From NCBI GenBank assembly GCA_040219235.1, contig JAVJSV010000016.1, forward strand, positions 434,001 to 498,000: DNA of 64,000 bases, read 5' to 3'. Shown piece by piece: positions 1 through 64,000 of the stretch. The translations under genes and the position numbers were made by a program. Positions within the stretch are counted from its first letter, which is position 1; each line of letters opens with the position of its first letter. The notes below the pieces were generated by a model. That model saw only the letters and a program-made list of their open reading frames with translations. It was not told the DNA's origin and searched no databases. The stretch is from Rhodospirillaceae bacterium (GTDB lineage: Bacteria; Pseudomonadota; Alphaproteobacteria; Rhodospirillales; Rhodospirillaceae).

Positions 1-243
1 AGGTGGCCTTAAACGCTGAACGCGGCCACCTTCCTGATCAATCAAAACCAGGGCATTTCTGCCCACACTCTCCCTGAACTCAGTCACCAGACGTCGAACC
101 TGCTCAGGCGACTCAACGTTTCTGGCAAACAGAATAAAGCCAAGCGGATTAGCCGTTTTAAAAAAAACACGCTCTGCGTCCGTCAGCGTGAGCCCTGAAC
201 ATCCATAGACTGCAGCGGATATAGGGCCGACTGGACTACTCAT
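1..243 (-). CDS. nagZ: Beta-N-acetylhexosaminidase NagZ, N-terminal part
   Basis: The first 81 codons of a glycoside hydrolase family 3 enzyme; the rest lies beyond the left edge. The visible protein starts [14 protein letters not shown] and carries the family block IDQEGGRVQRLRPP, which in NagZ follows the first barrel strands and is close to the substrate site. NagZ is a cytosolic enzyme that removes N-acetylglucosamine from anhydro-muropeptides in peptidoglycan recycling. The ATG (241-243) lies inside the end of the upstream SPOR gene, an 8-base overlap that implies translational coupling. The order dgt, argS, SPOR protein, nagZ is common in alphaproteobacteria and supports the call. Confidence 0.9.
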   Translation of the reverse strand, partial: MSSPVGPISAAVYGCSGLTLTDAERVFFKTANPLGFILFARNVESPEQVRRLVTEFRESVGRNALVLIDQEGGRVQRLRPP

Positions 244-1171
244 TGCGAACGACAAGGCAGCCGATGTTTTCCGCCGCCAAAGCCGCACATAGTTCATCCG
301 CTGCTGGGCGTCCGTTTACGGGGCCTGCGCGTAATCTGAAGAAAATGCCCCGCTCGCCAAGATCGGCGCGCACGATTACAGGCCGGTATGCCGCGAGCAA
401 ACTGGCATAGCGGCTGCTGATGCGCTGCCATTCCGCTTGGGCCGCTTCTTCTGACCTCAAGGCTGCAATCTGAATAAGATGATCTCCCGACAGCGGATCA
501 CGTGTTGCGGATGATGAAGCGGCTGTTGTTGGTTCTGCTTGTGGTTCTACTTGTGGTTCTACTGGTGATGCTGGCGTGGCTGTTGCAACAGGCGCAGCAG
601 GTGTCTCAGCCGCAGGAGCGGGCGGAGGGGGTTGCAGTGAGTCAGACTCCGCCGGAACAGTCGCAGGCTCTGCAATAGGCGCGGCTGCAGACGGCGTTGG
701 CACCGCAATCGGAGCCGTTACACTTTCTGGTGCCGTGTCAGGTGCAGATTCTGGCACAGGCTCTGGGGCAGGCGCTTTGGGCGCTTCAGGGGGTGGTAAA
801 ATGTTTTCAGCCCCTGCCGGTGGTGTCGCACCGCCGACACGCTCGTAGACCAACTTGTCTTGGTTCTCGACCTGCATTCCGCCTGGGTCTTCTGGGCGGG
901 CTTTGTAGGGCTCAGGATTGGCGACAATCAGAGGTGTTCGTGCCGTGTCCTGATTTGCCCCAGGACCAAATACGGTCCACGCCGCCGCGCCGGCAATGAT
1001 CGCGCCAACGACGACACCGACAACCAAACCAATGGTGCGGCCTTTACCACCGGCCTGGTCCCGACCGTAATAGTCATCGTCGAACACCGGGTCCGTAAAT
1101 GACCCGCGCTCGTCTTTACCGTCCGATTGACGCAACGGGTGTCTTAATAACTGCCCCTGGTGAGACATCAT
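236..1171 (-). CDS. SPOR-domain inner-membrane protein
   Basis: 311 residues. The N-terminus is cytoplasmic and charged, followed by one membrane segment at about residues 46-68 rich in Gly, Val and Ala, then a long Pro/Ala/Glu-rich periplasmic linker (about 85-225) and a C-terminal SPOR domain (about 230-308, with IQIAAL and RLRAGP motifs). SPOR domains bind denuded septal peptidoglycan, so a cell-division or cell-wall role is likely. The start ATG overlaps the argS stop (TGATG) and the end overlaps nagZ by 8 bases, so the gene sits in a tight operon. The linker is low complexity and its length probably varies between species. The specific function is not established. Confidence 0.85.
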
Positions 1172-2943
1172 CTCATCTCCTCTACGGGCTCAACGCCAAA
1201 CACATCCAAACCTGACGCTATCACCACAGCAACAGCGCGGACAAGCGCCAGCCGTGCGACTGACTTATCAGGTTGATCCGGTAATAAAAATCTCAGTTCT
1301 GCATTTTCGTTGCCACGGTTCCATAAGGCATGGAGTTGCGACGCTAAGTCATACAAATAGAACGCTATACGATGTGGCTCGTGAGCGATCGCTGCCGCCT
1401 CGATGATGCGCGGCCAGGACGCCACCATGCGCATCACGGCCAATTCATCGTCGTCACTGCAAAGGGACAAGTCAGCCCCCGCCAAGGCACCGTCTGAAAT
1501 ATCGACGCCCGGCAAAGCCTCGGCGGCATGACGGAACACCGAGTGAATCCGTGCATGGGCGTATTGGACGTAAAAGACCGGGTTGTCTTTAGATTTCTCA
1601 GTCACTTTGGCAAAGTCGAAGTCGAGCGGCGCGTCATTCTTGCGGGTCAGCATAATGAAGCGCACAACATCTTTACCAACGGCGTCGATAAGATCGCGCA
1701 GTGTGACAAACGTGCCGGCCCGCTTGGACATACGGACCGGCTCGCCGTTGTCGAACAACTTGACCAGCTGGCAAAGCTTAACGTCCAGCGCTGCTTTGCC
1801 CTGAGAGAGAGCTTTGACGCCAGCTTGCATACGCTTTACATAGCCGCCGTGATCTGCGCCCCAGACATCAATCATATCTGTAAAACCACGGTCAAACTTG
1901 TCGCGATGATAGGCGACATCTGAAGCAAAATAGGTCCATGAGCCATCAGACTTCTTGAAGGGCCGGTCAATATCGTCGCCAAATTCTGTTGACTTAAACA
2001 GGAGTTGCGGCCTTGGTTCCCAGTCTTCCGGGACCTTCCCCTTTGGCGGCTCCAGAACGCCGGTGTAAACCAAGCCTTCTTTTTCCAAGTCCGCTATCGC
2101 GGCCTCAACCTGCCCGGCTTCAACAAGCCCTCTCTCAGAGGTGAAGACGCTCTGTTCAATGCCAAGGGCAACTAAGTCATCGCGGATCATGTCCATCATA
2201 GCTTTAATGGCAAAAGCCCGGACCGGCATCAGCCAGGTCTCTTCCGATGCATCGGCCCATTTGTCACCATCGCGCGCGGCCAATGCAGAGGCGGCATCTT
2301 TCAAATACTCACCGGCGTATTCCACCTCACCGGCCTCAAACGCGGCATCAAAATCCGCCTCGGTTTTATGCCCCAGCGCCACGAGATATCTAAGGTGAAC
2401 AGCGCGTGCGAGGGAGTCCACCTGCGCCCCGGCATCATTGACGTAGTATTCTTTGGTGACGGCATAGCCGGCTTTTTGCAACAGCGCCGCCAGCGCGTCG
2501 CCAAAGACAGCGCCCCGGGCGTGGCCCACATGCAGCGGCCCGGTGGGATTGGCAGAGACATACTCGACATTCACCGGCTGCCCCTGCCCCAACGCACTGC
2601 TGCCAAAAGCAATCCCGGTTTTCAGAACGTCACGGACCACGGACTGCCACAGGCTTGGCTCAAGTTTGAGGTTGATAAATCCAGGCCCCGCAATGTCAGC
2701 CGATGTGATGCCGTCCAAGCCTGAGAGTCGGACGACGATCTTTTCAGCCACATCACGCGGTTTCATGTGCGCCGGTTTGGCCAGCACCATGGCTGCGTTG
2801 GTAGAGACATCGCCATGGCTGGGGTCACGCGGAGGCTCAGCCGTGATGGCATCCAGCGTTAAGCCGGCAGGCAAACCACCGGCAGAAATCTCCGCCTCGA
2901 TGACCGCCAGAATTTTCGTCCTAATCTCTGCAAAAACATTCAT
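1168..2943 (-). CDS. argS: Arginyl-tRNA synthetase
   Basis: 591 residues from ATG at 2943 ([10 protein letters not shown]). Class I synthetase that charges tRNA-Arg in the cytosol. Visible features are the N-terminal Arg-tRNA synthetase domain (about 1-95), the HIGH-type signature HVGHARG at 138-144, the KMSKS-type loop RMSKRAG at 404-410, and a C-terminal helical anticodon-binding DALR domain ending VEPVEEMR. A longer reading frame extends 43 codons upstream, but that extension is the antisense of dgt and has no family similarity. The chosen ATG overlaps the dgt stop by four bases (ATGA), which fits the operon. Confidence 0.97.
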
Positions 2944-4133
2944 ATCAACAAACCGGGGCCAAATAGTCGTGTGTGTTCTGCCAAGGCAAACCGGTCGGTC
3001 ATGCCTGCAATGTAATCCGCCACCCGCCGCGCTGTTTTTACTCCACGAGGACCGTCCATCTGCCCCTGCCAATCCAATGGCAGCTTATCTGGCTCCTGAT
3101 GGAGGAGCTCAAAAAGGTCGTGAACAACGCGTACAGCTTGGTCCGCCATCCGGGTGACGCGGTGGTGCCGGTACATATTGGGAAAAAGAAATCCCTTCAA
3201 GGCTTTATCGTTGTGCGTCATATCTACGGAGAACCCCACCAACGCGGCCTTAAGACTATGAACGTCTTCTGGCCGCTCAGGTTTTAGGTCTGCCATGCGA
3301 CGCTGGGACTCAAAAATAACGTCATTCACCATCGCACCGATCAGCCGGCGGACGATTTCATGGACACGCCTTGCGTCGTCCAGGTCGGGATATTCGTGCG
3401 CCACATCTTCAACAATAGGGCCAATCAGAGGGACCGATGTGAGGTCAGAGAGGGAAAACAGCCCGGCTTGAAGGCCGTCGTCGATGTCATGGGCATTATA
3501 AGCAATATCATCAGCAACAGCTGCGACCTGCGCCTCAGCGGAGGCAAACCGGTCCAACTCCAGGTCGTGCCCGGCGACATATTCCAGGATGGCCAGGGGC
3601 ACAGCCTCAGTCACACCTCCGCCCGACAGCGGTCCATTGTGCTTGACCAGACCTTCCAAAGTTTCCCAGGTCAGGTTGAGCCCATCAAAACCCGGATAGC
3701 GTTGTTCAAGCTTGGTCAAAATACGTAGCCCCTGGGCATTGTGATCAAAACCATTGAAGGGCGCCATACACTCTTGTAGCGCGCCCTCTCCAGCATGGCC
3801 AAAGCAGGTGTGGCCCAGGTCATGCGCCAGAGCCAGCGTTTCGGCAAGATCCTCGTTCAGGCCCGTAAAACGGCTGATGGACCGGGCAATTTGAGCAACT
3901 TCCAGGCTATGAGATAGCCGTGTCCGGTAGTTGTCGCCTTCATGATAAACAAACACTTGAGTCTTGTATTTCAGGCGGCGAAAGGCGCTGGAATGAATGA
4001 TTCTGTCCCGATCACGTTGGAATGCGGTGCGCGTTGCCGCTTCCGGTTCCGGATGCAAGCGCCCCCGGGAGTGCGCCGGGTCCGCCGCAACGGGCCCCAT
4101 ACAGTCTCGATATGTGGACAAGTTCGTGATCAT
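2940..4133 (-). CDS. dgt: Deoxyguanosinetriphosphate triphosphohydrolase-like protein
   Basis: 397 residues from ATG at 4133; a TTG 12 codons upstream (4169) is possible but less likely. HD-domain dNTPase that splits dNTPs to nucleoside and triphosphate. The family pattern is clear: [22 protein letters not shown], split here as [10 protein letters not shown] then [11 protein letters not shown], then [11 protein letters not shown] with metal-binding His75, ALAHDLGH with the HD pair at 104-105, and FGHAGEGAL. The gene is first in the operon with argS, the SPOR gene and nagZ, overlapping argS by four bases. The substrate preference of this short (no insertion) alphaproteobacterial subgroup cannot be read from sequence. 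Confidence 0.93.
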
Positions 4134-4300
4134 GCCGGGCAACCTACCGGAGGCCACAGTTGCAAGCAATCTGAGGCTTAGAGCATTTTCAAAGATTCAT
4201 TTAAAAGATAGCCGTGAAAATGCTGTAGCTTGAAGGTTGGATGTAAGAGCCCTAGATTAGACACAGTATTGAATTTATAAGGTCATATGGACCCACAGCT

Positions 4301-4648
4301 ATGAATAACATCAGCCCAGAAGCAGGCGTCATTTTGACAGAGCGTGCCGCCGCGAAAGTTGAGAGCCTCATTGCCGAAGAAGGCAATGACAGCCTGATGC
4401 TGCGTCTTAACGTGTCTGGTGGCGGGTGTTCTGGCTTTTCCTACGGCTTCAGTCTCGATGCCGACACCACAGCCGACGATAAAGTCTACGAATTCCATGG
4501 TGTGAAGCTGGTGGTGGATGAAATGTCGCTTGATCTGCTCGGCGGATCTCAAATCGACTATGTGGAAGATATGATGGCGTCGTCCTTCCGGATCAGTAAT
4601 CCAAACGCCACGTCTACTTGCGGCTGCGGCACGTCGTTCTCCCTCTAA
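4301..4648 (+). CDS. erpA: Iron-sulfur cluster insertion protein ErpA
   Basis: 115 residues, A-type Fe-S carrier. It contains the three conserved cysteines of the family: Cys43 in SGGGCSGF, and Cys107 and Cys109 in the C-terminal CGCG. It delivers Fe-S clusters to apoproteins in the cytosol. IscA and SufA share the fold; ErpA is chosen because of the position opposite dgt, an arrangement seen widely in alphaproteobacteria, so the name is partly contextual. It is transcribed divergently from dgt across about 165 bases that must hold both promoters. Its 3' end overlaps the convergent gene at 4645 by four bases. Confidence 0.88.
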   Translation: MNNISPEAGVILTERAAAKVESLIAEEGNDSLMLRLNVSGGGCSGFSYGFSLDADTTADDKVYEFHGVKLVVDEMSLDLLGGSQIDYVEDMMASSFRISNPNATSTCGCGTSFSL

Positions 4649-5343
4649 CGCACGCGATAGCGATCCCACTCTAAACACAGCTCCTGCAACGCACCGTAGT
4701 TGTGGTCCGTGTCTATGGCGCCATTTCTGCGCCGCTGTTCCTGCTTTAACGCATCCATCATGGGTTGAACCCGCTGCTGCAGGTCCGCAACAGCTCGCCT
4801 TGCCCCCATATTAACTGATGGTGCAAACAGGGGCGCAATACGTCGCAATTCATTCTCCAGGGATTGACGCAGGCGCGGCCCATAATCCTTGACGATCTCG
4901 AGGTTGATGGCCACATGCTCATTCTCATGATCCAGGATGGTGCGAAACTCGCAACTGCCACGCGGGTATTCCCGCCCCACATAGACAGACAGACGATCCA
5001 GGCCAAACTTGGCATTCACCTCATCCAGATAGACACAGTAGCCACCGCCTGGGCGCGGCAACGAGCGTGTGGACGCAGACAACCCCAATGAAATTTCGGC
5101 GTAGGTCAAGCCGATGGCATTTTCATGGGCACGGCTGATGCGCTGCCCGCGCACCGTGTAGAGCTGACGTACATCTTGAATTGAGAGGTCTGTATTGTAG
5201 GTGGGCTCGATCAACTGAGTATCGAAACGCAATCGCACAGCGTTTGAATAAGGCTCACAGAGATCACCTTGGGCGCGCACGACTTGGGCGACAGCAGAAC
5301 CAGCATGAAAGGCAAGCAAACAAACAAGAATGCGAAACAACAT
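4645..5343 (-). CDS. Secreted protein of unknown function with HExxH motif
   Basis: 232 residues with a clear signal peptide (MLFRILVCLLAFHAGSAVAQ, cleavage near residue 20). I do not recognise a named family. The mature part holds a D-HENEH sequence at 138-143, which fits the HExxH zinc-peptidase pattern, within a predicted helix, and four cysteines (29, 103, 131 and near the C-terminus) that could form disulfides in the periplasm. The second half looks helical and basic (QRRVQ-type stretches). A periplasmic metal-dependent hydrolase is a possibility, not a conclusion. It is convergent with erpA and overlaps it by four bases. Confidence 0.7.
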   Translation of the reverse strand: MLFRILVCLLAFHAGSAVAQVVRAQGDLCEPYSNAVRLRFDTQLIEPTYNTDLSIQDVRQLYTVRGQRISRAHENAIGLTYAEISLGLSASTRSLPRPGGGYCVYLDEVNAKFGLDRLSVYVGREYPRGSCEFRTILDHENEHVAINLEIVKDYGPRLRQSLENELRRIAPLFAPSVNMGARRAVADLQQRVQPMMDALKQEQRRRNGAIDTDHNYGALQELCLEWDRYRVR

Positions 5344-5419
5344 GCCTCAGATCGTAAACGCTGATCTCTGTTAAGCCTAGTACACAAAAAAGTCCTGAAA
5401 CCATAAGGCTCCAGGACAT

Positions 5420-5455
5420 AAAAAGCGGGCCCGAAACCTTGCGGCTTCGGGCCCA
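5420..5455 (-). terminator. Intrinsic terminator of the first TonB-dependent receptor gene
   Basis: A perfect 9-base inverted repeat, gggcccgaa at 5427-5435 and ttcgggccc at 5446-5454, with a 10-base loop. Read on the minus strand the stem is followed by GCTTTTT, the usual form of a Rho-independent terminator, 28 bases beyond the receptor stop codon. Confidence 0.85.
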
Positions 5456-5481
5456 GGGATCCCCTCCCCTGTGACAGGATC

Positions 5482-8052
5482 CTAGAACTCTAAGTTGGTA
5501 CGAATACCAAATGTCCGCTTCTGTTGCGGCACCAAGCCAATACCCTGAAGACTAAAGGACAGGTCGCCTTGTGACGAGAAATCGACGCCCCTTGAGCCGT
5601 TAACCCAGGAATCATCGTCGAACAGATTGCGCACGAACACTTCAACTCTCAAGCCCTCGCGCTGGACACCCAAAAAGGCATCAATCAGAAAGTAATCTTC
5701 GATGCTTGCTAGGTTCTCGAAATCAACCCATTGCTCGCCCATGTAAGAGACGTTGCCGCGGACGTACCAATTCCATTCATTGATGAGGATGTCTTCATAC
5801 GTCGTCGTCAAGTTACCCATCCATTCAGGGTAGCGCGCCTGCTCAAGACCCTTGTAGTTGTTGGATGGATAGAACGGAGCTGACGTCGAACGGAACTCGC
5901 TCCACTCGTTTTGGTTCCAACTGGCATTGAACTGCATTGAGAGGTTCTCAGTCGCTTGCCACCCGCTCTCAAGTTCCAGGCCCCACAGCTTCTGCTTACC
6001 AGAAACGCTAACCCCTAAAGTGTTCGGGAACTGATTTGGCAGTCTGTCACGCAGGTTCGGGTCATCGGCATCACGCACATAGCGAACCTGAACACCTGAC
6101 GGTAGATTTTTCCAAGTGTAGTAGTAGCCTGTTAGATTAAAGTTCAAAGTATTATCGAAAGCAGACTGCTTCCAGCCGATCTCCAACGCATCAAGTTTCT
6201 GAGACGGCGTAGACCCCTGCGATTCACCACTTGGGAACTGACGCGCCAACTGGTCACACTCAGAAATAGAGATAAATGTGCCTGGGTTTAGAGGATCTTC
6301 ATAAGGTTGGAGGAATGTCTCGTCGGAACAAATCGCCACCAGACCGTTGGTAACTCCTGGCAAACTGCCGCGTGAGACTTGCGCGTAAACTGTGGTCTCG
6401 TCGGTAGGACGATAGGTCAGGATAAAACGCGGTGTCCACTGCTTATATGTTGCTGCAAAACCTTGGACAAATGATCCGGCACGAATTTCGGACGTACGTT
6501 CGTCCTCAAGATAGCGCACTTCAGCATCGAAAGTGAGTTCTTCAGTGATGTCGTAAGACACTGAACCGTACACACCCCAGACCTCTGCAAGATTACCGCC
6601 CGTGGCTGGCAAACCAAACAATCCGGGACCAACAGCGCAAGTGCCAAAGCAAGAATTAATTGCTAACCCGCCGGCACCCGACGTTACAAACTTCTGATTA
6701 TAGTAGGTCGCTCCGCCCAACCAGCGAAGCCGTTCTTCGCCGGGCGAGGAAATACGTGCCTCGACTGAGTAATCTCGGCTGACTTGCGGATCGTTCGTGT
6801 ACCAACTCTCAATCGGGGTCCGGTCAAAGTCGAGAATATAGTTAAGATCGGAGTCATTGTAGCCCCCGGTCATATTGAAGTTGTATCCGTCGGCAAACTC
6901 CCAATCGAGATTCAGAGATGTCCGGAAGGTTTTCCGCACCAGCCCCATATGATCGATAGATGGCGCACCTTCTACAAATGGAGGGCCATTTACAAACGTA
7001 TCGATTAGATAGTCAGGACGAGCTGCAGGGGGCAAAAAACCGCCGTTAACACCGTCGAAAGCTGGACGAACAAGCGCGAAGAGTCCAGGTCTGAGACTCG
7101 TATTCAAGTCCACCGGCGGCGCACCCGTTTCTCCTACACCAGGGACCACACCGCAATAGTAAGCACCAAGAGTGAGTGTCGCAGGATTACCATCATCGTC
7201 AAGACGGTCACGGGTTTGCCCCAAACACGTCGGCGACAAGGTTTGCGCACGGAAAAACGCACTTACCGGATGACCATCGTCATCCTCTTGGTAAAAGACG
7301 CGCGCTTTAATTTTAATATCCTCATTAGGCTCCGCATAGATGACGCCGCTAATAGAATTAGATTCTTCTTCACCCAAGCCGCCTCCATCAGTTGCGGTAT
7401 ACTGGGCCCCACGTGCATACATACGCGCGGCAAGCTGAACCGCCATCTTGCCTTCCACGAGAGGTGCGCTTGCGATCGTGCTGAAATCGAATATTCCTCG
7501 CGTGGCTGCAGTCGCATCGATGACCATCTCATATTCTTCGAGGCTGGGTGTGCGCGTGATGTAGTTGATAGCACCCGCAAACGTGTTGCGGCCGAAGAAC
7601 GCAGACTGTGGGCCTTTAATGATTTCAACGCGTTCAAGCTCGTTCAGGGGGAGCACGTTTGCACCACCCAGAGAATAAACACCGTCAACAAACAGTGAGA
7701 CCGGTTGAATATGCGGAAGTGACCCGCCCGTCGCAACGCCGCGAATTCGAATCTGTGAATTAATGCGGCCACCGGTCCCGCTGGAAGCACGGGGGTCGAA
7801 TGTAACACCACTAGTCTGCATCACGATGTCGCCAAGATCCCGGAACCCTTGCTCGCGGATATCTGCAGCGCTGAAGGCTGCGATTGATAACGGAATGTCC
7901 TGCAAGCGCTCTTCACGTTGCCGCGCTGTTACGACAATTTCTTCAACAGCGAGCTGCTGGGCTGACGCCGGTGAAACGACAGATTGCCCGCCGAGCATGG
8001 TGGTTGCGGCGACCGTGCCGAGCAGTAAGGTTCTGGCAGATATAAAACGCAT
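5482..8052 (-). CDS. TonB-dependent outer-membrane receptor (1)
   Basis: 856 residues from ATG at 8052, preceded by a strong GGGGGAG ribosome-binding site; a TTG six codons upstream would bury that site in the coding sequence. Signal peptide 1 to about 31 (ending SPASAQ), then AVEEIVVTARQREE, a typical start of the mature protein and TonB-box region. The plug domain follows (LFVDGVYSL, ERVEIIKGPQSAFFGRNTFAGAINYITRTP) and a 22-strand-type barrel ends in an aromatic-poor C-terminus RTNLEF. It takes up a substrate across the outer membrane using TonB-ExbBD energy. The ligand is unknown; the neighbours (xthA, erpA) give no clue. The barrel resembles the two receptors at 22.7 and 25.3 kb. Confidence 0.93.
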   Translation of the reverse strand: MRFISARTLLLGTVAATTMLGGQSVVSPASAQQLAVEEIVVTARQREERLQDIPLSIAAFSAADIREQGFRDLGDIVMQTSGVTFDPRASSGTGGRINSQIRIRGVATGGSLPHIQPVSLFVDGVYSLGGANVLPLNELERVEIIKGPQSAFFGRNTFAGAINYITRTPSLEEYEMVIDATAATRGIFDFSTIASAPLVEGKMAVQLAARMYARGAQYTATDGGGLGEEESNSISGVIYAEPNEDIKIKARVFYQEDDDGHPVSAFFRAQTLSPTCLGQTRDRLDDDGNPATLTLGAYYCGVVPGVGETGAPPVDLNTSLRPGLFALVRPAFDGVNGGFLPPAARPDYLIDTFVNGPPFVEGAPSIDHMGLVRKTFRTSLNLDWEFADGYNFNMTGGYNDSDLNYILDFDRTPIESWYTNDPQVSRDYSVEARISSPGEERLRWLGGATYYNQKFVTSGAGGLAINSCFGTCAVGPGLFGLPATGGNLAEVWGVYGSVSYDITEELTFDAEVRYLEDERTSEIRAGSFVQGFAATYKQWTPRFILTYRPTDETTVYAQVSRGSLPGVTNGLVAICSDETFLQPYEDPLNPGTFISISECDQLARQFPSGESQGSTPSQKLDALEIGWKQSAFDNTLNFNLTGYYYTWKNLPSGVQVRYVRDADDPNLRDRLPNQFPNTLGVSVSGKQKLWGLELESGWQATENLSMQFNASWNQNEWSEFRSTSAPFYPSNNYKGLEQARYPEWMGNLTTTYEDILINEWNWYVRGNVSYMGEQWVDFENLASIEDYFLIDAFLGVQREGLRVEVFVRNLFDDDSWVNGSRGVDFSSQGDLSFSLQGIGLVPQQKRTFGIRTNLEF

Positions 8053-8288
8053 TGATGTGTTCTCCCCCAAGAATGATAGCAGTAGTCTTCATGCAAACGT
8101 GAGGGAAGGAAAGCTTCATGAAACCGCAATCACAGAAATAACCCTAGTTTCTTTTTGTTTGTTGCAGATTTACAACGTGGCTCCGCTTCCACCGGGTGCA
8201 CACTTAGGCTAAGACAAATGCGGTATGACCTTTCCCAGACTTCCCCTCGCTTCACAGCACACTTCGCAGCAGATAGGCATCGCCTAAC

Positions 8289-9068
8289 ATGATCAAAATT
8301 GCGACCTGGAACGTCAATTCCGTGAAAGCCCGTCTGCCAAACGTCTTGGCCTGGCTGAAGGACTTCGCCCCTGACGTGGTGCTGCTGCAGGAAATCAAAA
8401 CTGTCGATGAAGCCTTCCCCCGCATGGAAATTGAAGACCTGGGCTACAACGTCGAAACCCACGGGCAGAAGACCTACAACGGCGTTGCGATCCTCTCAAA
8501 ATCCCCCATCGAAGATGTATCCTGCGGCCTGCCGGGTGATGAGGAGGATGTTCAGGCGCGCTATATGGAAGGCACAGTGTATGGCTGGCTGCGCGTGGCC
8601 AGCATCTACCTGCCCAACGGAAATCCTATCAATACCGAGAAATTCCCGTACAAGCTGGGCTGGATGGATCGCCTGGTCACGCACGTCCAAAGCCGCTTGG
8701 AGACAGAAGAGGCGTATGTGTTTGGCGGCGATTACAACGTCATCCCTAAAGACGACGATGTTTATGATGCCGCCGCCTTCGCCAAGGATGCCCTGACCCA
8801 GCCAGAAAGCCGGGCGCGGTTTCAAGCCCTTAAACACCTTGGACTGACGGACGCCTTCAGGAGCTTCAATCATGCGCCGCATCAATATTCCTACTGGGAT
8901 TACCAGCGTGGGGCCTGGCAAAAGAACAACGGCCTGCTGATTGATCACCTGCTGTTATCGCCCCAGGCCGCGGATCACCTGAAGGATGCCGGCATAGATA
9001 AAGACCCCCGGGGCAAGGAAAAAGCCTCGGATCATACGCCGGTCTGGTGTGTGCTCGACGAGAGCTAA
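8289..9068 (+). CDS. xthA: Exodeoxyribonuclease III
   Basis: 259 residues. AP endonuclease and 3'-5' exonuclease of base-excision repair. Family motifs are in order: IKIATWNVNSVKARL at the N-terminus, LLQEIK with the metal-binding Glu, GGDYNVIP with the catalytic Asp-Asn pair, and SDHTPVW with the catalytic His near the C-terminus. Length is normal for the family. It is divergent from the receptor gene at 8052 and stands alone. A G/C-rich inverted repeat just after the stop (aagggg / cccctt, 9078-9090) has no U-run. Confidence 0.95.
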   Translation: MIKIATWNVNSVKARLPNVLAWLKDFAPDVVLLQEIKTVDEAFPRMEIEDLGYNVETHGQKTYNGVAILSKSPIEDVSCGLPGDEEDVQARYMEGTVYGWLRVASIYLPNGNPINTEKFPYKLGWMDRLVTHVQSRLETEEAYVFGGDYNVIPKDDDVYDAAAFAKDALTQPESRARFQALKHLGLTDAFRSFNHAPHQYSYWDYQRGAWQKNNGLLIDHLLLSPQAADHLKDAGIDKDPRGKEKASDHTPVWCVLDES

Positions 9069-9090
9069 AAAACTCATAAGGGGCCCCCTT

Positions 9091-9162
9091 GGGTCGAGGT
9101 TTTCCTAGAGGGCTCTCACTTTGGTTCGAGATTTTTCTAGAGGGCTCTCACTTTGGTTCGAG
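9091..9162. repeat. 32-bp tandem repeat, about 2.4 copies
   Basis: Two identical 26-base cores (9105-9130 and 9137-9162; beginning ctagagggctctcact and ending ggttcgag) spaced 32 bases apart, with the end of a third degenerate copy (gggtcgag) at 9091-9098. Each core holds the self-complementary-like ctagagggctct. They lie directly after xthA and before an AT-rich stretch. Function unknown. Confidence 0.8.
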
Positions 9163-9174
9163 CCCATGCACACC

Positions 9175-9262
9175 CACATTTTTATTAATGTGCTTTGTTA
9201 TAAATTAATAACAAGTAATTGATATATATTGTTTTATTTAATTTATAAATATTGAAATGGTG
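9175..9262. other. AT-rich stretch upstream of the XRE gene
   Basis: About 85 bases almost free of G and C, with runs such as ttataaattaataac and atttataaatattg. It separates the tandem repeats from the XRE operator palindrome. It probably holds the XRE promoter; I cannot choose one -10 box from several AT-rich candidates. Confidence 0.4.
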
Positions 9263-9265
9263 GAC

Positions 9266-9284
9266 TATACGCCAATGGCGTATA
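9266..9284. promoter_or_regulatory. Probable XRE operator palindrome
   Basis: Perfect inverted repeat tatacgcc-aat-ggcgtata, 42 bases before the XRE gene start. TATACGCC-type palindromes are typical autoregulatory operators of HigA/NadS-like antitoxins, so binding by the adjacent regulator is inferred. Confidence 0.65.
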
Positions 9285-9326
9285 CTTGGGGTTAGAGGGG
9301 TTGTTTAAACGCGCCGGAGAACCGTT

Positions 9327-9689
9327 ATGCGCCGTCCTGCATCGCCTCAAAAATCCCCTAAAACGCCGGACCCACAACTTGCCTTCATCACCTCAGCCAT
9401 CCGCAAGGCCGACAAGATGCTGCATTGTTATCACCCCTTCCAGGTGAGACAGGTCCGGCAGTCTGTTGGCGGCAGCCAGCGGGAGTTCGCCACACGTTTT
9501 AGCCTCAGCCCGCGCACCCTGGCGAGCTGGGAAAGCGGACGGCGCGGCCCTGACCGGGCGGCCACGGCCCTGCTGAAAGTCATCGCCTATGCGCCGGAGG
9601 TGGTGGACGCGGCCCTGAAAGCCGACCCGGACCTGGTTGGCCGGGCTGCTGAGCAGGCTGAGCACCCTGAAAGCGATGAACGCGATTAA
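9327..9689 (+). CDS. XRE-family regulator, HigA/NadS-like, orphan
   Basis: 120 residues with a helix-turn-helix at about 40-95 (RQVRQSVGGSQREFATRF, then SPRTLASWESGRRGPD). The pattern SQREFA...TLxxWExGRRxP is that of NadS/HigA-type antitoxins that repress their own operon. No toxin gene accompanies it on either side: upstream is only AT-rich DNA and repeats, downstream is an aldo/keto reductase. It is therefore an orphan antitoxin-like regulator, or a regulator of the reductase 90 bases downstream. The operator-like palindrome at 9266-9284 supports autoregulation. Confidence 0.8.
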   Translation: MRRPASPQKSPKTPDPQLAFITSAIRKADKMLHCYHPFQVRQVRQSVGGSQREFATRFSLSPRTLASWESGRRGPDRAATALLKVIAYAPEVVDAALKADPDLVGRAAEQAEHPESDERD

Positions 9690-9779
9690 ATCGCCGTAAT
9701 CGTCGCACGCTTGAGATTGACGCCTAAGCGAACCACGTACAGAGTCTGAGAACGAGATCACAGTTCAGGACATGCCGCT

Positions 9780-10727
9780 ATGCCAGCACCATCTATGCCA
9801 AAAAAGCCTCTCACGCGCCGGGCTTTCAGCGCCCTCACCGTTGCCGCAACGGCGGCAGCCGCTATAACAACGCGCCCTACCGCCTTGAAAGCACAAGAAA
9901 AAATGATGACGCGGCCAATCCCTTCGTCGGGCGAAGCCCTGCCGGTGATCGGCCTTGGCACGTCCAGCTCGTTTATTGTGGACCGCAGCGATGCCGAGGC
10001 CATGGCGCAACGCAAGGCGGTGATTCAAACCCTTCTGGACAACGGTGGCGCGCTGATTGACACCGCGCCCTCCTATCGCGGCTCCGAAGCCATTGTGGGC
10101 GATCTGGTGAAAGACCTGGGCGTACGGGACGCTGCGTTTCTGGCCACCAAAGTCCGGGTGGAAGGCGAGCAGGACGGTCTGGAGGAGCTGGAAGCCTCGT
10201 TTGATCTGCTGCACAGCGACAGCATCGACCTCATTCAGGTTCATAACCTGGTCGACACCGACCGCAAGCTCGGCACCATGCGGGAATGGCGCGCAGATGG
10301 CCGCTATAAGTACATCGGCATCACCCACTGGCGGCCCGAAGCCCAAGAGGCCCTTGTGCCTGTTATGGAGCAGGAAAAGATCGATTTCTGCCAGTTTCAG
10401 TACAACATCGAGGAACGCAGCGCGGAAAACCGCCTGCTGCCGATCGCCGCTGAGCTTGGCGTCGCCACCCTGATCAATGTGCCGTTTGGCCGGGGCAGCC
10501 TGTTTGAGCAGACAGCAGGCCGGGACATCCCGGACTGGGCCGCAGAGTTCGCCTCAAGCTGGGGACAGTTTTACCTGAAATTTATTCTGTCTCACCCCGC
10601 CGTCACCTGCATCATTCCGGCCACCAGCAAGCCCAAGCATATGGTCGACAACGCGGGCGCAGGCATGGGGCGCTTGCCCGATGCCAAAGAACGCCAGCGG
10701 ATGATTGAGTACGTGGAGCGTATTTAA
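9780..10727 (+). CDS. TAT-exported aldo/keto reductase
   Basis: 315 residues. The N-terminus has a twin-arginine signal (LTRRAFSALTV, then an Ala-rich hydrophobic stretch, cleavage near ALKAQE), so a folded, cofactor-loaded enzyme is exported to the periplasm. The mature part is a TIM-barrel aldo/keto reductase: Asp and Tyr in LIDTAPSY, Lys in FLATKV and His in IQVHN make the catalytic tetrad. Substrate unknown. The last 71 bases of the gene and 26 bases after the stop are repeated at 11779-11875 as part of a direct repeat around a toxin-antitoxin insert. The reading frame here is complete. Confidence 0.88.
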   Translation: MPAPSMPKKPLTRRAFSALTVAATAAAAITTRPTALKAQEKMMTRPIPSSGEALPVIGLGTSSSFIVDRSDAEAMAQRKAVIQTLLDNGGALIDTAPSYRGSEAIVGDLVKDLGVRDAAFLATKVRVEGEQDGLEELEASFDLLHSDSIDLIQVHNLVDTDRKLGTMREWRADGRYKYIGITHWRPEAQEALVPVMEQEKIDFCQFQYNIEERSAENRLLPIAAELGVATLINVPFGRGSLFEQTAGRDIPDWAAEFASSWGQFYLKFILSHPAVTCIIPATSKPKHMVDNAGAGMGRLPDAKERQRMIEYVERI

Positions 10728-10753
10728 ACGTTTAGAGCCTGTCGTCAGGACGC
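10657..10753 (+). repeat. 97-bp direct repeat, copy 1 (3' end of the reductase gene)
   Basis: Covers the last 23 codons, stop and first 26 bases downstream of the aldo/keto reductase. Copy 2 at 11779-11875 differs at only two positions: T at 10666 versus C at 11788, and G at 10670 versus C at 11792. The final 83 bases are identical. The copies are in the same orientation and bracket 1,025 bases. Confidence 0.95.
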
Positions 10754-11025
10754 ATGTTTGTCCCGACCATGCTCCCCCGCTGGCACAAGACGCTGGCACA
10801 AGCGGCCTAAACGTTAAGCCGCTGAATGCGGGTAATGAGACTATCGCTTTTGAAAAGAAAAAATAGCAGGCTTTTGAATTACGCCCGCATCAATGTTAAT
10901 GGCTTTTCGGATGGTTCATTTTTTGCCAACTGGCAAGGTCGTCCATGACCGTTGGTAAATGGACAATGAGGGCCGCCGAGATGGCCCGCGATGTGCTTTC
11001 CCATCATGTTCAACCTGAAAAATAA
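10754..11025. other. Non-coding stretch between repeat copy 1 and brnT
   Basis: No supportable gene. It contains a 13-base tandem duplication (cgctggcacaag at about 10778 and 10791), an inverted repeat agcggc/gccgct at 10801-10823, and a small palindrome ttgccaactggcaa. It is less GC-rich than the flanking reductase gene and probably belongs to the inserted segment. Confidence 0.5.
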
Positions 11026-11060
11026 CTTTAAACGTAATACAATACGTATTACGTTTAAAG
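11026..11060. promoter_or_regulatory. 15-5-15 palindrome, probable brnTA operator
   Basis: Perfect inverted repeat with 15-base arms (ctttaaacgtaatac and gtattacgtttaaag) around aatac, ending one base before the brnT start. BrnA is known to repress its own operon through its ribbon-helix-helix domain, so this is the likely operator and overlaps the promoter. Confidence 0.75.
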
Positions 11061-11061
11061 C

Positions 11062-11364
11062 ATGGAATCAGCAATGTCGTTTGAATGGGATGCGGATAAA
11101 AACCGTGAAAACGTCACAAAGCACGGAGTTCGCTTTGAAGATGCTGTGAAAATTTTTGACGGTTTTACGGTCAATCACCTCGATGTTCGGTCTGAATATG
11201 GCGAAGACCGCGAAATTAGCATTGGGATGATTAGCGGCGTGGCCATCTTGGTTGTTGTTCACACAGACAGGAACGGCGTTTGCAGAATTATCTCTGCCCG
11301 CCCTGCAATTAAATCAGAAAGGAGAAGATATGAGCAAGCGATACGAGAAACCTTTGACACTTGA
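11062..11364 (+). CDS. brnT: BrnT-family toxin
   Basis: 100 residues (ATG at 11062; an internal ATG at 11074, giving MSFEWDADKN, is equally plausible). It matches the BrnT RNase toxin family: FEWDADKNRENVTKHGVRF at the N-terminus, the acidic-basic centre YGEDREISIG, the strand ILVVVHTD and the C-terminal RIISARPA...ERRRYE. BrnT is a RelE-fold ribonuclease neutralised by BrnA. The gene overlaps brnA by 35 bases and is preceded by a 35-base palindrome. Base composition is lower in GC than its neighbours and it lies inside a repeat-flanked insert. Confidence 0.92.
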   Translation: MESAMSFEWDADKNRENVTKHGVRFEDAVKIFDGFTVNHLDVRSEYGEDREISIGMISGVAILVVVHTDRNGVCRIISARPAIKSERRRYEQAIRETFDT

Positions 11365-11593
11365 GCAGATAGCCAACGTGCCAGATAATCAAATAGACAC
11401 AAGCGACATTCCCGAACTGGATGAAGCCTTTTGGGCTAATGCGAAGGTCACTCCACCCCGCACAAAACCGAACGTCAGCTTGCGGGTTGATGAGGCTGTC
11501 GTGGCCTATTTCAAAGCAGAAAATCCAAAGGGATATACGGCCCGAATGTCTGCTGTATTGGCGGCCTACGTTCAGGCACACCAGCCAAAATAA
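11330..11593 (+). CDS. brnA: BrnA-family antitoxin
   Basis: 87 residues from ATG 11330, which has a good AGGAGA ribosome-binding site; an upstream start at 11252 would lie inside brnT without such a site. The N-terminal half (ELDEAFWANAKV) is the toxin-wrapping part and the C-terminal half (PNVSLRVDEAVVAYFKAE, then YTARMSAVLAAYVQAH) is the ribbon-helix-helix DNA-binding domain. It neutralises BrnT and represses the operon. Confidence 0.92.
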   Translation: MSKRYEKPLTLEQIANVPDNQIDTSDIPELDEAFWANAKVTPPRTKPNVSLRVDEAVVAYFKAENPKGYTARMSAVLAAYVQAHQPK

Positions 11594-11599
11594 TCAACT

Positions 11600-11778
11600 T
11601 TAAAATATTATTGTGGTGTCCATGGCTCAAAAACAATTTAAGGCGTGAACCTTTAGCGGCAGCATATCTTTTGAGTGCCTTCATTGTGGGGCGGGTTGTG
11701 CAGCCTTCCAGTTTGGCAATATAAGATTGGGATGTTCCCATTTTTTTGGCCACATCTTCTTGCGCCATGTCCTCATGA
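11600..11778 (-). pseudogene. Truncated XRE antitoxin gene
   Basis: On the minus strand, a frame reads HEDMAQEDVAKKMGTSQSY, then IAKLEGCTTRPTMKALKRYA and AAKGSRLKLFL. This is the helix-turn-helix core of a HigA-type antitoxin (SQEDVAKRMGTSQ...LEGGxxxPxxxxLxRYAxA). Its N-terminal part is missing: the similarity stops exactly where the 97-bp repeat copy 2 begins (11779). The C-terminal end runs on antisense to brnA without a recognisable ending. No partner toxin is visible. A remnant cut by the recombination that produced the repeat. Confidence 0.75.
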
Positions 11779-11875
11779 GCGCAGGCACGGGCCGCTTGCC
11801 CGATGCCAAAGAACGCCAGCGGATGATTGAGTACGTGGAGCGTATTTAAACGTTTAGAGCCTGTCGTCAGGACGC
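11779..11875 (+). repeat. 97-bp direct repeat, copy 2 (displaced reductase 3' end)
   Basis: 95 of 97 positions match 10657-10753. It encodes the last 23 residues of the aldo/keto reductase (reading AGTG instead of AGMG at the start) plus stop and 26 trailing bases, but has no gene body in front of it. It abuts the truncated XRE gene. Confidence 0.95.
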
Positions 11876-11890
11876 TAAATGGCAGGTGCC

Positions 11891-12061
11891 TTACTTCCGC
11901 AGGCCTTGCTTCCAGGTCATCTTTTTCTTGCAGTTGCTGCACACCCTTTCCCCGGCCCATTCACTCGGGAATGAGTCTTTACACACCAGGCAATCGCGGT
12001 TTTTTGGATTGTGTAAAGGGTCTATGGCAGGAGACCGTTTCGGCTTCGTGATGTAGCTCAT
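11891..12061 (-). CDS. Small four-cysteine zinc-ribbon protein
   Basis: 56 residues, MSYITKPKRSPAID to MTWKQGLRK. It has two CxxC knuckles, CLVC (24-27) and CSNC (41-44), in the pattern CxxC-FPSE-x-RxCxxC found in small alphaproteobacterial zinc-finger proteins of unknown role, sometimes next to mobile genes. The basic tail suggests nucleic-acid contact. Its ATG overlaps the stop of the gene at 12058 by four bases (ATGA), so the two are co-transcribed. Too short for a 60-residue cutoff. Confidence 0.72.
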   Translation of the reverse strand: MSYITKPKRSPAIDPLHNPKNRDCLVCKDSFPSEWAGERVCSNCKKKMTWKQGLRK

Positions 12062-12384
12062 GATTGTTTTTCCGCCGCGTCAGATAAGCGATGAAGATCC
12101 GCAAACACGCTTGCTATCAGCAAATTGCACTGAGGGGCTTGCACTTGCGCCAACTTCGCGTAGAGCTCCAGATGGTGTTTCACCTTACGCATTACGCTTT
12201 CCAGGGAGTCTGCTTGCGAATTCAGAAGGAGGCTTTCGAATTCATCTTCGCGTGTGCGATGCGTTGCCGCCCCTAATTCACAGTCAAGTTCATGTTCATT
12301 TTCATGATGACGCGCGCGGCGGCTTTTTATCGCGGCCCGATTGGAGTTAGAGCGGTAACTGTCGAGATCAATTGGAAAAAGCAA
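12058..12384 (-). CDS. Hypothetical protein co-transcribed with the zinc-ribbon protein
   Basis: 108 residues from a TTG start (12384) with an AGAAGG site eight bases upstream; no ATG start gives a sensible length. I do not recognise it. It is charged, with a His/Arg/Glu-rich first half (RRARHHENEHELDCEL) and a helical second half (MRKVKHHLELYAKLAQVQ, LIASVFADLHRLSDAAE). The four-base overlap with the following zinc-ribbon gene supports that it is translated. Possibly a mobile-region accessory protein. Confidence 0.55.
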   Translation of the reverse strand: MLFPIDLDSYRSNSNRAAIKSRRARHHENEHELDCELGAATHRTREDEFESLLLNSQADSLESVMRKVKHHLELYAKLAQVQAPQCNLLIASVFADLHRLSDAAEKQS

Positions 12385-12498
12385 AACTTGAACCTTCTTT
12401 TAGACGTCAAACCATGCGTTCGGCTTTTGGACGGCAAAACGTGCTTTTAGATATCAATCCCGCGCTAAAACTTTGCCATTAGCCCTATCGGAGGTCGG

Positions 12499-12756
12499 CT
12501 ATAACGGCGTATCTCGTTCCAACGCTGCGTCCAGATCCTGTGGTAAAATGATCAACGTCCGGCTCCTGCCTTTTTTAACAGTCCCGGTTGGAACATGAAG
12601 GCGGATCTCTGTTCGCCGATAAGCTGGAAAAGACATACCCAACAGAAGTTCTTCGTCGGTTTCTACATCGTACGTGCCGGCCGGAAGCTCGTGTTTAGAG
12701 TCTCCCAGAAAAAAAGGACTTGCAAAGGTAACCGTCGTCTGAGTTGTGCGTGTCAT
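12499..12756 (-). CDS. Small conserved hypothetical protein
   Basis: 85 residues from ATG 12756 (GAGG site seven bases upstream; a GTG one codon earlier is possible). The pattern TVTFASPFFLGDSKHELPAG, TYDVETDEELL, FPAYRRTEIRLHVP is that of a small protein family I have seen in many alphaproteobacterial genomes, often on plasmids or accessory regions, with no assigned function. It looks like a small beta-rich soluble domain. No operon partner. Confidence 0.65.
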   Translation of the reverse strand: MTRTTQTTVTFASPFFLGDSKHELPAGTYDVETDEELLLGMSFPAYRRTEIRLHVPTGTVKKGRSRTLIILPQDLDAALERDTPL

Positions 12757-12838
12757 CACAGGCCCTCGCGGACTGATCCAACGCTAGACTGAAGTGAAGA
12801 GACTCAAGACCAGCGTCGGATACTGGTGGGGCCAGCGG

Positions 12839-12994
12839 CTAGTCTTTTTTAGCCGGTGGCTTTTCTGGTTGTTTTGCTTCAGACGGTTTTGGAGCTGGTG
12901 CTTGGCCTGCAACAGAGGTTGGTTTTTTAGGACCATCACCTTGATCTGTCTTTTCAATAGAATCTTGTTTTGTGGAGAATGATTTGTAGGACAT
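12839..12994 (-). CDS. Small Lys/Pro-rich protein
   Basis: 51 residues, starting MSYKSFSTKQDSIEK and ending QPEKPPAKKD. It has an AAGGAT ribosome-binding site six bases before the ATG, a clean frame and strongly biased composition (Lys, Pro, Gln, Asp) that suggests an unfolded protein. The opposite-strand frame here is Trp/Phe-rich and implausible. Function unknown; small proteins beginning MSxKxFS occur in several alphaproteobacteria. Confidence 0.55.
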   Translation of the reverse strand: MSYKSFSTKQDSIEKTDQGDGPKKPTSVAGQAPAPKPSEAKQPEKPPAKKD

Positions 12995-13470
12995 CAAATA
13001 TCCTTAATATGTCACAGGAATAATCTCCTGCTGTTTATTACGTGGTGTCTCAATAGATGATAATCAATAGATCAGTGATTATTATAAATATAAGAAATTT
13101 TATTATCCTTATATATCAAGGTACTCGCTTTTTACTTGCAAAATACTATAATTTGTTTATACTCTAGAAAATTGAGGACCATTGCTAAGTGAATTCCTGG
13201 CCCTCCATAATGAAGACTTGCGCACCACACGCAGGGCTTGGTTAGAACGAGAACCAACGCTGCACTTGCACTTAGATTCTTGCAGCCCCCAGATCCTGCG
13301 CTGCAGTGGACCTGGCTTCCGCGCTACTGCTGATCCTGTGGAAACAACAGCAGCTGTAACCATGATCAGTTTGGATCGTTTTTATAAAACGCCGGTCATC
13401 TGGACTACTTGGCCAAAATACGAGCGCTCATTCAGCGCAAACCAACATAGAAATAGAGAGATTAAGTCTT
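12995..13470. other. Intergenic region without a supported gene
   Basis: The left part (13030-13165) is very AT-rich. The right part (13170-13440) is of normal composition, with open frames on both strands that show no family pattern, signal or ribosome-binding site. It should hold the promoter of the cysteine-repeat protein gene. I see nothing else I can support. Confidence 0.5.
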
Positions 13471-14262
13471 ATGACTTCACCCGCGCATAGCTTCAGAGCA
13501 ACCTTCTTTATTCTGATATCCGGGCTATTTGTTGCAAACACCCTTGGGACCGCGCACGCGCAGCCTGCTGCAAACACAATCCCTGAGAATGCGGTTGAGA
13601 GAAGCTACGGACGCGGGTGGGACTGCAGTCCAGGTTTTAAAGCCAACGAAGAAAGCTGCGTTAAGGTTGTCGCCCCGGACAATGGGTATCTCACCGGTAG
13701 CCTCTCTGGCACACAATGGAACTGCCAGATTGGATATAAGAAAGCTCAAGACTCTTGCGTTTTCATCGACCTTCCGGACAACGCCTACCTCACAAACAAA
13801 TCATACGACAACGGTTGGGAGTGCGGTCGCGGATATCGTAAGTCCGGTGACACTTGCGCTGCCATCGTATTGCCTGACAACGCCTACCTTACCAATGCCG
13901 CCTACGGCAGTGGCTGGAAATGTGAGCGAGGGTATAATGAAAATGCTGAGGGGTGTGCCGCGTTAACGCCCCCCGCCAACGCCACGCTGACCGGCACATC
14001 TTATGGGCGCGGTTGGGAGTGCATGCGCGGTTATCGCCGCACGGGAGAGTCCTGCGCGCCTATTGAGGTGCCGGCCAACGGCTATGCAACAGATACGTCA
14101 TACGGCACTGGCTGGCAGTGTGATCGGGGCTATAAATCCAACAACGACAGTTGCGATGCCGTTATACTGCCTGCAAATGCCAATCTGGATTACTCAGGCA
14201 ACAATTGGGAATGCAGCCCGCCGTACCTTCGGGAAAATGATCAATGCACCTTAACGCGTTAA
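13471..14262 (+). CDS. Secreted cysteine-repeat protein (seven 33-residue repeats)
   Basis: 263 residues with a signal peptide (cleavage after TAHAQ, near 31). The whole mature protein is seven tandem repeats: 38-68, 69-101, 102-134, 135-167, 168-200, 201-233 and 234-263. The consensus is PxNAYLTxxSYGxGWxCxRGYxxxxxxC followed by four or five residues. Each repeat has two cysteines 11 apart (WxC and the second C), 14 in all, probably one disulfide per repeat. The repeat starts PDN or PAN. There is no anchor, so it is periplasmic or secreted. I do not recognise a named family. A carbohydrate- or surface-binding role is a guess. Stands alone, no operon partner. Confidence 0.85.
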   Translation: MTSPAHSFRATFFILISGLFVANTLGTAHAQPAANTIPENAVERSYGRGWDCSPGFKANEESCVKVVAPDNGYLTGSLSGTQWNCQIGYKKAQDSCVFIDLPDNAYLTNKSYDNGWECGRGYRKSGDTCAAIVLPDNAYLTNAAYGSGWKCERGYNENAEGCAALTPPANATLTGTSYGRGWECMRGYRRTGESCAPIEVPANGYATDTSYGTGWQCDRGYKSNNDSCDAVILPANANLDYSGNNWECSPPYLRENDQCTLTR

Positions 14263-14281
14263 GACCGCTAAATCAGAGAGC

Positions 14282-16018
14282 CTAAATATCCGCGTACATA
14301 TGGGTTTCAGCCTTGCCGCCCGGATGCGTGACCGCACCGTCCTTGGCATCACCAACGGTTTGGGCGTATTTCCAGATCGCGCCCGACTGATAGTCATGGG
14401 CACGGGGCGCCCAGGCTGAGCGGCGTTTGGCCAACTCTTCCGGATCCACTTCCAGATCAATGATGCCTTCAACCGCGTCCAGGGTGATCATGTCGCCATC
14501 CTGAACCAAGGCGATGGGACCGCCAACTGCGGCTTCCGGCCCGACATGGCCGATACAGAACCCACGGGTTGCGCCAGAAAAGCGGCCATCGGTGATCAGG
14601 GCGACTTTGTCACCCATGCCCTGCCCGTACAACGCCGCCGTGGTGGACAGCATTTCGCGCATGCCCGGGCCACCGCGCGGGCCTTCATAGCGGATGATCA
14701 ACACATCGCCTTCTTTGTATTCACCCTTTTCAACCGCCTTAAAGGCGTCTTCTTCACAGTCGAAGCAGCGCGCCGGACCCCGGAATTTCTGGTTTGCCAT
14801 CCCCGCAACCTTAACAATAGCCCCATGAGGCGCCAGCGTGCCTTTCAGGCCCACCACGCCACCCGTGGCTGTGAGTGGGTTAGAGGTCGGGCGGATGACG
14901 TCCTGGTCTTCCGGGAATTTCACATCGGCCAGGTTCTCCGCCAGAGTTTTGCCACTGACGGTCATGCAATCGCCGTGCAGATAGCCGCCATCCAGTAGCG
15001 CCTTCAGCAGCACAGGCACACCGCCGATATCGTAGACATCCTTGGCCACATAGCGCCCGCCGGGCTTAAGATCGGCGATGTAAGGCGTTTTCTTGAAGAT
15101 TTCGCAGACGTCATCCAGATCGAACTTGATGCCCGCCTCATGGGCGATGGCCGGAAGATGCAGCCCGGCATTGGTGGAACCGCCCGAGGCCGCGACCACA
15201 ACAGCGGCGTTTTCCAGAGATTTGCGGGTCACGATATCGCGTGGGCGCAGGCCAGAGGCGATCAAGCGCATCACGGCCTTGCCGGACTCTTCGCCATAGT
15301 GATCGCGGGATTCATAAGGCGCAGGCGCTCCGGCCGAGCCGGGCAGCGCCAGGCCCATAGCTTCTGACACACAGGCCATGGTGTTGGCCGTAAACTGGCC
15401 ACCACAGGAGCCCGCCGACGGACAGGCCACACATTCCAGCTCAAACAGGTCTTCGTCCGACATATTGCCCGCCGAGTGTTGGCCAACGGCCTCAAAAACA
15501 TCGGCGACGGTGACGTCTTTGCCTTTAAACGTGCCGGGCAGGATGGAGCCGCCATACATAAAGACAGACGGCACATTCAAACGCACCATGACCATCATCA
15601 TGCCGGGTAAGGACTTATCGCAGCCCGCCAAACCAACAAGCGCGTCATAGCTGTGGCCGCGCATGGTCAGTTCAACAGAGTCCGCAATCACATCCCGGGA
15701 CACCAGAGACGACTTCATCCCGGCATGGCCCATCGCGATCCCATCCGTCACGGTGATGGTGGTGAATTCACGCGGACTGCCGCCCGCTTCGGCGACGCCC
15801 TTTTTAACGGCCTGAGCCTGACGGTTCAGCGAGATGTTGCAGGGGGCCGCTTCGTTCCAGCAGGTGGCGACCCCGACAAACGGACGATGAATCTCTTCTT
15901 CGGTCATGCCCATGGCGTAATAGTAAGACCGGTGCGGCGCGCGCTCCGGGCCTTCCGTCACATGGCGTGAGGGCAGCTTGGATTTATCGAATGTGAGTTT
16001 TTGACCGTCGTCAGGCAT
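14282..16018 (-). CDS. ilvD: Dihydroxy-acid dehydratase
   Basis: 578 residues. Dehydrates 2,3-dihydroxy-isovalerate and the methylvalerate homologue in Val/Ile synthesis in the cytosol. Fe-S ligands of the IlvD/Edd family are visible: Cys60 (AAPCN), Cys133 (GCDKSLPGM) and Cys206 (PSAGSCGGQF), plus the later block GRFSGATRGFCIGHVGPEA. Related sugar-acid dehydratases share these motifs, but the overall sequence and length fit IlvD. Downstream on the same strand there is no partner. Between it and valS lie short repeats at 16070-16125. Confidence 0.92.
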   Translation of the reverse strand: MPDDGQKLTFDKSKLPSRHVTEGPERAPHRSYYYAMGMTEEEIHRPFVGVATCWNEAAPCNISLNRQAQAVKKGVAEAGGSPREFTTITVTDGIAMGHAGMKSSLVSRDVIADSVELTMRGHSYDALVGLAGCDKSLPGMMMVMVRLNVPSVFMYGGSILPGTFKGKDVTVADVFEAVGQHSAGNMSDEDLFELECVACPSAGSCGGQFTANTMACVSEAMGLALPGSAGAPAPYESRDHYGEESGKAVMRLIASGLRPRDIVTRKSLENAAVVVAASGGSTNAGLHLPAIAHEAGIKFDLDDVCEIFKKTPYIADLKPGGRYVAKDVYDIGGVPVLLKALLDGGYLHGDCMTVSGKTLAENLADVKFPEDQDVIRPTSNPLTATGGVVGLKGTLAPHGAIVKVAGMANQKFRGPARCFDCEEDAFKAVEKGEYKEGDVLIIRYEGPRGGPGMREMLSTTAALYGQGMGDKVALITDGRFSGATRGFCIGHVGPEAAVGGPIALVQDGDMITLDAVEGIIDLEVDPEELAKRRSAWAPRAHDYQSGAIWKYAQTVGDAKDGAVTHPGGKAETHMYADI

Positions 16019-16069
16019 GGAAACGTCCCTTAAGAAATCGAGTGGTTTATGGCTTCTTCATAGGGCGAC

Positions 16070-16125
16070 AGCCGCCAAAACGCCAGGATTTTGGGCGGCT
16101 CACCGCTTGTTTTGGGCGGTTCACC
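16070..16125. repeat. Inverted plus direct repeat between ilvD and valS
   Basis: ttttgggcggctcacc at 16089-16104 recurs as ttttgggcggttcacc at 16110-16125 (period 21). The first copy also pairs with agccgccaaaa at 16070-16080, giving a possible hairpin in the 3' untranslated part of valS. There is no U-run, so the role as a terminator is uncertain. Confidence 0.5.
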
Positions 16126-16145
16126 TCTGGCTTAGAAAACCTAGG

Positions 16146-18824
16146 TCAGATAGCCTTTAAACGCTCTAGGGCCTCAAGCACCTTGGCTTTGGCGTCTTCC
16201 GCCGCTTTCAGCCGGTCCTGATTTTCTTCCACCACCTCCGGCGGGGCTTTGGCGACGAACCCAGCATTTCCTAGCTTTTTGGAGATTTTAGTGATCTCGC
16301 CGTCGTGTTTGGCGATCTCTTTCGTCAAACGGGCGCGCTCCTGGTCGAGATCGATGACATCGGCCAAGGGCAGAACCAGCGTCATCGCACCGAATACCGC
16401 TTGCACTGCGCCTTTAATGCTGAGATCACCCTCCACGGCGGTAATGGAATTCAGCCGGGCATTGGCCTGAATCAGAGCGCGATGGGCCTCTAAACGGCCC
16501 CGCGCCTCAGCGTCCGCATCTTTGACGCTGATGTCCAGCTTCGCCCCGGGCGGCACGTTCATCTCGGCGCGGACCGACCGAACCGCTGAGATCAGGTCCA
16601 CGACCCAATCTATGTCCTTTATGGCCATTTCCGCTTCCGCATCGGGGGCAGACAGACCGGCATAGTCGGGCCAGTGCCCGTTGATCAGCGCACTGCCCCG
16701 GTTTTCATCGGTCCGGCGCCATAGGTCTTCGGTGACGAACGGCATGAGTGGATGGGCGAAGATGAGAATTTGATCCAGCACCCAGGCGGCGGTGGCGCGG
16801 GTTTCCGCTTTGGCGGCTTCGTCCTCGCCCATAAACACGGGCTTGGCGAATTCCAGATACCAGTCGCAGAAGCTGTGCCAGGTGAAGTGATACAGCGCAT
16901 CGGCGCTTTCATTGAAACGATACGCCTCAATGGATGCCCCGACCGCGTTGCCGGCCTCTGCGGCTTTGGCGACAATCCAGCGGTTGAGCGTGCTGGTGAC
17001 CGACTTGGGATCAAAAGCTGCCGAAGACACACATTCGTTCATCTCGCAGAAGCGGGCCGCGTTCCAGATTTTGGTGATGAAGTTGCGATAGCCCGCAATG
17101 CGCTGCTCCGACAGCTTAATGTCGCGCCCCTGGGCGGCCATAGCCGTGAGGGTAAAGCGCACAGAGTCCGTGCCGTATTTGTCGCACAGCTCCAAGGGGT
17201 CCATGACGTTGCCCTTGGACTTGGACATCTTCTGGCCCTTCTCGTCGCGGACCAGAGCATGGATGTAGACCTCGCGGAACGGTACTTCGCCCATAAAGTG
17301 GATGCCCATCATCATCATGCGGGCGACCCAGAAGAAAATGATATCGAAGCCGGTGACCAGCACATCACCAGGATAATAGCGGTCCAGTTCCGGTGTTTTA
17401 TCGGGCCAGCCGAGGGTCGAAAACGGCCACAGACCGGAGGAGAACCAGGTGTCCAGAACATCTGGGTCTTGAACCAGGTCTACGTCTTTGCCGTAATGTT
17501 TGGCAGCAGCGGCTTTGGCGGCGTCCTCGGTTTCTTCCACAAACACTGCGCCATCTGGGCCGTACCAGGCGGGAATGCGATGGCCCCACCACAGTTGCCG
17601 GGACACACACCACGGCTGGATGTTGCGCATCCATTCGAAATAGGTGTTTTCCCACTGCTTGGGCACGAACTTGGTTTTGCCTTCTTCCACCGCTTTAATG
17701 GCGGGCTGGGCCAGGGTGTGGGCATCGGCGTACCATTGGTCTGTCAGCCAGGGCTCGACCACAACGCCAGAGCGGTCGCCATAGGGAATGACCATCTGGT
17801 TGTCTTCAATCTTGTCCAGCAGGCCCAATTCTTCCATGGCCGCGACGATGGCCTTGCGGGCCTCGAAGCGGTCCAGGCCCTGATAGGGCTCGGGTGCGTT
17901 TTCATTCAGCGCCGCGTTCTCATCGAGCACGTTAATACGTTCCAGATCGTGCCGTCTGCCGACTTCAAAATCGTTGAAGTCATGGGCCGGGGTGATTTTC
18001 ACCGCGCCGGTGCCCTTCTCCGGATCGGCATACTCATCCGCAACGATCGGAATTTTGCGACCGACCAAAGGCAGCACACAGTTTTTGCCCACCAAATCCG
18101 TATAGCGCTCGTCCTCGGGGTGCACGGCCACGGCGGTATCACCCAGCATAGTTTCAGGCCGGGTGGTGCCGACCGTGATGAACACGCCGTCCTGGCCTTC
18201 GACCGGATATTTGAAGAACCACATCTTACCCGTGGTTTCGCGCTGCTCGACCTCCAGGTCGGAGATGGCGGTGTGGAGTTTGGGATCCCAGTTAACCAGG
18301 CGCTTGTCGCGGTAGATCAGACCTTCTTTATGGAGGTGCACGAACACCTTGGCGACGGCCTTGGACAGACCGTCATCCAGGGTAAAGCGTTCCTTCTCCC
18401 AGTCTGCCGACGCGCCAAGACGGCGCAGCTGACGGATGATGGTGCCGCCGGACTCAGCCTTCCAGTCCCAGACTTTTTCAATGAATTTCTCTCGACCCAA
18501 ATCCCGGCGATGAATCCCCTGTTCGGCCAGCTGGCGCTCGACCACCATTTGGGTGGCGATACCGGCATGATCGGTGCCCGGCTGCCACAGAGCGTCGCGA
18601 TCTTTCATGCGGCGATAGCGGATCAGCACATCCTGCAGGGTGAAGGTCAGCGCGTGGCCGATGTGCAGGCTGCCGGTCACATTCGGCGGCGGCATCATGA
18701 TGGTGTACGGCGCTTTGTTGGACTCGGTATCGGCGGCAAAGGCACCGGAGCGTTCCCACTCCTCGTAGAGCTTTTCTTCAACGTCGGCGGGATTGTAGGT
18801 TTTCTCTAATTCTTGAGCGGGCAT
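16146..18824 (-). CDS. valS: Valyl-tRNA synthetase
   Basis: 892 residues from ATG 18824 (MPAQELEKTYNP). Class I synthetase: HIGH at 54-57 in GSLHIGHALT, the editing domain in the middle, KMSKS at 532-536 in GQKMSKSKGN, an anticodon-binding domain, and the C-terminal coiled coil (about 825-892, DLDQERARLTKEIAKHDGEI) typical of ValRS. A frame extends 27 codons further upstream but the family start is at this Met. In most alphaproteobacteria valS lies next to the popZ (DUF2497) gene; here about 10 kb separates them. Confidence 0.97.
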   Translation of the reverse strand: MPAQELEKTYNPADVEEKLYEEWERSGAFAADTESNKAPYTIMMPPPNVTGSLHIGHALTFTLQDVLIRYRRMKDRDALWQPGTDHAGIATQMVVERQLAEQGIHRRDLGREKFIEKVWDWKAESGGTIIRQLRRLGASADWEKERFTLDDGLSKAVAKVFVHLHKEGLIYRDKRLVNWDPKLHTAISDLEVEQRETTGKMWFFKYPVEGQDGVFITVGTTRPETMLGDTAVAVHPEDERYTDLVGKNCVLPLVGRKIPIVADEYADPEKGTGAVKITPAHDFNDFEVGRRHDLERINVLDENAALNENAPEPYQGLDRFEARKAIVAAMEELGLLDKIEDNQMVIPYGDRSGVVVEPWLTDQWYADAHTLAQPAIKAVEEGKTKFVPKQWENTYFEWMRNIQPWCVSRQLWWGHRIPAWYGPDGAVFVEETEDAAKAAAAKHYGKDVDLVQDPDVLDTWFSSGLWPFSTLGWPDKTPELDRYYPGDVLVTGFDIIFFWVARMMMMGIHFMGEVPFREVYIHALVRDEKGQKMSKSKGNVMDPLELCDKYGTDSVRFTLTAMAAQGRDIKLSEQRIAGYRNFITKIWNAARFCEMNECVSSAAFDPKSVTSTLNRWIVAKAAEAGNAVGASIEAYRFNESADALYHFTWHSFCDWYLEFAKPVFMGEDEAAKAETRATAAWVLDQILIFAHPLMPFVTEDLWRRTDENRGSALINGHWPDYAGLSAPDAEAEMAIKDIDWVVDLISAVRSVRAEMNVPPGAKLDISVKDADAEARGRLEAHRALIQANARLNSITAVEGDLSIKGAVQAVFGAMTLVLPLADVIDLDQERARLTKEIAKHDGEITKISKKLGNAGFVAKAPPEVVEENQDRLKAAEDAKAKVLEALERLKAI

Positions 18825-19014
18825 AGGTCTGAACTTTATGTGTAGAAGTGTGGGAGTGGGTTTACCGTTGCCGGGCTTGAAGCGCAATGTTTGCCGCGTT
18901 TTCAACCCTAAGGCCAGGGTTCACGCGGATGTGTTCTCTGCTGTCCGGTTTTCGTTGTTTATACGCTTGAGCCAAGGCAAACTCTGGCGAATTTAAAACC
19001 AAATAGGTGCATTC

Positions 19015-19794
19015 ATGACCAACTTGAAGTCGACTGTGACAGCCGGACTGGCTTTCGTGCTGGCCACTTTTTCCGCCCCCACGCTCTCCAGCGCCAACGA
19101 AGGCGTGCTGGTGTTTGGCGGCACCGGCCAGCTGGGCAAAGAAGTTGTGATGGATTTGGTCGAGGCGGGAGAAGACGTGACCGTGTTTGTGCGCCCAACG
19201 TCCAACCGCTCTGAACTCGAGACAATGGGCGTGTCTTTTGTCACCGGCGATGTACTGACTGAAAGCGATGTGGAAGCGGCGCTGAAATCCGGACCGTACA
19301 AAGTGGTGATTGACGCCCTGGCCCGTGACGGCGATGTCAACCCGGACTTCTACATCGACAGCATGATTTACATGGCCAAGTGGGCCAAGGAAACGGGTGT
19401 CGCGCAATTCATCCTACATGGCTCGGTGGGCGCCGGGCTGAGTCGCCCGATTTATCCTGAAGACAATTGGAGCCGGATGGGCAACACAATCACTGCCAAA
19501 GATTTTGGCGAGCGGCACTTAATGGAAAGCGGCGTGCCCTACACCATCATCCGGAACCTGGTGCTGTTGCCGGCGGACCTGAAAGAGTCGGGCAAGGCCG
19601 CCATCACCACCGATCAAACCAAGCGCGGCGGCGTGACCCGGGATGCCCTCGCCCGGCTGACCTTGGAATGCATGGGACAAGACCGCTGCCTCAACGAAAT
19701 CTTCCACGCCTATGATGACGAGGTTGAGGTGCCGGAAGGCCGGTATCGCGACACGCTGGATGAATTCAAGCGTATGGAACAAGCCGCTCAATGA
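19015..19794 (+). CDS. Exported NmrA-like NAD(P)-binding protein (1)
   Basis: 259 residues. A signal-like hydrophobic N-terminus (VTAGLAFVLATFSAPTLSSA) precedes an atypical short-chain dehydrogenase fold: glycine motif GVLVFGGTGQLGKEVV, then VTVFVRPTSNRSELE and VSFVTGDVL. No classical YxxxK pair is obvious. The substrate is unknown. It overlaps the next gene by four bases (ATGA), and that gene is a clear paralogue (same GGTGQLG, VRPTS, VTGDVLT, SGPYKVVIDALARDG blocks), so this is a recent-to-middle-aged tandem duplication. Confidence 0.8.
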   Translation: MTNLKSTVTAGLAFVLATFSAPTLSSANEGVLVFGGTGQLGKEVVMDLVEAGEDVTVFVRPTSNRSELETMGVSFVTGDVLTESDVEAALKSGPYKVVIDALARDGDVNPDFYIDSMIYMAKWAKETGVAQFILHGSVGAGLSRPIYPEDNWSRMGNTITAKDFGERHLMESGVPYTIIRNLVLLPADLKESGKAAITTDQTKRGGVTRDALARLTLECMGQDRCLNEIFHAYDDEVEVPEGRYRDTLDEFKRMEQAAQ

Positions 19795-20576
19795 GGTCTT
19801 TTCTCTCAAGCCTAAAACTTGGCCTGCTGCTGCTGACACTTGCAGCGCCAGCCTCTGCCCAAAATGGCGTGCTGGTGTTTGGCGGGACCGGTCAGTTGGG
19901 GCGGGAGATTGTATCGGCCCTGGTTGAGGCGGGTGAAGACGTGACCGTGTTTGTGCGGCCAACGTCGGACAGATCAGCGCTGGACCCTTTGGGCGTGACA
20001 TTCGTGACCGGCGATGTGTTGACCCAAGCCGACGTGAACGCGGCGCTGAAATCTGGGCCTTACAAAGTGGTGATTGACGCCCTCGCCCGTGACGGCGGGG
20101 TTAAGCCTGGGTTCTATATCGACAGCATGAAGTACATTGCCGCAGCCGCCAAAGAGACCGGCGTTAAACAGGTCATTTTGCATGGCTCCGTCGGCGCGGG
20201 CCTCAGTCATCTGAGTGACCGCGACCCGGGAGGTGAGTTCAGCGACCTGATGCTCGCCAAGGGTCTAGGCGAGCGTTACCTGATGGAAAGCGGCGTGCCG
20301 TACACCATTATTCGCAACTGGGCGCTGCTGCCCGCGCGTTTGAAAGAAACCGGCGCGGCCTTTCTGACCGAGGATCAATCGGCGCGTGGGCTGATCACCC
20401 GCGATGCCCTGGCCCGGCTGACGTTGGAGTGCATGGATCAAGCGCACTGCCTGAATGAAATTTTTCATGCCGTAGATGATGCCACAGATTTCCCAGAGCC
20501 GTTTAAAAGCCGGCTAAAAGCCCAACGCGATTGGGAAGCCCAGAACCAAAAGGATCGGGAGGCCCAAAACAGATGA
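19791..20576 (+). CDS. Exported NmrA-like NAD(P)-binding protein (2)
   Basis: 261 residues, a paralogue of the preceding gene with its own signal peptide (SLKLGLLLLTLAAPASAQ). It shares GVLVFGGTGQLGREIV, EAGEDVTVFVRPTSDRS, and the stretch ESGVPYTIIRN. The C-terminus is a Gln/Glu/Arg tail (RDWEAQNQKDREAQNR), with an imperfect repeat DWEAQNQ/DREAQNR absent from copy 1. It overlaps the DUF2177 gene by four bases. A periplasmic Rossmann protein is unusual, because NAD(P) is scarce there. Confidence 0.8.
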   Translation: MRSFLSSLKLGLLLLTLAAPASAQNGVLVFGGTGQLGREIVSALVEAGEDVTVFVRPTSDRSALDPLGVTFVTGDVLTQADVNAALKSGPYKVVIDALARDGGVKPGFYIDSMKYIAAAAKETGVKQVILHGSVGAGLSHLSDRDPGGEFSDLMLAKGLGERYLMESGVPYTIIRNWALLPARLKETGAAFLTEDQSARGLITRDALARLTLECMDQAHCLNEIFHAVDDATDFPEPFKSRLKAQRDWEAQNQKDREAQNR

Positions 20577-20995
20577 CGCGTTACTTAATCGCTTATGCGG
20601 CAACGGCTGCTGTGTTTCTGATCCTTGATGCGGTGTGGTTGGGTGTTATTGCGACGGACTTTTTCCAATCCCAACTCGGGCATTTGTTGAAAGACGAGAT
20701 TGATCTCGGTGTTGCCGCTCTCTTTTATTTATTTTACGCCATTGGCATTGTGATCTTCGGAATCCGCCCGGCCCTGACCACAGGCCGTTGGCAAACCGCC
20801 GCCCTGTTTGGTGGGCTGTTCGGCTTCTTTGCCTACGCCACTTATGACATGACCAATTACATCACCCTGCCCGACTGGCCGCTGAGTGTGATTGCGGTGG
20901 ACGTGAGTTGGGGCACGGTTGCGTCAGGGATTTCGGCGGTGTGCGGGTTTATCGCGTGCACGAGAATGAAGAATGGGGTCGCCGCCCTTCAGTGA
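20573..20995 (+). CDS. DUF2177-family membrane protein
   Basis: 140 residues from ATG 20573, which overlaps the upstream stop (ATGA). Four membrane segments are visible (about 3-23, 43-63, 70-92, 110-132). Conserved features of the DUF2177 family are present: DAVWLGVI in helix 1, and the block YDMTNYITLPDWPLSVIAVDVSWG in the second half, given here in parts: YDMTNYITL, DWPL, DVSWG. Function unknown. A second, decayed copy of its C-terminal part lies at 22508-22606. Confidence 0.85.
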   Translation: MTRYLIAYAATAAVFLILDAVWLGVIATDFFQSQLGHLLKDEIDLGVAALFYLFYAIGIVIFGIRPALTTGRWQTAALFGGLFGFFAYATYDMTNYITLPDWPLSVIAVDVSWGTVASGISAVCGFIACTRMKNGVAALQ

Positions 20996-21005
20996 AACCC
21001 ACTTC

Positions 21006-22373
21006 TCAAGAAACGTCTTTGCCGCCTATGATTTCATTTACGTCACGATCAAAGCTACGCCATTGTGGGAACGTACATGTCACCACAGTGCCCGCACCGA
21101 AGACACTATCAATCCTAAGTTCCCCACAGTGCAGAGTCATGAATTCCCGTGCAATGGATAATCCTAGGCCGGTGCCATCAGCTCTTGTTGAACGGCTTTG
21201 ACGGGATTGGAAAAACGGCTCAGTCACCTTTTTCAAATCCTGCTCCGGAATGCCCTCACCTGTATCTCTGACAATGATGCTCATTGCTCCTGCGCTATCA
21301 ACAGTCGCGGAGATCGTCACTTTGCCGCCTTCACCGGTGAATTTCATAGCATTTACGAGCAGGTTAATGAGCACTTGTTTGATTGCGCGTGGATCGGCAG
21401 AGAGTAACGGGAGATTTTCTTCAAATTCTTCTTCTAGGGATAGAAACTCTACCTCTGGCCGAAACCTGACCTGTTTTATGACGTCATGAACAATCGCACG
21501 AACATCAATAAGAGTGGCTTTAATTCTATACTTGCCGACATCGAGTTGAGAATAACTGAGGGTATCATCAATCAGTTCTAACAAGTGTCGTGAACTGCTG
21601 TTGATGTCCGCGATGTATTCCAAGTATTTCGCGTTGCCAATCGGGCCCAGCTTTTCCTGTTGGACAAGATCTGAGAAGCCGATAATCGCGTTGAGCGGCG
21701 TGCGGAATTCGTGGCTCATGTTAGCGAGAAATTGAGTCTTCGCGGTGTTGGCCGCTTCCGCTTCAAATTGCTTCCCTTGAGCGAGCGTCTTCGCAGCTTT
21801 TAGATTCAAATAAGACTGACGAGACAGTGTCGTGAAGACGTGGGTGATCGAGCCGATGAATATTATGGCGAATAGTGCTGACCCAAAATAAACCATAGGG
21901 AGCTGATCTTCCGGGATCGGTGACGCGATGGGATAACCGCCCACGACCAAACCAACCATGGCGAGCAAGCCGAAGACCAGTGCGCCCAAGACTATGATGC
22001 GGTCACTCCCTCGTAAGTAATAGTATGAGAGAATTGGTACCGCACCGAACCACGGCCAGACAGGAGATGAGAAGCCACCAAAATTGACGGCTGTGGTGAA
22101 CAAAATCAATTCCATCCACAAGAAACAGATAACCGCTAGCGTCGTAAGGGCGAGTTTAGTTTTGAGGAGCAGCGGAAAAGGAAAGTACATGGCCGTTAGG
22201 CACATGAGGGTAATAAGAGGCGCCGTGAACGGAACGCCGTGAGCATAATAAAACCCGAAGGCCAACAGTCCGCATGTCCCACCGGAAAAACATATTATGG
22301 TGAAATTTCTGCGGCGGACGGCGTCGTTATCATCAAATTGGTAAATCTTATCGTTCAAGGTCCAACACCGCAT
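21006..22373 (-). CDS. Membrane sensor histidine kinase, orphan
   Basis: 455 residues. The N-terminal part has about six membrane helices (25-180), without a recognisable periplasmic sensor. Then come a coiled linker, the HisKA dimerisation domain with phospho-acceptor His221 (NMSHEFRTPLNAIIGFSDL) and the ATP-binding domain with N box (INLLVNAMKF), G1 (DTGEGIP), F region (EPFFQS) and G2 (GTGLGLSI). No receiver domain is fused and no response regulator gene is adjacent. It lies opposite to the genes on both sides, between the intact DUF2177 gene and a DUF2177 remnant. Signal unknown. Confidence 0.88.
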   Translation of the reverse strand: MRCWTLNDKIYQFDDNDAVRRRNFTIICFSGGTCGLLAFGFYYAHGVPFTAPLITLMCLTAMYFPFPLLLKTKLALTTLAVICFLWMELILFTTAVNFGGFSSPVWPWFGAVPILSYYYLRGSDRIIVLGALVFGLLAMVGLVVGGYPIASPIPEDQLPMVYFGSALFAIIFIGSITHVFTTLSRQSYLNLKAAKTLAQGKQFEAEAANTAKTQFLANMSHEFRTPLNAIIGFSDLVQQEKLGPIGNAKYLEYIADINSSSRHLLELIDDTLSYSQLDVGKYRIKATLIDVRAIVHDVIKQVRFRPEVEFLSLEEEFEENLPLLSADPRAIKQVLINLLVNAMKFTGEGGKVTISATVDSAGAMSIIVRDTGEGIPEQDLKKVTEPFFQSRQSRSTRADGTGLGLSIAREFMTLHCGELRIDSVFGAGTVVTCTFPQWRSFDRDVNEIIGGKDVS

Positions 22374-22507
22374 ATAACTTATAGATGGGTCTCATTTTTC
22401 TATTACGATTATTAGACATAATAAACACAACTATTAATAGTGAGCGACCAACTAACGAATGTCCCCCAAGCCTACCCCTCGTCCATCACGATGCTGGGCT
22501 CGACTTA

Positions 22508-22606
22508 AAAAATATCACCCTGCCCGACTGGCCGCTGATTGTGATTGCGGTGGACCTGAGTTGGGGCACGGCTGCGTCAGGCGTATCGGCAGTGTGGGTT
22601 TCTCGT
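22508..22606 (+). pseudogene. Remnant of a second DUF2177 gene
   Basis: A plus-strand frame reads NITLPDWPLIVIAVDLSWGT and then AASGVSAVW, matching residues 96-125 of the DUF2177 protein encoded at 20573-20995 (NYITLPDWPLSVIAVDVSWG...). DNA similarity runs from 22514 to about 22598 with several silent or conservative changes, so it is an old paralogous copy rather than a recent duplicate. The sequence before it shows no membrane-protein frame, so the gene body is lost; the histidine kinase gene lies between the two copies. Confidence 0.7.
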
Positions 22607-22649
22607 CTGCAGCAAACACAAGCGCATGAGTTGATCTTCCGACAATAAA

Positions 22650-22677
22650 AAAACCCCAGACCGAGGTCTGGGGTTTT
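22650..22677. terminator. Bidirectional intrinsic terminator
   Basis: Perfect 13-base arms, aaaaccccagacc (22650-22662) and ggtctggggtttt (22665-22677), with a two-base loop shown and A/T runs on both sides (gacaataaaa before, ttttcta after). It ends the minus-strand receptor gene that stops at 22700 and can also stop plus-strand transcripts. Confidence 0.85.
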
Positions 22678-22699
22678 CTAATTAGCGAGATGTGACAGC

Positions 22700-25030
22700 T
22701 TAATAGCTGTAGCTGATGTTCACACCGAAGTTGCGACCGCGATTCAGGTTCGCAAGCTGAGCGTAGGGGAACGAAAAGCTGTTGTCGGTTTGATCAAAGC
22801 GGGTGAACCTCCGCAGATCGCGGAAGCGGAAGGACCCCGCCAAAGACCGGTCATCCAGCACGTTGTTGACGTACGCGGTGAGCTTCCAGTTGTCGTCTTG
22901 GATACCGGTGCGCAGGTTCAGTTTATATTCCCAGCCGATGTACGACAGGTTGTAAATTTCTGACCAGCGCTTGCCGGTCATATTCATGTCGGCCCGGGCG
23001 AAGAAGTCCCAGTCGTTCATAACATCAGGCTGAACAAAATCAGCTCCGATTTGAATTTGCCAATCCGGATAACGATACGGCTCGTTGCCAGAAAGATCAG
23101 ACGGAACCCCCAACTGAGGGGCAAAGGTCGGCTCTAAGAATGTTTTGAATTCAGGATCAGCATACGCCACCGAGCCCGAGAAGGTCAGGTTTTCTGTGAC
23201 CACAAAGGTGCTTTCCAATTCAACACCATACACTTCCGTCGCACCGGCGTTGGTCGAGATGGTTGAATCTTGGCCTTGGGCATCCAGGAAGGTCTGACGG
23301 ATTTGCTGGTTGGTCCAATCGATATAGAAAGCCGCGACGTTCAACAGAAAACGGCCGTCCAGCCACAAGGTCTTGGCCCCCAACTCGTAGTTCCACGCGG
23401 TTTCTTCAAGAACTTCAGGCGCCACACCAAGGTTGGCGGAAACCACCGCATTGTTGAAGAAGCCCGGCTTGTTGCCACGTGAGACAACACCATACAGCGT
23501 CATGTCATCATTGGGTTTGTAATCCAAAATCAAACGCGGCAGGAAACGCTTGAAGCTGGCGGTATCAAAAGCCAGGGCCGCGATGTCCTCATTGCTGCCC
23601 AGCTCCGGGACTTCCGCGAGCGTTTGGGGTTCAAACTCAGCTGTCGACTCCCGCACGTTATCTTGCTGATAACGCGCATCAAAGCCGATGGCGAACTGCT
23701 CATTCAAGTTATACGTGATGGACCCAAAGACGGAGTAGTTATCAATGTGACGGGACGAGCCCACTTGCCCAAAAGGACGCGCTGCGGTTTCGCGCAGGTT
23801 GCGGCCAAGAATATCATGCTCGTAGTAGGCCACTCCGGCGAACGCATTGAGGGTCTCTGACGCAGGGGATGTTATTTTAAACTGCGCACTCTTGTCCTGA
23901 AACTCATCGGTTGAACGGTTAGCTTCAACCAATCCGGTTGTGCCAAAAACCAATCCCCCGGTACCACCGAGTCCGTTCGACAGACCAATACTTTCGCCAT
24001 AGCTGGCATCGACAATGGAGTCTGTCGACTGCTTGTTCATGCCGCCACGGAGTTCGAGGCCCCAGTCATTGCTGGTGGTGTAGTTGACATCAGCCGTATA
24101 CCGTTCGCTGATTTGAAATTGACCAACAGCCTCACCAAAGCGCTGAGCGACGCGCACGTTATTTTGCTGCACAGTTTCCACTTCCGGCAACTTTCCGCAG
24201 GTGTAGCCGAGCGGTGTTGTAGAATTATAGAACAGGCAGTTGTTCAAGTCTGACGGCAAGCTGGTGGTCGGTGGTGCACCGTCGTCGTCTTCTGCATAAG
24301 ACGCAGACAGGCTCACCGACAGGCTTTCGGTTGGATCCCAAACCAATTTACCAGAAATGGCCTTGGTTTCTTCCTGGCCAATGGTCGCGCCGTTCTCACC
24401 GATGGCCGTATTGGTCCATTCCCCACCAAACTCATAATAGCGGGCGCTCACCAACCCTTTAACTTTATCCGAGCCAAAGAGCGGACCCGACACCGTCACC
24501 GCCGCGTCATAGCGGCTGTGCTCAGAGATATCGACATCCACATCGGCCTGGAATTCATTTGTGGGGGACTTGGTGATGTAGTTCACCGCGCCGCCAAAGG
24601 TCGCGCGCCCAAACAGGGCAGACTGCGGGCCTTTCAAGACCTCGACGCGCTCGATGTTGTTGAACCCGAAAGTGGCGGCTGAGCCCAGAACATAATGCCC
24701 GTCAACGAAGACGGAGGAGTTCTGACGGTCAACTTGCCCGGTGTTCACAACCAAGCCACGGAAGTATGGGTTGGAGGAACGGCCTGCAACGGTTTCCGTG
24801 TAAAAGCCCGGTGTAAAGTCCGCCAGGTCATTCAAGTTATCGACACCACGATCATAAATGTCGTCGCTGGTCAGCGCCGTCACGGTGAGTGGCATGGATT
24901 GCAGGTTTTCCTCACGCTTACGGGAGGTCACCGTAATTTCTTCAATGGCGAGCTGCTGCGCATAAGCACCCTCTGCCATTGTGAAGCTGGCTAGGGCCGT
25001 AAAGGCCATAAGTGAACGCCGAAATGACAT
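22700..25030 (-). CDS. TonB-dependent outer-membrane receptor (2)
   Basis: 776 residues from ATG 25030, with GGGGAGAG just upstream; an upstream in-frame start would place this site inside the gene. Signal peptide to about residue 25 (AEGAYAQ), then AIEEITVTSRKREENLQ, the plug domain (SSVFVDGHYVLG, ERVEVLKGPQSALFGRATFGGAVNYITKSP) and a beta-barrel ending NFGVNISYSY with a terminal aromatic residue as needed for outer-membrane insertion. Ligand unknown. It is the second of three receptors in the window and lies 220 bases downstream of receptor 3 on the same strand, but that gene has its own terminator between them. Confidence 0.93.
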   Translation of the reverse strand: MSFRRSLMAFTALASFTMAEGAYAQQLAIEEITVTSRKREENLQSMPLTVTALTSDDIYDRGVDNLNDLADFTPGFYTETVAGRSSNPYFRGLVVNTGQVDRQNSSVFVDGHYVLGSAATFGFNNIERVEVLKGPQSALFGRATFGGAVNYITKSPTNEFQADVDVDISEHSRYDAAVTVSGPLFGSDKVKGLVSARYYEFGGEWTNTAIGENGATIGQEETKAISGKLVWDPTESLSVSLSASYAEDDDGAPPTTSLPSDLNNCLFYNSTTPLGYTCGKLPEVETVQQNNVRVAQRFGEAVGQFQISERYTADVNYTTSNDWGLELRGGMNKQSTDSIVDASYGESIGLSNGLGGTGGLVFGTTGLVEANRSTDEFQDKSAQFKITSPASETLNAFAGVAYYEHDILGRNLRETAARPFGQVGSSRHIDNYSVFGSITYNLNEQFAIGFDARYQQDNVRESTAEFEPQTLAEVPELGSNEDIAALAFDTASFKRFLPRLILDYKPNDDMTLYGVVSRGNKPGFFNNAVVSANLGVAPEVLEETAWNYELGAKTLWLDGRFLLNVAAFYIDWTNQQIRQTFLDAQGQDSTISTNAGATEVYGVELESTFVVTENLTFSGSVAYADPEFKTFLEPTFAPQLGVPSDLSGNEPYRYPDWQIQIGADFVQPDVMNDWDFFARADMNMTGKRWSEIYNLSYIGWEYKLNLRTGIQDDNWKLTAYVNNVLDDRSLAGSFRFRDLRRFTRFDQTDNSFSFPYAQLANLNRGRNFGVNISYSY

Positions 25031-25196
25031 AGGTCTCTCCCCAAATAAATTAACGTTTACGCCTGAATTCCTAAACGTCATATCACCATAACCAATCTGA
25101 AACGCGCAAGATGTGATTCAGATCAAGGGTCTCTATCGGCAATATCTGTGGGGAAAATGCAACAGTGAGCCGCTTGAACGGGCGTCCACAAAAGAA

Positions 25197-25226
25197 AAGG
25201 CCGGCCCCTTCGCAGGGACCGGCCTT
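25197..25226 (-). terminator. Intrinsic terminator of receptor gene 3
   Basis: Inverted repeat aaggccgg (25197-25204) and ccggcctt (25219-25226), extended inward by three more G-C pairs. On the minus strand it is followed by TTTTCTTTTG. It lies 26 bases beyond the receptor stop codon. Confidence 0.85.
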
Positions 25227-25251
25227 CACTGTGAGTTAGAGTAACTCGTGT

Positions 25252-27681
25252 TTAGAAAGAAGCATTCAAGCGAATACCAACTTCACGCTTTTGTGGAAGT
25301 TCGGTAAAGACCTTACGGCTCAAGCTTGGACCGAACGTCGTGCCACCGTTGGTGGTGAGCGTCTTGTCTTTGGTCAAGTTCTTGGCCCACAGTTCAATGG
25401 TCGCCGTTTCAGTGACATCAACACCAACACGGGCATTGATTTTGAAGGCGCTTCCGGCCCGATTGTATTCGGAGTAATCGGCCCAGTATCCATCGGTGTA
25501 GATGAAGTCTGTGCGGAAGAACCATTCACGATCGCCAAACTCACCTGTGATTGTCGGGCTTAATGAGGCCGTCCATTCCGGTGTGTTTCTGGAGTCATTG
25601 CCGTCGTTCAGAACAGACAGCGAGCCAGAACCGAGCAAGAAGGATTCGTTAGACCCACGTGAAGCATAGCGGATCGATTTTGCTTTGGTGTAAGCCAATG
25701 TACCGTTCAGGTTTAACCAATCGGTTGGGGCCGCATTGAATTCAAAATCGAAACCCTTGTAGTCGGAGTTACCGTTGCTGGCGAGTGAGGTTGTGCCCAC
25801 TGGCAAGACGATAACAGCCGCAAACGGTTGGTTGATCCACTCGGCATAGAACACGGCCAAGGTGAAGTTCCACCAATCAGCCTGCTGTTTCCAGCCCCAT
25901 TCGTACTGGGTGTTTTCTTGGATCCCGGTGAAGAACCCAATATCTGCCAGCGCAGAGGCAGGAAGCACGTCCGGGGCCACACTGTTCACGAAGCCAGCCT
26001 GGGTTGGAATACCCAACAAAGAACTTTCCGAATAACTGGCGTAGGTGGAAGCCCCTTCAAAGACGTCATAGCTCAAAATCACGCGAGGAATGAAGTCGTT
26101 ATAGGAGTTCTCTTGTTGGCAAACCGGCGTGAATACACCGCAGCCAAGGCTTGGATTGCCCTGAAAGATCTGCGTTGACGTTTCATCGGTATACCGGCCT
26201 TCAACAGACAGGGTCAGCTCTTCGGTGATGTCATAATCAATAGAACCGAACACGGCTGTTGTCGTGTTGTCCTGGAAGTCCAGAGTCGCCGTTGACGTTG
26301 CCAAAGTGGCTTGAGCTGGCGATGTCGGTGAGTTGGCCTGACGATAGCGCTGGGTGTAGTCGCTAACCCCAATCAAATAGCGCAGGCGATTGTCTTGCGG
26401 CGACGCGATACGGGCTTCGTAGTAGCTTTCCCGCATGTAGGTGCTGCTGCCGGTAATACCGACTTGGCCAAGAGGCAAACCGTAGGAGAAGTCACGCACG
26501 TTGTTGGTGCCGGTTTTGGCACGTGAAGCCTGGAACGACAGGGTATGATCTGCAATATCATAGTCGCCGCTTAACTGCAGACGCCCAGTTTGGTTATTCG
26601 AACCCAACTGGCCATCCGGATCGCGAACAAAGCCATATTTGGCGATGAAGGGGTTCAAACTCTCAAGCGCGACGAGGGCTTGATCACCCTGCGTATTGTC
26701 ACCAGGACCAGGACGGACTGTGAATGGCGTTTGAACATTCTCACCATCTGGGAATTCTCCACACCATGTGGCAAAGCCGAGCTGGCTAAAGTCACGTGTA
26801 AACGGTGTGGTTTCCATGGTCGCGTTGTTGTAATACAGGCCCTCATAGACGAGGTTACATTGCCCCGCTGGGACACCGTAAACGCTGGCATCAATGCCGG
26901 CATAAAGACCGTTATCATCAGCCTTAGTATAGTAGCCGGTGACTTTAAGGCTGAGATCTTCCGTGGGTTGGAAGGTCATTGTGCCGCTGACCGAGGTGTC
27001 TTTGGTCACGCCATAGGGGTCTTGTTCACGCACGGTGTTGTAGTCGCCACCGTCTCTTTCGTAGGACGCCCAGACACGCACACCAACTTTATCGTTGATC
27101 GGACCGCCAACACCAGCTTCGATGGTGTATTCGTCACTCTGTGAAGGAGAGTAATCAAGTGTGACATCGCCTTCCCACTCGTCGCCAGGCAGCTTAGGAA
27201 TAATGTTCACAGCGCCGGAGAAGGTGTTACGACCAAAGTAAGCCGTCTGTGGGCCTTTGATAACTTCAACACGCTCAACATCGCCGAGCGGCAAGAAGCC
27301 CGTACCGGAGCCAATATAGGAGCCATCCCAGAATACAGCGCCAACCTGCGTGGCTGGTGTAATGATCTGCTGGTTAATCCCACGGAAGCGGATGGTTGGG
27401 TTTTCACGGCCACCGGTTGAGGTGGAGCCCTGGAAATCAAGACCCGCAACAAGATCAGACAGTTCTTCGGCATTATCGATGCCGGCACGGTCCAGTGTTG
27501 TTTGCGAAACGGAAGATACGGAAACTGGAATTTCAAAAATGCTTTCGTCGCGCTTACGAGCAGTGACGACGATTTCTTCAAGCGCAAGGCTTTGCGCAAA
27601 GGCGGCATGATACTGTGGTGCAGCCACTGGCAGGGCCACTGACGCCATAAGCGACGCCAGCATAATATTACGGGTTTTCAT
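25252..27681 (-). CDS. TonB-dependent outer-membrane receptor (3)
   Basis: 809 residues from ATG 27681 with a GGGGAG site. Signal peptide to about 30 (AAFAQ), then ALEEIVVTARKRDE, plug domain (DVERVEVIKGPQTAYFGRNT, SGAVNIIPK) and barrel ending RLNASF, again with a terminal Phe. It is divergent from the IclR regulator gene at 28008 across 326 bases containing two palindromes, which makes it the most likely target of that regulator. Substrate unknown; IclR proteins often control aromatic or organic-acid catabolism. Confidence 0.93.
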   Translation of the reverse strand: MKTRNIMLASLMASVALPVAAPQYHAAFAQSLALEEIVVTARKRDESIFEIPVSVSSVSQTTLDRAGIDNAEELSDLVAGLDFQGSTSTGGRENPTIRFRGINQQIITPATQVGAVFWDGSYIGSGTGFLPLGDVERVEVIKGPQTAYFGRNTFSGAVNIIPKLPGDEWEGDVTLDYSPSQSDEYTIEAGVGGPINDKVGVRVWASYERDGGDYNTVREQDPYGVTKDTSVSGTMTFQPTEDLSLKVTGYYTKADDNGLYAGIDASVYGVPAGQCNLVYEGLYYNNATMETTPFTRDFSQLGFATWCGEFPDGENVQTPFTVRPGPGDNTQGDQALVALESLNPFIAKYGFVRDPDGQLGSNNQTGRLQLSGDYDIADHTLSFQASRAKTGTNNVRDFSYGLPLGQVGITGSSTYMRESYYEARIASPQDNRLRYLIGVSDYTQRYRQANSPTSPAQATLATSTATLDFQDNTTTAVFGSIDYDITEELTLSVEGRYTDETSTQIFQGNPSLGCGVFTPVCQQENSYNDFIPRVILSYDVFEGASTYASYSESSLLGIPTQAGFVNSVAPDVLPASALADIGFFTGIQENTQYEWGWKQQADWWNFTLAVFYAEWINQPFAAVIVLPVGTTSLASNGNSDYKGFDFEFNAAPTDWLNLNGTLAYTKAKSIRYASRGSNESFLLGSGSLSVLNDGNDSRNTPEWTASLSPTITGEFGDREWFFRTDFIYTDGYWADYSEYNRAGSAFKINARVGVDVTETATIELWAKNLTKDKTLTTNGGTTFGPSLSRKVFTELPQKREVGIRLNASF

Positions 27682-27791
27682 TTAGTTACTCCCCTAGAGC
27701 AAATTAAACCAAGAACCGATGAGCGGTTCCGGGTTGGGCGAAAAAAGTTCCAAAAAATGCTGCTTAAACCCCTTTAGGCAGCACTTAATTT

Positions 27792-27802
27792 GGCAAATTG
27801 CC
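27792..27802. promoter_or_regulatory. Palindrome ggcaaattgcc in the IclR/receptor intergenic region
   Basis: An 11-base inverted repeat (five-base arms, one central base) about 110 bases upstream of the receptor start. Together with the palindrome at 27864 it shares gcaaat/ttgc half-sites, as expected for paired operator sites of one regulator. Confidence 0.45.
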
Positions 27803-27863
27803 TCTGAACACTTTGATTTACAACGGTTAAGAGACTCTCCTGTGACGCTTTATGGACATGCGG

Positions 27864-27875
27864 TGCAAATTTGCA
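27864..27875. promoter_or_regulatory. Palindrome tgcaaatttgca, candidate IclR operator
   Basis: A perfect 12-base palindrome between the divergent receptor gene and the iclR-type gene. IclR-family operators are short palindromes in such divergent regions. Inferred, not shown. Confidence 0.5.
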
Positions 27876-28007
27876 TCATTTAAGATTTTAGGCGCTCACT
27901 GTATGGGCAAGGCATGCGGCGACCGCGCGCTCTGGGACTACGGAAGGATATATTGAAGTGCGTATGCCTCAAGGCATCAAAAACAAAGTGAACACAACAG
28001 AAACATT

Positions 28008-28769
28008 ATGCAATCCGGCAACTCCATACGGTCTTTAGAGCGCGGCTTAAGTGTATTGCGCACTCTCAGCCGACTGGGTCCGTTGACCATTTCGGAAGCC
28101 GCCCAACATACGAAACTGCCGCGTCAGACCGTCTCTAGAATACTGTTTTTCCTCACAGACCTTGGTTACACAAGCCGCCGGGATTTAGATAAACGGTTTG
28201 AGGTGGCTGAAGCCGCTTTGCGTCTGACAGATCGTGTCCATCAATCCAGTTGGCTGCGTGGGACAGTCGTTCCCATTATGGAAAAGCTCTGCCGGCATGT
28301 TCTCTGGCCAGTCTCCATTGCGCAGCCACGTCGTTTAGAGATGGAAATTCTATGGGAGACGGATGCCATAAGCCCGCTTGTCATGCACCCTGCCCCTGTT
28401 GGCCTGCGCTTCCCGTTGGTGACTTCCATAGACGGCAGAGTGTTTCTCGCCTTTTGCGATACAGAACAGCGTGAGACTCTACTCCAGGCGCTACTTGCGG
28501 AAAGACCCGAAGCCCTGAATGATATCGATCTCAGCCAGGACATGCTTGAGAAACAATTGCAGGCTATTAAAGTACAAGGGTTTTATTGTGACAGCATGCC
28601 CCACAAAGGTCATGGCAGTCTAGCCGCCCCGGTGTTCGACCAAAACGGCCTGCGCGGCGTGTTAGATATACGCTTTCCGTCACGCGCTTTAAGCCTCAAA
28701 GATGCCGTTGCAAAGTTTGCTGACCCCGTCATGCAAAGCGCCGCTGAAATCAGCGGCGCTTTTTCATAA
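28008..28769 (+). CDS. IclR-family transcriptional regulator
   Basis: 253 residues. The N-terminal winged helix-turn-helix (about 8-70: SIRSLERGLSVLRTLSRL, TISEAAQHTKLPRQTVSRIL) is followed by the GAF-like IclR effector-binding domain (about 85-250, with MEILWETDA and GFYCDSMP...GSLAAPVFDQNG). It senses a small molecule, unknown here. It is divergent from receptor 3. The last codons of the gene form a Rho-independent terminator. Confidence 0.92.
   Translation: MQSGNSIRSLERGLSVLRTLSRLGPLTISEAAQHTKLPRQTVSRILFFLTDLGYTSRRDLDKRFEVAEAALRLTDRVHQSSWLRGTVVPIMEKLCRHVLWPVSIAQPRRLEMEILWETDAISPLVMHPAPVGLRFPLVTSIDGRVFLAFCDTEQRETLLQALLAERPEALNDIDLSQDMLEKQLQAIKVQGFYCDSMPHKGHGSLAAPVFDQNGLRGVLDIRFPSRALSLKDAVAKFADPVMQSAAEISGAFS
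28737..28764 (+). terminator. Intrinsic terminator inside the end of the iclR-type gene
   Basis: Perfect 10-base arms agcgccgctg (28737-28746) and cagcggcgct (28751-28760) with loop aaat, followed by TTTTC. The stop codon of the gene (28767-28769) lies beyond the stem, so the hairpin encodes the last residues SAAEISGAF. Confidence 0.85.
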
Positions 28770-28810
28770 AAAATAATAAAATCAGTTACTTATAAATACA
28801 CTCTAAGACT

Positions 28811-29491
28811 TTACATCTTCTCAGACCGGCTCACAATCCGTTCGATTTCTTGTCTGACAATACGTTCCACCATGTACGGCAGATTATGGTCGAGCCAATG
28901 CTTGAGAATTGGCGTGCAAATCTCGCGGACGAGCTGCTCAATGGTAATGCCCTGGTTGCCCATGGTCAGCGCACGCTCTTGGGCGACGGCTTGGGCCAAC
29001 TGAGAAATGTGAACACCCGCGACTTGCTCGACCTGATCCGCAACTAGACCTTCCTGCCCATAAGGCTGGTACTTCTGTTCTTCGGGAGCCTGTTGCTGGG
29101 GGCGAGCTGGCTGAGCGGCCATGGTAGAGGCAGCGGCGGCGGCCGCTGCAGCGAGTTCTGGCGCAGGTTCCGGCTCAAATTCTTCTTCCTCCCCTTCAAC
29201 CAGCATCTCATCTGTCAGCTCTAAAGCTGCATTGACAGGCTCTGGTTCAGGGTCCTCGAACGCGGCTTCGTCTTCTTCATCACTTTCTGCCAGGAGCGCA
29301 GCGAGATCCGGACCGTCATCCTCTTCAGGCTCGGGTGCCGGTTCTGGCTCAGGATCGGAAACGGGTTCAGGGGCATCGTCCGCAGCTGTTTCGGCTGCGT
29401 CGCCGCCTTCTTCTTCGTCTTCCGATAGAATCTTTCGAATAGAGGCTAGAATGTCCTCCATCGAAGGTTCTTGTTGACCTTCTTCACTCAT
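28811..29491 (-). CDS. popZ: Polar organizing protein PopZ (DUF2497)
   Basis: 226 residues from ATG 29491 (MSEEGQQEPSMEDIL); a GTG nine codons upstream is less likely. Layout matches PopZ: N-terminal helix QEPSMEDILASIRKILSED, a long acidic Pro/Glu/Asp-rich disordered spacer (about 25-125), and a C-terminal oligomerisation region (ICTPILKHWLDHNLP, MVERIVRQEIERIVSR). PopZ forms a condensate at the pole that anchors the centromere and cell-cycle proteins. The neighbours tolC and pcm-like gene are the usual alphaproteobacterial ones; valS, the usual other neighbour, is 10 kb away. Confidence 0.9.
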   Translation of the reverse strand: MSEEGQQEPSMEDILASIRKILSEDEEEGGDAAETAADDAPEPVSDPEPEPAPEPEEDDGPDLAALLAESDEEDEAAFEDPEPEPVNAALELTDEMLVEGEEEEFEPEPAPELAAAAAAAASTMAAQPARPQQQAPEEQKYQPYGQEGLVADQVEQVAGVHISQLAQAVAQERALTMGNQGITIEQLVREICTPILKHWLDHNLPYMVERIVRQEIERIVSRSEKM

Positions 29492-29615
29492 AGCGATTGG
29501 TCCGCTCTTATTCCCCACGACAATGAGGAAGAAGGTACCCTAAAAGGTTAAAGAATTCTATAACATCATAAAAATCTGAGGGTTAGGAGATATTTTTTAG
29601 CCCTGTGAAAGTGCT

Positions 29616-31025
29616 CTAGCGCCCAGATGCGTCGGCATTGGCCGCCTTGGAACTGCCAAAAAACTTGCCCTTAACGTCATCATAGTGCCCTTCAGCGTCG
29701 TAAACATTGACGTTGAGGTCTATGTTTTCAGCGGTTAAACGACCGATGGAAGAGAGAACCTGCAACGTCGCAACCAGCTGATCCCGTTGCGCCGTGACCA
29801 AACTCACCCGGGCATCCAGCAGCTCCTGCTCGGCGTCCAAAACGTCAAGAACAGTCCGCGCCCCTACCTCGGCCTCACGCTGAACCCCTTCAAGGGCGAT
29901 TTCTGAGGCCACAATTTGGGTCTCAATAGAGGCAATGCTAGCCTTTGCTGACTGATAAATCTCCCATGTGGATGTTGCAGCTTCTTTGGCATCAAGCCGG
30001 GCTTGATCGGCTTCCAGACGGCGCTGCCCAGCTGTGTGCTTGGCTTGACGCAGACGCGCATAGACCACACCACCCTGATACAGCGGCACGGTCAGAACCG
30101 CGCGCGCAGAGGCGGCCTCAGATGTGGATTGGTCGGCAATTGTGTCCCAGCCCTTAGAAAGCTGCCCCTCAAGGCTCACGCTTGGTAAGAGATCACCGCG
30201 GGTCGACTTGATGTTTTCAAGCGCCGCTTCGGCGGTAAAGAGCGCTGCGACCAATGTTGGGTTCGCTTCAGCAGCCGCGGCCAAAGCCTCATCGCGCGTT
30301 GCGGGCAAACTGCCGAGTGGCTCTGGAGTCACGAGATTTTCGGGTTCTTTGCCAATCACGCTGACATACGCCGCACGAGATTGTTGCAGATTGCCTTCGG
30401 CCAAAATACGGGCCGATACAGACGCGGAGCGACGGGCTTCTGCTTGGGCAACGTCGGTACGGGTGATCTCACCGACACGAAAACGATCCTGTGTTGCTTC
30501 AAGCTGCCGCGACAACACTTGAACGTTGTTGGTTCTGAGTTCCACCACCGCGATATCGCGCAAGACATCAAAGTAGGCCGTTGCAGCAGCCAAAAGGACC
30601 TGCTGTTCAGACGATTTCAGGCGTGCCCGCTGCGCTTTGACACTGGCTTTTGCTGAAGCCGTATCGGCCATCGTGCTAAAACCCCTGAACAAAGGCTGGG
30701 AAATACCGATCGACGCTGATTGAGAGGTTCTCAGCGTCGTGCCGCCTGTAAACTGGGCACCACCGGTAATCGGACTTTCAATCACACTTTCGTTGCGCGC
30801 ACGGGTCACGTTGCCATTGACCGTGACACTCGGACGCCATCCGGAAAGGGCGATGGGAACGGTCTCGTCTGTCGCCCGGAGTTGAGCACGCGCTGCAAGA
30901 AGCCCGGGATTGTTGGCATAGGCCAGGGCCAGCGCCTCTTTAAGAGTGTCCGCCTGAACAGCCTGCGTGGTTGACAAGAGGCCAACGACAGCGGTTGTCG
31001 CCCATAACCATTTCAAACGCTTCAT
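29616..31025 (-). CDS. tolC: TolC-family outer-membrane export protein
   Basis: 469 residues with a signal peptide (MKRLKWLWATTAVVGLLSTT, cleavage near AVQAD). It shows the internal repeat of TolC proteins, two halves each with beta-barrel strands and long helices (TLKEALALAYANNPGLLAAR..., later ALAAAAEANPTLVAALFTAE). It forms the trimeric outer-membrane duct for efflux pumps or type I secretion. It is followed by popZ and preceded by a Pcm-like gene on the same strand. A second TolC relative is at 32508. Confidence 0.92.
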   Translation of the reverse strand: MKRLKWLWATTAVVGLLSTTQAVQADTLKEALALAYANNPGLLAARAQLRATDETVPIALSGWRPSVTVNGNVTRARNESVIESPITGGAQFTGGTTLRTSQSASIGISQPLFRGFSTMADTASAKASVKAQRARLKSSEQQVLLAAATAYFDVLRDIAVVELRTNNVQVLSRQLEATQDRFRVGEITRTDVAQAEARRSASVSARILAEGNLQQSRAAYVSVIGKEPENLVTPEPLGSLPATRDEALAAAAEANPTLVAALFTAEAALENIKSTRGDLLPSVSLEGQLSKGWDTIADQSTSEAASARAVLTVPLYQGGVVYARLRQAKHTAGQRRLEADQARLDAKEAATSTWEIYQSAKASIASIETQIVASEIALEGVQREAEVGARTVLDVLDAEQELLDARVSLVTAQRDQLVATLQVLSSIGRLTAENIDLNVNVYDAEGHYDDVKGKFFGSSKAANADASGR

Positions 31026-31235
31026 TGTATTTTATCCTCGACACAGTGCTACTCGAGCTTTTGACGCTGTTTACCTAACCGAATCACGGTTAGATTGCCA
31101 CCGCAAAAGGTGTAACGGAAGGTAACTAAAACTGCAGGGCTTCAGGAACGCTTCGTATTCTAAAGACACAACTCGTCTACGAAAACTGAGCCTGTTTGGT
31201 TTGCTTTGTATGCGACCGCGAGAACCTCACAAGCC

Positions 31236-31886
31236 TTAAAAAACAAAAGAGGGCTTTGCTGTAAATTCAGGAAGTGTTGGCACACTGGCGTCAAACTCCG
31301 TCCGCCGTCCAAATGCCGCGCCGGTGCGTTGAATGAGCGTGGCCCGCCCAACTGGCCCGGATTGAACCACAGCAACACAGCGTCCGCCATCAGCCAACTG
31401 CTCCATAATAGACACAGGCACATCTGAAACTGCCCCGTCGAAGACAATAACATCAAACGGAGCCTGGCCTGGGCATCCATCGGCAACCGTTCCAGAGACA
31501 ACGGCAACGGTATCAGCGCCTAAGTCCGAAAGCAGCTTAACCGCACCATCTTTAACCGGACCATCTGCTTCGACAGCAACAACAGACCCCGCCATGTGCG
31601 CAAGAACTGCGGCGATATAGCCGCTGCCGCAGGGGAGCACCAGCACATGATCGCTGGGCTGGATATCAGCGAGTTGTAGCAACCGTGCCGCAACCATGGG
31701 CTCCATGAGCCAACGCCCGGACGTAATCTCGAAGTCTTCATCAATATAGGCAAGATACTGACGGGCCGTCGGCAAAAACCGCTCCCGTGGCACCTTGCCA
31801 ATCGCGTCAATAACAAGTGGATCAGTGACTTCATTGGTCCTGACTTGACTGGCAACCATGTTGCGCCGTGCGAGTTCAAAATCCAT
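31236..31886 (-). CDS. Protein-L-isoaspartate O-methyltransferase-like protein
   Basis: 216 residues. Matches the Pcm family N-terminus (ARRNMVASQVRTNEVTDPLV, PRERFLPTARQYLAYIDEDF) and the SAM-binding motif VLVLPCGSGYIAAVLA, where the usual acidic-glycine motif (EIGTGSGY) is altered. This alphaproteobacterial branch lies next to tolC and is shorter and more divergent than repair-type Pcm, so its true substrate is uncertain. The order pcm-like, tolC, popZ is conserved. Confidence 0.82.
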   Translation of the reverse strand: MDFELARRNMVASQVRTNEVTDPLVIDAIGKVPRERFLPTARQYLAYIDEDFEITSGRWLMEPMVAARLLQLADIQPSDHVLVLPCGSGYIAAVLAHMAGSVVAVEADGPVKDGAVKLLSDLGADTVAVVSGTVADGCPGQAPFDVIVFDGAVSDVPVSIMEQLADGGRCVAVVQSGPVGRATLIQRTGAAFGRRTEFDASVPTLPEFTAKPSFVF

Positions 31887-32062
31887 AGGGGATCTCTTTC
31901 AATTAGGAAGGACAAAGCCCGCAGCTCACGAAGGATGTCCGGTGCCCGCTTATACCCAACCGCAGTCCTCAACTCAATCATGCTAAACACAGCAAACGAC
32001 AGAAGAAACCTAGGAACTAGGCCGCACGGCCGATTTGTTTATACTCCAGGGTCTATGGGCGC

Positions 32063-32091
32063 TTGACCGACATAGCAGGCGCTTCTATAAA
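32063..32091 (+). promoter_or_regulatory. Sigma70-type promoter of the tRNA pair
   Basis: TTGACC (-35, 32063-32068), 17-base spacer, TATAAA (-10, 32086-32091), about 58 bases before tRNA-Cys. The near-consensus boxes and spacing make this the clearest promoter in the window. Confidence 0.8.
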
Positions 32092-32148
32092 ACGCCGCTT
32101 CGCGGTACGTTAAACCGCGATGAGGCTAAGCGAAATTAGGTGGTCTCG

Positions 32149-32222
32149 GGCCGAGTGGCAGAGTGGTGATGCAGCGGACTGCAAATCCGTGTACGTCGGT
32201 TCGATTCCGGCCTCGGCCTCCA
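32149..32222 (+). tRNA. tRNA-Cys (GCA)
   Basis: 74 bases. Acceptor stem ggccgag/ctcggcc, D arm, anticodon stem cgga/tccg with loop ctgcaaa (anticodon GCA), T arm gtcgg-ttcgatt-ccggc, discriminator T as usual for tRNA-Cys, and encoded CCA. Confidence 0.97.
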
Positions 32223-32230
32223 AGCAGTGG

Positions 32231-32305
32231 TCCGGCGTAGCTCAATGGTAGAGCATTCGACTGTTAATCGAAGGGTTGTAGGTTCGAATCCTACCGCCGG
32301 AGCCA
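32231..32305 (+). tRNA. tRNA-Asn (GTT)
   Basis: 75 bases. Acceptor stem tccggcg/cgccgga, anticodon loop ctgttaa (anticodon GTT) on stem ttcga/tcgaa, T loop ttcgaat, discriminator G and encoded CCA. Eight bases after tRNA-Cys, so one transcript. Confidence 0.97.
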
Positions 32306-32507
32306 TATTTCTGGTCCTGATCATCAACACCTGCGCGGGTAGGCCGCAGCTTAATTCCCGAGGCTTTCATACAGCCCAAACAAACCCGTTTCGACCGAAA
32401 TCTATAACTATAGAAGTTTGACCGGTCGCCATTCAGCAGGATATAAAGCTAGTCGAAAGTTCGGGTCTATCGTTCGCGTTTTGCGAGCGGTCTTGGGGAA
32501 GTTTTAA

Positions 32508-33812
32508 GTGATCTACAGAAAAGTTATGTTCATGGCCACGGCTGCTGTGGCGTTGGTTTCTCTTCAATCGCCAACCGTGGCGGCGCCACTGATTGATGAG
32601 CTCTCGGATCTGGTCGCAAACCACCCCCTGATTCAATCAAACCGGTTTCAAGTAAAATCCGCAGAACAAAATGTGCGGGCTGCGTTTTCACCTTACCTGC
32701 CCCAGCTCGACCTGACCGCAGATGCGGGCCAGCAACGTGTCAGCACTGCCGCATTGCGGTCTACGCCAGACGGACCACTTGAGAGCGGCACGGAAACATG
32801 GGGACTGTCCCTCACTCAAAATGTCTACGATGGTGGTCTGAAGTCGTCTAACCGCATTTCGTCCAAACTGCAGCGTGATATTGCCGACATCACCCTCACC
32901 AGTGTTCGCCAATCCATCATGTTTGAAGGGGTGACCTCTTACCTGGATGTGCTGCGCCAATCTCAATTGTTAGATCTGTCGAGTCAAAATGAAGACAACA
33001 TCCGCCGGCAGTTGCAGTTAGAAGACGAGCGTGTTCAACGCGGTTCTGGGATTGCGGTAGATGTCCTGCAAGCCAAATCGCGATTACAGATCGCCTTAGA
33101 GCGTAAAGTATCCGTTCAGGGTGCGCTTCAAGATGCCCTTAGCCGATACTTGCAGGTCTTCAATCACCCGCCTCAACAGGCGGCGATGAATTTACCGGCA
33201 CCACCGAATGCGCTGTTGCCGAAATCTTTAGACGATGCCATTGGCATTGCTCTGGCAGAAAACCCGGCGGTGAAATCTGGCCAGCGTCAGATCGAGATTG
33301 CCGATCAAAACCGTGAAGGTGTTCAGTCAGAGTACTTGCCAACCGTTGATGTCGTCGCCGAAGGAAACTACGAGGACGACTTTAACGGGGTGCCTGGCAT
33401 TCGCCGCGACTACTCCCTCAAGCTGCGCGCCAACTGGAACCTGTTTAACGGGTTAAGCACCAAGTCTCGCACCAAAGGCGCAGCATACACCTATCAGGCG
33501 CGCCAAGCGGATTATGTACAGACCCGGCGTAAGATTGAAGAACAAACCCGCCTTGCTTGGCAGTCCTTGATGACGGCCCGAGAGCGCGTCGCGTTACTCG
33601 ATAATGCGGTGAATATTGCCGCCGAAGTTTTTGATGCGCGTGAACGCTTGCGGGAAAATGGTCAAGAAACAGCGCTCAATGTGTTGGATGCGGAGAACGA
33701 AGTGTTCAACGCCCGGATCAACTATACATCAGCACTTTTTGATGCGCGGGTTGCGGCGTATCAGTTGTTGATCGCGATGGGACGTCTTGATCAAGTCATC
33801 CCGAACTCCTAA
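32508..33812 (+). CDS. TolC-family type I secretion outer-membrane protein
   Basis: 434 residues from GTG 32508 with a GGGGAAG site. Signal peptide (ATAAVALVSLQSPTVAA), then the TolC/PrtF-type duplicated helical structure (FSPYLPQLDLTADAG, QSEYLPTVDVVAEGNY, WNLFNGLSTKSR). It resembles the outer-membrane partner of type I secretion systems (PrtF/LapE group) more than the AcrA-AcrB type TolC at 29.6 kb. The ABC and HlyD genes of such a system lie 2.6 kb downstream on the same strand, after the opposite-strand cyclase gene. Confidence 0.85.
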   Translation: MIYRKVMFMATAAVALVSLQSPTVAAPLIDELSDLVANHPLIQSNRFQVKSAEQNVRAAFSPYLPQLDLTADAGQQRVSTAALRSTPDGPLESGTETWGLSLTQNVYDGGLKSSNRISSKLQRDIADITLTSVRQSIMFEGVTSYLDVLRQSQLLDLSSQNEDNIRRQLQLEDERVQRGSGIAVDVLQAKSRLQIALERKVSVQGALQDALSRYLQVFNHPPQQAAMNLPAPPNALLPKSLDDAIGIALAENPAVKSGQRQIEIADQNREGVQSEYLPTVDVVAEGNYEDDFNGVPGIRRDYSLKLRANWNLFNGLSTKSRTKGAAYTYQARQADYVQTRRKIEEQTRLAWQSLMTARERVALLDNAVNIAAEVFDARERLRENGQETALNVLDAENEVFNARINYTSALFDARVAAYQLLIAMGRLDQVIPNS

Positions 33813-33883
33813 GCGCTTCAACCTGAGCGGCCACGGAAACCTGATATATTTTTAGCCGCCAGCGCGGATTTGCAACGATAATT

Positions 33884-36283
33884 CTATTTGCTGGTGGCAA
33901 CGAAGACGCCGTCCCAATCTGCTGGTGGTGGGTCTAATTTGTACTCTTCAATCCGCGATTCATACAGAGCATAGAGTCCGGTCAGCTCATGAATATAGCC
34001 CTGCCCTGAGGCCCCAGAAATCAGCTGCCGCGCCTCGTCCATTGCGGCCTTGGCACCGTCCCAGTTTTGTTTGCGGTACTCAACCAGGACCCGGTCATGA
34101 ATTTTCTTAAGGGCTTTAAATTCTTCGCTCTTGGCAAACGCCGGATCGCCCATCAAAGCAAAGATGCGAACCGCTTCTGTTTTACCCTTCACTTTGATCA
34201 AGTCGAGTTCAACAGACGCATAATCTGATGCCAATCGCACCGTGTTATCGCCCAGCACAATCGTAACACCGTAAGCCTTCGATTGCCCTTCCAAGCGCGA
34301 TGCAAGGTTCACATTATCGCCGAGAACGGAATAGTCGAAGCGCTGTTCAGACCCCATATTCCCAACACACGCTTCGCCAGAATTGAGACCAATCCCAATT
34401 TTGATAGGCCGATGCTCACGCGCTTCTGCTTCAGCTTCCAAGCGCAACTCTTCGTTTAATACTTTTAGACCTTCGACCATCAACAAGGCCGACTTGCAGG
34501 AATCTCTGGAGTGATCTTCGTCCAACAATGGCGCATTCCAAAACGCCATAATGCAGTCGCCCATGTACTTATCGATGGTGCCGCTGTTGGCCAGGATAAT
34601 ATTGGTCATGGGGGTCAGGAATCGGTTGATCAGGCGCGTCAAACCCTGCGCATCAAACAGTTCTGAGATCGACGTAAAGCCACGGATGTCGCAGAACATA
34701 AATGTCATCTCACGCATCTCGCCGCCGAGGGCAAGCTGATCGGGATCATCGGCCAGTTTCTTAACGAGATCGGGAGACAAATATTGTCCAAATGCGGAGC
34801 GCACCTGCTTTTTCTGGGCCTCTTCCCGAATGAACGCTGCGTAGGTCAAAAAGCCGTAAAAAATGATCGCAACCATAACCGGGAAACCGGGATCCCAGAG
34901 TTCGAGGCGCGTGGAAAATGCGTTCCAAGAGAACCAGATCGCGAAAGAGGTTCCCGCCAGGAAAAACAGCATCGAAATACGCGCACCCAGAAGCGGCGTA
35001 ACGATAATCATCACCAAGCCGATGGCGATGGCCGCCAGAACTTCATAACCATCTGCAACCGCCGGACGGGTCAGCTGGGTACTATTTAAAATGTTTTCGA
35101 TCAGATTCGCGTGGACTTCTACTCCAGGTAAAACAGGATCAAGCGGCGTCGCACGAACATCGAACAGGCCCTGGGATGAGGTTCCGATGAGGGCAATCTT
35201 GCCTTCGAATCTATTGTCTGCAACGCGCCCGCCCAGCACGTCCGCCGCAGCGACGTAGTTGGCGCGATACTCGCTGTTCGGTGTGTAGTAAACCCAGATC
35301 CGGGCCGTGCGGTCGACGGGAATCTCGATGTTCTCTCGTACCGGACGCAGTTTTTGAAGAATGATGCGTTGCAGTCCATCGATTTCATCAGTTTCAACAA
35401 TGACGTTGCGGGCACCGAGATGAACCCGGATGGCCTCCAGGGACAGCGACGGAAAGATTCCGTTAGGACTAGCCACGATCATGGAGACGCGCCTGACAAT
35501 GCCATCAATCCGGTCTTCCGCCACGCTGAACACACCCCGCCCTTCTGCGGCCCGGTCCAGAACTTCAACGTTGCGGAGAATAAAGGGGTGATCTTCCAAC
35601 CACGGTCGGGGATCCGACCCCAATTCGCCACGGATCGAAGACCGCGTATATCCGGGATCAGAGCGCACCACAGACAAAGGCGTGTGCCCCATCACCACGC
35701 GCCCACTCTCCTTGATGGCCGCCGCAAAGAGGCCGTCATTTGTCGGTACGGCTTTCAGCGTGTTGCGGGTTTCTTCCGTAATCCCCGGAATACCGTCCGC
35801 CAACCCGGCGATAGAGGTTGTGTCCTCTTCAGGAAACACGATATCGAAAACGACGGCACTTGCCCCAAGTTCGGTTAACTTTGTAACCAGCTCCGCCCAA
35901 CGGGTGCGGGGCCAGGGCCACTGACCATATTCATCAAGGCTTTTTTCATCAAGATCGACGATCACAACCTGTGACGCGCCGCCCATAAACTCTCTTGGTT
36001 TTATCTGCTGATAGGTATCGAATGTCTTGGCACGAATAAGACGCAACAATTCCGGATCTTCATTTCGGATCCAGATCAGGCCGACAAGCCCGAGCAGCGT
36101 GGTCAAACGGCCGGTTTGAATAAGTGATTTATTGAACCACCGCCACCACCAACGGATTGAGATAAAACGGCCAAGTTCCATGCGCGCAAGCAGACGCCGC
36201 CCCCTCGCCTTTGGCGTGGCACCATCTTTCCGAGAGGTGTCATCTTCCTCAATGACCGTATCGTCGCGCACGGCAGCCCCCAA
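33884..36283 (-). CDS. CHASE2-domain class III adenylate/guanylate cyclase
   Basis: 799 residues from TTG 36283 (weak start; ATG 36181 is another choice). Order: short cytoplasmic basic N-terminus, membrane helix (about 58-74), extracytoplasmic CHASE2 sensor (about 85-390, VVIVDLDEKSLDEYGQWPWP near its start), three membrane helices (about 405-480), then a class III nucleotide cyclase domain (about 515-700) with metal-binding Asp in MFCDIRGFTSISE, KYMGDCIMAFW and DYSVLGDNVNLASRLE, and a C-terminal helical tail. It makes cAMP or cGMP in response to an outside signal. It sits opposite to and between secretion genes. Confidence 0.9.
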   Translation of the reverse strand: MGAAVRDDTVIEEDDTSRKDGATPKARGRRLLARMELGRFISIRWWWRWFNKSLIQTGRLTTLLGLVGLIWIRNEDPELLRLIRAKTFDTYQQIKPREFMGGASQVVIVDLDEKSLDEYGQWPWPRTRWAELVTKLTELGASAVVFDIVFPEEDTTSIAGLADGIPGITEETRNTLKAVPTNDGLFAAAIKESGRVVMGHTPLSVVRSDPGYTRSSIRGELGSDPRPWLEDHPFILRNVEVLDRAAEGRGVFSVAEDRIDGIVRRVSMIVASPNGIFPSLSLEAIRVHLGARNVIVETDEIDGLQRIILQKLRPVRENIEIPVDRTARIWVYYTPNSEYRANYVAAADVLGGRVADNRFEGKIALIGTSSQGLFDVRATPLDPVLPGVEVHANLIENILNSTQLTRPAVADGYEVLAAIAIGLVMIIVTPLLGARISMLFFLAGTSFAIWFSWNAFSTRLELWDPGFPVMVAIIFYGFLTYAAFIREEAQKKQVRSAFGQYLSPDLVKKLADDPDQLALGGEMREMTFMFCDIRGFTSISELFDAQGLTRLINRFLTPMTNIILANSGTIDKYMGDCIMAFWNAPLLDEDHSRDSCKSALLMVEGLKVLNEELRLEAEAEAREHRPIKIGIGLNSGEACVGNMGSEQRFDYSVLGDNVNLASRLEGQSKAYGVTIVLGDNTVRLASDYASVELDLIKVKGKTEAVRIFALMGDPAFAKSEEFKALKKIHDRVLVEYRKQNWDGAKAAMDEARQLISGASGQGYIHELTGLYALYESRIEEYKLDPPPADWDGVFVATSK

Positions 36284-36445
36284 GACGCCCCATTAAACTT
36301 ATAGAGTCACCACACTAACCGGTCCGTGCACGACAGAACAGGAAATTTCCACATTCCCTTTCACATCCTTCTGGCAACATCTTCCTGGTCACATCTTAAT
36401 AACGGCCTGCTATGCTTCACCCCAGAAAAGGGATAAATATCAGGC

Positions 36446-38269
36446 ATGTCTGAGACAAAAGATACTGCACCCACGTTTCTGGGTGGCCCCAACCGCGTGT
36501 GGCTTAAGGAGTTCATTACTCCGCTGCGGCCTATGTTTAAAGAGGTTCTGGCGGTTTCTTTGTTCGTGAACCTGCTGGCCGTCGCGGTCCCAGTATTCGT
36601 CCTTCAAGTCTATGATCGCGTCGTTTTTCATGCCGGAATGACGACTTTGCAGGGCTTGGTCATTGGCATGGCTGTGGTCATTGCCTTTGACTTTGTCCTG
36701 CGTCAGACGCGCGCGAAGGTGATGCAGAACGTCGCCTTGCGCCTTGACGTGGCTGTCGGCCGACGCCTTTTTGAAAAGGTCATGGCGCTTCCCCTGCGCA
36801 GCCTCGAAAGCCGCCCAGCTTCCTATTGGCAACTGCTATTTCGGGATGTCGAGGCGGTCAGGTCAACGTTGTCTGGGGCCTCAGCCATTTTATGTGCTGA
36901 CCTGCCGTTCGCGATTCTCTTTCTCACCGTTGTCTTTCTCATCGCCTGGCCTGTGGCCTGGGTGCTGGTCATTGCCTTTGTCATTTTTGTTGTGCTGGCC
37001 TGGCGCTCCGGAAAGATCGTCGCCGCGGCAGCCGAAGATGAAAAAACAAAAATGCTAAGTCGTGATGCGCTGGTGTCTGAAATGATAATGGGACGCGGCA
37101 CGGTCAAAGCGTTGGCCATGTCAGATCACCTGCGCCCCATGTGGGAAGATCGTCAAGCCGACACCATTCAGCAGTCCATCATTCGTGGAACCAAAACAGA
37201 TTCCTTTGTCAACGCCGGGCATGGACTCACAATGTTCACAACCGTCGCGATGACCACAGTTGGCGCAGTCGCGATTATGAACCAGGAACTGACCATTGGC
37301 GGCCTGATCGCTGCGAATATGTTGAGTGGTCGGCTTCTTGGGCCACTCAATCAGCTGGTCGGCGCTTGGCGCAATTATGTCTCCTTTGGTCAGTCTGTTG
37401 ATCGGCTTGGGAGTTTGTTTGCCGAGGCAGATGATAAACAACACAGCAGCATCACAATGGACCGCCCGAAAGGACGGATCACGCTCGAGGATACGTCGTT
37501 CAGATATGGTGAGCGGACGCCGCCCGTTGTTGATGCCATCAAACTGGATATTAACCCCGGCGGTGTAACCGCAATCATGGGCGCCAACGGCAGTGGTAAA
37601 TCGACACTGCTGAAGTTGATTCTGGGGCTTTACACACCGGTCGAAGGCCGTGTCCTGCTCGACGGTGCAGACGTCAAACAATTTGCCCGTAAGGACCTGG
37701 CCGGTTGGATCGGCTACGTCCCACAAGAGTGTGTGCTGTTCAATGGAACCATTCGGGAAAACATCGCCCAATCTCATCCGCACGCCACGGATGCTGAGAT
37801 CATTCATGCCTCCAAGCTGGGTCAAGCGCATGCTTTGGTTGTCGATCTTCCTGAGGGCTACGGTACGGCTGTCGGCGAAAGCGGCACGTTGTTATCTGGC
37901 GGTATGCGCCAGCGCATCGCCATTGCCAGAGCCCTCGTCGGCGACCCGCCCGTGATCGTTATGGACGAGCCCTCCGGCAGCCTCGACAAAGACGCGGAGA
38001 CAAACTTGCGCAACACGCTGGCTGAGCTTGGTAAGAATCATACGGTCATCGTTGTTACACACAGCCCGGTTCTGCTGCAGGCCTGTAACAATGTCGTTAT
38101 CATGGACCATGGCCGCATTCAGGCGGCTGGACCAACACGACAGGTTATGGAAGCGATGGCAAAAATACGCGCTGAGGCTGCATCCCAAGACACGACCACT
38201 CCGCCAGCGACACGCGGCAAAGCGGCCCACCTCAAAGCTGTTCAGCCCCTTACGGAACCCAAAGACTGA
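36446..38269 (+). CDS. Type I secretion ABC transporter permease/ATPase
   Basis: 607 residues. It begins directly with the transmembrane domain (about 30-320, six helices) with no N-terminal C39 peptidase-like domain, so it is of the PrtD type. Nucleotide-binding domain about 345-575: Walker A GANGSGKST (379-387), Q-loop, signature LLSGGMRQRIAIARAL, Walker B VIVMDEPSGSLD, H-loop VTHSP. It drives secretion of a C-terminal-signal protein across both membranes with the HlyD adaptor encoded one base downstream and the TolC-like protein at 32508. The exported protein is not in the window. Confidence 0.92.
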   Translation: MSETKDTAPTFLGGPNRVWLKEFITPLRPMFKEVLAVSLFVNLLAVAVPVFVLQVYDRVVFHAGMTTLQGLVIGMAVVIAFDFVLRQTRAKVMQNVALRLDVAVGRRLFEKVMALPLRSLESRPASYWQLLFRDVEAVRSTLSGASAILCADLPFAILFLTVVFLIAWPVAWVLVIAFVIFVVLAWRSGKIVAAAAEDEKTKMLSRDALVSEMIMGRGTVKALAMSDHLRPMWEDRQADTIQQSIIRGTKTDSFVNAGHGLTMFTTVAMTTVGAVAIMNQELTIGGLIAANMLSGRLLGPLNQLVGAWRNYVSFGQSVDRLGSLFAEADDKQHSSITMDRPKGRITLEDTSFRYGERTPPVVDAIKLDINPGGVTAIMGANGSGKSTLLKLILGLYTPVEGRVLLDGADVKQFARKDLAGWIGYVPQECVLFNGTIRENIAQSHPHATDAEIIHASKLGQAHALVVDLPEGYGTAVGESGTLLSGGMRQRIAIARALVGDPPVIVMDEPSGSLDKDAETNLRNTLAELGKNHTVIVVTHSPVLLQACNNVVIMDHGRIQAAGPTRQVMEAMAKIRAEAASQDTTTPPATRGKAAHLKAVQPLTEPKD

Positions 38270-38270
38270 T

Positions 38271-39560
38271 ATGAGCCAACTCGACGATCTTATAGAGCAT
38301 AGTGAAGCCCCAAACTGGCGCCTCGTAACCTATTTAATTATGGGTCTTCTTGGCCTGTTCTTGCTGTGGTCTGCCTTTGCCAATTTAGATGAAGTGGCCA
38401 TTGCCCCAGGTGAGGTTGTCCCCCAAGGCCGCATTAAAACCATTCAACATTTGGAAGGCGGATTGATAGATGACCTGTTCGTCAGAGACGGAGACACCGT
38501 GCGCGAAGGCGCACCGCTGGTTCAGCTCGACCTCGCTGGCACTGTCACCAATCTCGAAGAACTCCAAATCAGACGCGATGGGCTTTTGATACGCAAAGCC
38601 AGGCTTGAAGCAGAGGCCAACGGCACACCTCTCACACTGCCATCCAATATGGCGGGTGGCATGGACAATATTATCGAAGCCGAACGCCAAGCCTATGATG
38701 CGCGGCTACGCGAACTGAACAGCACGCGATCCGTGTTGGAAGGTCAAGCGGTGCAACGCACCCAAGACGTGCGCGAAGTTGAGGCGAGACTCAACGCCTT
38801 TCGTACAAACCTTGGTCTCGCGCGACAACGCCTGACCATGTCGGCTGATCTCCTAAAAGATAAGCTGCAATCGCCGATGGAACACTTGCAAATCGAAAGC
38901 GAAGTCGAGAGTTTTGAAGGCGAAATTGCCTCGCTGAACGAAGCCTTACCCCGTGCCCAGGCCGCATTGGACGAAGCTTTGGAACGCATACAGGAGCTTG
39001 ATTTACGGTTTGCACGGGAAGCCCGCGAACTCTTGGGCGAGACTGAAATGAGCATTGCCCGCACGCGGGAATTGCTAACCACCGCCGATGATCAACAGAC
39101 ACGGACGACAATCCGCAGTCCAATTACGGGCGTTGTGAAAAACATGCGCTACACCACAATCGGTGGCGTTGTCCGGCCTGGTGAACCAATTCTGGATATC
39201 GTGCCCTCGGAAGACACACTTGTGGTGGAAGTCAGGCTCAACCCAATGGATCGCGGTTTTGTGCAAGAAGGGCAAGCGGCAACCATCAAAATAGATACCT
39301 ACGATTTTGTCCGTTACGGTGGCATCGAAGGAGAAGTTATTTCCGTTGCTCCGGACTCCACAGTGCCTGAGAACGCGCCACCGTATTTCAAAGTCATCGT
39401 GAAGACCGCACAACCTTGGCTCGGAGAAGAAGAAGACGGGTACCTGATTTCACCAGGGATGGGCGCAACGGTCGATATCCACACCGGAACCAAATCCGTC
39501 CTGGACTATCTCATCAAACCGGTTCTGAAATTAAAGCACGAAGCTTTTAGAGAACGCTGA
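38271..39560 (+). CDS. HlyD-family type I secretion adaptor
   Basis: 429 residues from ATG 38271, one base after the ABC gene stop, so co-translated. One membrane helix (about 21-40, LIMGLLGLFLLWSAFANLDE), then the lipoyl half (GEVVPQGRIKTIQHLEGG), long coiled-coil helices (about 95-300) and the beta-barrel (VEVRLNPMDRGFVQEG, then TIKIDTYDFVRYG). It bridges the inner-membrane ABC and the outer-membrane duct. An upstream extension of the frame inside the ABC gene is not coding. Confidence 0.93.
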   Translation: MSQLDDLIEHSEAPNWRLVTYLIMGLLGLFLLWSAFANLDEVAIAPGEVVPQGRIKTIQHLEGGLIDDLFVRDGDTVREGAPLVQLDLAGTVTNLEELQIRRDGLLIRKARLEAEANGTPLTLPSNMAGGMDNIIEAERQAYDARLRELNSTRSVLEGQAVQRTQDVREVEARLNAFRTNLGLARQRLTMSADLLKDKLQSPMEHLQIESEVESFEGEIASLNEALPRAQAALDEALERIQELDLRFAREARELLGETEMSIARTRELLTTADDQQTRTTIRSPITGVVKNMRYTTIGGVVRPGEPILDIVPSEDTLVVEVRLNPMDRGFVQEGQAATIKIDTYDFVRYGGIEGEVISVAPDSTVPENAPPYFKVIVKTAQPWLGEEEDGYLISPGMGATVDIHTGTKSVLDYLIKPVLKLKHEAFRER

Positions 39561-39590
39561 ATTGCTTAAAAGCTGGTAATTGAGTCTCGC

Positions 39591-40418
39591 TCAGGTTCCG
39601 GGCGTTAAAATCATATGTTCGCGGGCAACCAGAGTACCATCCCACATTTCGCGCGCCTTGATTTCAATGTCCCTCATGAAATCATCATTATGGTCTGGGT
39701 CGTGATGGAAAATCGCCAGTTGTTTGACACCGGCCATTTTACAGAGCCGCACACCTTCTTCCCAGGTTGAATGACCCCATCCAATTTTTGCTGGGAACTC
39801 TTCATCCGTATAGGTGCAGTCATAAATCACCAGATCCGCCCCTTCGATCAGGGCCAGAACGGTCTCATCTGGTTTACCAACCACATGTTCCGTATCGGTA
39901 ACGTAGCAGATCGATTTACCATCATGCTCGATGCGGTAGCCGGTGGCTCCATTGGGATGGTTCAAAGGTTTGGTGACCAGCTTAATGCCCGGATAGGGCT
40001 CCCAGTTTTCGCCCGCATGAAAATCGATAAACTCAAGCTCGGCTTGCAAAGCCTCCAGCGGAACCGGAAACGTCGGGTTTGCCATTTGATTGGCTAAGAC
40101 ATTCTCGATCCCGCCATGATCCGACAAATGCCCGGCATGAATAGAAAAATGATTGTTGGGCATAAACGTCGGACCAAAAAACGGGAAGCCGTTGATGTGG
40201 TCCCAGTGGGTGTGCGTGAGCAAAATTATGCCCTCTTTGACACCATCCCGAATAAAATCTGAGCCGAGCTGGCGGATGCCTGTGCCCGCATCAAGAATGA
40301 TACGCTTATCTCCAGCGAAGACTTCAAGGCAACTTGTATTACCGCCATACACCACATGCTGTGGTGATGGACATGCAATGCTGCCGCGAACCCCCCAAAA
40401 CTTTACAGCCAATGTCAT
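39591..40418 (-). CDS. MBL-fold metal-dependent hydrolase
   Basis: 275 residues. Starts VKFWGVRGSIACPSP, a hallmark of an MBL subfamily, with metal ligands in LLTHTHWDH (His69, His71, Asp73, His74), then HPNGATGYRIEH and YVTDTEH, YDCTYTDEE and HHDPDHNDD. The substrate of this subgroup is not settled; phosphodiesterase activity on cyclic nucleotides or related diesters is plausible. It is convergent with the hlyD gene (31 bases apart) and close to the cyclase gene, so a cyclic nucleotide role is an inference from context. Confidence 0.85.
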   Translation of the reverse strand: MTLAVKFWGVRGSIACPSPQHVVYGGNTSCLEVFAGDKRIILDAGTGIRQLGSDFIRDGVKEGIILLTHTHWDHINGFPFFGPTFMPNNHFSIHAGHLSDHGGIENVLANQMANPTFPVPLEALQAELEFIDFHAGENWEPYPGIKLVTKPLNHPNGATGYRIEHDGKSICYVTDTEHVVGKPDETVLALIEGADLVIYDCTYTDEEFPAKIGWGHSTWEEGVRLCKMAGVKQLAIFHHDPDHNDDFMRDIEIKAREMWDGTLVAREHMILTPGT

Positions 40419-40734
40419 TCGTTATCGATCCAGTCAGGCTTGCGTTTTCTGCCCGTTGGGTTTCACTATGCCTTACCTGGCGCTCTTACCCTATCCGCAA
40501 TGTGTAACACTTTGAGGTCATTCACCAATAGATAAATACTGATAAGATTTCGACTCAATAGTCAATTAAATCATTACGTGTATTTTTCAACCATAAATTA
40601 TATTGTAAGAAAATATCTCTCATATAATCTCAGGCGCATGTTATTGTGAAGGATCAAGCAGCTTTATGCTGCTCCTGTGCCGGACCTTAGCGGACCAGCT
40701 TCAGTCTGATCGCGCACTTTAAATCACGAGAATT
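40419..40734. other. Intergenic region before gcrA
   Basis: 316 bases between the MBL gene start and the gcrA stop. It contains an AT-rich part (40545-40630) that may hold the MBL promoter, a small hairpin agcagc/gctgct at 40657-40673, and a repeated ggaccttagcggacc. No gene is visible. Confidence 0.5.
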
Positions 40735-41118
40735 TTAGGAGGACGCGCTCTCACCACGGTTTTTATTCGAGCCGACATAGGCTTGCGCGCAATGTTCTGC
40801 ACAATAAGGCTTGGTCTGAAAGATCGGCTTTCCGCAGAAGTGAAAATCTTCTTCTTTTGGGTCGCCATGGGGCCAGCGGCAGGTCTGGCTGTTTAAAGTC
40901 GCCAAGGTATAGACCTGTGTTTCTTCCTTCTTGACCTCTGGCTTCTTGCCCGCACGGCGAATGGGGGATGGCCTGCTTTTGAGACCAAGGCGATGGGCCT
41001 TGCCAACAACCGCATTCTTAGAGACGCCTAAGCGCTTTCCAATTTCGCCTGTGGTTAACCCATCAGACCAGAGCTTCTTGAGTTTTCCGATACGGTCATC
41101 TGTCCAGACTTCAGGCAT
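40735..41118 (-). CDS. gcrA: Cell-cycle regulator GcrA
   Basis: 127 residues from ATG 41118 (MPEVWTDDRIGKLKKLW). N-terminal DNA-binding domain (WTDDRIGKLKKLWSDGLTTG, then KRLGVSKNAVVGKAHRLGL), a basic linker and the C-terminal part that binds sigma70 domain 2 (CRWPHGDP, FHFCGKP, PYCAEHCAQAYV). GcrA acts with sigma70 at promoters that carry GANTC sites methylated by CcrM. The visible frame extends 21 codons further, but the family start is here. The ModA gene is divergent. Confidence 0.95.
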   Translation of the reverse strand: MPEVWTDDRIGKLKKLWSDGLTTGEIGKRLGVSKNAVVGKAHRLGLKSRPSPIRRAGKKPEVKKEETQVYTLATLNSQTCRWPHGDPKEEDFHFCGKPIFQTKPYCAEHCAQAYVGSNKNRGESASS

Positions 41119-41252
41119 GAGAATCCTCAGAGTTAGCGGGTCAAAAAAAGGTAACACCATGGAAGGCCCGGGAACATACATATCCCGCGGACTTGTGTCT
41201 AGAATAGGAACGCATAAGATCGCAGTTGGTTCGCTCGTATCGGAGATAGGGT

Positions 41253-42131
41253 GTGAATAGACGACCTGCGCTTGGTTTAATCCTGTTATTCTGTTTTACA
41301 CTTTTAGGCCCGGTCCAAGACGCCCAAAGCACTGAAACGAAACGCATTATTGTCCTTGCCGCCGCCAGCACCACAACCGCCCTGAATGACATTGCAGAAA
41401 AATACCAGAGTGAAACAGGAATAAGCGTTCGCGTGTCGATTAGCAGTTCAGGCACTCTTGCCCGGCAGATCATGCAAGGTGCCCCTGCTGATATCTACAT
41501 TGCAGCCGCACAAGACTGGATCCGCACGCTCACCGCCGCAGGCTATATCGAACCAGATTATACGCGAATTCTAGCCCGAAACCGCTTGGTTATTGTGAGT
41601 CCAAAAACTGAAAATGCGACCCGGTTGCTGAATACGTCGAAGCCTGTGGAGGTCTTGCGCCGGCTGGATGGTGGGCGTCTAGCCATTGGCGATCCAGCAC
41701 ACGTACCCGCTGGACGTTACGCGCAACAGGCGCTTGAAAATCTCGGTCTATGGGCGGCGGTCCGTGACCGCTTGGCACGCCAGGTTAATGTGCGCGCTGT
41801 GCTCGCAATGGTCGAACGTGGCGAAACGCCGCTTGGTATTGTTTACGCAACCGACGCGGCCTTAAGCCAAAAAGTAAGGCTGGCGGCGATCATTCCACCT
41901 GAGTCTCACACCCCGATTATTTACACAGCAGCGGTGATAACCGGGCGCGCCTTGCCTCCGGTATTAGATTTTTACAACTATCTTTCCACTGCAGCAGCCC
42001 AGAGCATCCTTGAATCGCATGGATTTGCCGTGATGCGCGATGTTGCCGCTGATCCGGGTTCCGCAGATCAGACGCTCATAAATCAAGAGCCCACAGATCA
42101 AACCGCCACAACAGGGCCTGAGAGACCATAA
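41253..42131 (+). CDS. modA: Molybdate ABC transporter substrate-binding protein
   Basis: 292 residues from GTG 41253. Signal peptide (LGLILLFCFTLLGPVQDAQS), then the periplasmic binding fold with the oxyanion-binding blocks IIVLAAASTTTALN, SISSSGTLARQIM and GAPADIYIAA, and IGDPAHVPAGRYAQQAL. Binds molybdate or tungstate. No modB or modC follow here, so the permease and ATPase genes must be elsewhere. The C-terminus has an extra Gln/Thr/Pro tail (about 268-292) that overlaps the end of the convergent DUF1491 gene by 34 bases. Confidence 0.88.
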   Translation: MNRRPALGLILLFCFTLLGPVQDAQSTETKRIIVLAAASTTTALNDIAEKYQSETGISVRVSISSSGTLARQIMQGAPADIYIAAAQDWIRTLTAAGYIEPDYTRILARNRLVIVSPKTENATRLLNTSKPVEVLRRLDGGRLAIGDPAHVPAGRYAQQALENLGLWAAVRDRLARQVNVRAVLAMVERGETPLGIVYATDAALSQKVRLAAIIPPESHTPIIYTAAVITGRALPPVLDFYNYLSTAAAQSILESHGFAVMRDVAADPGSADQTLINQEPTDQTATTGPERP

Positions 42132-42439
42132 TTCGCTTTAGGGTCTTCAACCTCAACCACCCATAGGTCCGCGTCATAATGGGCTTGGCGCTGAATATAA
42201 GCATCCGCCTCGGATTCAGGCACCAGATCGGATCCCGTCCCCGCAAACCACGCCAACTGCCCGTGTTCATCTCGAATCTGGCTATAGACTTGGCAGCCCA
42301 GCTCTAACCGATTCACCTTAATCAAAACCGCTCCGGCATCTTCATCGCCACGCCGGATCAGAACAGCCATATACCCCTGCCCTTCGGTCCGTCGCAGGAA
42401 AGCTTGTATCCAGATGCGCGTTTTAACCCGAGTTTCCAA
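42098..42439 (-). CDS. DUF1491-family protein
   Basis: 113 residues, a conserved alphaproteobacterial family of unknown function. Blocks present: RIWIQAFLRRTE, VLIRRGDEDAGAVLIKVNRL, EADAYIQRQAHYDADLWVVE and VEDP. A small soluble alpha/beta protein is likely. It overlaps the modA 3' end, and is divergent from motA 130 bases away. Confidence 0.88.
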   Translation of the reverse strand: METRVKTRIWIQAFLRRTEGQGYMAVLIRRGDEDAGAVLIKVNRLELGCQVYSQIRDEHGQLAWFAGTGSDLVPESEADAYIQRQAHYDADLWVVEVEDPKANYGLSGPVVAV

Positions 42440-42570
42440 AGCTCTACCCTTGCCAGCACGAAAGAATTGACCTTTGATAAGCCATTGAAATGGTATAGGT
42501 AAACTGACGTCTCTTGCTCAATCTGGGCGGCGACGGGCCGAAAACCGGCAGAGGGGGAACAGGACAGTTC

Positions 42571-43440
42571 ATGCGTGGGATTATTGGCATCGTTGTCGTC
42601 TTGGTCTGTGTTTTCGGTGGCTACACGGCCTCCGGTGGTAAATTTGACGTTATCCTTAAAGCACTTCCGTTCGAGATGACTATTATTTTTGGTGGGGCCA
42701 TGGGGGCGCTCATCATCGGTAACACTGGCAAGGTCATCAAAGGCACATTCAGCGGCATTAAAAAGACCTTCGGTGGCCCAAAGTGGAAGCAGCAAGACTT
42801 TCTGGATATTCTCTGCCTGCTCTTCACCATCACCAAGATGATCAAATCAAAGGGCATTTTGGTGATCGAAAGCCATATCGAGAACCCAAAAGAAAGCGAT
42901 ATCTTCCAAAAGTATCCCCGTATTCTTGCAGATCACTTTGCTGTCGACTTTATTTGCGACACCCTGCGCATGTTGTCGATGAATCTGGACGACCCGCATC
43001 AAGTCTATGATGCGATGGAATCTCAGCTTGAGAAGCACCATCACGAAGCCATGAAGCCGCAAGAAGCGCTACAGACCATGGCAGATGGTCTTCCGGCCAT
43101 CGGGATCGTTGCCGCCGTGCTGGGCGTGATTAAGACCATGGCCTCGGTCACAGAACCCCCTGAGGTATTGGGAAAACTCATTGGTGGTGCCCTCACGGGG
43201 ACATTCCTGGGTGTGTTCTTGGCTTATCTCCTGGTCGGCCCTTTTGCGACACGGTTGAGCCAGATTTTGGATGAAGAACACCATTTCTATCTCATCATCC
43301 GCGATGTGCTCGTGTCACACCTCAACGGCAATGCCCCTCAAGTTTCTGTGGAAATTGGGCGTGGCAACGTGCCTTCAAGCATGCAACCGACCTTTTTCGA
43401 GTTGGAAGAGGCCCTCAACGCCGAACCAGCTCCAGCTTAA
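42571..43440 (+). CDS. motA: Flagellar motor stator protein MotA
   Basis: 289 residues from ATG 42571 with a GAGGGGG site upstream. Four membrane helices (about 1-22, 32-52, 170-190, 200-220), cytoplasmic loop with charged residues, and the family block DGLPAIGIVAAVLGVIKTM, then PPEVLGKLIGGALTGTFLG. Proton-type stator subunit that generates torque with MotB. MotB is not next to it. The next gene encodes an unknown helical protein. No other flagellar gene is in the window. Confidence 0.93.
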   Translation: MRGIIGIVVVLVCVFGGYTASGGKFDVILKALPFEMTIIFGGAMGALIIGNTGKVIKGTFSGIKKTFGGPKWKQQDFLDILCLLFTITKMIKSKGILVIESHIENPKESDIFQKYPRILADHFAVDFICDTLRMLSMNLDDPHQVYDAMESQLEKHHHEAMKPQEALQTMADGLPAIGIVAAVLGVIKTMASVTEPPEVLGKLIGGALTGTFLGVFLAYLLVGPFATRLSQILDEEHHFYLIIRDVLVSHLNGNAPQVSVEIGRGNVPSSMQPTFFELEEALNAEPAPA

Positions 43441-43615
43441 AAGCCTATAAAACTAAGGCTTTACAGCCGGTTCATGCTTTGAGTGGCAATCCCGCTAACA
43501 CCTTGTTTGCAGTGGTACAATTGTGCGGGTCGTAATAGTATTGAGACGAATAGAATGCGCCCGGCGTAGGCAACTTCGCGCGTGCATACAACTACTGTTG
43601 GTTGATGTTTGATCC

Positions 43616-44641
43616 GTGTGCTCGCAGATTCTTAGCCCGATTGTTGATACCGACATGGACTCCCTGTTCGTGTTGCCGCTCAGCATTCTACCGTTCAAAA
43701 CCAATGGACTGCATCGTGCCCGGTTGATTAAAAACCATCATTTAATGGGCGTGATCGAGCTTTTTTCAGAACGGGAGACTGGCAGTGGTCAGATCAACGT
43801 TGAGGATTTGCCTGAGCATTTCCATTGGAAGGAAGGTCTTGGCCATCCGGACCTGCAAATCCTCAGTAAGATCGCCCCTCTTCCCAGCTTCGATGTGTAC
43901 AGCCTGCGCCGCTCTTTTCGCGAACTAGGAATCGCTCTCGCTCCGGATTCAGAATTACAACTGTCAGAGCAAAAGAACAAAGAACTGACAGCCTACATGT
44001 CGAAGTTTACGCTGCCTCTGATCAAGCAAATCTATGGCAGTGATGACCTCGAAGTGAGCAACTTCGGCGACCTCGTGGGTCTGTTCAAAGACCCCGATGT
44101 CAAAAAAGCCCTCGGGAAACTCAAGACCATGGCTGAAACACTCAACATCAAGTTAGACCAAATCCCGAGATTCCTGGAAGACTACGGCGACATCTTTTTA
44201 TCGCTGTCTTACTACCGCAACTGCCTTGATCGTTTACAGCCTCTGCTCGACAGTTTCGTGCATTCAATGAATGAACTGAAAAAGAACTATCAGCTCCGAC
44301 AGGACAAAAACCTCATAGAACAAATCGACCGCATTGAAAAAATGATGCTCGGCTTTGTCGAATTCTTGCGGCGTCTCTTTCTGGATTTCGACAAACAAAC
44401 TCAAAATCTATGGGATAATTTGTCGGCCAAGCGCTTCGAAGAAGTCAAAAAACTGATCTCGGATTATCACACAACCATCGGCGGCGTGCTCTGCGGTCTC
44501 ACTGTTAAAATGAACGCTTGGGCCACGCGCTACCCCAATCCAAGGTCAGGCAGCCCGATCAGCAAAGGTGAGTTTCTGATGACTGATATTCGCCAAGGTC
44601 TCGCCAGTATTCGCGCGGTTGCATCAGGGAGAGCGACCTAA
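43616..44641 (+). CDS. Unknown alpha-helical protein downstream of motA
   Basis: 341 residues from GTG 43616; ATG 43655 (MDSLFVLPLSILPF) is the other start, and neither has a clear ribosome-binding site. I do not recognise the family. The sequence is soluble and mostly helical, with heptad-like stretches (about 215-300: RLQPLLDSFVHSMNELKKNY, EQIDRIEKMMLGFVEFLRRL) that suggest a coiled coil, and no signal peptide or membrane segment. It follows motA on the same strand after 175 bases, so a link to motility is possible but not shown. Codon use and length look like a real gene. Confidence 0.75.
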   Translation: MCSQILSPIVDTDMDSLFVLPLSILPFKTNGLHRARLIKNHHLMGVIELFSERETGSGQINVEDLPEHFHWKEGLGHPDLQILSKIAPLPSFDVYSLRRSFRELGIALAPDSELQLSEQKNKELTAYMSKFTLPLIKQIYGSDDLEVSNFGDLVGLFKDPDVKKALGKLKTMAETLNIKLDQIPRFLEDYGDIFLSLSYYRNCLDRLQPLLDSFVHSMNELKKNYQLRQDKNLIEQIDRIEKMMLGFVEFLRRLFLDFDKQTQNLWDNLSAKRFEEVKKLISDYHTTIGGVLCGLTVKMNAWATRYPNPRSGSPISKGEFLMTDIRQGLASIRAVASGRAT

Positions 44642-44651
44642 AAACTGTTGA

Positions 44652-46151
44652 TTAAGCCGCCTGGGCTTCAGGTGTGCCGACTAAGTCTTCTTCCTGTTTT
44701 ATGGTGCGTTTAATCCAAACATACGCCAGTGCAGACACCAAAACAGTCGAAAGTGACATGGACAAAAAGACACCTTGAATACCGCCAAGCGCAGCCCCCG
44801 CATAGGCCAGGGGGACTTGGAGTAGCATTGATTTCGCCGCGCCTATCACCATCGCAGGCATGGGCTTGGCCAGAGAATTAAAGGTTTGCGAACTGATCGC
44901 GATCACCGACAAAACCGGGTAGCTGAGCGGGACAACCAACAGGTAAAAGGCCGCCAGCCTGACAACATCTGCATCATCGCTGAAAATTCGACCCACTTGC
45001 TCGCCAAACGCCGCCAGTACAACCGCCATCATCAGGCCATACGCCGCACTTGCCTGGAACGTGAAGCGCAGCGCTTGCCGCACGCGATCTATGCGCCCCG
45101 CCCCGGCGTTTTGGCCCACGAATGGCCCCATCGCAATTGAAGCTGCCATCATGAAGATCAAAGCAAACATCTCGACCCGAGTGGCGACACCGAAGGCTGC
45201 GACGGCAACAGCGCCAAAGGAAGCAATCAACGCCGTCAAAACGCCTGATGAGACTGGTACAATGAGTTGTGTTGCGGTGGATGGTAAGCCGATATTGAGA
45301 ATTTGACTCCAGTTGTTGCGCAGCCGGTTCAGCGTAGGGAACTCATACGTCAACGCGTTCATCCGGAAATGCAGCACGCTCAAGGCCGCCACAAACGTCA
45401 CACCACGCGCCAACACGGTCGCCAAGGCTGCCCCTTCTAATTCCATGCGTGGCGCGCCAAACAATCCGAAAATCAAAATCGGATCCAAGATCATATTCAA
45501 AATCGCAGCCGTCATCATGATCATACTGGGGAATTTCGCATCGCCATGGGCGCGGATCACCGCGTTCCCGATCAAGGGCACGATCATAAACGCGATGCCC
45601 ATATACCAGATGTCCATGTAATCATGGATCAACAGCAATACTTCACCTTCCGCACCAAGCAACGTGAATACGGGGTCAATGGTCATAAAACCGATGATGG
45701 AAAAAACGCCCGTAATCAGAACGGCAAGTATTAGGCTGTCGGTGGCAATGGCTTTTGAATCCTGGCCTGCGCTTGAGTCTCTGCTCCCGCCACCGACAAA
45801 ACGGGACACAACTGCGGTCACACCTGTGCCCAATCCGATCGCTATGGCGTGGAGAATCATCACCACCGGAAAGGTGAAGGCCATGGCCGCAAGCTCGGCG
45901 GTTCCCAATTGCGCCACAAAATAAGTATCGACGACCTGAAAGGTCATTGAGGCCACAGCCCCCATCGCCATATAGGCTGAAAGCTTAAGGATATGCCGGT
46001 GAACCGAGCCGGTTGTCAGGTCTTTGCCGTTGCGAGAACCGTGGTGGCCAGGACCACCCTGTCCGGGCGCTTGCAGTCCGGGTTCTTGCTGGCCGAGGCC
46101 CTGTGTCGGGCTTGAACGTTTATCGCTCGATCGGTTTTGTGTCTCACTCAC
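44652..46151 (-). CDS. MATE-family multidrug exporter
   Basis: 499 residues, twelve membrane helices in two similar halves, with family blocks QVVDTYFVAQLGTAELAA, GLGTGVTAVVSRFVGGG and GQNAGAGRIDRVRQALR. It exports cationic drugs or metabolites using a Na+ or H+ gradient. The first 50 residues are an extra Gly/Gln/Pro-rich cytoplasmic stretch (GLGQQEPGLQAPGQGG) of low complexity. Convergent with the gene before it and divergent from the ABC operon at 46317. Confidence 0.9.
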   Translation of the reverse strand: MSETQNRSSDKRSSPTQGLGQQEPGLQAPGQGGPGHHGSRNGKDLTTGSVHRHILKLSAYMAMGAVASMTFQVVDTYFVAQLGTAELAAMAFTFPVVMILHAIAIGLGTGVTAVVSRFVGGGSRDSSAGQDSKAIATDSLILAVLITGVFSIIGFMTIDPVFTLLGAEGEVLLLIHDYMDIWYMGIAFMIVPLIGNAVIRAHGDAKFPSMIMMTAAILNMILDPILIFGLFGAPRMELEGAALATVLARGVTFVAALSVLHFRMNALTYEFPTLNRLRNNWSQILNIGLPSTATQLIVPVSSGVLTALIASFGAVAVAAFGVATRVEMFALIFMMAASIAMGPFVGQNAGAGRIDRVRQALRFTFQASAAYGLMMAVVLAAFGEQVGRIFSDDADVVRLAAFYLLVVPLSYPVLSVIAISSQTFNSLAKPMPAMVIGAAKSMLLQVPLAYAGAALGGIQGVFLSMSLSTVLVSALAYVWIKRTIKQEEDLVGTPEAQAA

Positions 46152-46316
46152 AGCTTGCCAAATACCTGTATTAATCTCTTTGCGACTTGATCCGCATCAA
46201 TGCACGGCTCCAATACAAAATTATCACCGTTATATGTCAGCACATTAGCGTTATAGTGCCATTGCGGTATTTGGTTTAATACCTTTGTTATATCTCTCCA
46301 AAGGAATGCCCGACAG

Positions 46317-47051
46317 ATGCCTGACGGTCTTCAAGATGGAACACGTGTCAAAGAGACCTTCCGCGCGAAGGGCATAACCAAGGTTTATGAGACTGGTGGC
46401 CTGCGTGTCGAAGCCTTACGCGGCGTCGATCTGACGCTGTACGAAGGCGAGTTGGTGGTCTTATTGGGGCCGTCCGGCAGTGGTAAATCGACCCTGTTGA
46501 ACATCCTGGGTGGCCTTGACCTCCCTACGGACGGCACACTTTTTTTCAAGGATTTGGAGTTAACCGCCTGCTCGGCCCATGACCTAACCATGTATCGCCG
46601 GGACCATGTCGGCTTTGTCTTCCAGTTTTATAATCTGATCCCGAGTCTCACCGCCCGCGAGAATGTCGCGCTGGTGACCGAAATCGCCGTAAATCCGATG
46701 AGCGCGGCCGAAGCACTGGAAATGGTTGGCCTGGAACATCGCCTGGATCACTTTCCCTCTCAGCTTTCAGGTGGGGAACAACAGCGTGTAGCCATTGCCC
46801 GGGCCATTGCCAAACGTCCTGATGTGTTGTTGTGCGACGAACCCACTGGCGCGCTGGACAGCAACACCGGCGTGATTGTTCTCGAAGCGCTGGAACGCGC
46901 CAACAGGGAACTGGGAACAACCACGGCCCTCATTACGCACAATGCCGGCATCAAAGACATGTCTGACCGCGTTGTCCGGTTTGCCGACGGTCAGATCATC
47001 AGCGTTGAAGAGAACCCCGTAAAAAAACCACCGCAGGAGCTGACATGGTAA
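46317..47051 (+). CDS. ABC exporter ATP-binding protein (MacB/LolD-like)
   Basis: 244 residues. Walker [13 protein letters not shown], signature [16 protein letters not shown], Walker [12 protein letters not shown], with the sequence [19 protein letters not shown] typical of the LolD/MacB/FtsE family. First gene of a three-gene operon; it overlaps the permease gene by seven bases. Works with the two products that follow as a MacAB-like exporter of unknown substrate. Confidence 0.92.
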
Positions 47052-49420
47052 TCCATGTCAGTGCCCTTAATCGCAAACTGATGCGAGATCTGTGGCGGAT
47101 CAAAGGTCAGGCCGTGGCGATCTCAGCGGTTGTTGCCTGTGGGATCGCGCTCATGATCTCTTCTTTTGGTACTGTCAACGTGCTGGAAGAAAGCATGGAG
47201 GCTTTTTACGATCGCACCCGATTTGCCGATGTGTTTGCCGCGCTCAAGCGCGCACCCGACAGTCTGAAAGCCGACATTGAACGCATCCCAGGCGTTTCCA
47301 TTGCAGAGACGCGCATCACCGCCGCCGTCAACCTCGACCTGCCGAACATGGCCGAACCGGCGACCGGTCAGTTGATCTCTTTGCCAGAGCGCGGCACGCC
47401 ACTGCTCAACGATGTCATCATTTTATCGGGCCGTTATCCCTCGCCTCTGCGGCCTAATGAAGTCGCCGTTACTGACTCTTTTGCAACGGCCCATGGCCTG
47501 AACATCGGGGATAGTTTTAAAGCCATTATCAATGGCAACAAACGCAGCCTTGAGGTGGTCGGTCTCGCCCTCACGCCCGAATACATTTATGCCCTCGGCC
47601 CTGGCTCCCTCATGCCAGACGACCGCCGCTTCGGTGTGATGTGGATGGGCCGCAAAGCCCTCGCCGCCGCCTTTGATCTGGATGGCGCGTTTAACAACGT
47701 CACTCTGGCTTTGCAGTTAGGCGCGTCTGAAGACGAAGTCATCCGCCGCCTGGATACCCTGTTGGAACCCTATGGAGGGGTCGGCTCCTATGCCCGCAAA
47801 GATCAGCTCTCGCATTTTTTCCTGACCAATGAGCTGGTTCAACTCAGAGCCATGGGGGCGATCTTTCCACCCGTGTTTCTGTTGGTTGCGGCTTTTCTCT
47901 TGAACGTCGTTGTCTCCCGCATCGTCGCAACCGAACGCGAACAGATCGGGCTTCTCAAAGCCTTTGGCTATAACGATCTGGAAGTCGGCTGGATTTATCT
48001 CAAGCTCGTGATGGTCCTGGTGCTGGGTGGTTTGGCCATTGGCGTCGCGCTTGGCTTGTGGATGGGCGGCGGCATGATCACCATGTACACCACCTACTAC
48101 AAGTTCCCCTTGCTTGACCTGGGCATTGACCCTGCTGTGTTTACGGCTGCCGCTGGGGTAAGCCTGATGGCCGGATTGGCGGGCGGCCTTGGCGCGGTCC
48201 AACAAGCCATCAAGCTTTCTCCGGCAGTGGCCATGGCACCGCCGGTTCCCACATCCTACAAAGAGGGAGCCCTGACGCGCTTTCTGGCGCAGTTTACGAT
48301 CAGCCAGCCGACGCGCATGATCTTTCGCCACGTCACACGCTTTCCGGTGCGTGCCGGACTCACCATTATTGGGGTCGCCTTCTCGGTGGCCTTGATGATT
48401 ATGTCGTTGTTCTTTCTCGACTCTGTTGAACGGGTCATCTCCGTTTATTTTTTCCAGGCGGAGCGTCAAACGCTGACCGTCGCATTTGTCGAACCGCGTC
48501 CCGCCACCATCGAACACGAAATCCAAAACCTTCCCGGAGTTTTGAAAACTCAGCCGGTGCGCAGCGTCGCCGTGCGCCTGCGCAATGGCCATCTGTCAGA
48601 CCGTAAATCCATTCAAGGCATTGTCTCAAATGCCGATCTCGCCCGGCTGCTTGATAGTAATCAAAAGGTTATCGAGCCGCCGCCCGGTGGCCTCGCGCTT
48701 TCAGCTCATATTGCGAAAGACCTGGACTTAAAGGTGGGCGACATGGTCACAGTCGAAGTGCTGCAAGAGCGCCGACCTGTTGTGCAAATTCCAGTCGTGC
48801 GATTGGTTGAGGAATATCTGGGCTTTCAGGCGTACATGCATATCGACGCCGTCAACCGCCTGATGAAAGAAGGCCCGACCGTGACCAGCGTGCATGTCCT
48901 GGTCGACAGCCGCTATGCGGATGAATTGTACGCCACCTTGAAAGACACCCCCGCGGTTGCCGGCATTGCGCAACAAACCGCGACCTTGACCAGCTTTAGA
49001 GAAACCATGGACAACACGATGAATGTGATGATCGGATTCTATGTTGCTTTGGCCAGCCTGATTTCCTTCGGTGTTGCCTATAACGCCGCGCGCATTGCCC
49101 TTTCGGAACGGTCCCGGGCCTTAGCGAGTTTGCGCGTGCTCGGGTTTACCCGTGAGGAGGTCACTTACATTCTGCTGGGCGAGTTGGGCATTTTGACCCT
49201 GGTGTCCCTGCCGGTCGGCTGCATCCTCGGCTACTTCATGGCCTTGGCCATGTCGCCCATGCTGGCCACCGATATGTATAATTTCCCGTTCGTGATCGAA
49301 AATGCCACCTATGGATACGCGGTCATCGTTGTGTGCGTGTCTGCCCTTATCTGTGGGGTCATCACCCGTCATCGGATTTTTGGGCTCGACCTGGTGTCAG
49401 CTTTAAAGACACGCGAGTAA
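47045..49420 (+). CDS. ABC exporter permease with two FtsX domains
   Basis: 791 residues. N-terminal membrane helix, a periplasmic domain (about 50-250), three-helix FtsX domain (about 275-400), a further helix near 430-450, a second periplasmic domain and a second FtsX domain (about 660-780). This double arrangement is that of large type VII ABC permeases. ATG overlaps the ATPase gene end, with a CAGGAG site. Substrate unknown. Confidence 0.9.
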
Positions 49421-49438
49421 GGTAAAAGGAGTTGTTGA

Positions 49439-50659
49439 GTGCCTAAGTTGTCCCGCCGAACGCTGGTGATCGGAGCCATTGTCCTTGTGGTTGCCGCCCT
49501 CATCGGCCTGTCCCTGCAACCGCAACCGGTTGGCGTGGATGCTGCCGCTGTCGTGCGGGGAGACTTGCTGGTCACCATCGACGACGAAGGTCAAACCCGT
49601 CTGAAAGATGTCTATGTTGTGTCCGCCCCCGTGGCAGGACGCGTACGCCGTATTGATATCGAAGCCGGTGATACGGCCATTGCAGGTGACACGGTTCTTG
49701 CCCTGTTTGAACCCTCCGATCCCGCCATGCTGGATGTCCGCAGCCGCACCGAAGCGGAAGCCTTTGTTAAAGCGGCTGAGGCCGCTGTCGGATTGGCAGA
49801 AGCTGAACAAAACCGCGCCCAGGCCCAGTTGGATTTCGCAGACGCGGAACTGAGGCGCGCCATTCCCCTGGCCGAGCGTGGCACCATTTCGCAAGCCACC
49901 CTTGATCAACGCCAACTGTCGCGGCGCACAGCCCAAGCTCAGTTGGCCCAGGCCACCGCCAGTTTGCGCAAAACCCGCGCTGATCTCGAGTCCGCCCGTG
50001 CCACCCTGATCACAGCGCGGCAAGTGGACAGCGGCGATGACGCCGACAACAAAGACCTCATCCCTGTGCGTGCTCCCATCAACGGGCGTGTCCTGCGCGT
50101 GCTGCAAGAAAGCGAAGGCGTTCTGGCGGCGGGCACCCCGCTGCTGGAACTGGGAGACCCGGCAAAGCTTGAAATTGTCGTCGATCTTCTGTCCACCGAT
50201 GCCGTTAAAATCAAGCCGGGCGACCGCGTGATCATCGATGACTGGGGCGGTGAAACCCCCTTGGAAGGCCGCGTGCGTTTGGTTGAGCCCTTTGGCTTCA
50301 CGAAAATCTCAGCGCTGGGAATCGAAGAACAGCGCGTCAATGTGGTGATTGATTTTGTCTCCCCGCAGCTTGAATGGCAAAGTCTGGGCCATGGCTACCG
50401 GGTTGAAACCCGGGTTGTCGTGCAAGATCGAAAGGACGTGCTCAAGCTTCCCATCAGCGCCCTGTTCAGGTCGGGAGAAAGCTGGGCCGTCTTCGTGAAT
50501 GAGGACAGCACCGCCCGATTGCGCAAAATCTCCCTAGGACAACGCAACACCCTTGAAGCCGAAGTGACAGAAGGTTTGTCAGAGAATGAGCTGATCATCC
50601 TGCATCCGTCCGATGCGATTGTTGACGGCGTCAGCGTAATGCAGCGCGGTGCGGGTTAA
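49439..50659 (+). CDS. HlyD/MacA-family periplasmic adaptor
   Basis: 406 residues from GTG 49439 with an AAAGGAG site. One membrane helix (about 9-27), lipoyl domain (VVSAPVAGRVRRIDIEAGD), coiled-coil hairpin (about 105-195, EAAVGLAEAEQNRAQAQLDF), second lipoyl half (VRAPINGRVLRVLQESEGV) and beta-barrel (VIDDWGGETPLEGRVR). Third gene of the operon, 18 bases after the permease. It connects the exporter to an outer-membrane TolC such as the one at 29.6 kb. Its end overlaps the next, convergent gene by four bases. Confidence 0.92.
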   Translation: MPKLSRRTLVIGAIVLVVAALIGLSLQPQPVGVDAAAVVRGDLLVTIDDEGQTRLKDVYVVSAPVAGRVRRIDIEAGDTAIAGDTVLALFEPSDPAMLDVRSRTEAEAFVKAAEAAVGLAEAEQNRAQAQLDFADAELRRAIPLAERGTISQATLDQRQLSRRTAQAQLAQATASLRKTRADLESARATLITARQVDSGDDADNKDLIPVRAPINGRVLRVLQESEGVLAAGTPLLELGDPAKLEIVVDLLSTDAVKIKPGDRVIIDDWGGETPLEGRVRLVEPFGFTKISALGIEEQRVNVVIDFVSPQLEWQSLGHGYRVETRVVVQDRKDVLKLPISALFRSGESWAVFVNEDSTARLRKISLGQRNTLEAEVTEGLSENELIILHPSDAIVDGVSVMQRGAG

Positions 50660-52038
50660 AGTACTTTTCCAGGATTCAAGATGCCCTTGGGATCGAGTGT
50701 CCGCTTGAGGGCGCGCATCACTTCAACTTCAGCCCCGGTGCGGCTCCAGTCCAGGTAGTCCCGCTTCTCGGTACCGATGCCGTGTTCGGCAGACACCGAC
50801 CCGCCAAGCTCGCGGATGATGCCATACAAAATATCATTCACCTTGCGGTGGGCCTCATCGGAGCCATCGCCGACCGCGACCACCGCATGCAAATTGCCGT
50901 CGCCGAGATGACCTAACACCAACGTCTTCGCGCCGGGAAACACGGCTGCAATGTCCGCCATCGCGCGCGTGCCGAAACCTTCCATGGTTAAAATGGGCAT
51001 GGAGACATCGTAGGTGAACATGGGCGAGAGGGTGCGAAAACCCTCACCAGCCCCTTCCCGAATGGCCCAGAGGTCACTGCGGTCGACCTCCGATTGAGCA
51101 ATTACCCCGTCCTGGACTAAACCCTGGGCATGGGCAATTTCCATGATATTTTCAAAGCGCTCGGCATCGCCGTCCGGGTCAGCCCCCAGAGCATCGGTCA
51201 CCACGTAGAAGTTATACTTTGGCTCCAAGGGCGGCTTCAGCGATGGGCAACGCTCACAGACGAAGTCGTAGTATTCGCGCCACATTACTTCAAAGGCTCC
51301 AAGCCCCCCGCTGAGCTTTGAATCCAATAGCGAGAGAAAACCGATCACCGACTTAAAATCGTTGATGCCAACAAACGCGGTTGACGTGGTCAGCGGCTTG
51401 GCTTGTAAGCGCATCACACAGCGCGTGACCAGACCGAGCGTGCCTTCCGAGCCGATAAACAACTGTTTGAGATCGTAGCCCGCGTTGTTTTTCAACATCC
51501 GATTCATCGAACTCAAGACGGTGCCATCGGCCAGCACGGCCTCCAGACCCAGCACCGACTGACGCGTCATGCCGTAACGAATGACCCGGTTACCGCCCGC
51601 ATTGGTGCTGATCAGCCCGCCAAGGGTCGCACTGCCCCGCGCACCTAAATCCACAGGCAACACAAAGCCAGCCTCATCAGCCGCGCCATGGGCGGTTTCC
51701 AGCACAACCCCGGCCCCCGCCACCATGGTCCGGCCATGGGGGTCAATCTCTTCGATCCCATTCATACGCTCAAGAGACAGAACAACGTCGCCATCGCCCG
51801 GTGCACCGCCGCCCACCAAGCCCGTCATACCGCCCTGAGGCACAACAGCGCGCCCGGCATCATGGCATAGCTTGAGAATGGCCGACACTTGCGCGGTGGT
51901 GGTCGGGCGCATCACACAGGCCGGAACACCTGCCGCGCCATGCCCGCGTGTATCCGTATAGCGGTGACCAATATCATCGCCCGTGAGCATACCCGAGGCA
52001 TCAACTGTCTTGGCCAAGTCCGCCAGCAAATCGGCCAT
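50656..52038 (-). CDS. FAD-linked oxidase, D-2-hydroxyacid dehydrogenase type
   Basis: 460 residues. FAD-binding domain of the VAO/PCMH fold (about 35-220: RPTTTAQVSAIL, VVPQGGMTGLVGGGAPGDGD, LGARGSATLGGLISTNAGG) and the GlcD-type C-terminal domain (about 240-455, VLGHLGDGNLHAVV with metal-binding His, SAEHGIGTEKRDYL). Closest in style to D-2-hydroxyglutarate or D-lactate dehydrogenases. Last gene of a four-gene minus operon with the NTF2-like, dimeric alpha-beta and nitrilase-fold genes, eight bases after the previous stop. Confidence 0.88.
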   Translation of the reverse strand: MADLLADLAKTVDASGMLTGDDIGHRYTDTRGHGAAGVPACVMRPTTTAQVSAILKLCHDAGRAVVPQGGMTGLVGGGAPGDGDVVLSLERMNGIEEIDPHGRTMVAGAGVVLETAHGAADEAGFVLPVDLGARGSATLGGLISTNAGGNRVIRYGMTRQSVLGLEAVLADGTVLSSMNRMLKNNAGYDLKQLFIGSEGTLGLVTRCVMRLQAKPLTTSTAFVGINDFKSVIGFLSLLDSKLSGGLGAFEVMWREYYDFVCERCPSLKPPLEPKYNFYVVTDALGADPDGDAERFENIMEIAHAQGLVQDGVIAQSEVDRSDLWAIREGAGEGFRTLSPMFTYDVSMPILTMEGFGTRAMADIAAVFPGAKTLVLGHLGDGNLHAVVAVGDGSDEAHRKVNDILYGIIRELGGSVSAEHGIGTEKRDYLDWSRTGAEVEVMRALKRTLDPKGILNPGKVL

Positions 52039-52046
52039 CTTAATTC

Positions 52047-52424
52047 CTAACCGGAAACCGTTTTGGGCAATACGTCCGCCAGATCGTTCCAGACCTGTTG
52101 ATCCACAATCAATCCATCGCGAAAAACAAAACGGTCAATGTAACGCACTTCGCTGATGGCCGACCCATCAAGAGCTTCACCGTTGAGCATGCCGGTATTG
52201 TAGACCACGGTCTCATCACCTGCTTCAAACACATCGAAGCCCTCAAAGGTTTTGGTGACGGATTTATAACGGCCTTTTGACCACGCGATCAGTTCCTCCA
52301 GAGACGTCATAGTTCTGCCGCCCGGGAAGGTCATTTTAAAATCCGGTGCGAGAAACTGGTGGGCGCGTTCTAAATCACGCTCCTCCATGGCCCGCAGGTA
52401 CTCTTTAACTTTATCTGCACTCAT
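52047..52424 (-). CDS. NTF2/SnoaL-like small protein
   Basis: 125 residues with the NTF2 fold pattern: KVKEYLRAMEERDLERAHQF, LAPDFKMTFPGG, VYNTGMLNG and YIDRFVFRDGLIVDQQVWND. Such proteins serve as small isomerases, hydrolases or binding domains; no catalytic assignment is possible. The ATG overlaps the stop of the upstream gene by one base, so it is in the operon. Its role in the pathway is unknown. Confidence 0.78.
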   Translation of the reverse strand: MSADKVKEYLRAMEERDLERAHQFLAPDFKMTFPGGRTMTSLEELIAWSKGRYKSVTKTFEGFDVFEAGDETVVYNTGMLNGEALDGSAISEVRYIDRFVFRDGLIVDQQVWNDLADVLPKTVSG

Positions 52425-52780
52425 CAGGCCACCTCGGCATCTTCTGTTACGGCTGCATAAACCTCCGGCGCAATCGTTATGTCGCCATGGGCGTTATCCA
52501 CCACGCACGGACAGTCAAAATACTCGATGCGCAAGTCCCTGCCATAGGTGCCGGTGATAAACGCTTCCCACGCGGGCGTGTAATAGGCTTTGGCATGGTC
52601 CATGGATTCCCACTCGTACCAGCCGCCCGCACGATTTTCATTTCCCATAAAATATTTACGGATCAGACCCGGAATTTTTTGATACTTCGGTGCTGTCGCT
52701 TCATATAACGCGAGCTTTTCCGACGGAGTCATTTCGGCCCGGCCTGGGTTAGGGACAAATGTAACGAGCGCCGTAATCAT
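52424..52780 (-). CDS. Dimeric alpha-beta barrel-like protein, possible monooxygenase
   Basis: 118 residues. The pattern ITALVTFVPNPGRAEMT, YQKIPGLIRKYFMGNENRAG, GWYEWESMDHAKAYYTPAW is that of YdhR-type ferredoxin-like monooxygenases, small dimeric proteins often in catabolic operons. The C-terminus has a Cys pair (DCPCVV). Begins 12 bases after the nitrilase-fold gene; overlaps the NTF2-like gene by one base. Confidence 0.7.
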   Translation of the reverse strand: MITALVTFVPNPGRAEMTPSEKLALYEATAPKYQKIPGLIRKYFMGNENRAGGWYEWESMDHAKAYYTPAWEAFITGTYGRDLRIEYFDCPCVVDNAHGDITIAPEVYAAVTEDAEVA

Positions 52781-52792
52781 CGCGGTTTCCTC

Positions 52793-53854
52793 CTAGGACA
52801 ACACGCCGTCTTTGCTCAGGCGTTCCAGCACCTCCTGCTGACGGCGGACGAAGAACGCACGGTCCGGCGTGACCACCTTGCCGTCCTCCATCATGGCGTT
52901 GGGCTCAACAAAGGTATGACTGCCGTACTCGCCGGCGTAAATACCGAACGGCTGGCGCGACAACAGGTTGGTCATGCCGGAGTGTTTACGCACTTTACGC
53001 AGGCTGTCCATGTCCAACATGGCGCTGGCGCAGAACGTCTCGCCGGTATAAGCCTCGGCCAGCACCAGACCCTTGTAGTCGACAATCTTCGACATGCCGC
53101 CCGTGGACTCAGCCGGAATAGAAATGCCCTTGATGCTCGCCGTGTTGGACGACACCACGTAGCACATGTTTTCAACGGCCCGGGCGCGGCGGCAGATTTC
53201 CTTCGGCGTCAGCATGGGCGCGCCCACTTCAGATGTGGAGTGACATAAAATCTCCATGCCCCGCATGGCCAGACAGCGCGCAATTTCCGGGTACAGAATT
53301 TCCTCGGAGGCGACACAGCCGATCTTGCCAATCTCGGTTTCTGCGACCGGAAACACCCCATCCGCACCATACAGGTCTAAGTACTTATCCCATACGTCAT
53401 AGGGACTTGGGGCAAACAACGACACCAACCGGCGATAGCGCAGAATGACATCGCCGTTAGGGCCGATGACAAAGCAGGTTTGAAAATAGAGTTCTGGAAA
53501 GTTCGGGTCATTCTCATACACATTGCCCGACAAAAAGCATTTGCGGCTTTGCGCAATCTTGCCCATCGCCTCGTATTCCGGCCCATCCATATCAATCGCG
53601 CCCAGTTCCTTCCAACGGGGAATGGACTCCCCCATGGGGAAGCTGGAGAGAAAATACTCGGGCAGTACAAACAACTGAGTTTTGGTGCCGCTGAAGCCCA
53701 TGGTGAACAGATCAATGCTGGTGATGTTGGTGCCCAGATGTTCGATCTGTTTGAGCATCTGCGCCGAGGCTTCCGCGCGGTCGGCACAATGATTGACCGC
53801 GTGGCAATCCACTTGCAGGGCCGTTGCTGTAAACGTCGTGTTTGGATCCGACAT
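52793..53854 (-). CDS. Nitrilase-fold protein without catalytic Cys and Lys
   Basis: 353 residues of the carbon-nitrogen hydrolase fold. The catalytic Glu is kept (Glu66 in VLPEYFLS). The lysine of the YRK motif is Arg142 (RYRRLV), and the active-site cysteine is replaced by Ser183 in KIGCVASEEILYPE, where active members have an IC(Y/W)(E/D)-type motif. Cys180 lies three residues earlier. The rest of the fold is intact, with AMRGMEIL and RARAVENMCYVVSSN. It may use Ser, or be a binding protein. First gene of the four-gene operon. The family annotation should not be read as proof of nitrilase activity. Confidence 0.85.
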   Translation of the reverse strand: MSDPNTTFTATALQVDCHAVNHCADRAEASAQMLKQIEHLGTNITSIDLFTMGFSGTKTQLFVLPEYFLSSFPMGESIPRWKELGAIDMDGPEYEAMGKIAQSRKCFLSGNVYENDPNFPELYFQTCFVIGPNGDVILRYRRLVSLFAPSPYDVWDKYLDLYGADGVFPVAETEIGKIGCVASEEILYPEIARCLAMRGMEILCHSTSEVGAPMLTPKEICRRARAVENMCYVVSSNTASIKGISIPAESTGGMSKIVDYKGLVLAEAYTGETFCASAMLDMDSLRKVRKHSGMTNLLSRQPFGIYAGEYGSHTFVEPNAMMEDGKVVTPDRAFFVRRQQEVLERLSKDGVLS

Positions 53855-53873
53855 GCGCGGCCCCTTTGTTCTT

Positions 53874-53955
53874 CTATGGGTGTGTTCGCCCTATGGGTTC
53901 GATCGCCTATGGGTTTGATCGCCTTTGGGTTTGATCTCCTTTGGGGTTTTACGTC
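53874..53955. repeat. 16-bp tandem repeat, five units
   Basis: Units start at 53874, 53891, 53907, 53923 and 53939, consensus ctatgggtttgatcgc. Units two to four are 16 bases with only one to three changes; the outer two are degenerate and 17 bases. The array lies between the divergent nitrilase-fold gene and the Sel1-like gene, overlapping their promoter region. Confidence 0.85.
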
Positions 53956-54034
53956 CCAGAGTGTACCCTCCGGTGTAACAAGGGAAAGAAAGGCGGGCAA
54001 GAGGCCCGGCCTTTGAAAACCGCGGGAGCGTGCC

Positions 54035-54640
54035 ATGAAACGACTTTTCATCCCTCTGCTGTGCAGTTTTTTCATGACCACTCACGCATTTGGCCAAGCG
54101 CCACAAACCACCTGCGACCGTTTGGCCGCGCATCCCTCGGATACTCAAAAAGCCGCCGCGGGTGTGGAGCAAGAGGATTTCGACATTCCCGCCGCCCGCG
54201 CCGCCTGCAAACAAGCTTTGGACGCCTACCCCGGCGAGGCGCGGTTTTCCTATCAGTATGGCCGTTCTTTTTTCTATGAAGATAACTACGACGACGCTAT
54301 GCCTCACTTCGAACGCGCCGCCGCTTTGGGCTCGGCGCAAGGGCAATTGGTGTTGGGGCTGGTGGTCATGGGCGGCTTTGTGGGGGAGCCTGACGTCTGC
54401 CGCGCCGGAGACCTCTGGCTCACCGCCGCTCGTCAAAACCATCTCTATGGCAAAATTTATCTGCTGCAAAACTGGCTGGATGGCATGTTTGAAGATTGTG
54501 GCTTAGATCTGAGCACCGCCGAAGCGGAAGCGATGGTTGAGTCCGCCATGGCTTTGGCCAACACGCCACAAGCCCAAGATCAGGCCAAAGATGATGTGGC
54601 CCAACTGCAAGACAGCTGGACCCAGCGGGCACAGAATTAA
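54035..54640 (+). CDS. Secreted TPR/Sel1-like repeat protein
   Basis: 201 residues with a signal peptide (LFIPLLCSFFMTTHAFGQ). The middle contains TPR/Sel1-like helices: DIPAARAACKQALDAYPGEA, FSYQYGRSFFYEDNYDDAMP and HFERAAALGSAQGQLVLG. Four cysteines may pair. Likely a periplasmic protein-binding factor; no partner is known. It lies alone on the plus strand between two minus operons and its stop overlaps the end of the cupin gene by four bases. Confidence 0.75.
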   Translation: MKRLFIPLLCSFFMTTHAFGQAPQTTCDRLAAHPSDTQKAAAGVEQEDFDIPAARAACKQALDAYPGEARFSYQYGRSFFYEDNYDDAMPHFERAAALGSAQGQLVLGLVVMGGFVGEPDVCRAGDLWLTAARQNHLYGKIYLLQNWLDGMFEDCGLDLSTAEAEAMVESAMALANTPQAQDQAKDDVAQLQDSWTQRAQN

Positions 54641-55119
54641 GTTTTGCGCTGCGCGCCGACAACCACCACCAGCAGCACCGCCACTTCATCCGTTCGGTTC
54701 TGCCAGGTGTGATTGTTTCCCGTTTGCACCAGGGTATCGCCGGACTTGAGCACAACCTCATCCTTATCGGTGACCAACACGATCTCACCGCGCAGAACAG
54801 CGATGTAATCAATGCTGTTGGACGTGTGCATAGGGATCTGTGGTGCGTTGGCCCCACCCGGTAGTTCCGCCGTGTAGAACCGCGTGCCGCCAAACTCAGC
54901 CGCCGGCAGCCGGCCCAGGCCGCCATCGGTAACATCAGTGCGCACGGGAATCTCCGCCGGCACGTCATCGGTCTGCCACAGCCGCACCATGCGCGCGCCG
55001 TTCAAAATCAGCACATCATCCGGCTCGCCATCTTCCAGCACAAACGACGTGCCTTCCTCATTCTCAACGGTCAGAACGCGGCGGGTGGTGTGCACAAAGG
55101 GATCGTTGTCGGAGTCCAC
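54637..55119 (-). CDS. Cupin-domain protein
   Basis: 160 residues from GTG 55119 (VDSDNDPFVHTTRRVLT), two bases after the amine oxidase stop; a longer frame reaches into that gene and is not used. The cupin core is at the C-terminal part: DYIAVLRGEIVLVTDKDEVV, LKSGDTLVQTGNNHTWQN, with metal-ligand-like His in MHTSNS and NHTW, although the full HxH pattern is incomplete. A small-molecule enzyme or sensor of the pathway. Last gene of the amine oxidase operon. Confidence 0.78.
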   Translation of the reverse strand: MDSDNDPFVHTTRRVLTVENEEGTSFVLEDGEPDDVLILNGARMVRLWQTDDVPAEIPVRTDVTDGGLGRLPAAEFGGTRFYTAELPGGANAPQIPMHTSNSIDYIAVLRGEIVLVTDKDEVVLKSGDTLVQTGNNHTWQNRTDEVAVLLVVVVGAQRKT

Positions 55120-55121
55120 GA

Positions 55122-56603
55122 CTAAATCCCCATAATCTCGAAGGCCGCGCGTTCGCCGGATTCCATTGCGCCTTCCATGCCCCGGTTCGACAGGGCTGTA
55201 TGTTCGCCACAGAAATGCACCCGGCCATGGACTTTGCTGGTGGCATGGAGAAATTCGGTCACCTGGCCCGGTTGCCACACCGCATAGTCGCCACCCGCAA
55301 AGGGGTCACGCAGCCACGACTTAATATGCGGCGCCTCCAGCTTGCCTTTGGCGGCGGGGCGCATACGTTCCATTTCAGAAATCACCCAAGCCTTGGCCTC
55401 CTCCGGATCAATTTGATCCAGCCTGTGGGCCATGAACCCGCGCGACCACGCCGTCAGACTGGTGACGTCGGTGTTGTCGATGTTGTGCCGGTTGGCGATG
55501 ATATGCCCGGCCACCGTGTCGGTCCACATGTCGGGCGACCATTCATCGTCTTCCCAGAACGGCTCTTTGGCCACCAAATGCACCTGAGTCATGGGGAAAT
55601 AGGGTACCAGAGCAATAGCCTTGGCCTGCACCGAAGACAAGAACGGATCAAACTTGATGTAGCGCATCACCGGCAGCGGCAGCGAGCACACCACGCGGTC
55701 GGCTTTGTAGGTTGAGCCATCCTGGCAGACGACCTCGGCCGCGTTGTCGCCGCTGCGGATACCAACGACTTCCTTGTTAAGATGGACTTCGCGCGCGAGA
55801 GTCTTGGCCATCATCTCCGGCATCGACATATTGCCACCGAGGGCCGAGAGTTGCGTCGGCTCCCCGCCCTGCATGGAGGCAACCCAGCCATCATTGAACC
55901 ACATCATCAGCGCCGAGATATCGTGCGCCGACGTGCCATAGGGCACATTCAGATTATAGGTCAGATCAATCTGTTCATCGGTAAACCCGGCGTCTTTGAA
56001 CACCTTGTAGACAGAGATGTCATAAGGTGCTGACTTGGCGTCGTACCAGTCCTCAAACGACTCCAGCGGATTGGTCCGGTTCAGGAGAACCAGCGGCACC
56101 AAACGCGGGCTGAAACTTTTCCAGTCGTCCGGCAGGATGTTTTTCGGATGCGTCGGCCAAGCCTCGTTGGAGATTCGCTCGCCATCCAAATACAACTCAA
56201 ACGGGGTCAACCGCTCCCGGCCTGCGGAATTCAAGACCGGAATGTTCAGCCGGTCGATGACATCAATCATGCGGCCATACCCGGCGCCGATGCCGTTGCC
56301 ACCCGCTTCCGGGTTGCCAGGGATATCCCTGAGCGAGAGTAAGCGGCCGCCAATGCGGTCCCGGCCTTCGATGACCTGCACCGAATAGCCCTGCTCCTCC
56401 AGCAGCATCGCCGCATTCAGACCCGACAGCCCGGCCCCGATGACAATAACATCTGTCTTATTTTGGGCTCTGAGCGGACGGGGTTTCAGTCCGGTCGCGG
56501 CTACCGCTGCGCCGGTGACAGCTAAAGCTGTGCGCCTTGAAACAAAGGCACTTGAAACAATGGGACTTGAAACAAAGGTATTCGCAACCGAATTAGATGG
56601 CAT
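55122..56603 (-). CDS. TAT-exported flavin amine oxidase (1)
   Basis: 493 residues. Twin-arginine signal (SRRTALAVTGAAVAATGL) followed by the FAD-binding motif VIVIGAGLSGLNAAMLLEEQ and the GG doublet in DRIGGRLLSL. The C-terminal FAD block is VHFCGEHTALSNRGMEGAME. Family of flavin-containing monoamine oxidases that oxidise amines to aldehydes; substrate unknown. It overlaps the upstream paralogous gene by 11 bases. The pair share GNGIGAGYGR, DIPGNPEAGG, YDAKSAPYDIS-like and SGERAAFE blocks, so they arose by duplication. Confidence 0.87.
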   Translation of the reverse strand: MPSNSVANTFVSSPIVSSAFVSRRTALAVTGAAVAATGLKPRPLRAQNKTDVIVIGAGLSGLNAAMLLEEQGYSVQVIEGRDRIGGRLLSLRDIPGNPEAGGNGIGAGYGRMIDVIDRLNIPVLNSAGRERLTPFELYLDGERISNEAWPTHPKNILPDDWKSFSPRLVPLVLLNRTNPLESFEDWYDAKSAPYDISVYKVFKDAGFTDEQIDLTYNLNVPYGTSAHDISALMMWFNDGWVASMQGGEPTQLSALGGNMSMPEMMAKTLAREVHLNKEVVGIRSGDNAAEVVCQDGSTYKADRVVCSLPLPVMRYIKFDPFLSSVQAKAIALVPYFPMTQVHLVAKEPFWEDDEWSPDMWTDTVAGHIIANRHNIDNTDVTSLTAWSRGFMAHRLDQIDPEEAKAWVISEMERMRPAAKGKLEAPHIKSWLRDPFAGGDYAVWQPGQVTEFLHATSKVHGRVHFCGEHTALSNRGMEGAMESGERAAFEIMGI

Positions 56604-58050
56604 CCATCACCTCAAAAGCCACGCGTTCACCAGACTCCATGGCGCCTTCCATACCCCGGTTCGACAGCGCGGTATGCTCGCCACAGAAATGCAGGTTACC
56701 ATGGGGTTGCGACATTTTAACGATGAATTGTTTGATTTGGCCCGGTTCCCACACCGCCCAGTCGCCCGACGAGAACGGATCGTTGTACCAGGATTTAAAG
56801 CCCGCCACCTCAAGCTTGCCCTTGGAGGCGGGGCGTTGCTCGGCCCAGGTGTCCAGAATCATCTGCTTAGCGTCGTCTTCCGGCAGTTGGTCGACCTGCT
56901 GGGCCTTCCAGCCACGATGCCAACAGGTGATGCTGGTGACCTCTTCCGGCGTCTCGCCAAAATGCTGCGCCATGACGTTGCCCAGAACCGTGTCCGAGAA
57001 CATGCCGATGGGCATGCCGTCTTCTTCCCAGAACGGGTCTTTCGCGACCAGATGCGATTGTGTCAGCAATTGCTTGCCCAGCGTCTGCACGGCATGAGCC
57101 TGCGCGCCTCGCAAGCCCGGCTCAATTTTCATCGTCCGCAACACAGAAAACGGAATCGACGAGACAATGCGTTTGGCACGATAGACTGTGCCGTCTGCGC
57201 AATGCGCCTCGGCCCCGGTTGCATCACTAGAAATACCGATCACTTTGCGGCCCAAGTGCACTTCGTTGTTCAGCGCAGCGGCCATGGCTTCCGGAATACG
57301 CTGGTTGCCGCCGACTGCGGCATAGGTGGCACGCGGCTGAATGGACCGCTGCATCATGCCCCAGGCATAGGTAAACATCAGCATCAGGGCCGACACATCA
57401 TACGACGAATTGCCGAAATCTGAATTGATGTTGTAGGCCAGATTGATCTGTTCGTCGGTGACGCCCCTGGATTTGAACCAGTCATGGACGGATATATCCA
57501 ACGGCGCACTTTTGGGGTCGTACCAGTCTTCGTACGACTCAAGGGGCATGTTCTGGATGATGAAGATGGGCACGAAGGACCACGGCATCATCGCCTTGTA
57601 TTTTTCGTCAAAGACGTTGCGCGGATGCGCGGGCCAGTCTTCAGCGCTGATCATTTTGCCGTCCAGGAACAGGCTCCTGTTCAGAATAAGCGGCGCGCGA
57701 TCCAAAATATTGTTCAGTTTGGCGCCAAACCGCTCGGCCGCATCAATCACCCGGCCATAGCCAGCCCCGATGCCGTTGCCGCCCGCTTCCGGGTTTCCCG
57801 GAATATCACTCAGCGATAAAATCCGGCCCCCGATGCGGTCCCGTCCTTCAATCACTTGGACGGAATAACCCTGATCTTGAAGCACATGCGCCGCCGAGAG
57901 GCCGGACAAACCCGCACCGATGATCAAAACATCAGACTGTGTCTGAGACCTTACGGGCTTGGAAGGCATGCCAACGCTGACACTGGTTGCCACAGCCGCA
58001 GCTCCGGCACTTTTTAGGGCTGTCCGTCGGCTAAAATGGTGTTTGGTCAT
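56593..58050 (-). CDS. TAT-exported flavin amine oxidase (2)
   Basis: 485 residues from ATG 58050 (MTKHHFSRRTALKSAGAAAV); the frame is open 39 codons further upstream but that part is without signal or family match. TAT signal with SRRTALK, FAD motif VLIIGAGLSGLSAAHVL, C-terminal block LHFCGEHTALSNRGMEGAME. Paralogue of the following gene and in the same operon with the cupin. Two exported oxidases side by side suggest different amines or a heteromeric enzyme. Confidence 0.87.
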   Translation of the reverse strand: MTKHHFSRRTALKSAGAAAVATSVSVGMPSKPVRSQTQSDVLIIGAGLSGLSAAHVLQDQGYSVQVIEGRDRIGGRILSLSDIPGNPEAGGNGIGAGYGRVIDAAERFGAKLNNILDRAPLILNRSLFLDGKMISAEDWPAHPRNVFDEKYKAMMPWSFVPIFIIQNMPLESYEDWYDPKSAPLDISVHDWFKSRGVTDEQINLAYNINSDFGNSSYDVSALMLMFTYAWGMMQRSIQPRATYAAVGGNQRIPEAMAAALNNEVHLGRKVIGISSDATGAEAHCADGTVYRAKRIVSSIPFSVLRTMKIEPGLRGAQAHAVQTLGKQLLTQSHLVAKDPFWEEDGMPIGMFSDTVLGNVMAQHFGETPEEVTSITCWHRGWKAQQVDQLPEDDAKQMILDTWAEQRPASKGKLEVAGFKSWYNDPFSSGDWAVWEPGQIKQFIVKMSQPHGNLHFCGEHTALSNRGMEGAMESGERVAFEVMDAI

Positions 58051-58233
58051 GGTCTGAAGTTCCCCTTGTGCGGTCCCGATCGGTACCCGTTTGAGCATCA
58101 CAGTTTGCGGCGAATGGTGAGCCACCGTAAAGCCCCACGATTCTTGCGGAAACCGTGGGTTGCCCAATGTCCACGGTGCGGTAGGATGCGGCAGATTCGC
58201 ACTTACTCACAGAAGACACGACAGGCTAGCCAT

Positions 58234-59259
58234 ATGACTCAGACCGTACACCGCAAAATTGTTCTCAACGCCTATCCCGAAGGCATGCCCAAGCGCAGCG
58301 ACTTCCGCATGGAAGAAGGCCCCATCCCTGAGCCTGGCGAAAATGAAATGCTCATTCGCACGCTCTTCATTGGCTTGGAGCCGCGCATTCGCCTGATGCT
58401 GAACCCAACTGACGATGAAAACAAAGCCATGCGGCCCCACGGTCCGATGACCGATATCGGCAAGGTCATTCCAGGCACGGTTCTTGGTGTGGTCGTGAAA
58501 TCCAACAATCCAAAGTACAAAACCGGCGATGTGGTTGAGGGCTTCCTCGGCTGGCAAAACTATGTTGTGACCGATGGCGAACCCCACCCCACCAACAATC
58601 CGGAAGGCGTGGCGATCTGCGATACGGACCTGGCAGAGCCCATCGACTTTATTGGGCCGATGGGTGCCCCGGGGTTGACCGCCATTCTGGCCCTCAAACA
58701 CGAAGGCAAACTGCAACAGGAAGAGTCCGTCGTCATCACCAGCGCCGCCGGCATGGTGGGCTCTCTCGCCGGTCAGCTGGCGCTGCTATTGGATGCCTGG
58801 GTGGTTGGCGTCACCAGCACCGATGAAAAATGCGCTTATCTGATGGACGAACTCGGGTTTGATGCGGCCATCAACTACAAGAAAACCAAAGACCTGGCGG
58901 CTGACATCAAAAAGGCTTGCCCGGACGGGGTCGATTACTTTTTCGACAATACGGGCGGCGTGATGGCCGACATCATTTCAACGCAGATGTCTAAAAATGG
59001 CCGCATCACCCGCTGCGGCATCATCTCAAATTATAACAAGCGCGGCTGGAACCAATCGCAACAATTCGACGGCCAGTTCTCAGTGCATAATCACGTCAGC
59101 GAATATGCCGAAGCGCGCCAAACCATCAGTGACCTCCTCAAAGACGAAGGACTGGTTTACGAACGCAAAGTATTTGAGGGATTGGAAACCGCGCCCATGG
59201 CCTTTATTGGCCTGCTCAACGGCGAGAACATCGGCAAGTGGATTGTTCAGGTGTCATAA
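58234..59259 (+). CDS. MDR-family NADP-dependent oxidoreductase
   Basis: 341 residues from ATG 58234. Medium-chain reductase of the zinc-free group with catalytic domain and Rossmann motif SAAGMVGSLAGQLA (about 170-183), similar to NADPH:2-alkenal or leukotriene B4 reductases (CurA-type: LIRTLFIGLEPRIRLML, VVVKSNNPKYKTGDVVEG). It reduces alpha,beta-unsaturated carbonyls. Divergent from the amine oxidase operon by 183 bases. Its end carries a hairpin. Confidence 0.88.
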   Translation: MTQTVHRKIVLNAYPEGMPKRSDFRMEEGPIPEPGENEMLIRTLFIGLEPRIRLMLNPTDDENKAMRPHGPMTDIGKVIPGTVLGVVVKSNNPKYKTGDVVEGFLGWQNYVVTDGEPHPTNNPEGVAICDTDLAEPIDFIGPMGAPGLTAILALKHEGKLQQEESVVITSAAGMVGSLAGQLALLLDAWVVGVTSTDEKCAYLMDELGFDAAINYKKTKDLAADIKKACPDGVDYFFDNTGGVMADIISTQMSKNGRITRCGIISNYNKRGWNQSQQFDGQFSVHNHVSEYAEARQTISDLLKDEGLVYERKVFEGLETAPMAFIGLLNGENIGKWIVQVS

Positions 59260-59270
59260 CCTGAACAATC
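59241..59270 (+). terminator. Hairpin at the end of the MDR reductase gene
   Basis: Perfect 12-base arms gattgttcaggt (59241-59252) and acctgaacaatc (59259-59270), overlapping the stop codon. A second G/C palindrome (agccgcggct) follows. No clear U-run, so it may be a terminator for both converging genes or a transcript stabiliser. Confidence 0.55.
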
Positions 59271-59298
59271 CAGCCGCGGCTTTATTCGCTTAGCCTTA

Positions 59299-60162
59299 TC
59301 ACCCTTGAAAGAGCGCTTTGTGCTCTTCAATGAACTGTTCCAGAGAGGTCGCCGGACGCCCTAACAGCTCGCTCATGGTGTCGGTCTTATAATCCAGGCC
59401 ACCTTCTTCAGACATTTCCTGCATCAGTTCCACCACACCCTCAATGTGCCAGTCGCTTTTCAGCACCCGTGCCAGGAAGTCATGGAAGTCTTGTAACGGC
59501 TGCGGGGTATAGGTGATCTCACGACCCAAGGTTTTGCTGAGCTGCTTGGCCACATCATACATCGAGAGAATATCAGGCCCGGTCAGATCATAGGTTTTAC
59601 CAATGTGTGGCGCACCCTCGGTCAAAATAATCGCAGCAACTTCACCCACATCACGCACATCACACATAGAGGCTGTGCCGTCCCCGGCTGGGAAGGTAAA
59701 GGAGTCGTTGGCTTTGACCTGAGCGGCAAAGCCCAGCACATTCTGCATAAAGAAGTTGGGCCGCATGATCGTCGATCCAACCGGTGAAGCTTCTGCCGCT
59801 TCCGCGACTTTTACATGGACCTGGGGAATCCGGCGTGGATTCTCAGGATTGGATTCCGTCGATGACATGTAAACCAGATGCTTTACGCCAGCCGCTTCCG
59901 CCGCTTTGATGATATCCAGCTCCCATTTGAGTTGATTGGGGCCATTCGGCAAGGTCAGCATCACGCCTTCAATGCCTTTCATGGCCTTGGCAACAACATC
60001 GGCATCGCCGATATCACCAACCACCAACTCAACGCCCTGCTCTTTCAAGGGAGCTGCTTTTTCTTCATTGCGCACAATCGCGCGCACTTTGGCGCCCCGC
60101 GCCAACAAGTGTTTAACGGTTTGTCCGCCGGTTTTTCCGGTCGCGCCAGTGACAAGAAACAT
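59299..60162 (-). CDS. NmrA-like NAD(P)-binding reductase
   Basis: 287 residues, no signal peptide, so cytosolic. Rossmann motif MFLVTGATGKTGGQTV, VRAIVRNEEK, VVGDIGDAD, then a lid domain typical of NmrA/YesF/azoreductase-like atypical SDRs. Probable quinone or azo-type reductase or redox sensor; substrate unknown. Differs from the two exported paralogues at 19-20.6 kb. Convergent with the MDR gene. Confidence 0.82.
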   Translation of the reverse strand: MFLVTGATGKTGGQTVKHLLARGAKVRAIVRNEEKAAPLKEQGVELVVGDIGDADVVAKAMKGIEGVMLTLPNGPNQLKWELDIIKAAEAAGVKHLVYMSSTESNPENPRRIPQVHVKVAEAAEASPVGSTIMRPNFFMQNVLGFAAQVKANDSFTFPAGDGTASMCDVRDVGEVAAIILTEGAPHIGKTYDLTGPDILSMYDVAKQLSKTLGREITYTPQPLQDFHDFLARVLKSDWHIEGVVELMQEMSEEGGLDYKTDTMSELLGRPATSLEQFIEEHKALFQG

Positions 60163-60335
60163 CAGGAGATCTCCAATTCAGATAATATTTGAGACACCCG
60201 CAAAATGCACAGAGGTGAGGATATCTCTTCTGCCGACACATGCCAGGGTTAAACAGCTGGCGCAACCCCCAGACACACCAGACGAGTCCCCTAAAAACTG
60301 TTGCGCCTCAAAAAGACTTGTCGCAGGCTGAGACT

Positions 60336-60866
60336 ATGATTGATTTTACATCGGCTTCTTGCCGTAAGTTTTATGACCACTGGGCGTCCCTGCGCGGCGC
60401 ATCAGACATACCTGAAAACTCCGTCTTTTTTGACAACGCGCACCCAGATTACGCCCCTGGCACGTTCATGCTCGAACTCATTAATGAAACGGCGGTCGTC
60501 CGTCTCATGGGGACCGGACTGGTCGAGCAATGGGGCCATGACCAGACCGGTACAATCATTGGCACTGCGCAAAGTGAAGGGCTGGAGAAAGCCTGGTACG
60601 ACAATGCCTTCACTATCGTGACACATCCGTGTGGCATGCTCGTCAATTCATACTTCAAATCGACACAGGGGCGACTGTCTATGATTGAGACCATTGCTCT
60701 GCCCCTGGTATCGCCCAAGAGTTCAAACAAACGAGTGGTCTCGTATACTGAGATGATCGATGATCTTGGGTATAAAGAATTTCCCGAGGTCTGGCTGGAA
60801 ACGCCGAAAATACTCTGGGTGGATATCGGCCATAGCTGCCCAAAAGAGCCGCCGCTGTCACAGTGA
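60336..60866 (+). CDS. PAS-domain protein (PAS_5/DUF1457 type)
   Basis: 176 residues from ATG 60336. The core matches the PAS_5 group: CRKFYDHWASLRG, PGTFMLELINETAVVRLMGT and LVEQWGHDQTGTIIG. These alphaproteobacterial proteins are single PAS domains without output domain and no settled role. The frame is open upstream, but the family starts here. Divergent from the NmrA-like gene. Confidence 0.78.
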   Translation: MIDFTSASCRKFYDHWASLRGASDIPENSVFFDNAHPDYAPGTFMLELINETAVVRLMGTGLVEQWGHDQTGTIIGTAQSEGLEKAWYDNAFTIVTHPCGMLVNSYFKSTQGRLSMIETIALPLVSPKSSNKRVVSYTEMIDDLGYKEFPEVWLETPKILWVDIGHSCPKEPPLSQ

Positions 60867-61005
60867 AACAACAGCAATTTTTATATTGATGGGATGAGCA
60901 TGGCATGGTTTGGGGTTGCCCGGGTGGGCAGACCGTCCCAGACTGAGTCATCCCGCCTTGAGGATTGGTCCCGGCTACAGGCCAGCTAAAGGAAAGTGTC
61001 TCGCC

Positions 61006-62406
61006 GTGTCTCAGCATCACTCCATCAGCGCCAGCACGCTTGCCAGAAAAATCGTCCGCAGAGAGATCACCTCTGAAGCCTTATGCGAAGATCTGTGCAA
61101 CCGGATTGAAGCTCACGCTGATCTGAACGCCTTTGCCACTTATGATCGCGCAGCGCTGCTGGCGCAAGCCAAAGAAGCTGATGTGGCGATGTCCCTCGGC
61201 AAGAACCGTGGACCCTTGCACGGTGTGCCCGTGCTTTTAAAAGACAACATCAACACCTCCGCCATGGCCACCAGCGGCGGCACCCCGGCGCTCGTCGGAA
61301 ATATCCCAAACGTCAATGCGCCCATCGCTGCGCGTCTGTTTGAGGCTGGGGCCTTGCTGGCCGGCAAAGCCAACATGCATGAACTGTCATCCGGCGGCAC
61401 CAGCGCCAATCATGTCTTTGGTCCCGTGCGGAACCCCTTTGATAAAATGCTGGTGCCGGGCGGGTCTTCTGGTGGCACCGCCGCCGCCATCGCCGCCGGA
61501 TTGGCCCCCGCGGGTTTAGGCACTGACACCGCAGGGTCCGTGCGTGTTCCTGCCGCGCTTTGCGGTGTTTTTGGCTTCCGGCCTTCAACGGGGCGCTATA
61601 GCGATGCTGGGATTGTGCCGCTCTCCCGCACGCAGGACACGGCAGGCCCGCTGGCAGCAGCCATGGAAGACATCATTCTCCTAGACAGCCTTTTGGCTGT
61701 CGGCGGCGCACACCCCATAAGGCACAAAGGCACAAACTTGCGCATTGGGGTCGCCGAACATTTGATTGAAACTGCCAGCTCTCAAATCAGCCGTACCATT
61801 GACGACACCCTGCAGCGGTTGGCGAAAGCCGGGGTTACTTTGGTGCCTGTCGACTTATCTGCTCATACCGACGTGCGCCGTGCTGCCACGGTCGGTGTCA
61901 TCGACAGCGAGTTTCCAGGCGTGATGCAGGCGTACTTAACAGCGCATGCCCCTCATCTCACCTTAGAAAGCTTGACCGCGCAGATCGCTTCGCCCTCGGT
62001 GAAAGCCTTCACCGAAGACCGGTTGCGTAAAGTCCACGACCAGGCAGCCTATGCCTACGCCATAGGAGACGGGCTCAAGGCTTATCAGGCCGTATGGGCA
62101 AGTCTCTTCACCGACCACACCCTGGATGCGATCGCCTTTCCAACCACACCAGAGGTCGCGCTGCCTTTAGCGGAAGATGACAATGTCATGCGCAACGGAG
62201 AGTCTGTTTTATCTTGGTTTTATTTTAGCAACACCGGTCCCGGCAGCGCCGGACAACGGCCGGGGATCAGCCTGCCGGTCGGGCTGAGTAAACCTGGGCC
62301 GGACCAATCTGGATTACCCGTTGGCTTGGAACTGGATGGACTCCCGGGAGAAGACGAACACTTGCTGGGCGTCGCTCAAACCGTCTCTAACATTTTAGAT
62401 ATCTAG
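61006..62406 (+). CDS. Amidase signature family hydrolase
   Basis: 466 residues from GTG 61006, with AAGGAAAG about ten bases upstream; an ATG at 60910 is in frame but has no support. The Ser-cisSer-Lys catalytic set is clear: Lys in LLKDNIN, cis-Ser in GGSSGGTAA and the nucleophile in DTAGSVRVPAALCG. Acts on small amides; substrate unknown. Being next to the oxidase cluster, it may supply or remove amines. Separate from GatA by its context. Confidence 0.88.
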   Translation: MSQHHSISASTLARKIVRREITSEALCEDLCNRIEAHADLNAFATYDRAALLAQAKEADVAMSLGKNRGPLHGVPVLLKDNINTSAMATSGGTPALVGNIPNVNAPIAARLFEAGALLAGKANMHELSSGGTSANHVFGPVRNPFDKMLVPGGSSGGTAAAIAAGLAPAGLGTDTAGSVRVPAALCGVFGFRPSTGRYSDAGIVPLSRTQDTAGPLAAAMEDIILLDSLLAVGGAHPIRHKGTNLRIGVAEHLIETASSQISRTIDDTLQRLAKAGVTLVPVDLSAHTDVRRAATVGVIDSEFPGVMQAYLTAHAPHLTLESLTAQIASPSVKAFTEDRLRKVHDQAAYAYAIGDGLKAYQAVWASLFTDHTLDAIAFPTTPEVALPLAEDDNVMRNGESVLSWFYFSNTGPGSAGQRPGISLPVGLSKPGPDQSGLPVGLELDGLPGEDEHLLGVAQTVSNILDI

Positions 62407-62427
62407 CTATTAAAATAGCGAAGATGG

Positions 62428-62796
62428 TTAAGCGGCTGGCCCAGTGTAGAGGCAGCCTTCGCCGCAAGAGCCGCGCCGGATGACAACTTTACTCAAGGCC
62501 GGAAACTTTGTGGCCAGCTTATCCCAGACCCACACAGCGATGTTTTCCAGTGTTGGATGGTCGAGCCCTTCAAGGTCATTGAGATAGCCATGATCCAAGT
62601 CCGCTTTAAGGACCGCAATGGCCTCATCGACGTCCGCGAAATCCACAATCCAGCCCGTATTTTTGTCTGGGTCTCCCGCCAAATAGACTTCAGCTGAAAA
62701 GGAATGCCCATGCAGGCGCGCATAGCGGTGGTCTGGCGAGACATTAGGCGCCAGATGGTGAGCGGCTTCGAATGTAAAACTCTTAAAGATTTCCAT
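62428..62796 (-). CDS. queD: QueD-like 6-carboxytetrahydropterin synthase, catalytic Cys replaced
   Basis: 122 residues. The T-fold enzyme makes 6-carboxytetrahydropterin from 7,8-dihydroneopterin triphosphate in queuosine synthesis. Zn-binding His residues are present (AAHHL and RLHGHSF). The position that is Cys in Escherichia coli QueD (HKCGRLHGH) is Tyr here (HRYARLHGH). The C-terminal end holds another Cys pair (SCGEGCLY). Location opposite queC and queE supports the pathway role, so the family call is firm, the mechanism is not. Confidence 0.85.
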   Translation of the reverse strand: MEIFKSFTFEAAHHLAPNVSPDHRYARLHGHSFSAEVYLAGDPDKNTGWIVDFADVDEAIAVLKADLDHGYLNDLEGLDHPTLENIAVWVWDKLATKFPALSKVVIRRGSCGEGCLYTGPAA

Positions 62797-62974
62797 GGAT
62801 CGTCTTAATTATTTGTCGGTTGAACGGCGCGGACTATGCCATCAACGCCACAAAAAAGCACGGCCTGATAAACCACTCTTGTTTTGTTCATCGTATTTTC
62901 AATTATCATATGAATATCAATTACTTAAAATTCTTTCTTGACCTATTCTCTCGACTGGTCAAAGTGCGCCCATT

Positions 62975-63688
62975 ATGATCAAGACCGCCTCAACTCCGTC
63001 TGCGTTGGTCCTCTTTTCGGGAGGACAGGATTCCACAGCCTGCCTGGCCTGGGCCTTGGACCGCTACGACACTGTAGAAACCATCGGCTTCGACTATGGC
63101 CAGCGCCACCATATTGAACTGACCTGCCGGACTACGGTCCTCGACCAGCTGCGCACCAAATTCCCAGCCTGGGGCAACCACCTGGGCGCAGATCATACCG
63201 TTGATCTCGGCTATCTCAGCGCCTTGGGAGAAACGGCCATGACCCATGATACGGCGATCGAAATGGGAGACGCCGGGCTGCCCACCACTTTTGTACCGGG
63301 GCGCAATCTGGCGTTTCTGACTGCTGCGGCGGCCCTGGCCTATCGGCGCGGGATCAGCGTCTTGGTGGGCGGTATGTGCGAAACCGACTATTCCGGCTAC
63401 CCGGATTGCCGCAGAGACACCCTGGATGCCATGGAACTGGCGCTCAGCCGTGGCTTGGATCGACCGGTCTCCATCGTAACACCGCTGATGAAACTGGATA
63501 AAGCGGCCACCTGGGGCCTTACAGAGACCCTCGGCGGTGATACCCTCACCGACCTGATCATCGAGCACACGCACACCTGCTATCGCGGCGACCGCACGCA
63601 CCGGCACGCCTGGGGCTATGGCTGTGATGACTGCTTTGCCTGCGACCTCCGATCAGCAGGTTATGCCAAGTACAAGGCCACACCATGA
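62975..63688 (+). CDS. queC: 7-cyano-7-deazaguanine synthase QueC
   Basis: 237 residues. ATP-dependent enzyme converting 7-carboxy-7-deazaguanine to preQ0. PP-loop FSGGQDSTA (about 14-22) and zinc-binding cysteines at the C-terminal end ([20 protein letters not shown]). Divergent from queD across 178 bases. The queE gene follows 11 bases later and is co-transcribed. Confidence 0.95.
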
Positions 63689-63698
63689 CCTACGCACC

Positions 63699-64000
63699 AT
63701 GACATACGCCGTTAAAGAGATTCATTACACCCTGCAGGGCGAAGGCGCTCATACCGGACGTGCGGCTGTATTTTGCCGCTTCACGGGCTGCAACTTATGG
63801 TCTGGCCGGGAAGAAGATCGCGCCACGGCCCAATGCCAGTTCTGCGATACAGATTTCGTCGGTACCGATGGCGCAGGCGGCGGGTCGTTTAAACAAGCAG
63901 ATGCCCTTGCCAATAAAATAGCTGGCTATTGGCCTAACACTCAAAACGGCACACGCTATGTGGTGTTCACCGGCGGCGAACCTCTGCTGCAGCTCGACGC
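63699..64000 (+). CDS. queE: 7-carboxy-7-deazaguanine synthase QueE, N-terminal part
   Basis: The first 100 codons of a radical SAM enzyme, cut by the right edge. The frame reads MTYAVKEIHYTLQGEGAHTG, then FCRFTGCNLWSG and CQFCDTDF; the cysteines of CRFTGC and CQFC bind the 4Fe-4S cluster, with the enlarged loop typical of proteobacterial QueE. The SAM-binding TGGEPLLQ is also visible. Uses 6-carboxytetrahydropterin from QueD to make CDG. A neighbouring ATG at 63685 overlaps the queC stop in another frame and is not used. Confidence 0.93.
   Translation, partial: MTYAVKEIHYTLQGEGAHTGRAAVFCRFTGCNLWSGREEDRATAQCQFCDTDFVGTDGAGGGSFKQADALANKIAGYWPNTQNGTRYVVFTGGEPLLQLD

Follow-up and report, generated by a model that had tools for sequence, protein, structure and literature searches.

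Can a nitrilase-fold protein in which the catalytic Cys is replaced by Ser still be a working enzyme? The question is raised by a gene on the minus strand at 52793..53854 of the window, i.e., the whole stretch of 64,000 nucleotides of Rhodospirillaceae DNA that was analyzed. Cys-Glu-Lys is the textbook mark of the superfamily, and an E-R-D-S site that is natural and fixed makes it possible to test readily whether serine chemistry works in the nitrilase fold. All superfamily members are described in PMC4700190 as sharing an E-K-C-E active site.

Fold and active-site residues

The gene is an ATG-to-stop open reading frame of 353 aa, and CN_hydrolase (residues 37-290; 94.8 bits, E 7.2e-27, cutoff 23.2) is the sole Pfam domain of the protein, with no further Pfam match at E 0.01. 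The AlphaFold model (pLDDT 90.7, pTM 0.92) is a high-confidence amidase fold that, among PDB structures, most closely resembles aliphatic amidase 2uxy (Z 33.3, rmsd 3.1, 294 residues, ~20% identity), and the formamidase 5g3p is also among the top structural matches (Z 32.1). The Pfam score, the model and the PDB matches place the protein by fold in the nitrilase superfamily (PF00795). NCBIfam gave distant matches only, the best being N-carbamoylputrescine amidase TIGR03381 at 58.7 bits against a cutoff of 410.25; the aliphatic amidase AmiE model NF009802 (50.3 bits, curated cutoff 427) and the formamidase AmiF model NF009803 (55.4 bits, curated cutoff 406) fell equally short. Amidase or nitrilase names given from fold alone are unsafe for such proteins. 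No match was found in the phage collection at 1e-5, and a phage gene was rejected. The plasmid collection gave its best match, at 46%, in an 11.9 Mb Nonomuraea record, where the Ser site is present too.

Residue equivalences were taken from the clade profile aligned to PDB sequences, and the AmiE numbering of the triad follows PMC6699081. The first-pass annotation had read Ser183-Glu66-Arg142 where the family has Cys-Glu-Lys, and the reading frame, the codon positions and the profile alignment to AmiE bear out its residues, numbering and coordinates. On the minus strand, Glu66 (GAG, 53657..53659) corresponds to the conserved catalytic AmiE Glu59, Arg142 (CGG, 53429..53431) replaces the catalytic Lys134, and Ser183 (TCC, 53306..53308) replaces the nucleophile Cys166. 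Residues 141 and 142 are both Arg, and the catalytic column is set by the aligned Y-R-K of AmiE. The alignment adds a change at the fourth site that was absent from the first reading, namely Asp153 (53396..53398) on AmiE Glu142, where P-y-D-v-W stands against P-I-E-G-W. Thus, of the superfamily site, the clade retains the catalytic Glu and has replaced the Lys, the Cys and the second Glu.

Conservation and phylogeny of the Ser site

Relatives at 48-92% identity are encoded by 41 loci of the genome collection (L011-L051), and every one of them carries Ser, Arg and Glu at the corresponding columns. The carriers include Rhodospirillaceae MAGs, Sphingobium, Hyphomonadaceae, Lysobacter, Woeseiaceae, Emcibacter, other Gammaproteobacteria and one Saprospiraceae MAG. 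A sequencing error or lone mutant is ruled out by these relatives. In the same alignment, 23 remote proteins from those loci have Cys in 22 cases and are of a loop-deleted type in one. In an alignment of 32 rows, made up of the window protein, two paralogues from its genome and 29 of the L011-L051 loci, 57 of 353 positions were invariant, including E66, R142, D153 and A182-S183-E184-E185; a simple hypergeometric count gives 6e-4 for all four site columns being among the 57.

The pattern extends to a broader set of domains (L001-L177), which came to 140 unique domains after fragments below 150 profile positions and duplicates were removed from 205 rows. All 72 domains that score above 380 bits read E-R-D-S-E-E, with no Ala or Gly at 183 among them, and the best-scoring domain without Ser (349 bits) reads E-R-D-C-G-E. 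As the Ser swap is fixed across a group whose genes tend to accompany ring-opening genes, the site looks like a retooled working site and not like a broken one.

The tree was built by a quick method from 79 domains, with long branches flagged and the residues of columns 142 and 183 masked; rows shorter than 240 aa, N-domains that are degenerate and rows sharing at least 80% identity were left out. The Ser clade comprises 31 rows with an SH-aLRT support of 99, its neighbouring clade has Arg with Cys, and the node that unites the two has a support of 90. Whether Ser is conserved in a distinct clade was the check proposed with the original annotation, and the 41 relatives, the invariant column and the clade support answer it positively. 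Lys to Arg takes one change on the tree and Arg-with-Ser takes two, of which the second maps to L123 (genome G007), a long branch inside the Arg and Cys clade. Lys-type relatives carry Cys, Ala or Gly at 183, and Ala needs three changes, at least two of them forced by starred branches. Most of the Lys-type relatives with P-x-D at 151-153 group with the Ser clade; among the 19 such domains, 10 have Cys at residue 183, 5 have Ala and 4 have Gly, and 17 retain Glu66.

The Ser183 codon is TCN in 66 and AGY in 7 of 73 domains. Of the AGY rows, six make up a single Hyphomonadaceae group that lies within the Ser clade and is 83-90% identical to L038, with the nearest TCN rows at 78%. A switch from TCN to AGY takes two changes, and single steps pass via Cys or Thr; Ser was therefore kept or restored in the Hyphomonadaceae group. 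AGY also occurs at other invariant or near-invariant serines (8/72 at Ser235, 3/73 at Ser255 and 1/72 at Ser145), and these similar mixtures indicate that Ser183 is about as needed as those serines, and no more. The dN/dS values of 0.016 and 0.033, which were finite in two of six pairs, are rough because both dS exceed 2 and are saturated. A decaying pseudogene is rejected because the frame is open and dN is low.

Comparison with known systems

AmiE and AmiF are the best structural matches and share with the window protein the equivalence of Glu66 and Glu59 and the aligned P-x-[DE]-x-W loop. They differ in that the window protein has Arg for Lys134, Asp for Glu142 and Ser for Cys166, is ~20% identical and lies far under the NCBIfam cutoffs. 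The Lys-type P-x-D relatives, named "nitrilase-related carbon-nitrogen hydrolase" in several records, share Asp153 in the common motif, but differ at 142, which is Lys, and at 183, which is Cys, Ala or Gly, and the annotations seen for them carry no specific function.

Ser at the nucleophile position of the same fold is also found in AmiF 2e2k, whose sequence has Ser where 2dyu has Cys and which is presumably a laboratory mutant too. MtCPA C158S (5h8k, 5h8l) is a laboratory mutant with strongly diminished reactivity (PMC4812014), and both keep the catalytic Lys, unlike the window protein. A Geobacillus amidase with E142D, i.e., the exchange seen at Asp153, is called catalytically inactive (PMC6699081). 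Natural Ser has been reported in cephalopod symplectin/vanin-like proteins, where E-K-S and E-R-S triads are described, so that these proteins have Ser in the nucleophile column and some of them also Arg (PMC5541922). However, they are described as animal two-domain proteins of the vanin branch with an extra base domain after the nitrilase domain (PMC5541922), and by Pfam the 353 aa of the window protein hold only CN_hydrolase at 37-290 and show no base domain.

We found no description of the bacterial Ser-type clade in the open-licence literature on natural-serine or inactive members, which is weak evidence of absence, and found no measured activity for any member of the clade. Natural Ser in the nitrilase fold is thus already known from cephalopods, and what is new, as far as the open-licence literature goes, is that bacteria have a clade in which the E-R-D-S site is fixed and which is linked to a catabolic module.

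Gene neighbourhood

Downstream of the Ser gene on the minus strand lie genes for a 118 aa protein that is weakly ydhR-like (52424..52780; Pfam ydhR 4.1e-5, with 23.9 bits where the cutoff is 27.1), a 125 aa SnoaL-like protein (52047..52424; Pfam SnoaL_2 2e-11), whose gene overlaps the ydhR-like gene by one base, and a 460 aa FAD-linked oxidase of GlcD type (50656..52038; Pfam FAD_binding_4 and FAD-oxidase_C). Judging by the 12-base gap, the ydhR-like gene is possibly in one operon with the Ser gene. The order Ser gene, ydhR-like, SnoaL-like and GlcD-type oxidase is kept in close relatives. Upstream on the same strand, two adjacent flavin amine oxidase genes (window 55122-58167) recur near the Ser gene in close relatives, and the 524-aa flavin amine oxidase has a weak Tat-signal match (E 0.0055).

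The neighbours at 61 Ser loci, which are not mutually independent, include PuuE-like genes (18), FAD_binding_4 (15), GlcD-type FAD oxidases (11), TonB receptors (14), a family of ~235 aa (13), aldehyde dehydrogenases (12), the DUF1330 family (12) and the DUF1838 family (10), and several of the aldehyde dehydrogenase genes overlap or abut the Ser gene. As an instance of the dependence between loci, the contigs of L184 and L044 are equal in length. These gene calls were made by a codon-usage script that recovered the CN_hydrolase gene in 54 of the 61 loci, several of the others being overlain by an opposite-strand call. The PuuE-like, FAD_binding_4, TonB, ~235-aa, aldehyde dehydrogenase, DUF1330 and DUF1838 families were each absent from 36 comparison loci, which are mostly Bacteroidota and an unmatched background. 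Because of this mismatch, we give more weight to the genome-wide co-occurrence than to the neighbour counts.

In the window's genome, DUF1838-family genes (L099:9882-10787, L101:2324-3226 and L102:3561-4421) are also found close to three further paralogues of the CN_hydrolase type. The one in L102 is 31 bases from an Arg and Cys paralogue, and DUF1838 genes are found near Ser genes elsewhere.

Association with PuuE-like genes

At 1e-60, PuuE-like matches were present in all seven Ser-positive genomes of the window's class but in only 10 of 282 Ser-negative ones (17/289 in total; Fisher 6e-10). In the class of genome G404, taken as Gammaproteobacteria because its Ser protein groups with Lysobacter, they were present in 2/3 Ser-positive genomes compared to 0/226 others (2/229 in total; 1.1e-4). 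The two class samples agree on the co-occurrence, although the p-values overstate independence since the genomes are related: the statistics ignore kinship, and the seven Ser-positive genomes of the window's class represent five family codes. At 1e-20, all but one of 14 Ser genomes had PuuE-like matches, often in tandem pairs, and the exception is G699, which has a Ser gene and no such match. Locus L022 of Sphingobium chungbukense DJ77 contains a Ser gene together with PuuE-like genes. The window's genome has four PuuE-like matches, none of them on contig C16 with the Ser gene, and a PuuE-like pair lies on contig C12. The four PuuE-like proteins scanned are of the polysaccharide-deacetylase type and score 64-118 bits against a PuuE cutoff of 424.6, so we do not call them allantoinases.

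In several regions an isochorismatase-fold protein, 61-92% identical across regions, is encoded next to or near the PuuE-like genes, and N-carbamoylsarcosine amidohydrolases are among its best PDB matches. The same stretch of contig C12 (L214) encodes an acyl-CoA dehydrogenase, a methyltransferase, an FAD oxidase, a PrpB-like lyase that at 299 bits stays under its cutoff of 354, and a dehydratase with a small subunit that passes the LeuD/DmdB model. Judged by gene content, the set could serve to open a hydantoin or cyclic imide, with removal of ammonia, hydration of the resulting dicarboxylate and finally its cleavage. Substituted maleimides from tetrapyrroles would fit the module, and TonB receptors would suit a bulky substrate. 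Nothing recognisable as this context module was found in the open-licence literature, again weak evidence of absence, and the gene association gives a handle on a possibly undescribed catabolic pathway for nitrogen rings.

Beside the PuuE-like module, L214:3387-8893 encodes five similar proteins of 303-344 aa nearly consecutively. A relative at L180:15446-16330 has a weak glyoxalase match, and the L214 protein scanned has none.

Proposed function and alternative explanations

We tentatively propose that the protein is a retooled Glu66-Arg142-Asp153-Ser183 hydrolase of nitrogen-ring catabolism, with Ser183 as nucleophile and Glu66 as base, a reading that may well prove wrong. Ser183 would be deprotonated by Glu66 and then attack the substrate carbonyl, Arg142 might stabilise the oxyanion or hold a carboxylate produced by the partner ring hydrolases, and Asp153 might orient the substrate, after which the acyl-serine would be released by water. 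Likely substrates would be esters, lactones, imides or other activated carbonyls, adjacent to a PuuE-like ring opening. We favour a working site because all four sites are conserved and the gene is tied to a ring-hydrolase gene. Against the pathway tie stand the lack of a PuuE-like gene in G699, its presence in 10 of 282 Ser-negative genomes, and the location of the PuuE-like pair away from C16. As Cys-to-Ser and E142D exchanges cripple related enzymes, activity is not to be assumed, and with Ala or Gly in the same column of 9/19 Lys-type relatives, most of which keep Glu66, the conserved frame is no proof of covalent catalysis.

The changes at three of the four catalytic positions, two of them comparable to single exchanges that cripple related enzymes (Cys to Ser, Glu142 to Asp), also suit a conserved pseudoenzyme, whose pocket would bind a ligand or an active paralogue without chemistry, as a sensor, scaffold or regulatory subunit of the same pathway. 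The window's genome is rich in degenerate-site paralogues, including seven two-domain proteins with nucleophile-less N-domains, and the Ala and Gly forms recur. However, the exchanges (K to R, E to D, C to S) are mild in chemical terms and are fixed in members from Pseudomonadota, one Saprospiraceae MAG and one Nonomuraea record, and the combination of Arg with Ser requires its two changes on the tree. Nor was a close Cys partner seen at the thresholds used in Ser-positive genomes outside the window's family, which have a single match each (at 1e-60 in one sample and 1e-25 in two) except G404, where the second match is of the loop-deleted type (L171). Taken together, we regard a pseudoenzyme as somewhat unlikely.

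The retooled hydrolase could also be one facet of a wider shift, in which a branch of the superfamily left cysteine chemistry, kept the Glu-(Lys/Arg)-Asp frame and exchanged its nucleophile for Ser (in two changes), Ala or Gly, with the Arg-Ser clade as a dedicated step of an undescribed ring-opening pathway. We consider this broader scenario fairly unlikely. Our guess is that such a pathway would be marked by the isochorismatase/N-carbamoylsarcosine-amidohydrolase-like protein, the paired PuuE-like cyclic amidohydrolases, the LeuD/DmdB-type dehydratase and the PrpB-like lyase, and would suit substituted maleimides, with tetrapyrrole breakdown as an example suggested by gene content only.

More doubtful is non-covalent catalysis, in which Glu66 and Asp153, with Arg142 or Lys, would activate water or move protons in a hydrolysis, lyase or isomerase reaction and residue 183 would only shape the pocket. 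The variation at 183 in the 19 Lys-type P-x-D domains points this way, as does the spread of the Ala form over Halorientalis, Haladaptatus, Tsukamurella, Flammeovirga and a genome of the class of G404. On the other hand, the 72 Ser-clade domains are uniformly free of Ala and Gly, which pocket shaping alone would not obviously demand, and in two Novosphingobium Gly forms even the frame is altered, with Gln in the Glu66 column. Finally, Cys180 (TGT, 53315..53317, minus strand), three residues before Ser183 and offered by the first-pass annotation as a possible nucleophile, is ruled out as the nucleophile across the clade, since its column holds Cys in 26 of 73 E-R-D-S domains, with A, T, S, P, G, V or M in the remaining 47, and the profile places Ser183 on AmiE Cys166.

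Distribution and paralogues

Ser genes are sparse. They were detected in 7/289 genomes sampled from the window's class, Alphaproteobacteria, in 3/398 of a sample of the window's phylum (where two further matches are Lys-Cys types), in 3/229 from the class of G404 and in 5/82 in the family of G215; for many genomes only the best candidates were scored. Among the window's genome and 40 relatives, 11/41 have any match at 1e-20, and these belong to five genera. The window's genome encodes three Ser proteins, the window protein included, three Arg and Cys paralogues and many more distant CN_hydrolases.

Seven proteins of this genome, 588-716 aa in length, have two CN_hydrolase stretches (L088:1824-3821, 4655-6637 and 9516-11606; L089:1247-3397; L090:1818-3728; L091:1705-3471; L092:1789-3822). 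The C-terminal stretch keeps Glu-Lys-Cys and the N-terminal one lacks a nucleophile, with Gly or Lys aligned there; to judge by these residues, each of the seven appears to join a pseudo-domain to an active one.

The Lys-type relatives in which 183 is Ala retain Glu66, Lys and Asp153 and occur in haloarchaea (Halorientalis, Haladaptatus), Tsukamurella, Flammeovirga, G884 and the window's genome; their loci are L147:2935-4026, L148:2947-4038, L149:2872-3987, L160, L205:6001-7107 and L093:1772-3058. Gly occupies the nucleophile column in L151, L155, L176 and L177, i.e., the two Novosphingobium records, where Gln replaces the catalytic Glu, and two genomes of family f69. A separate CN_hydrolase clade with a support of 100 (L094:1723-2796, L096:1393-2559, L097:1598-2740, L047:57-1466 and L171) has a gap beside the nucleophile column, where Val, Ser or Thr is aligned.
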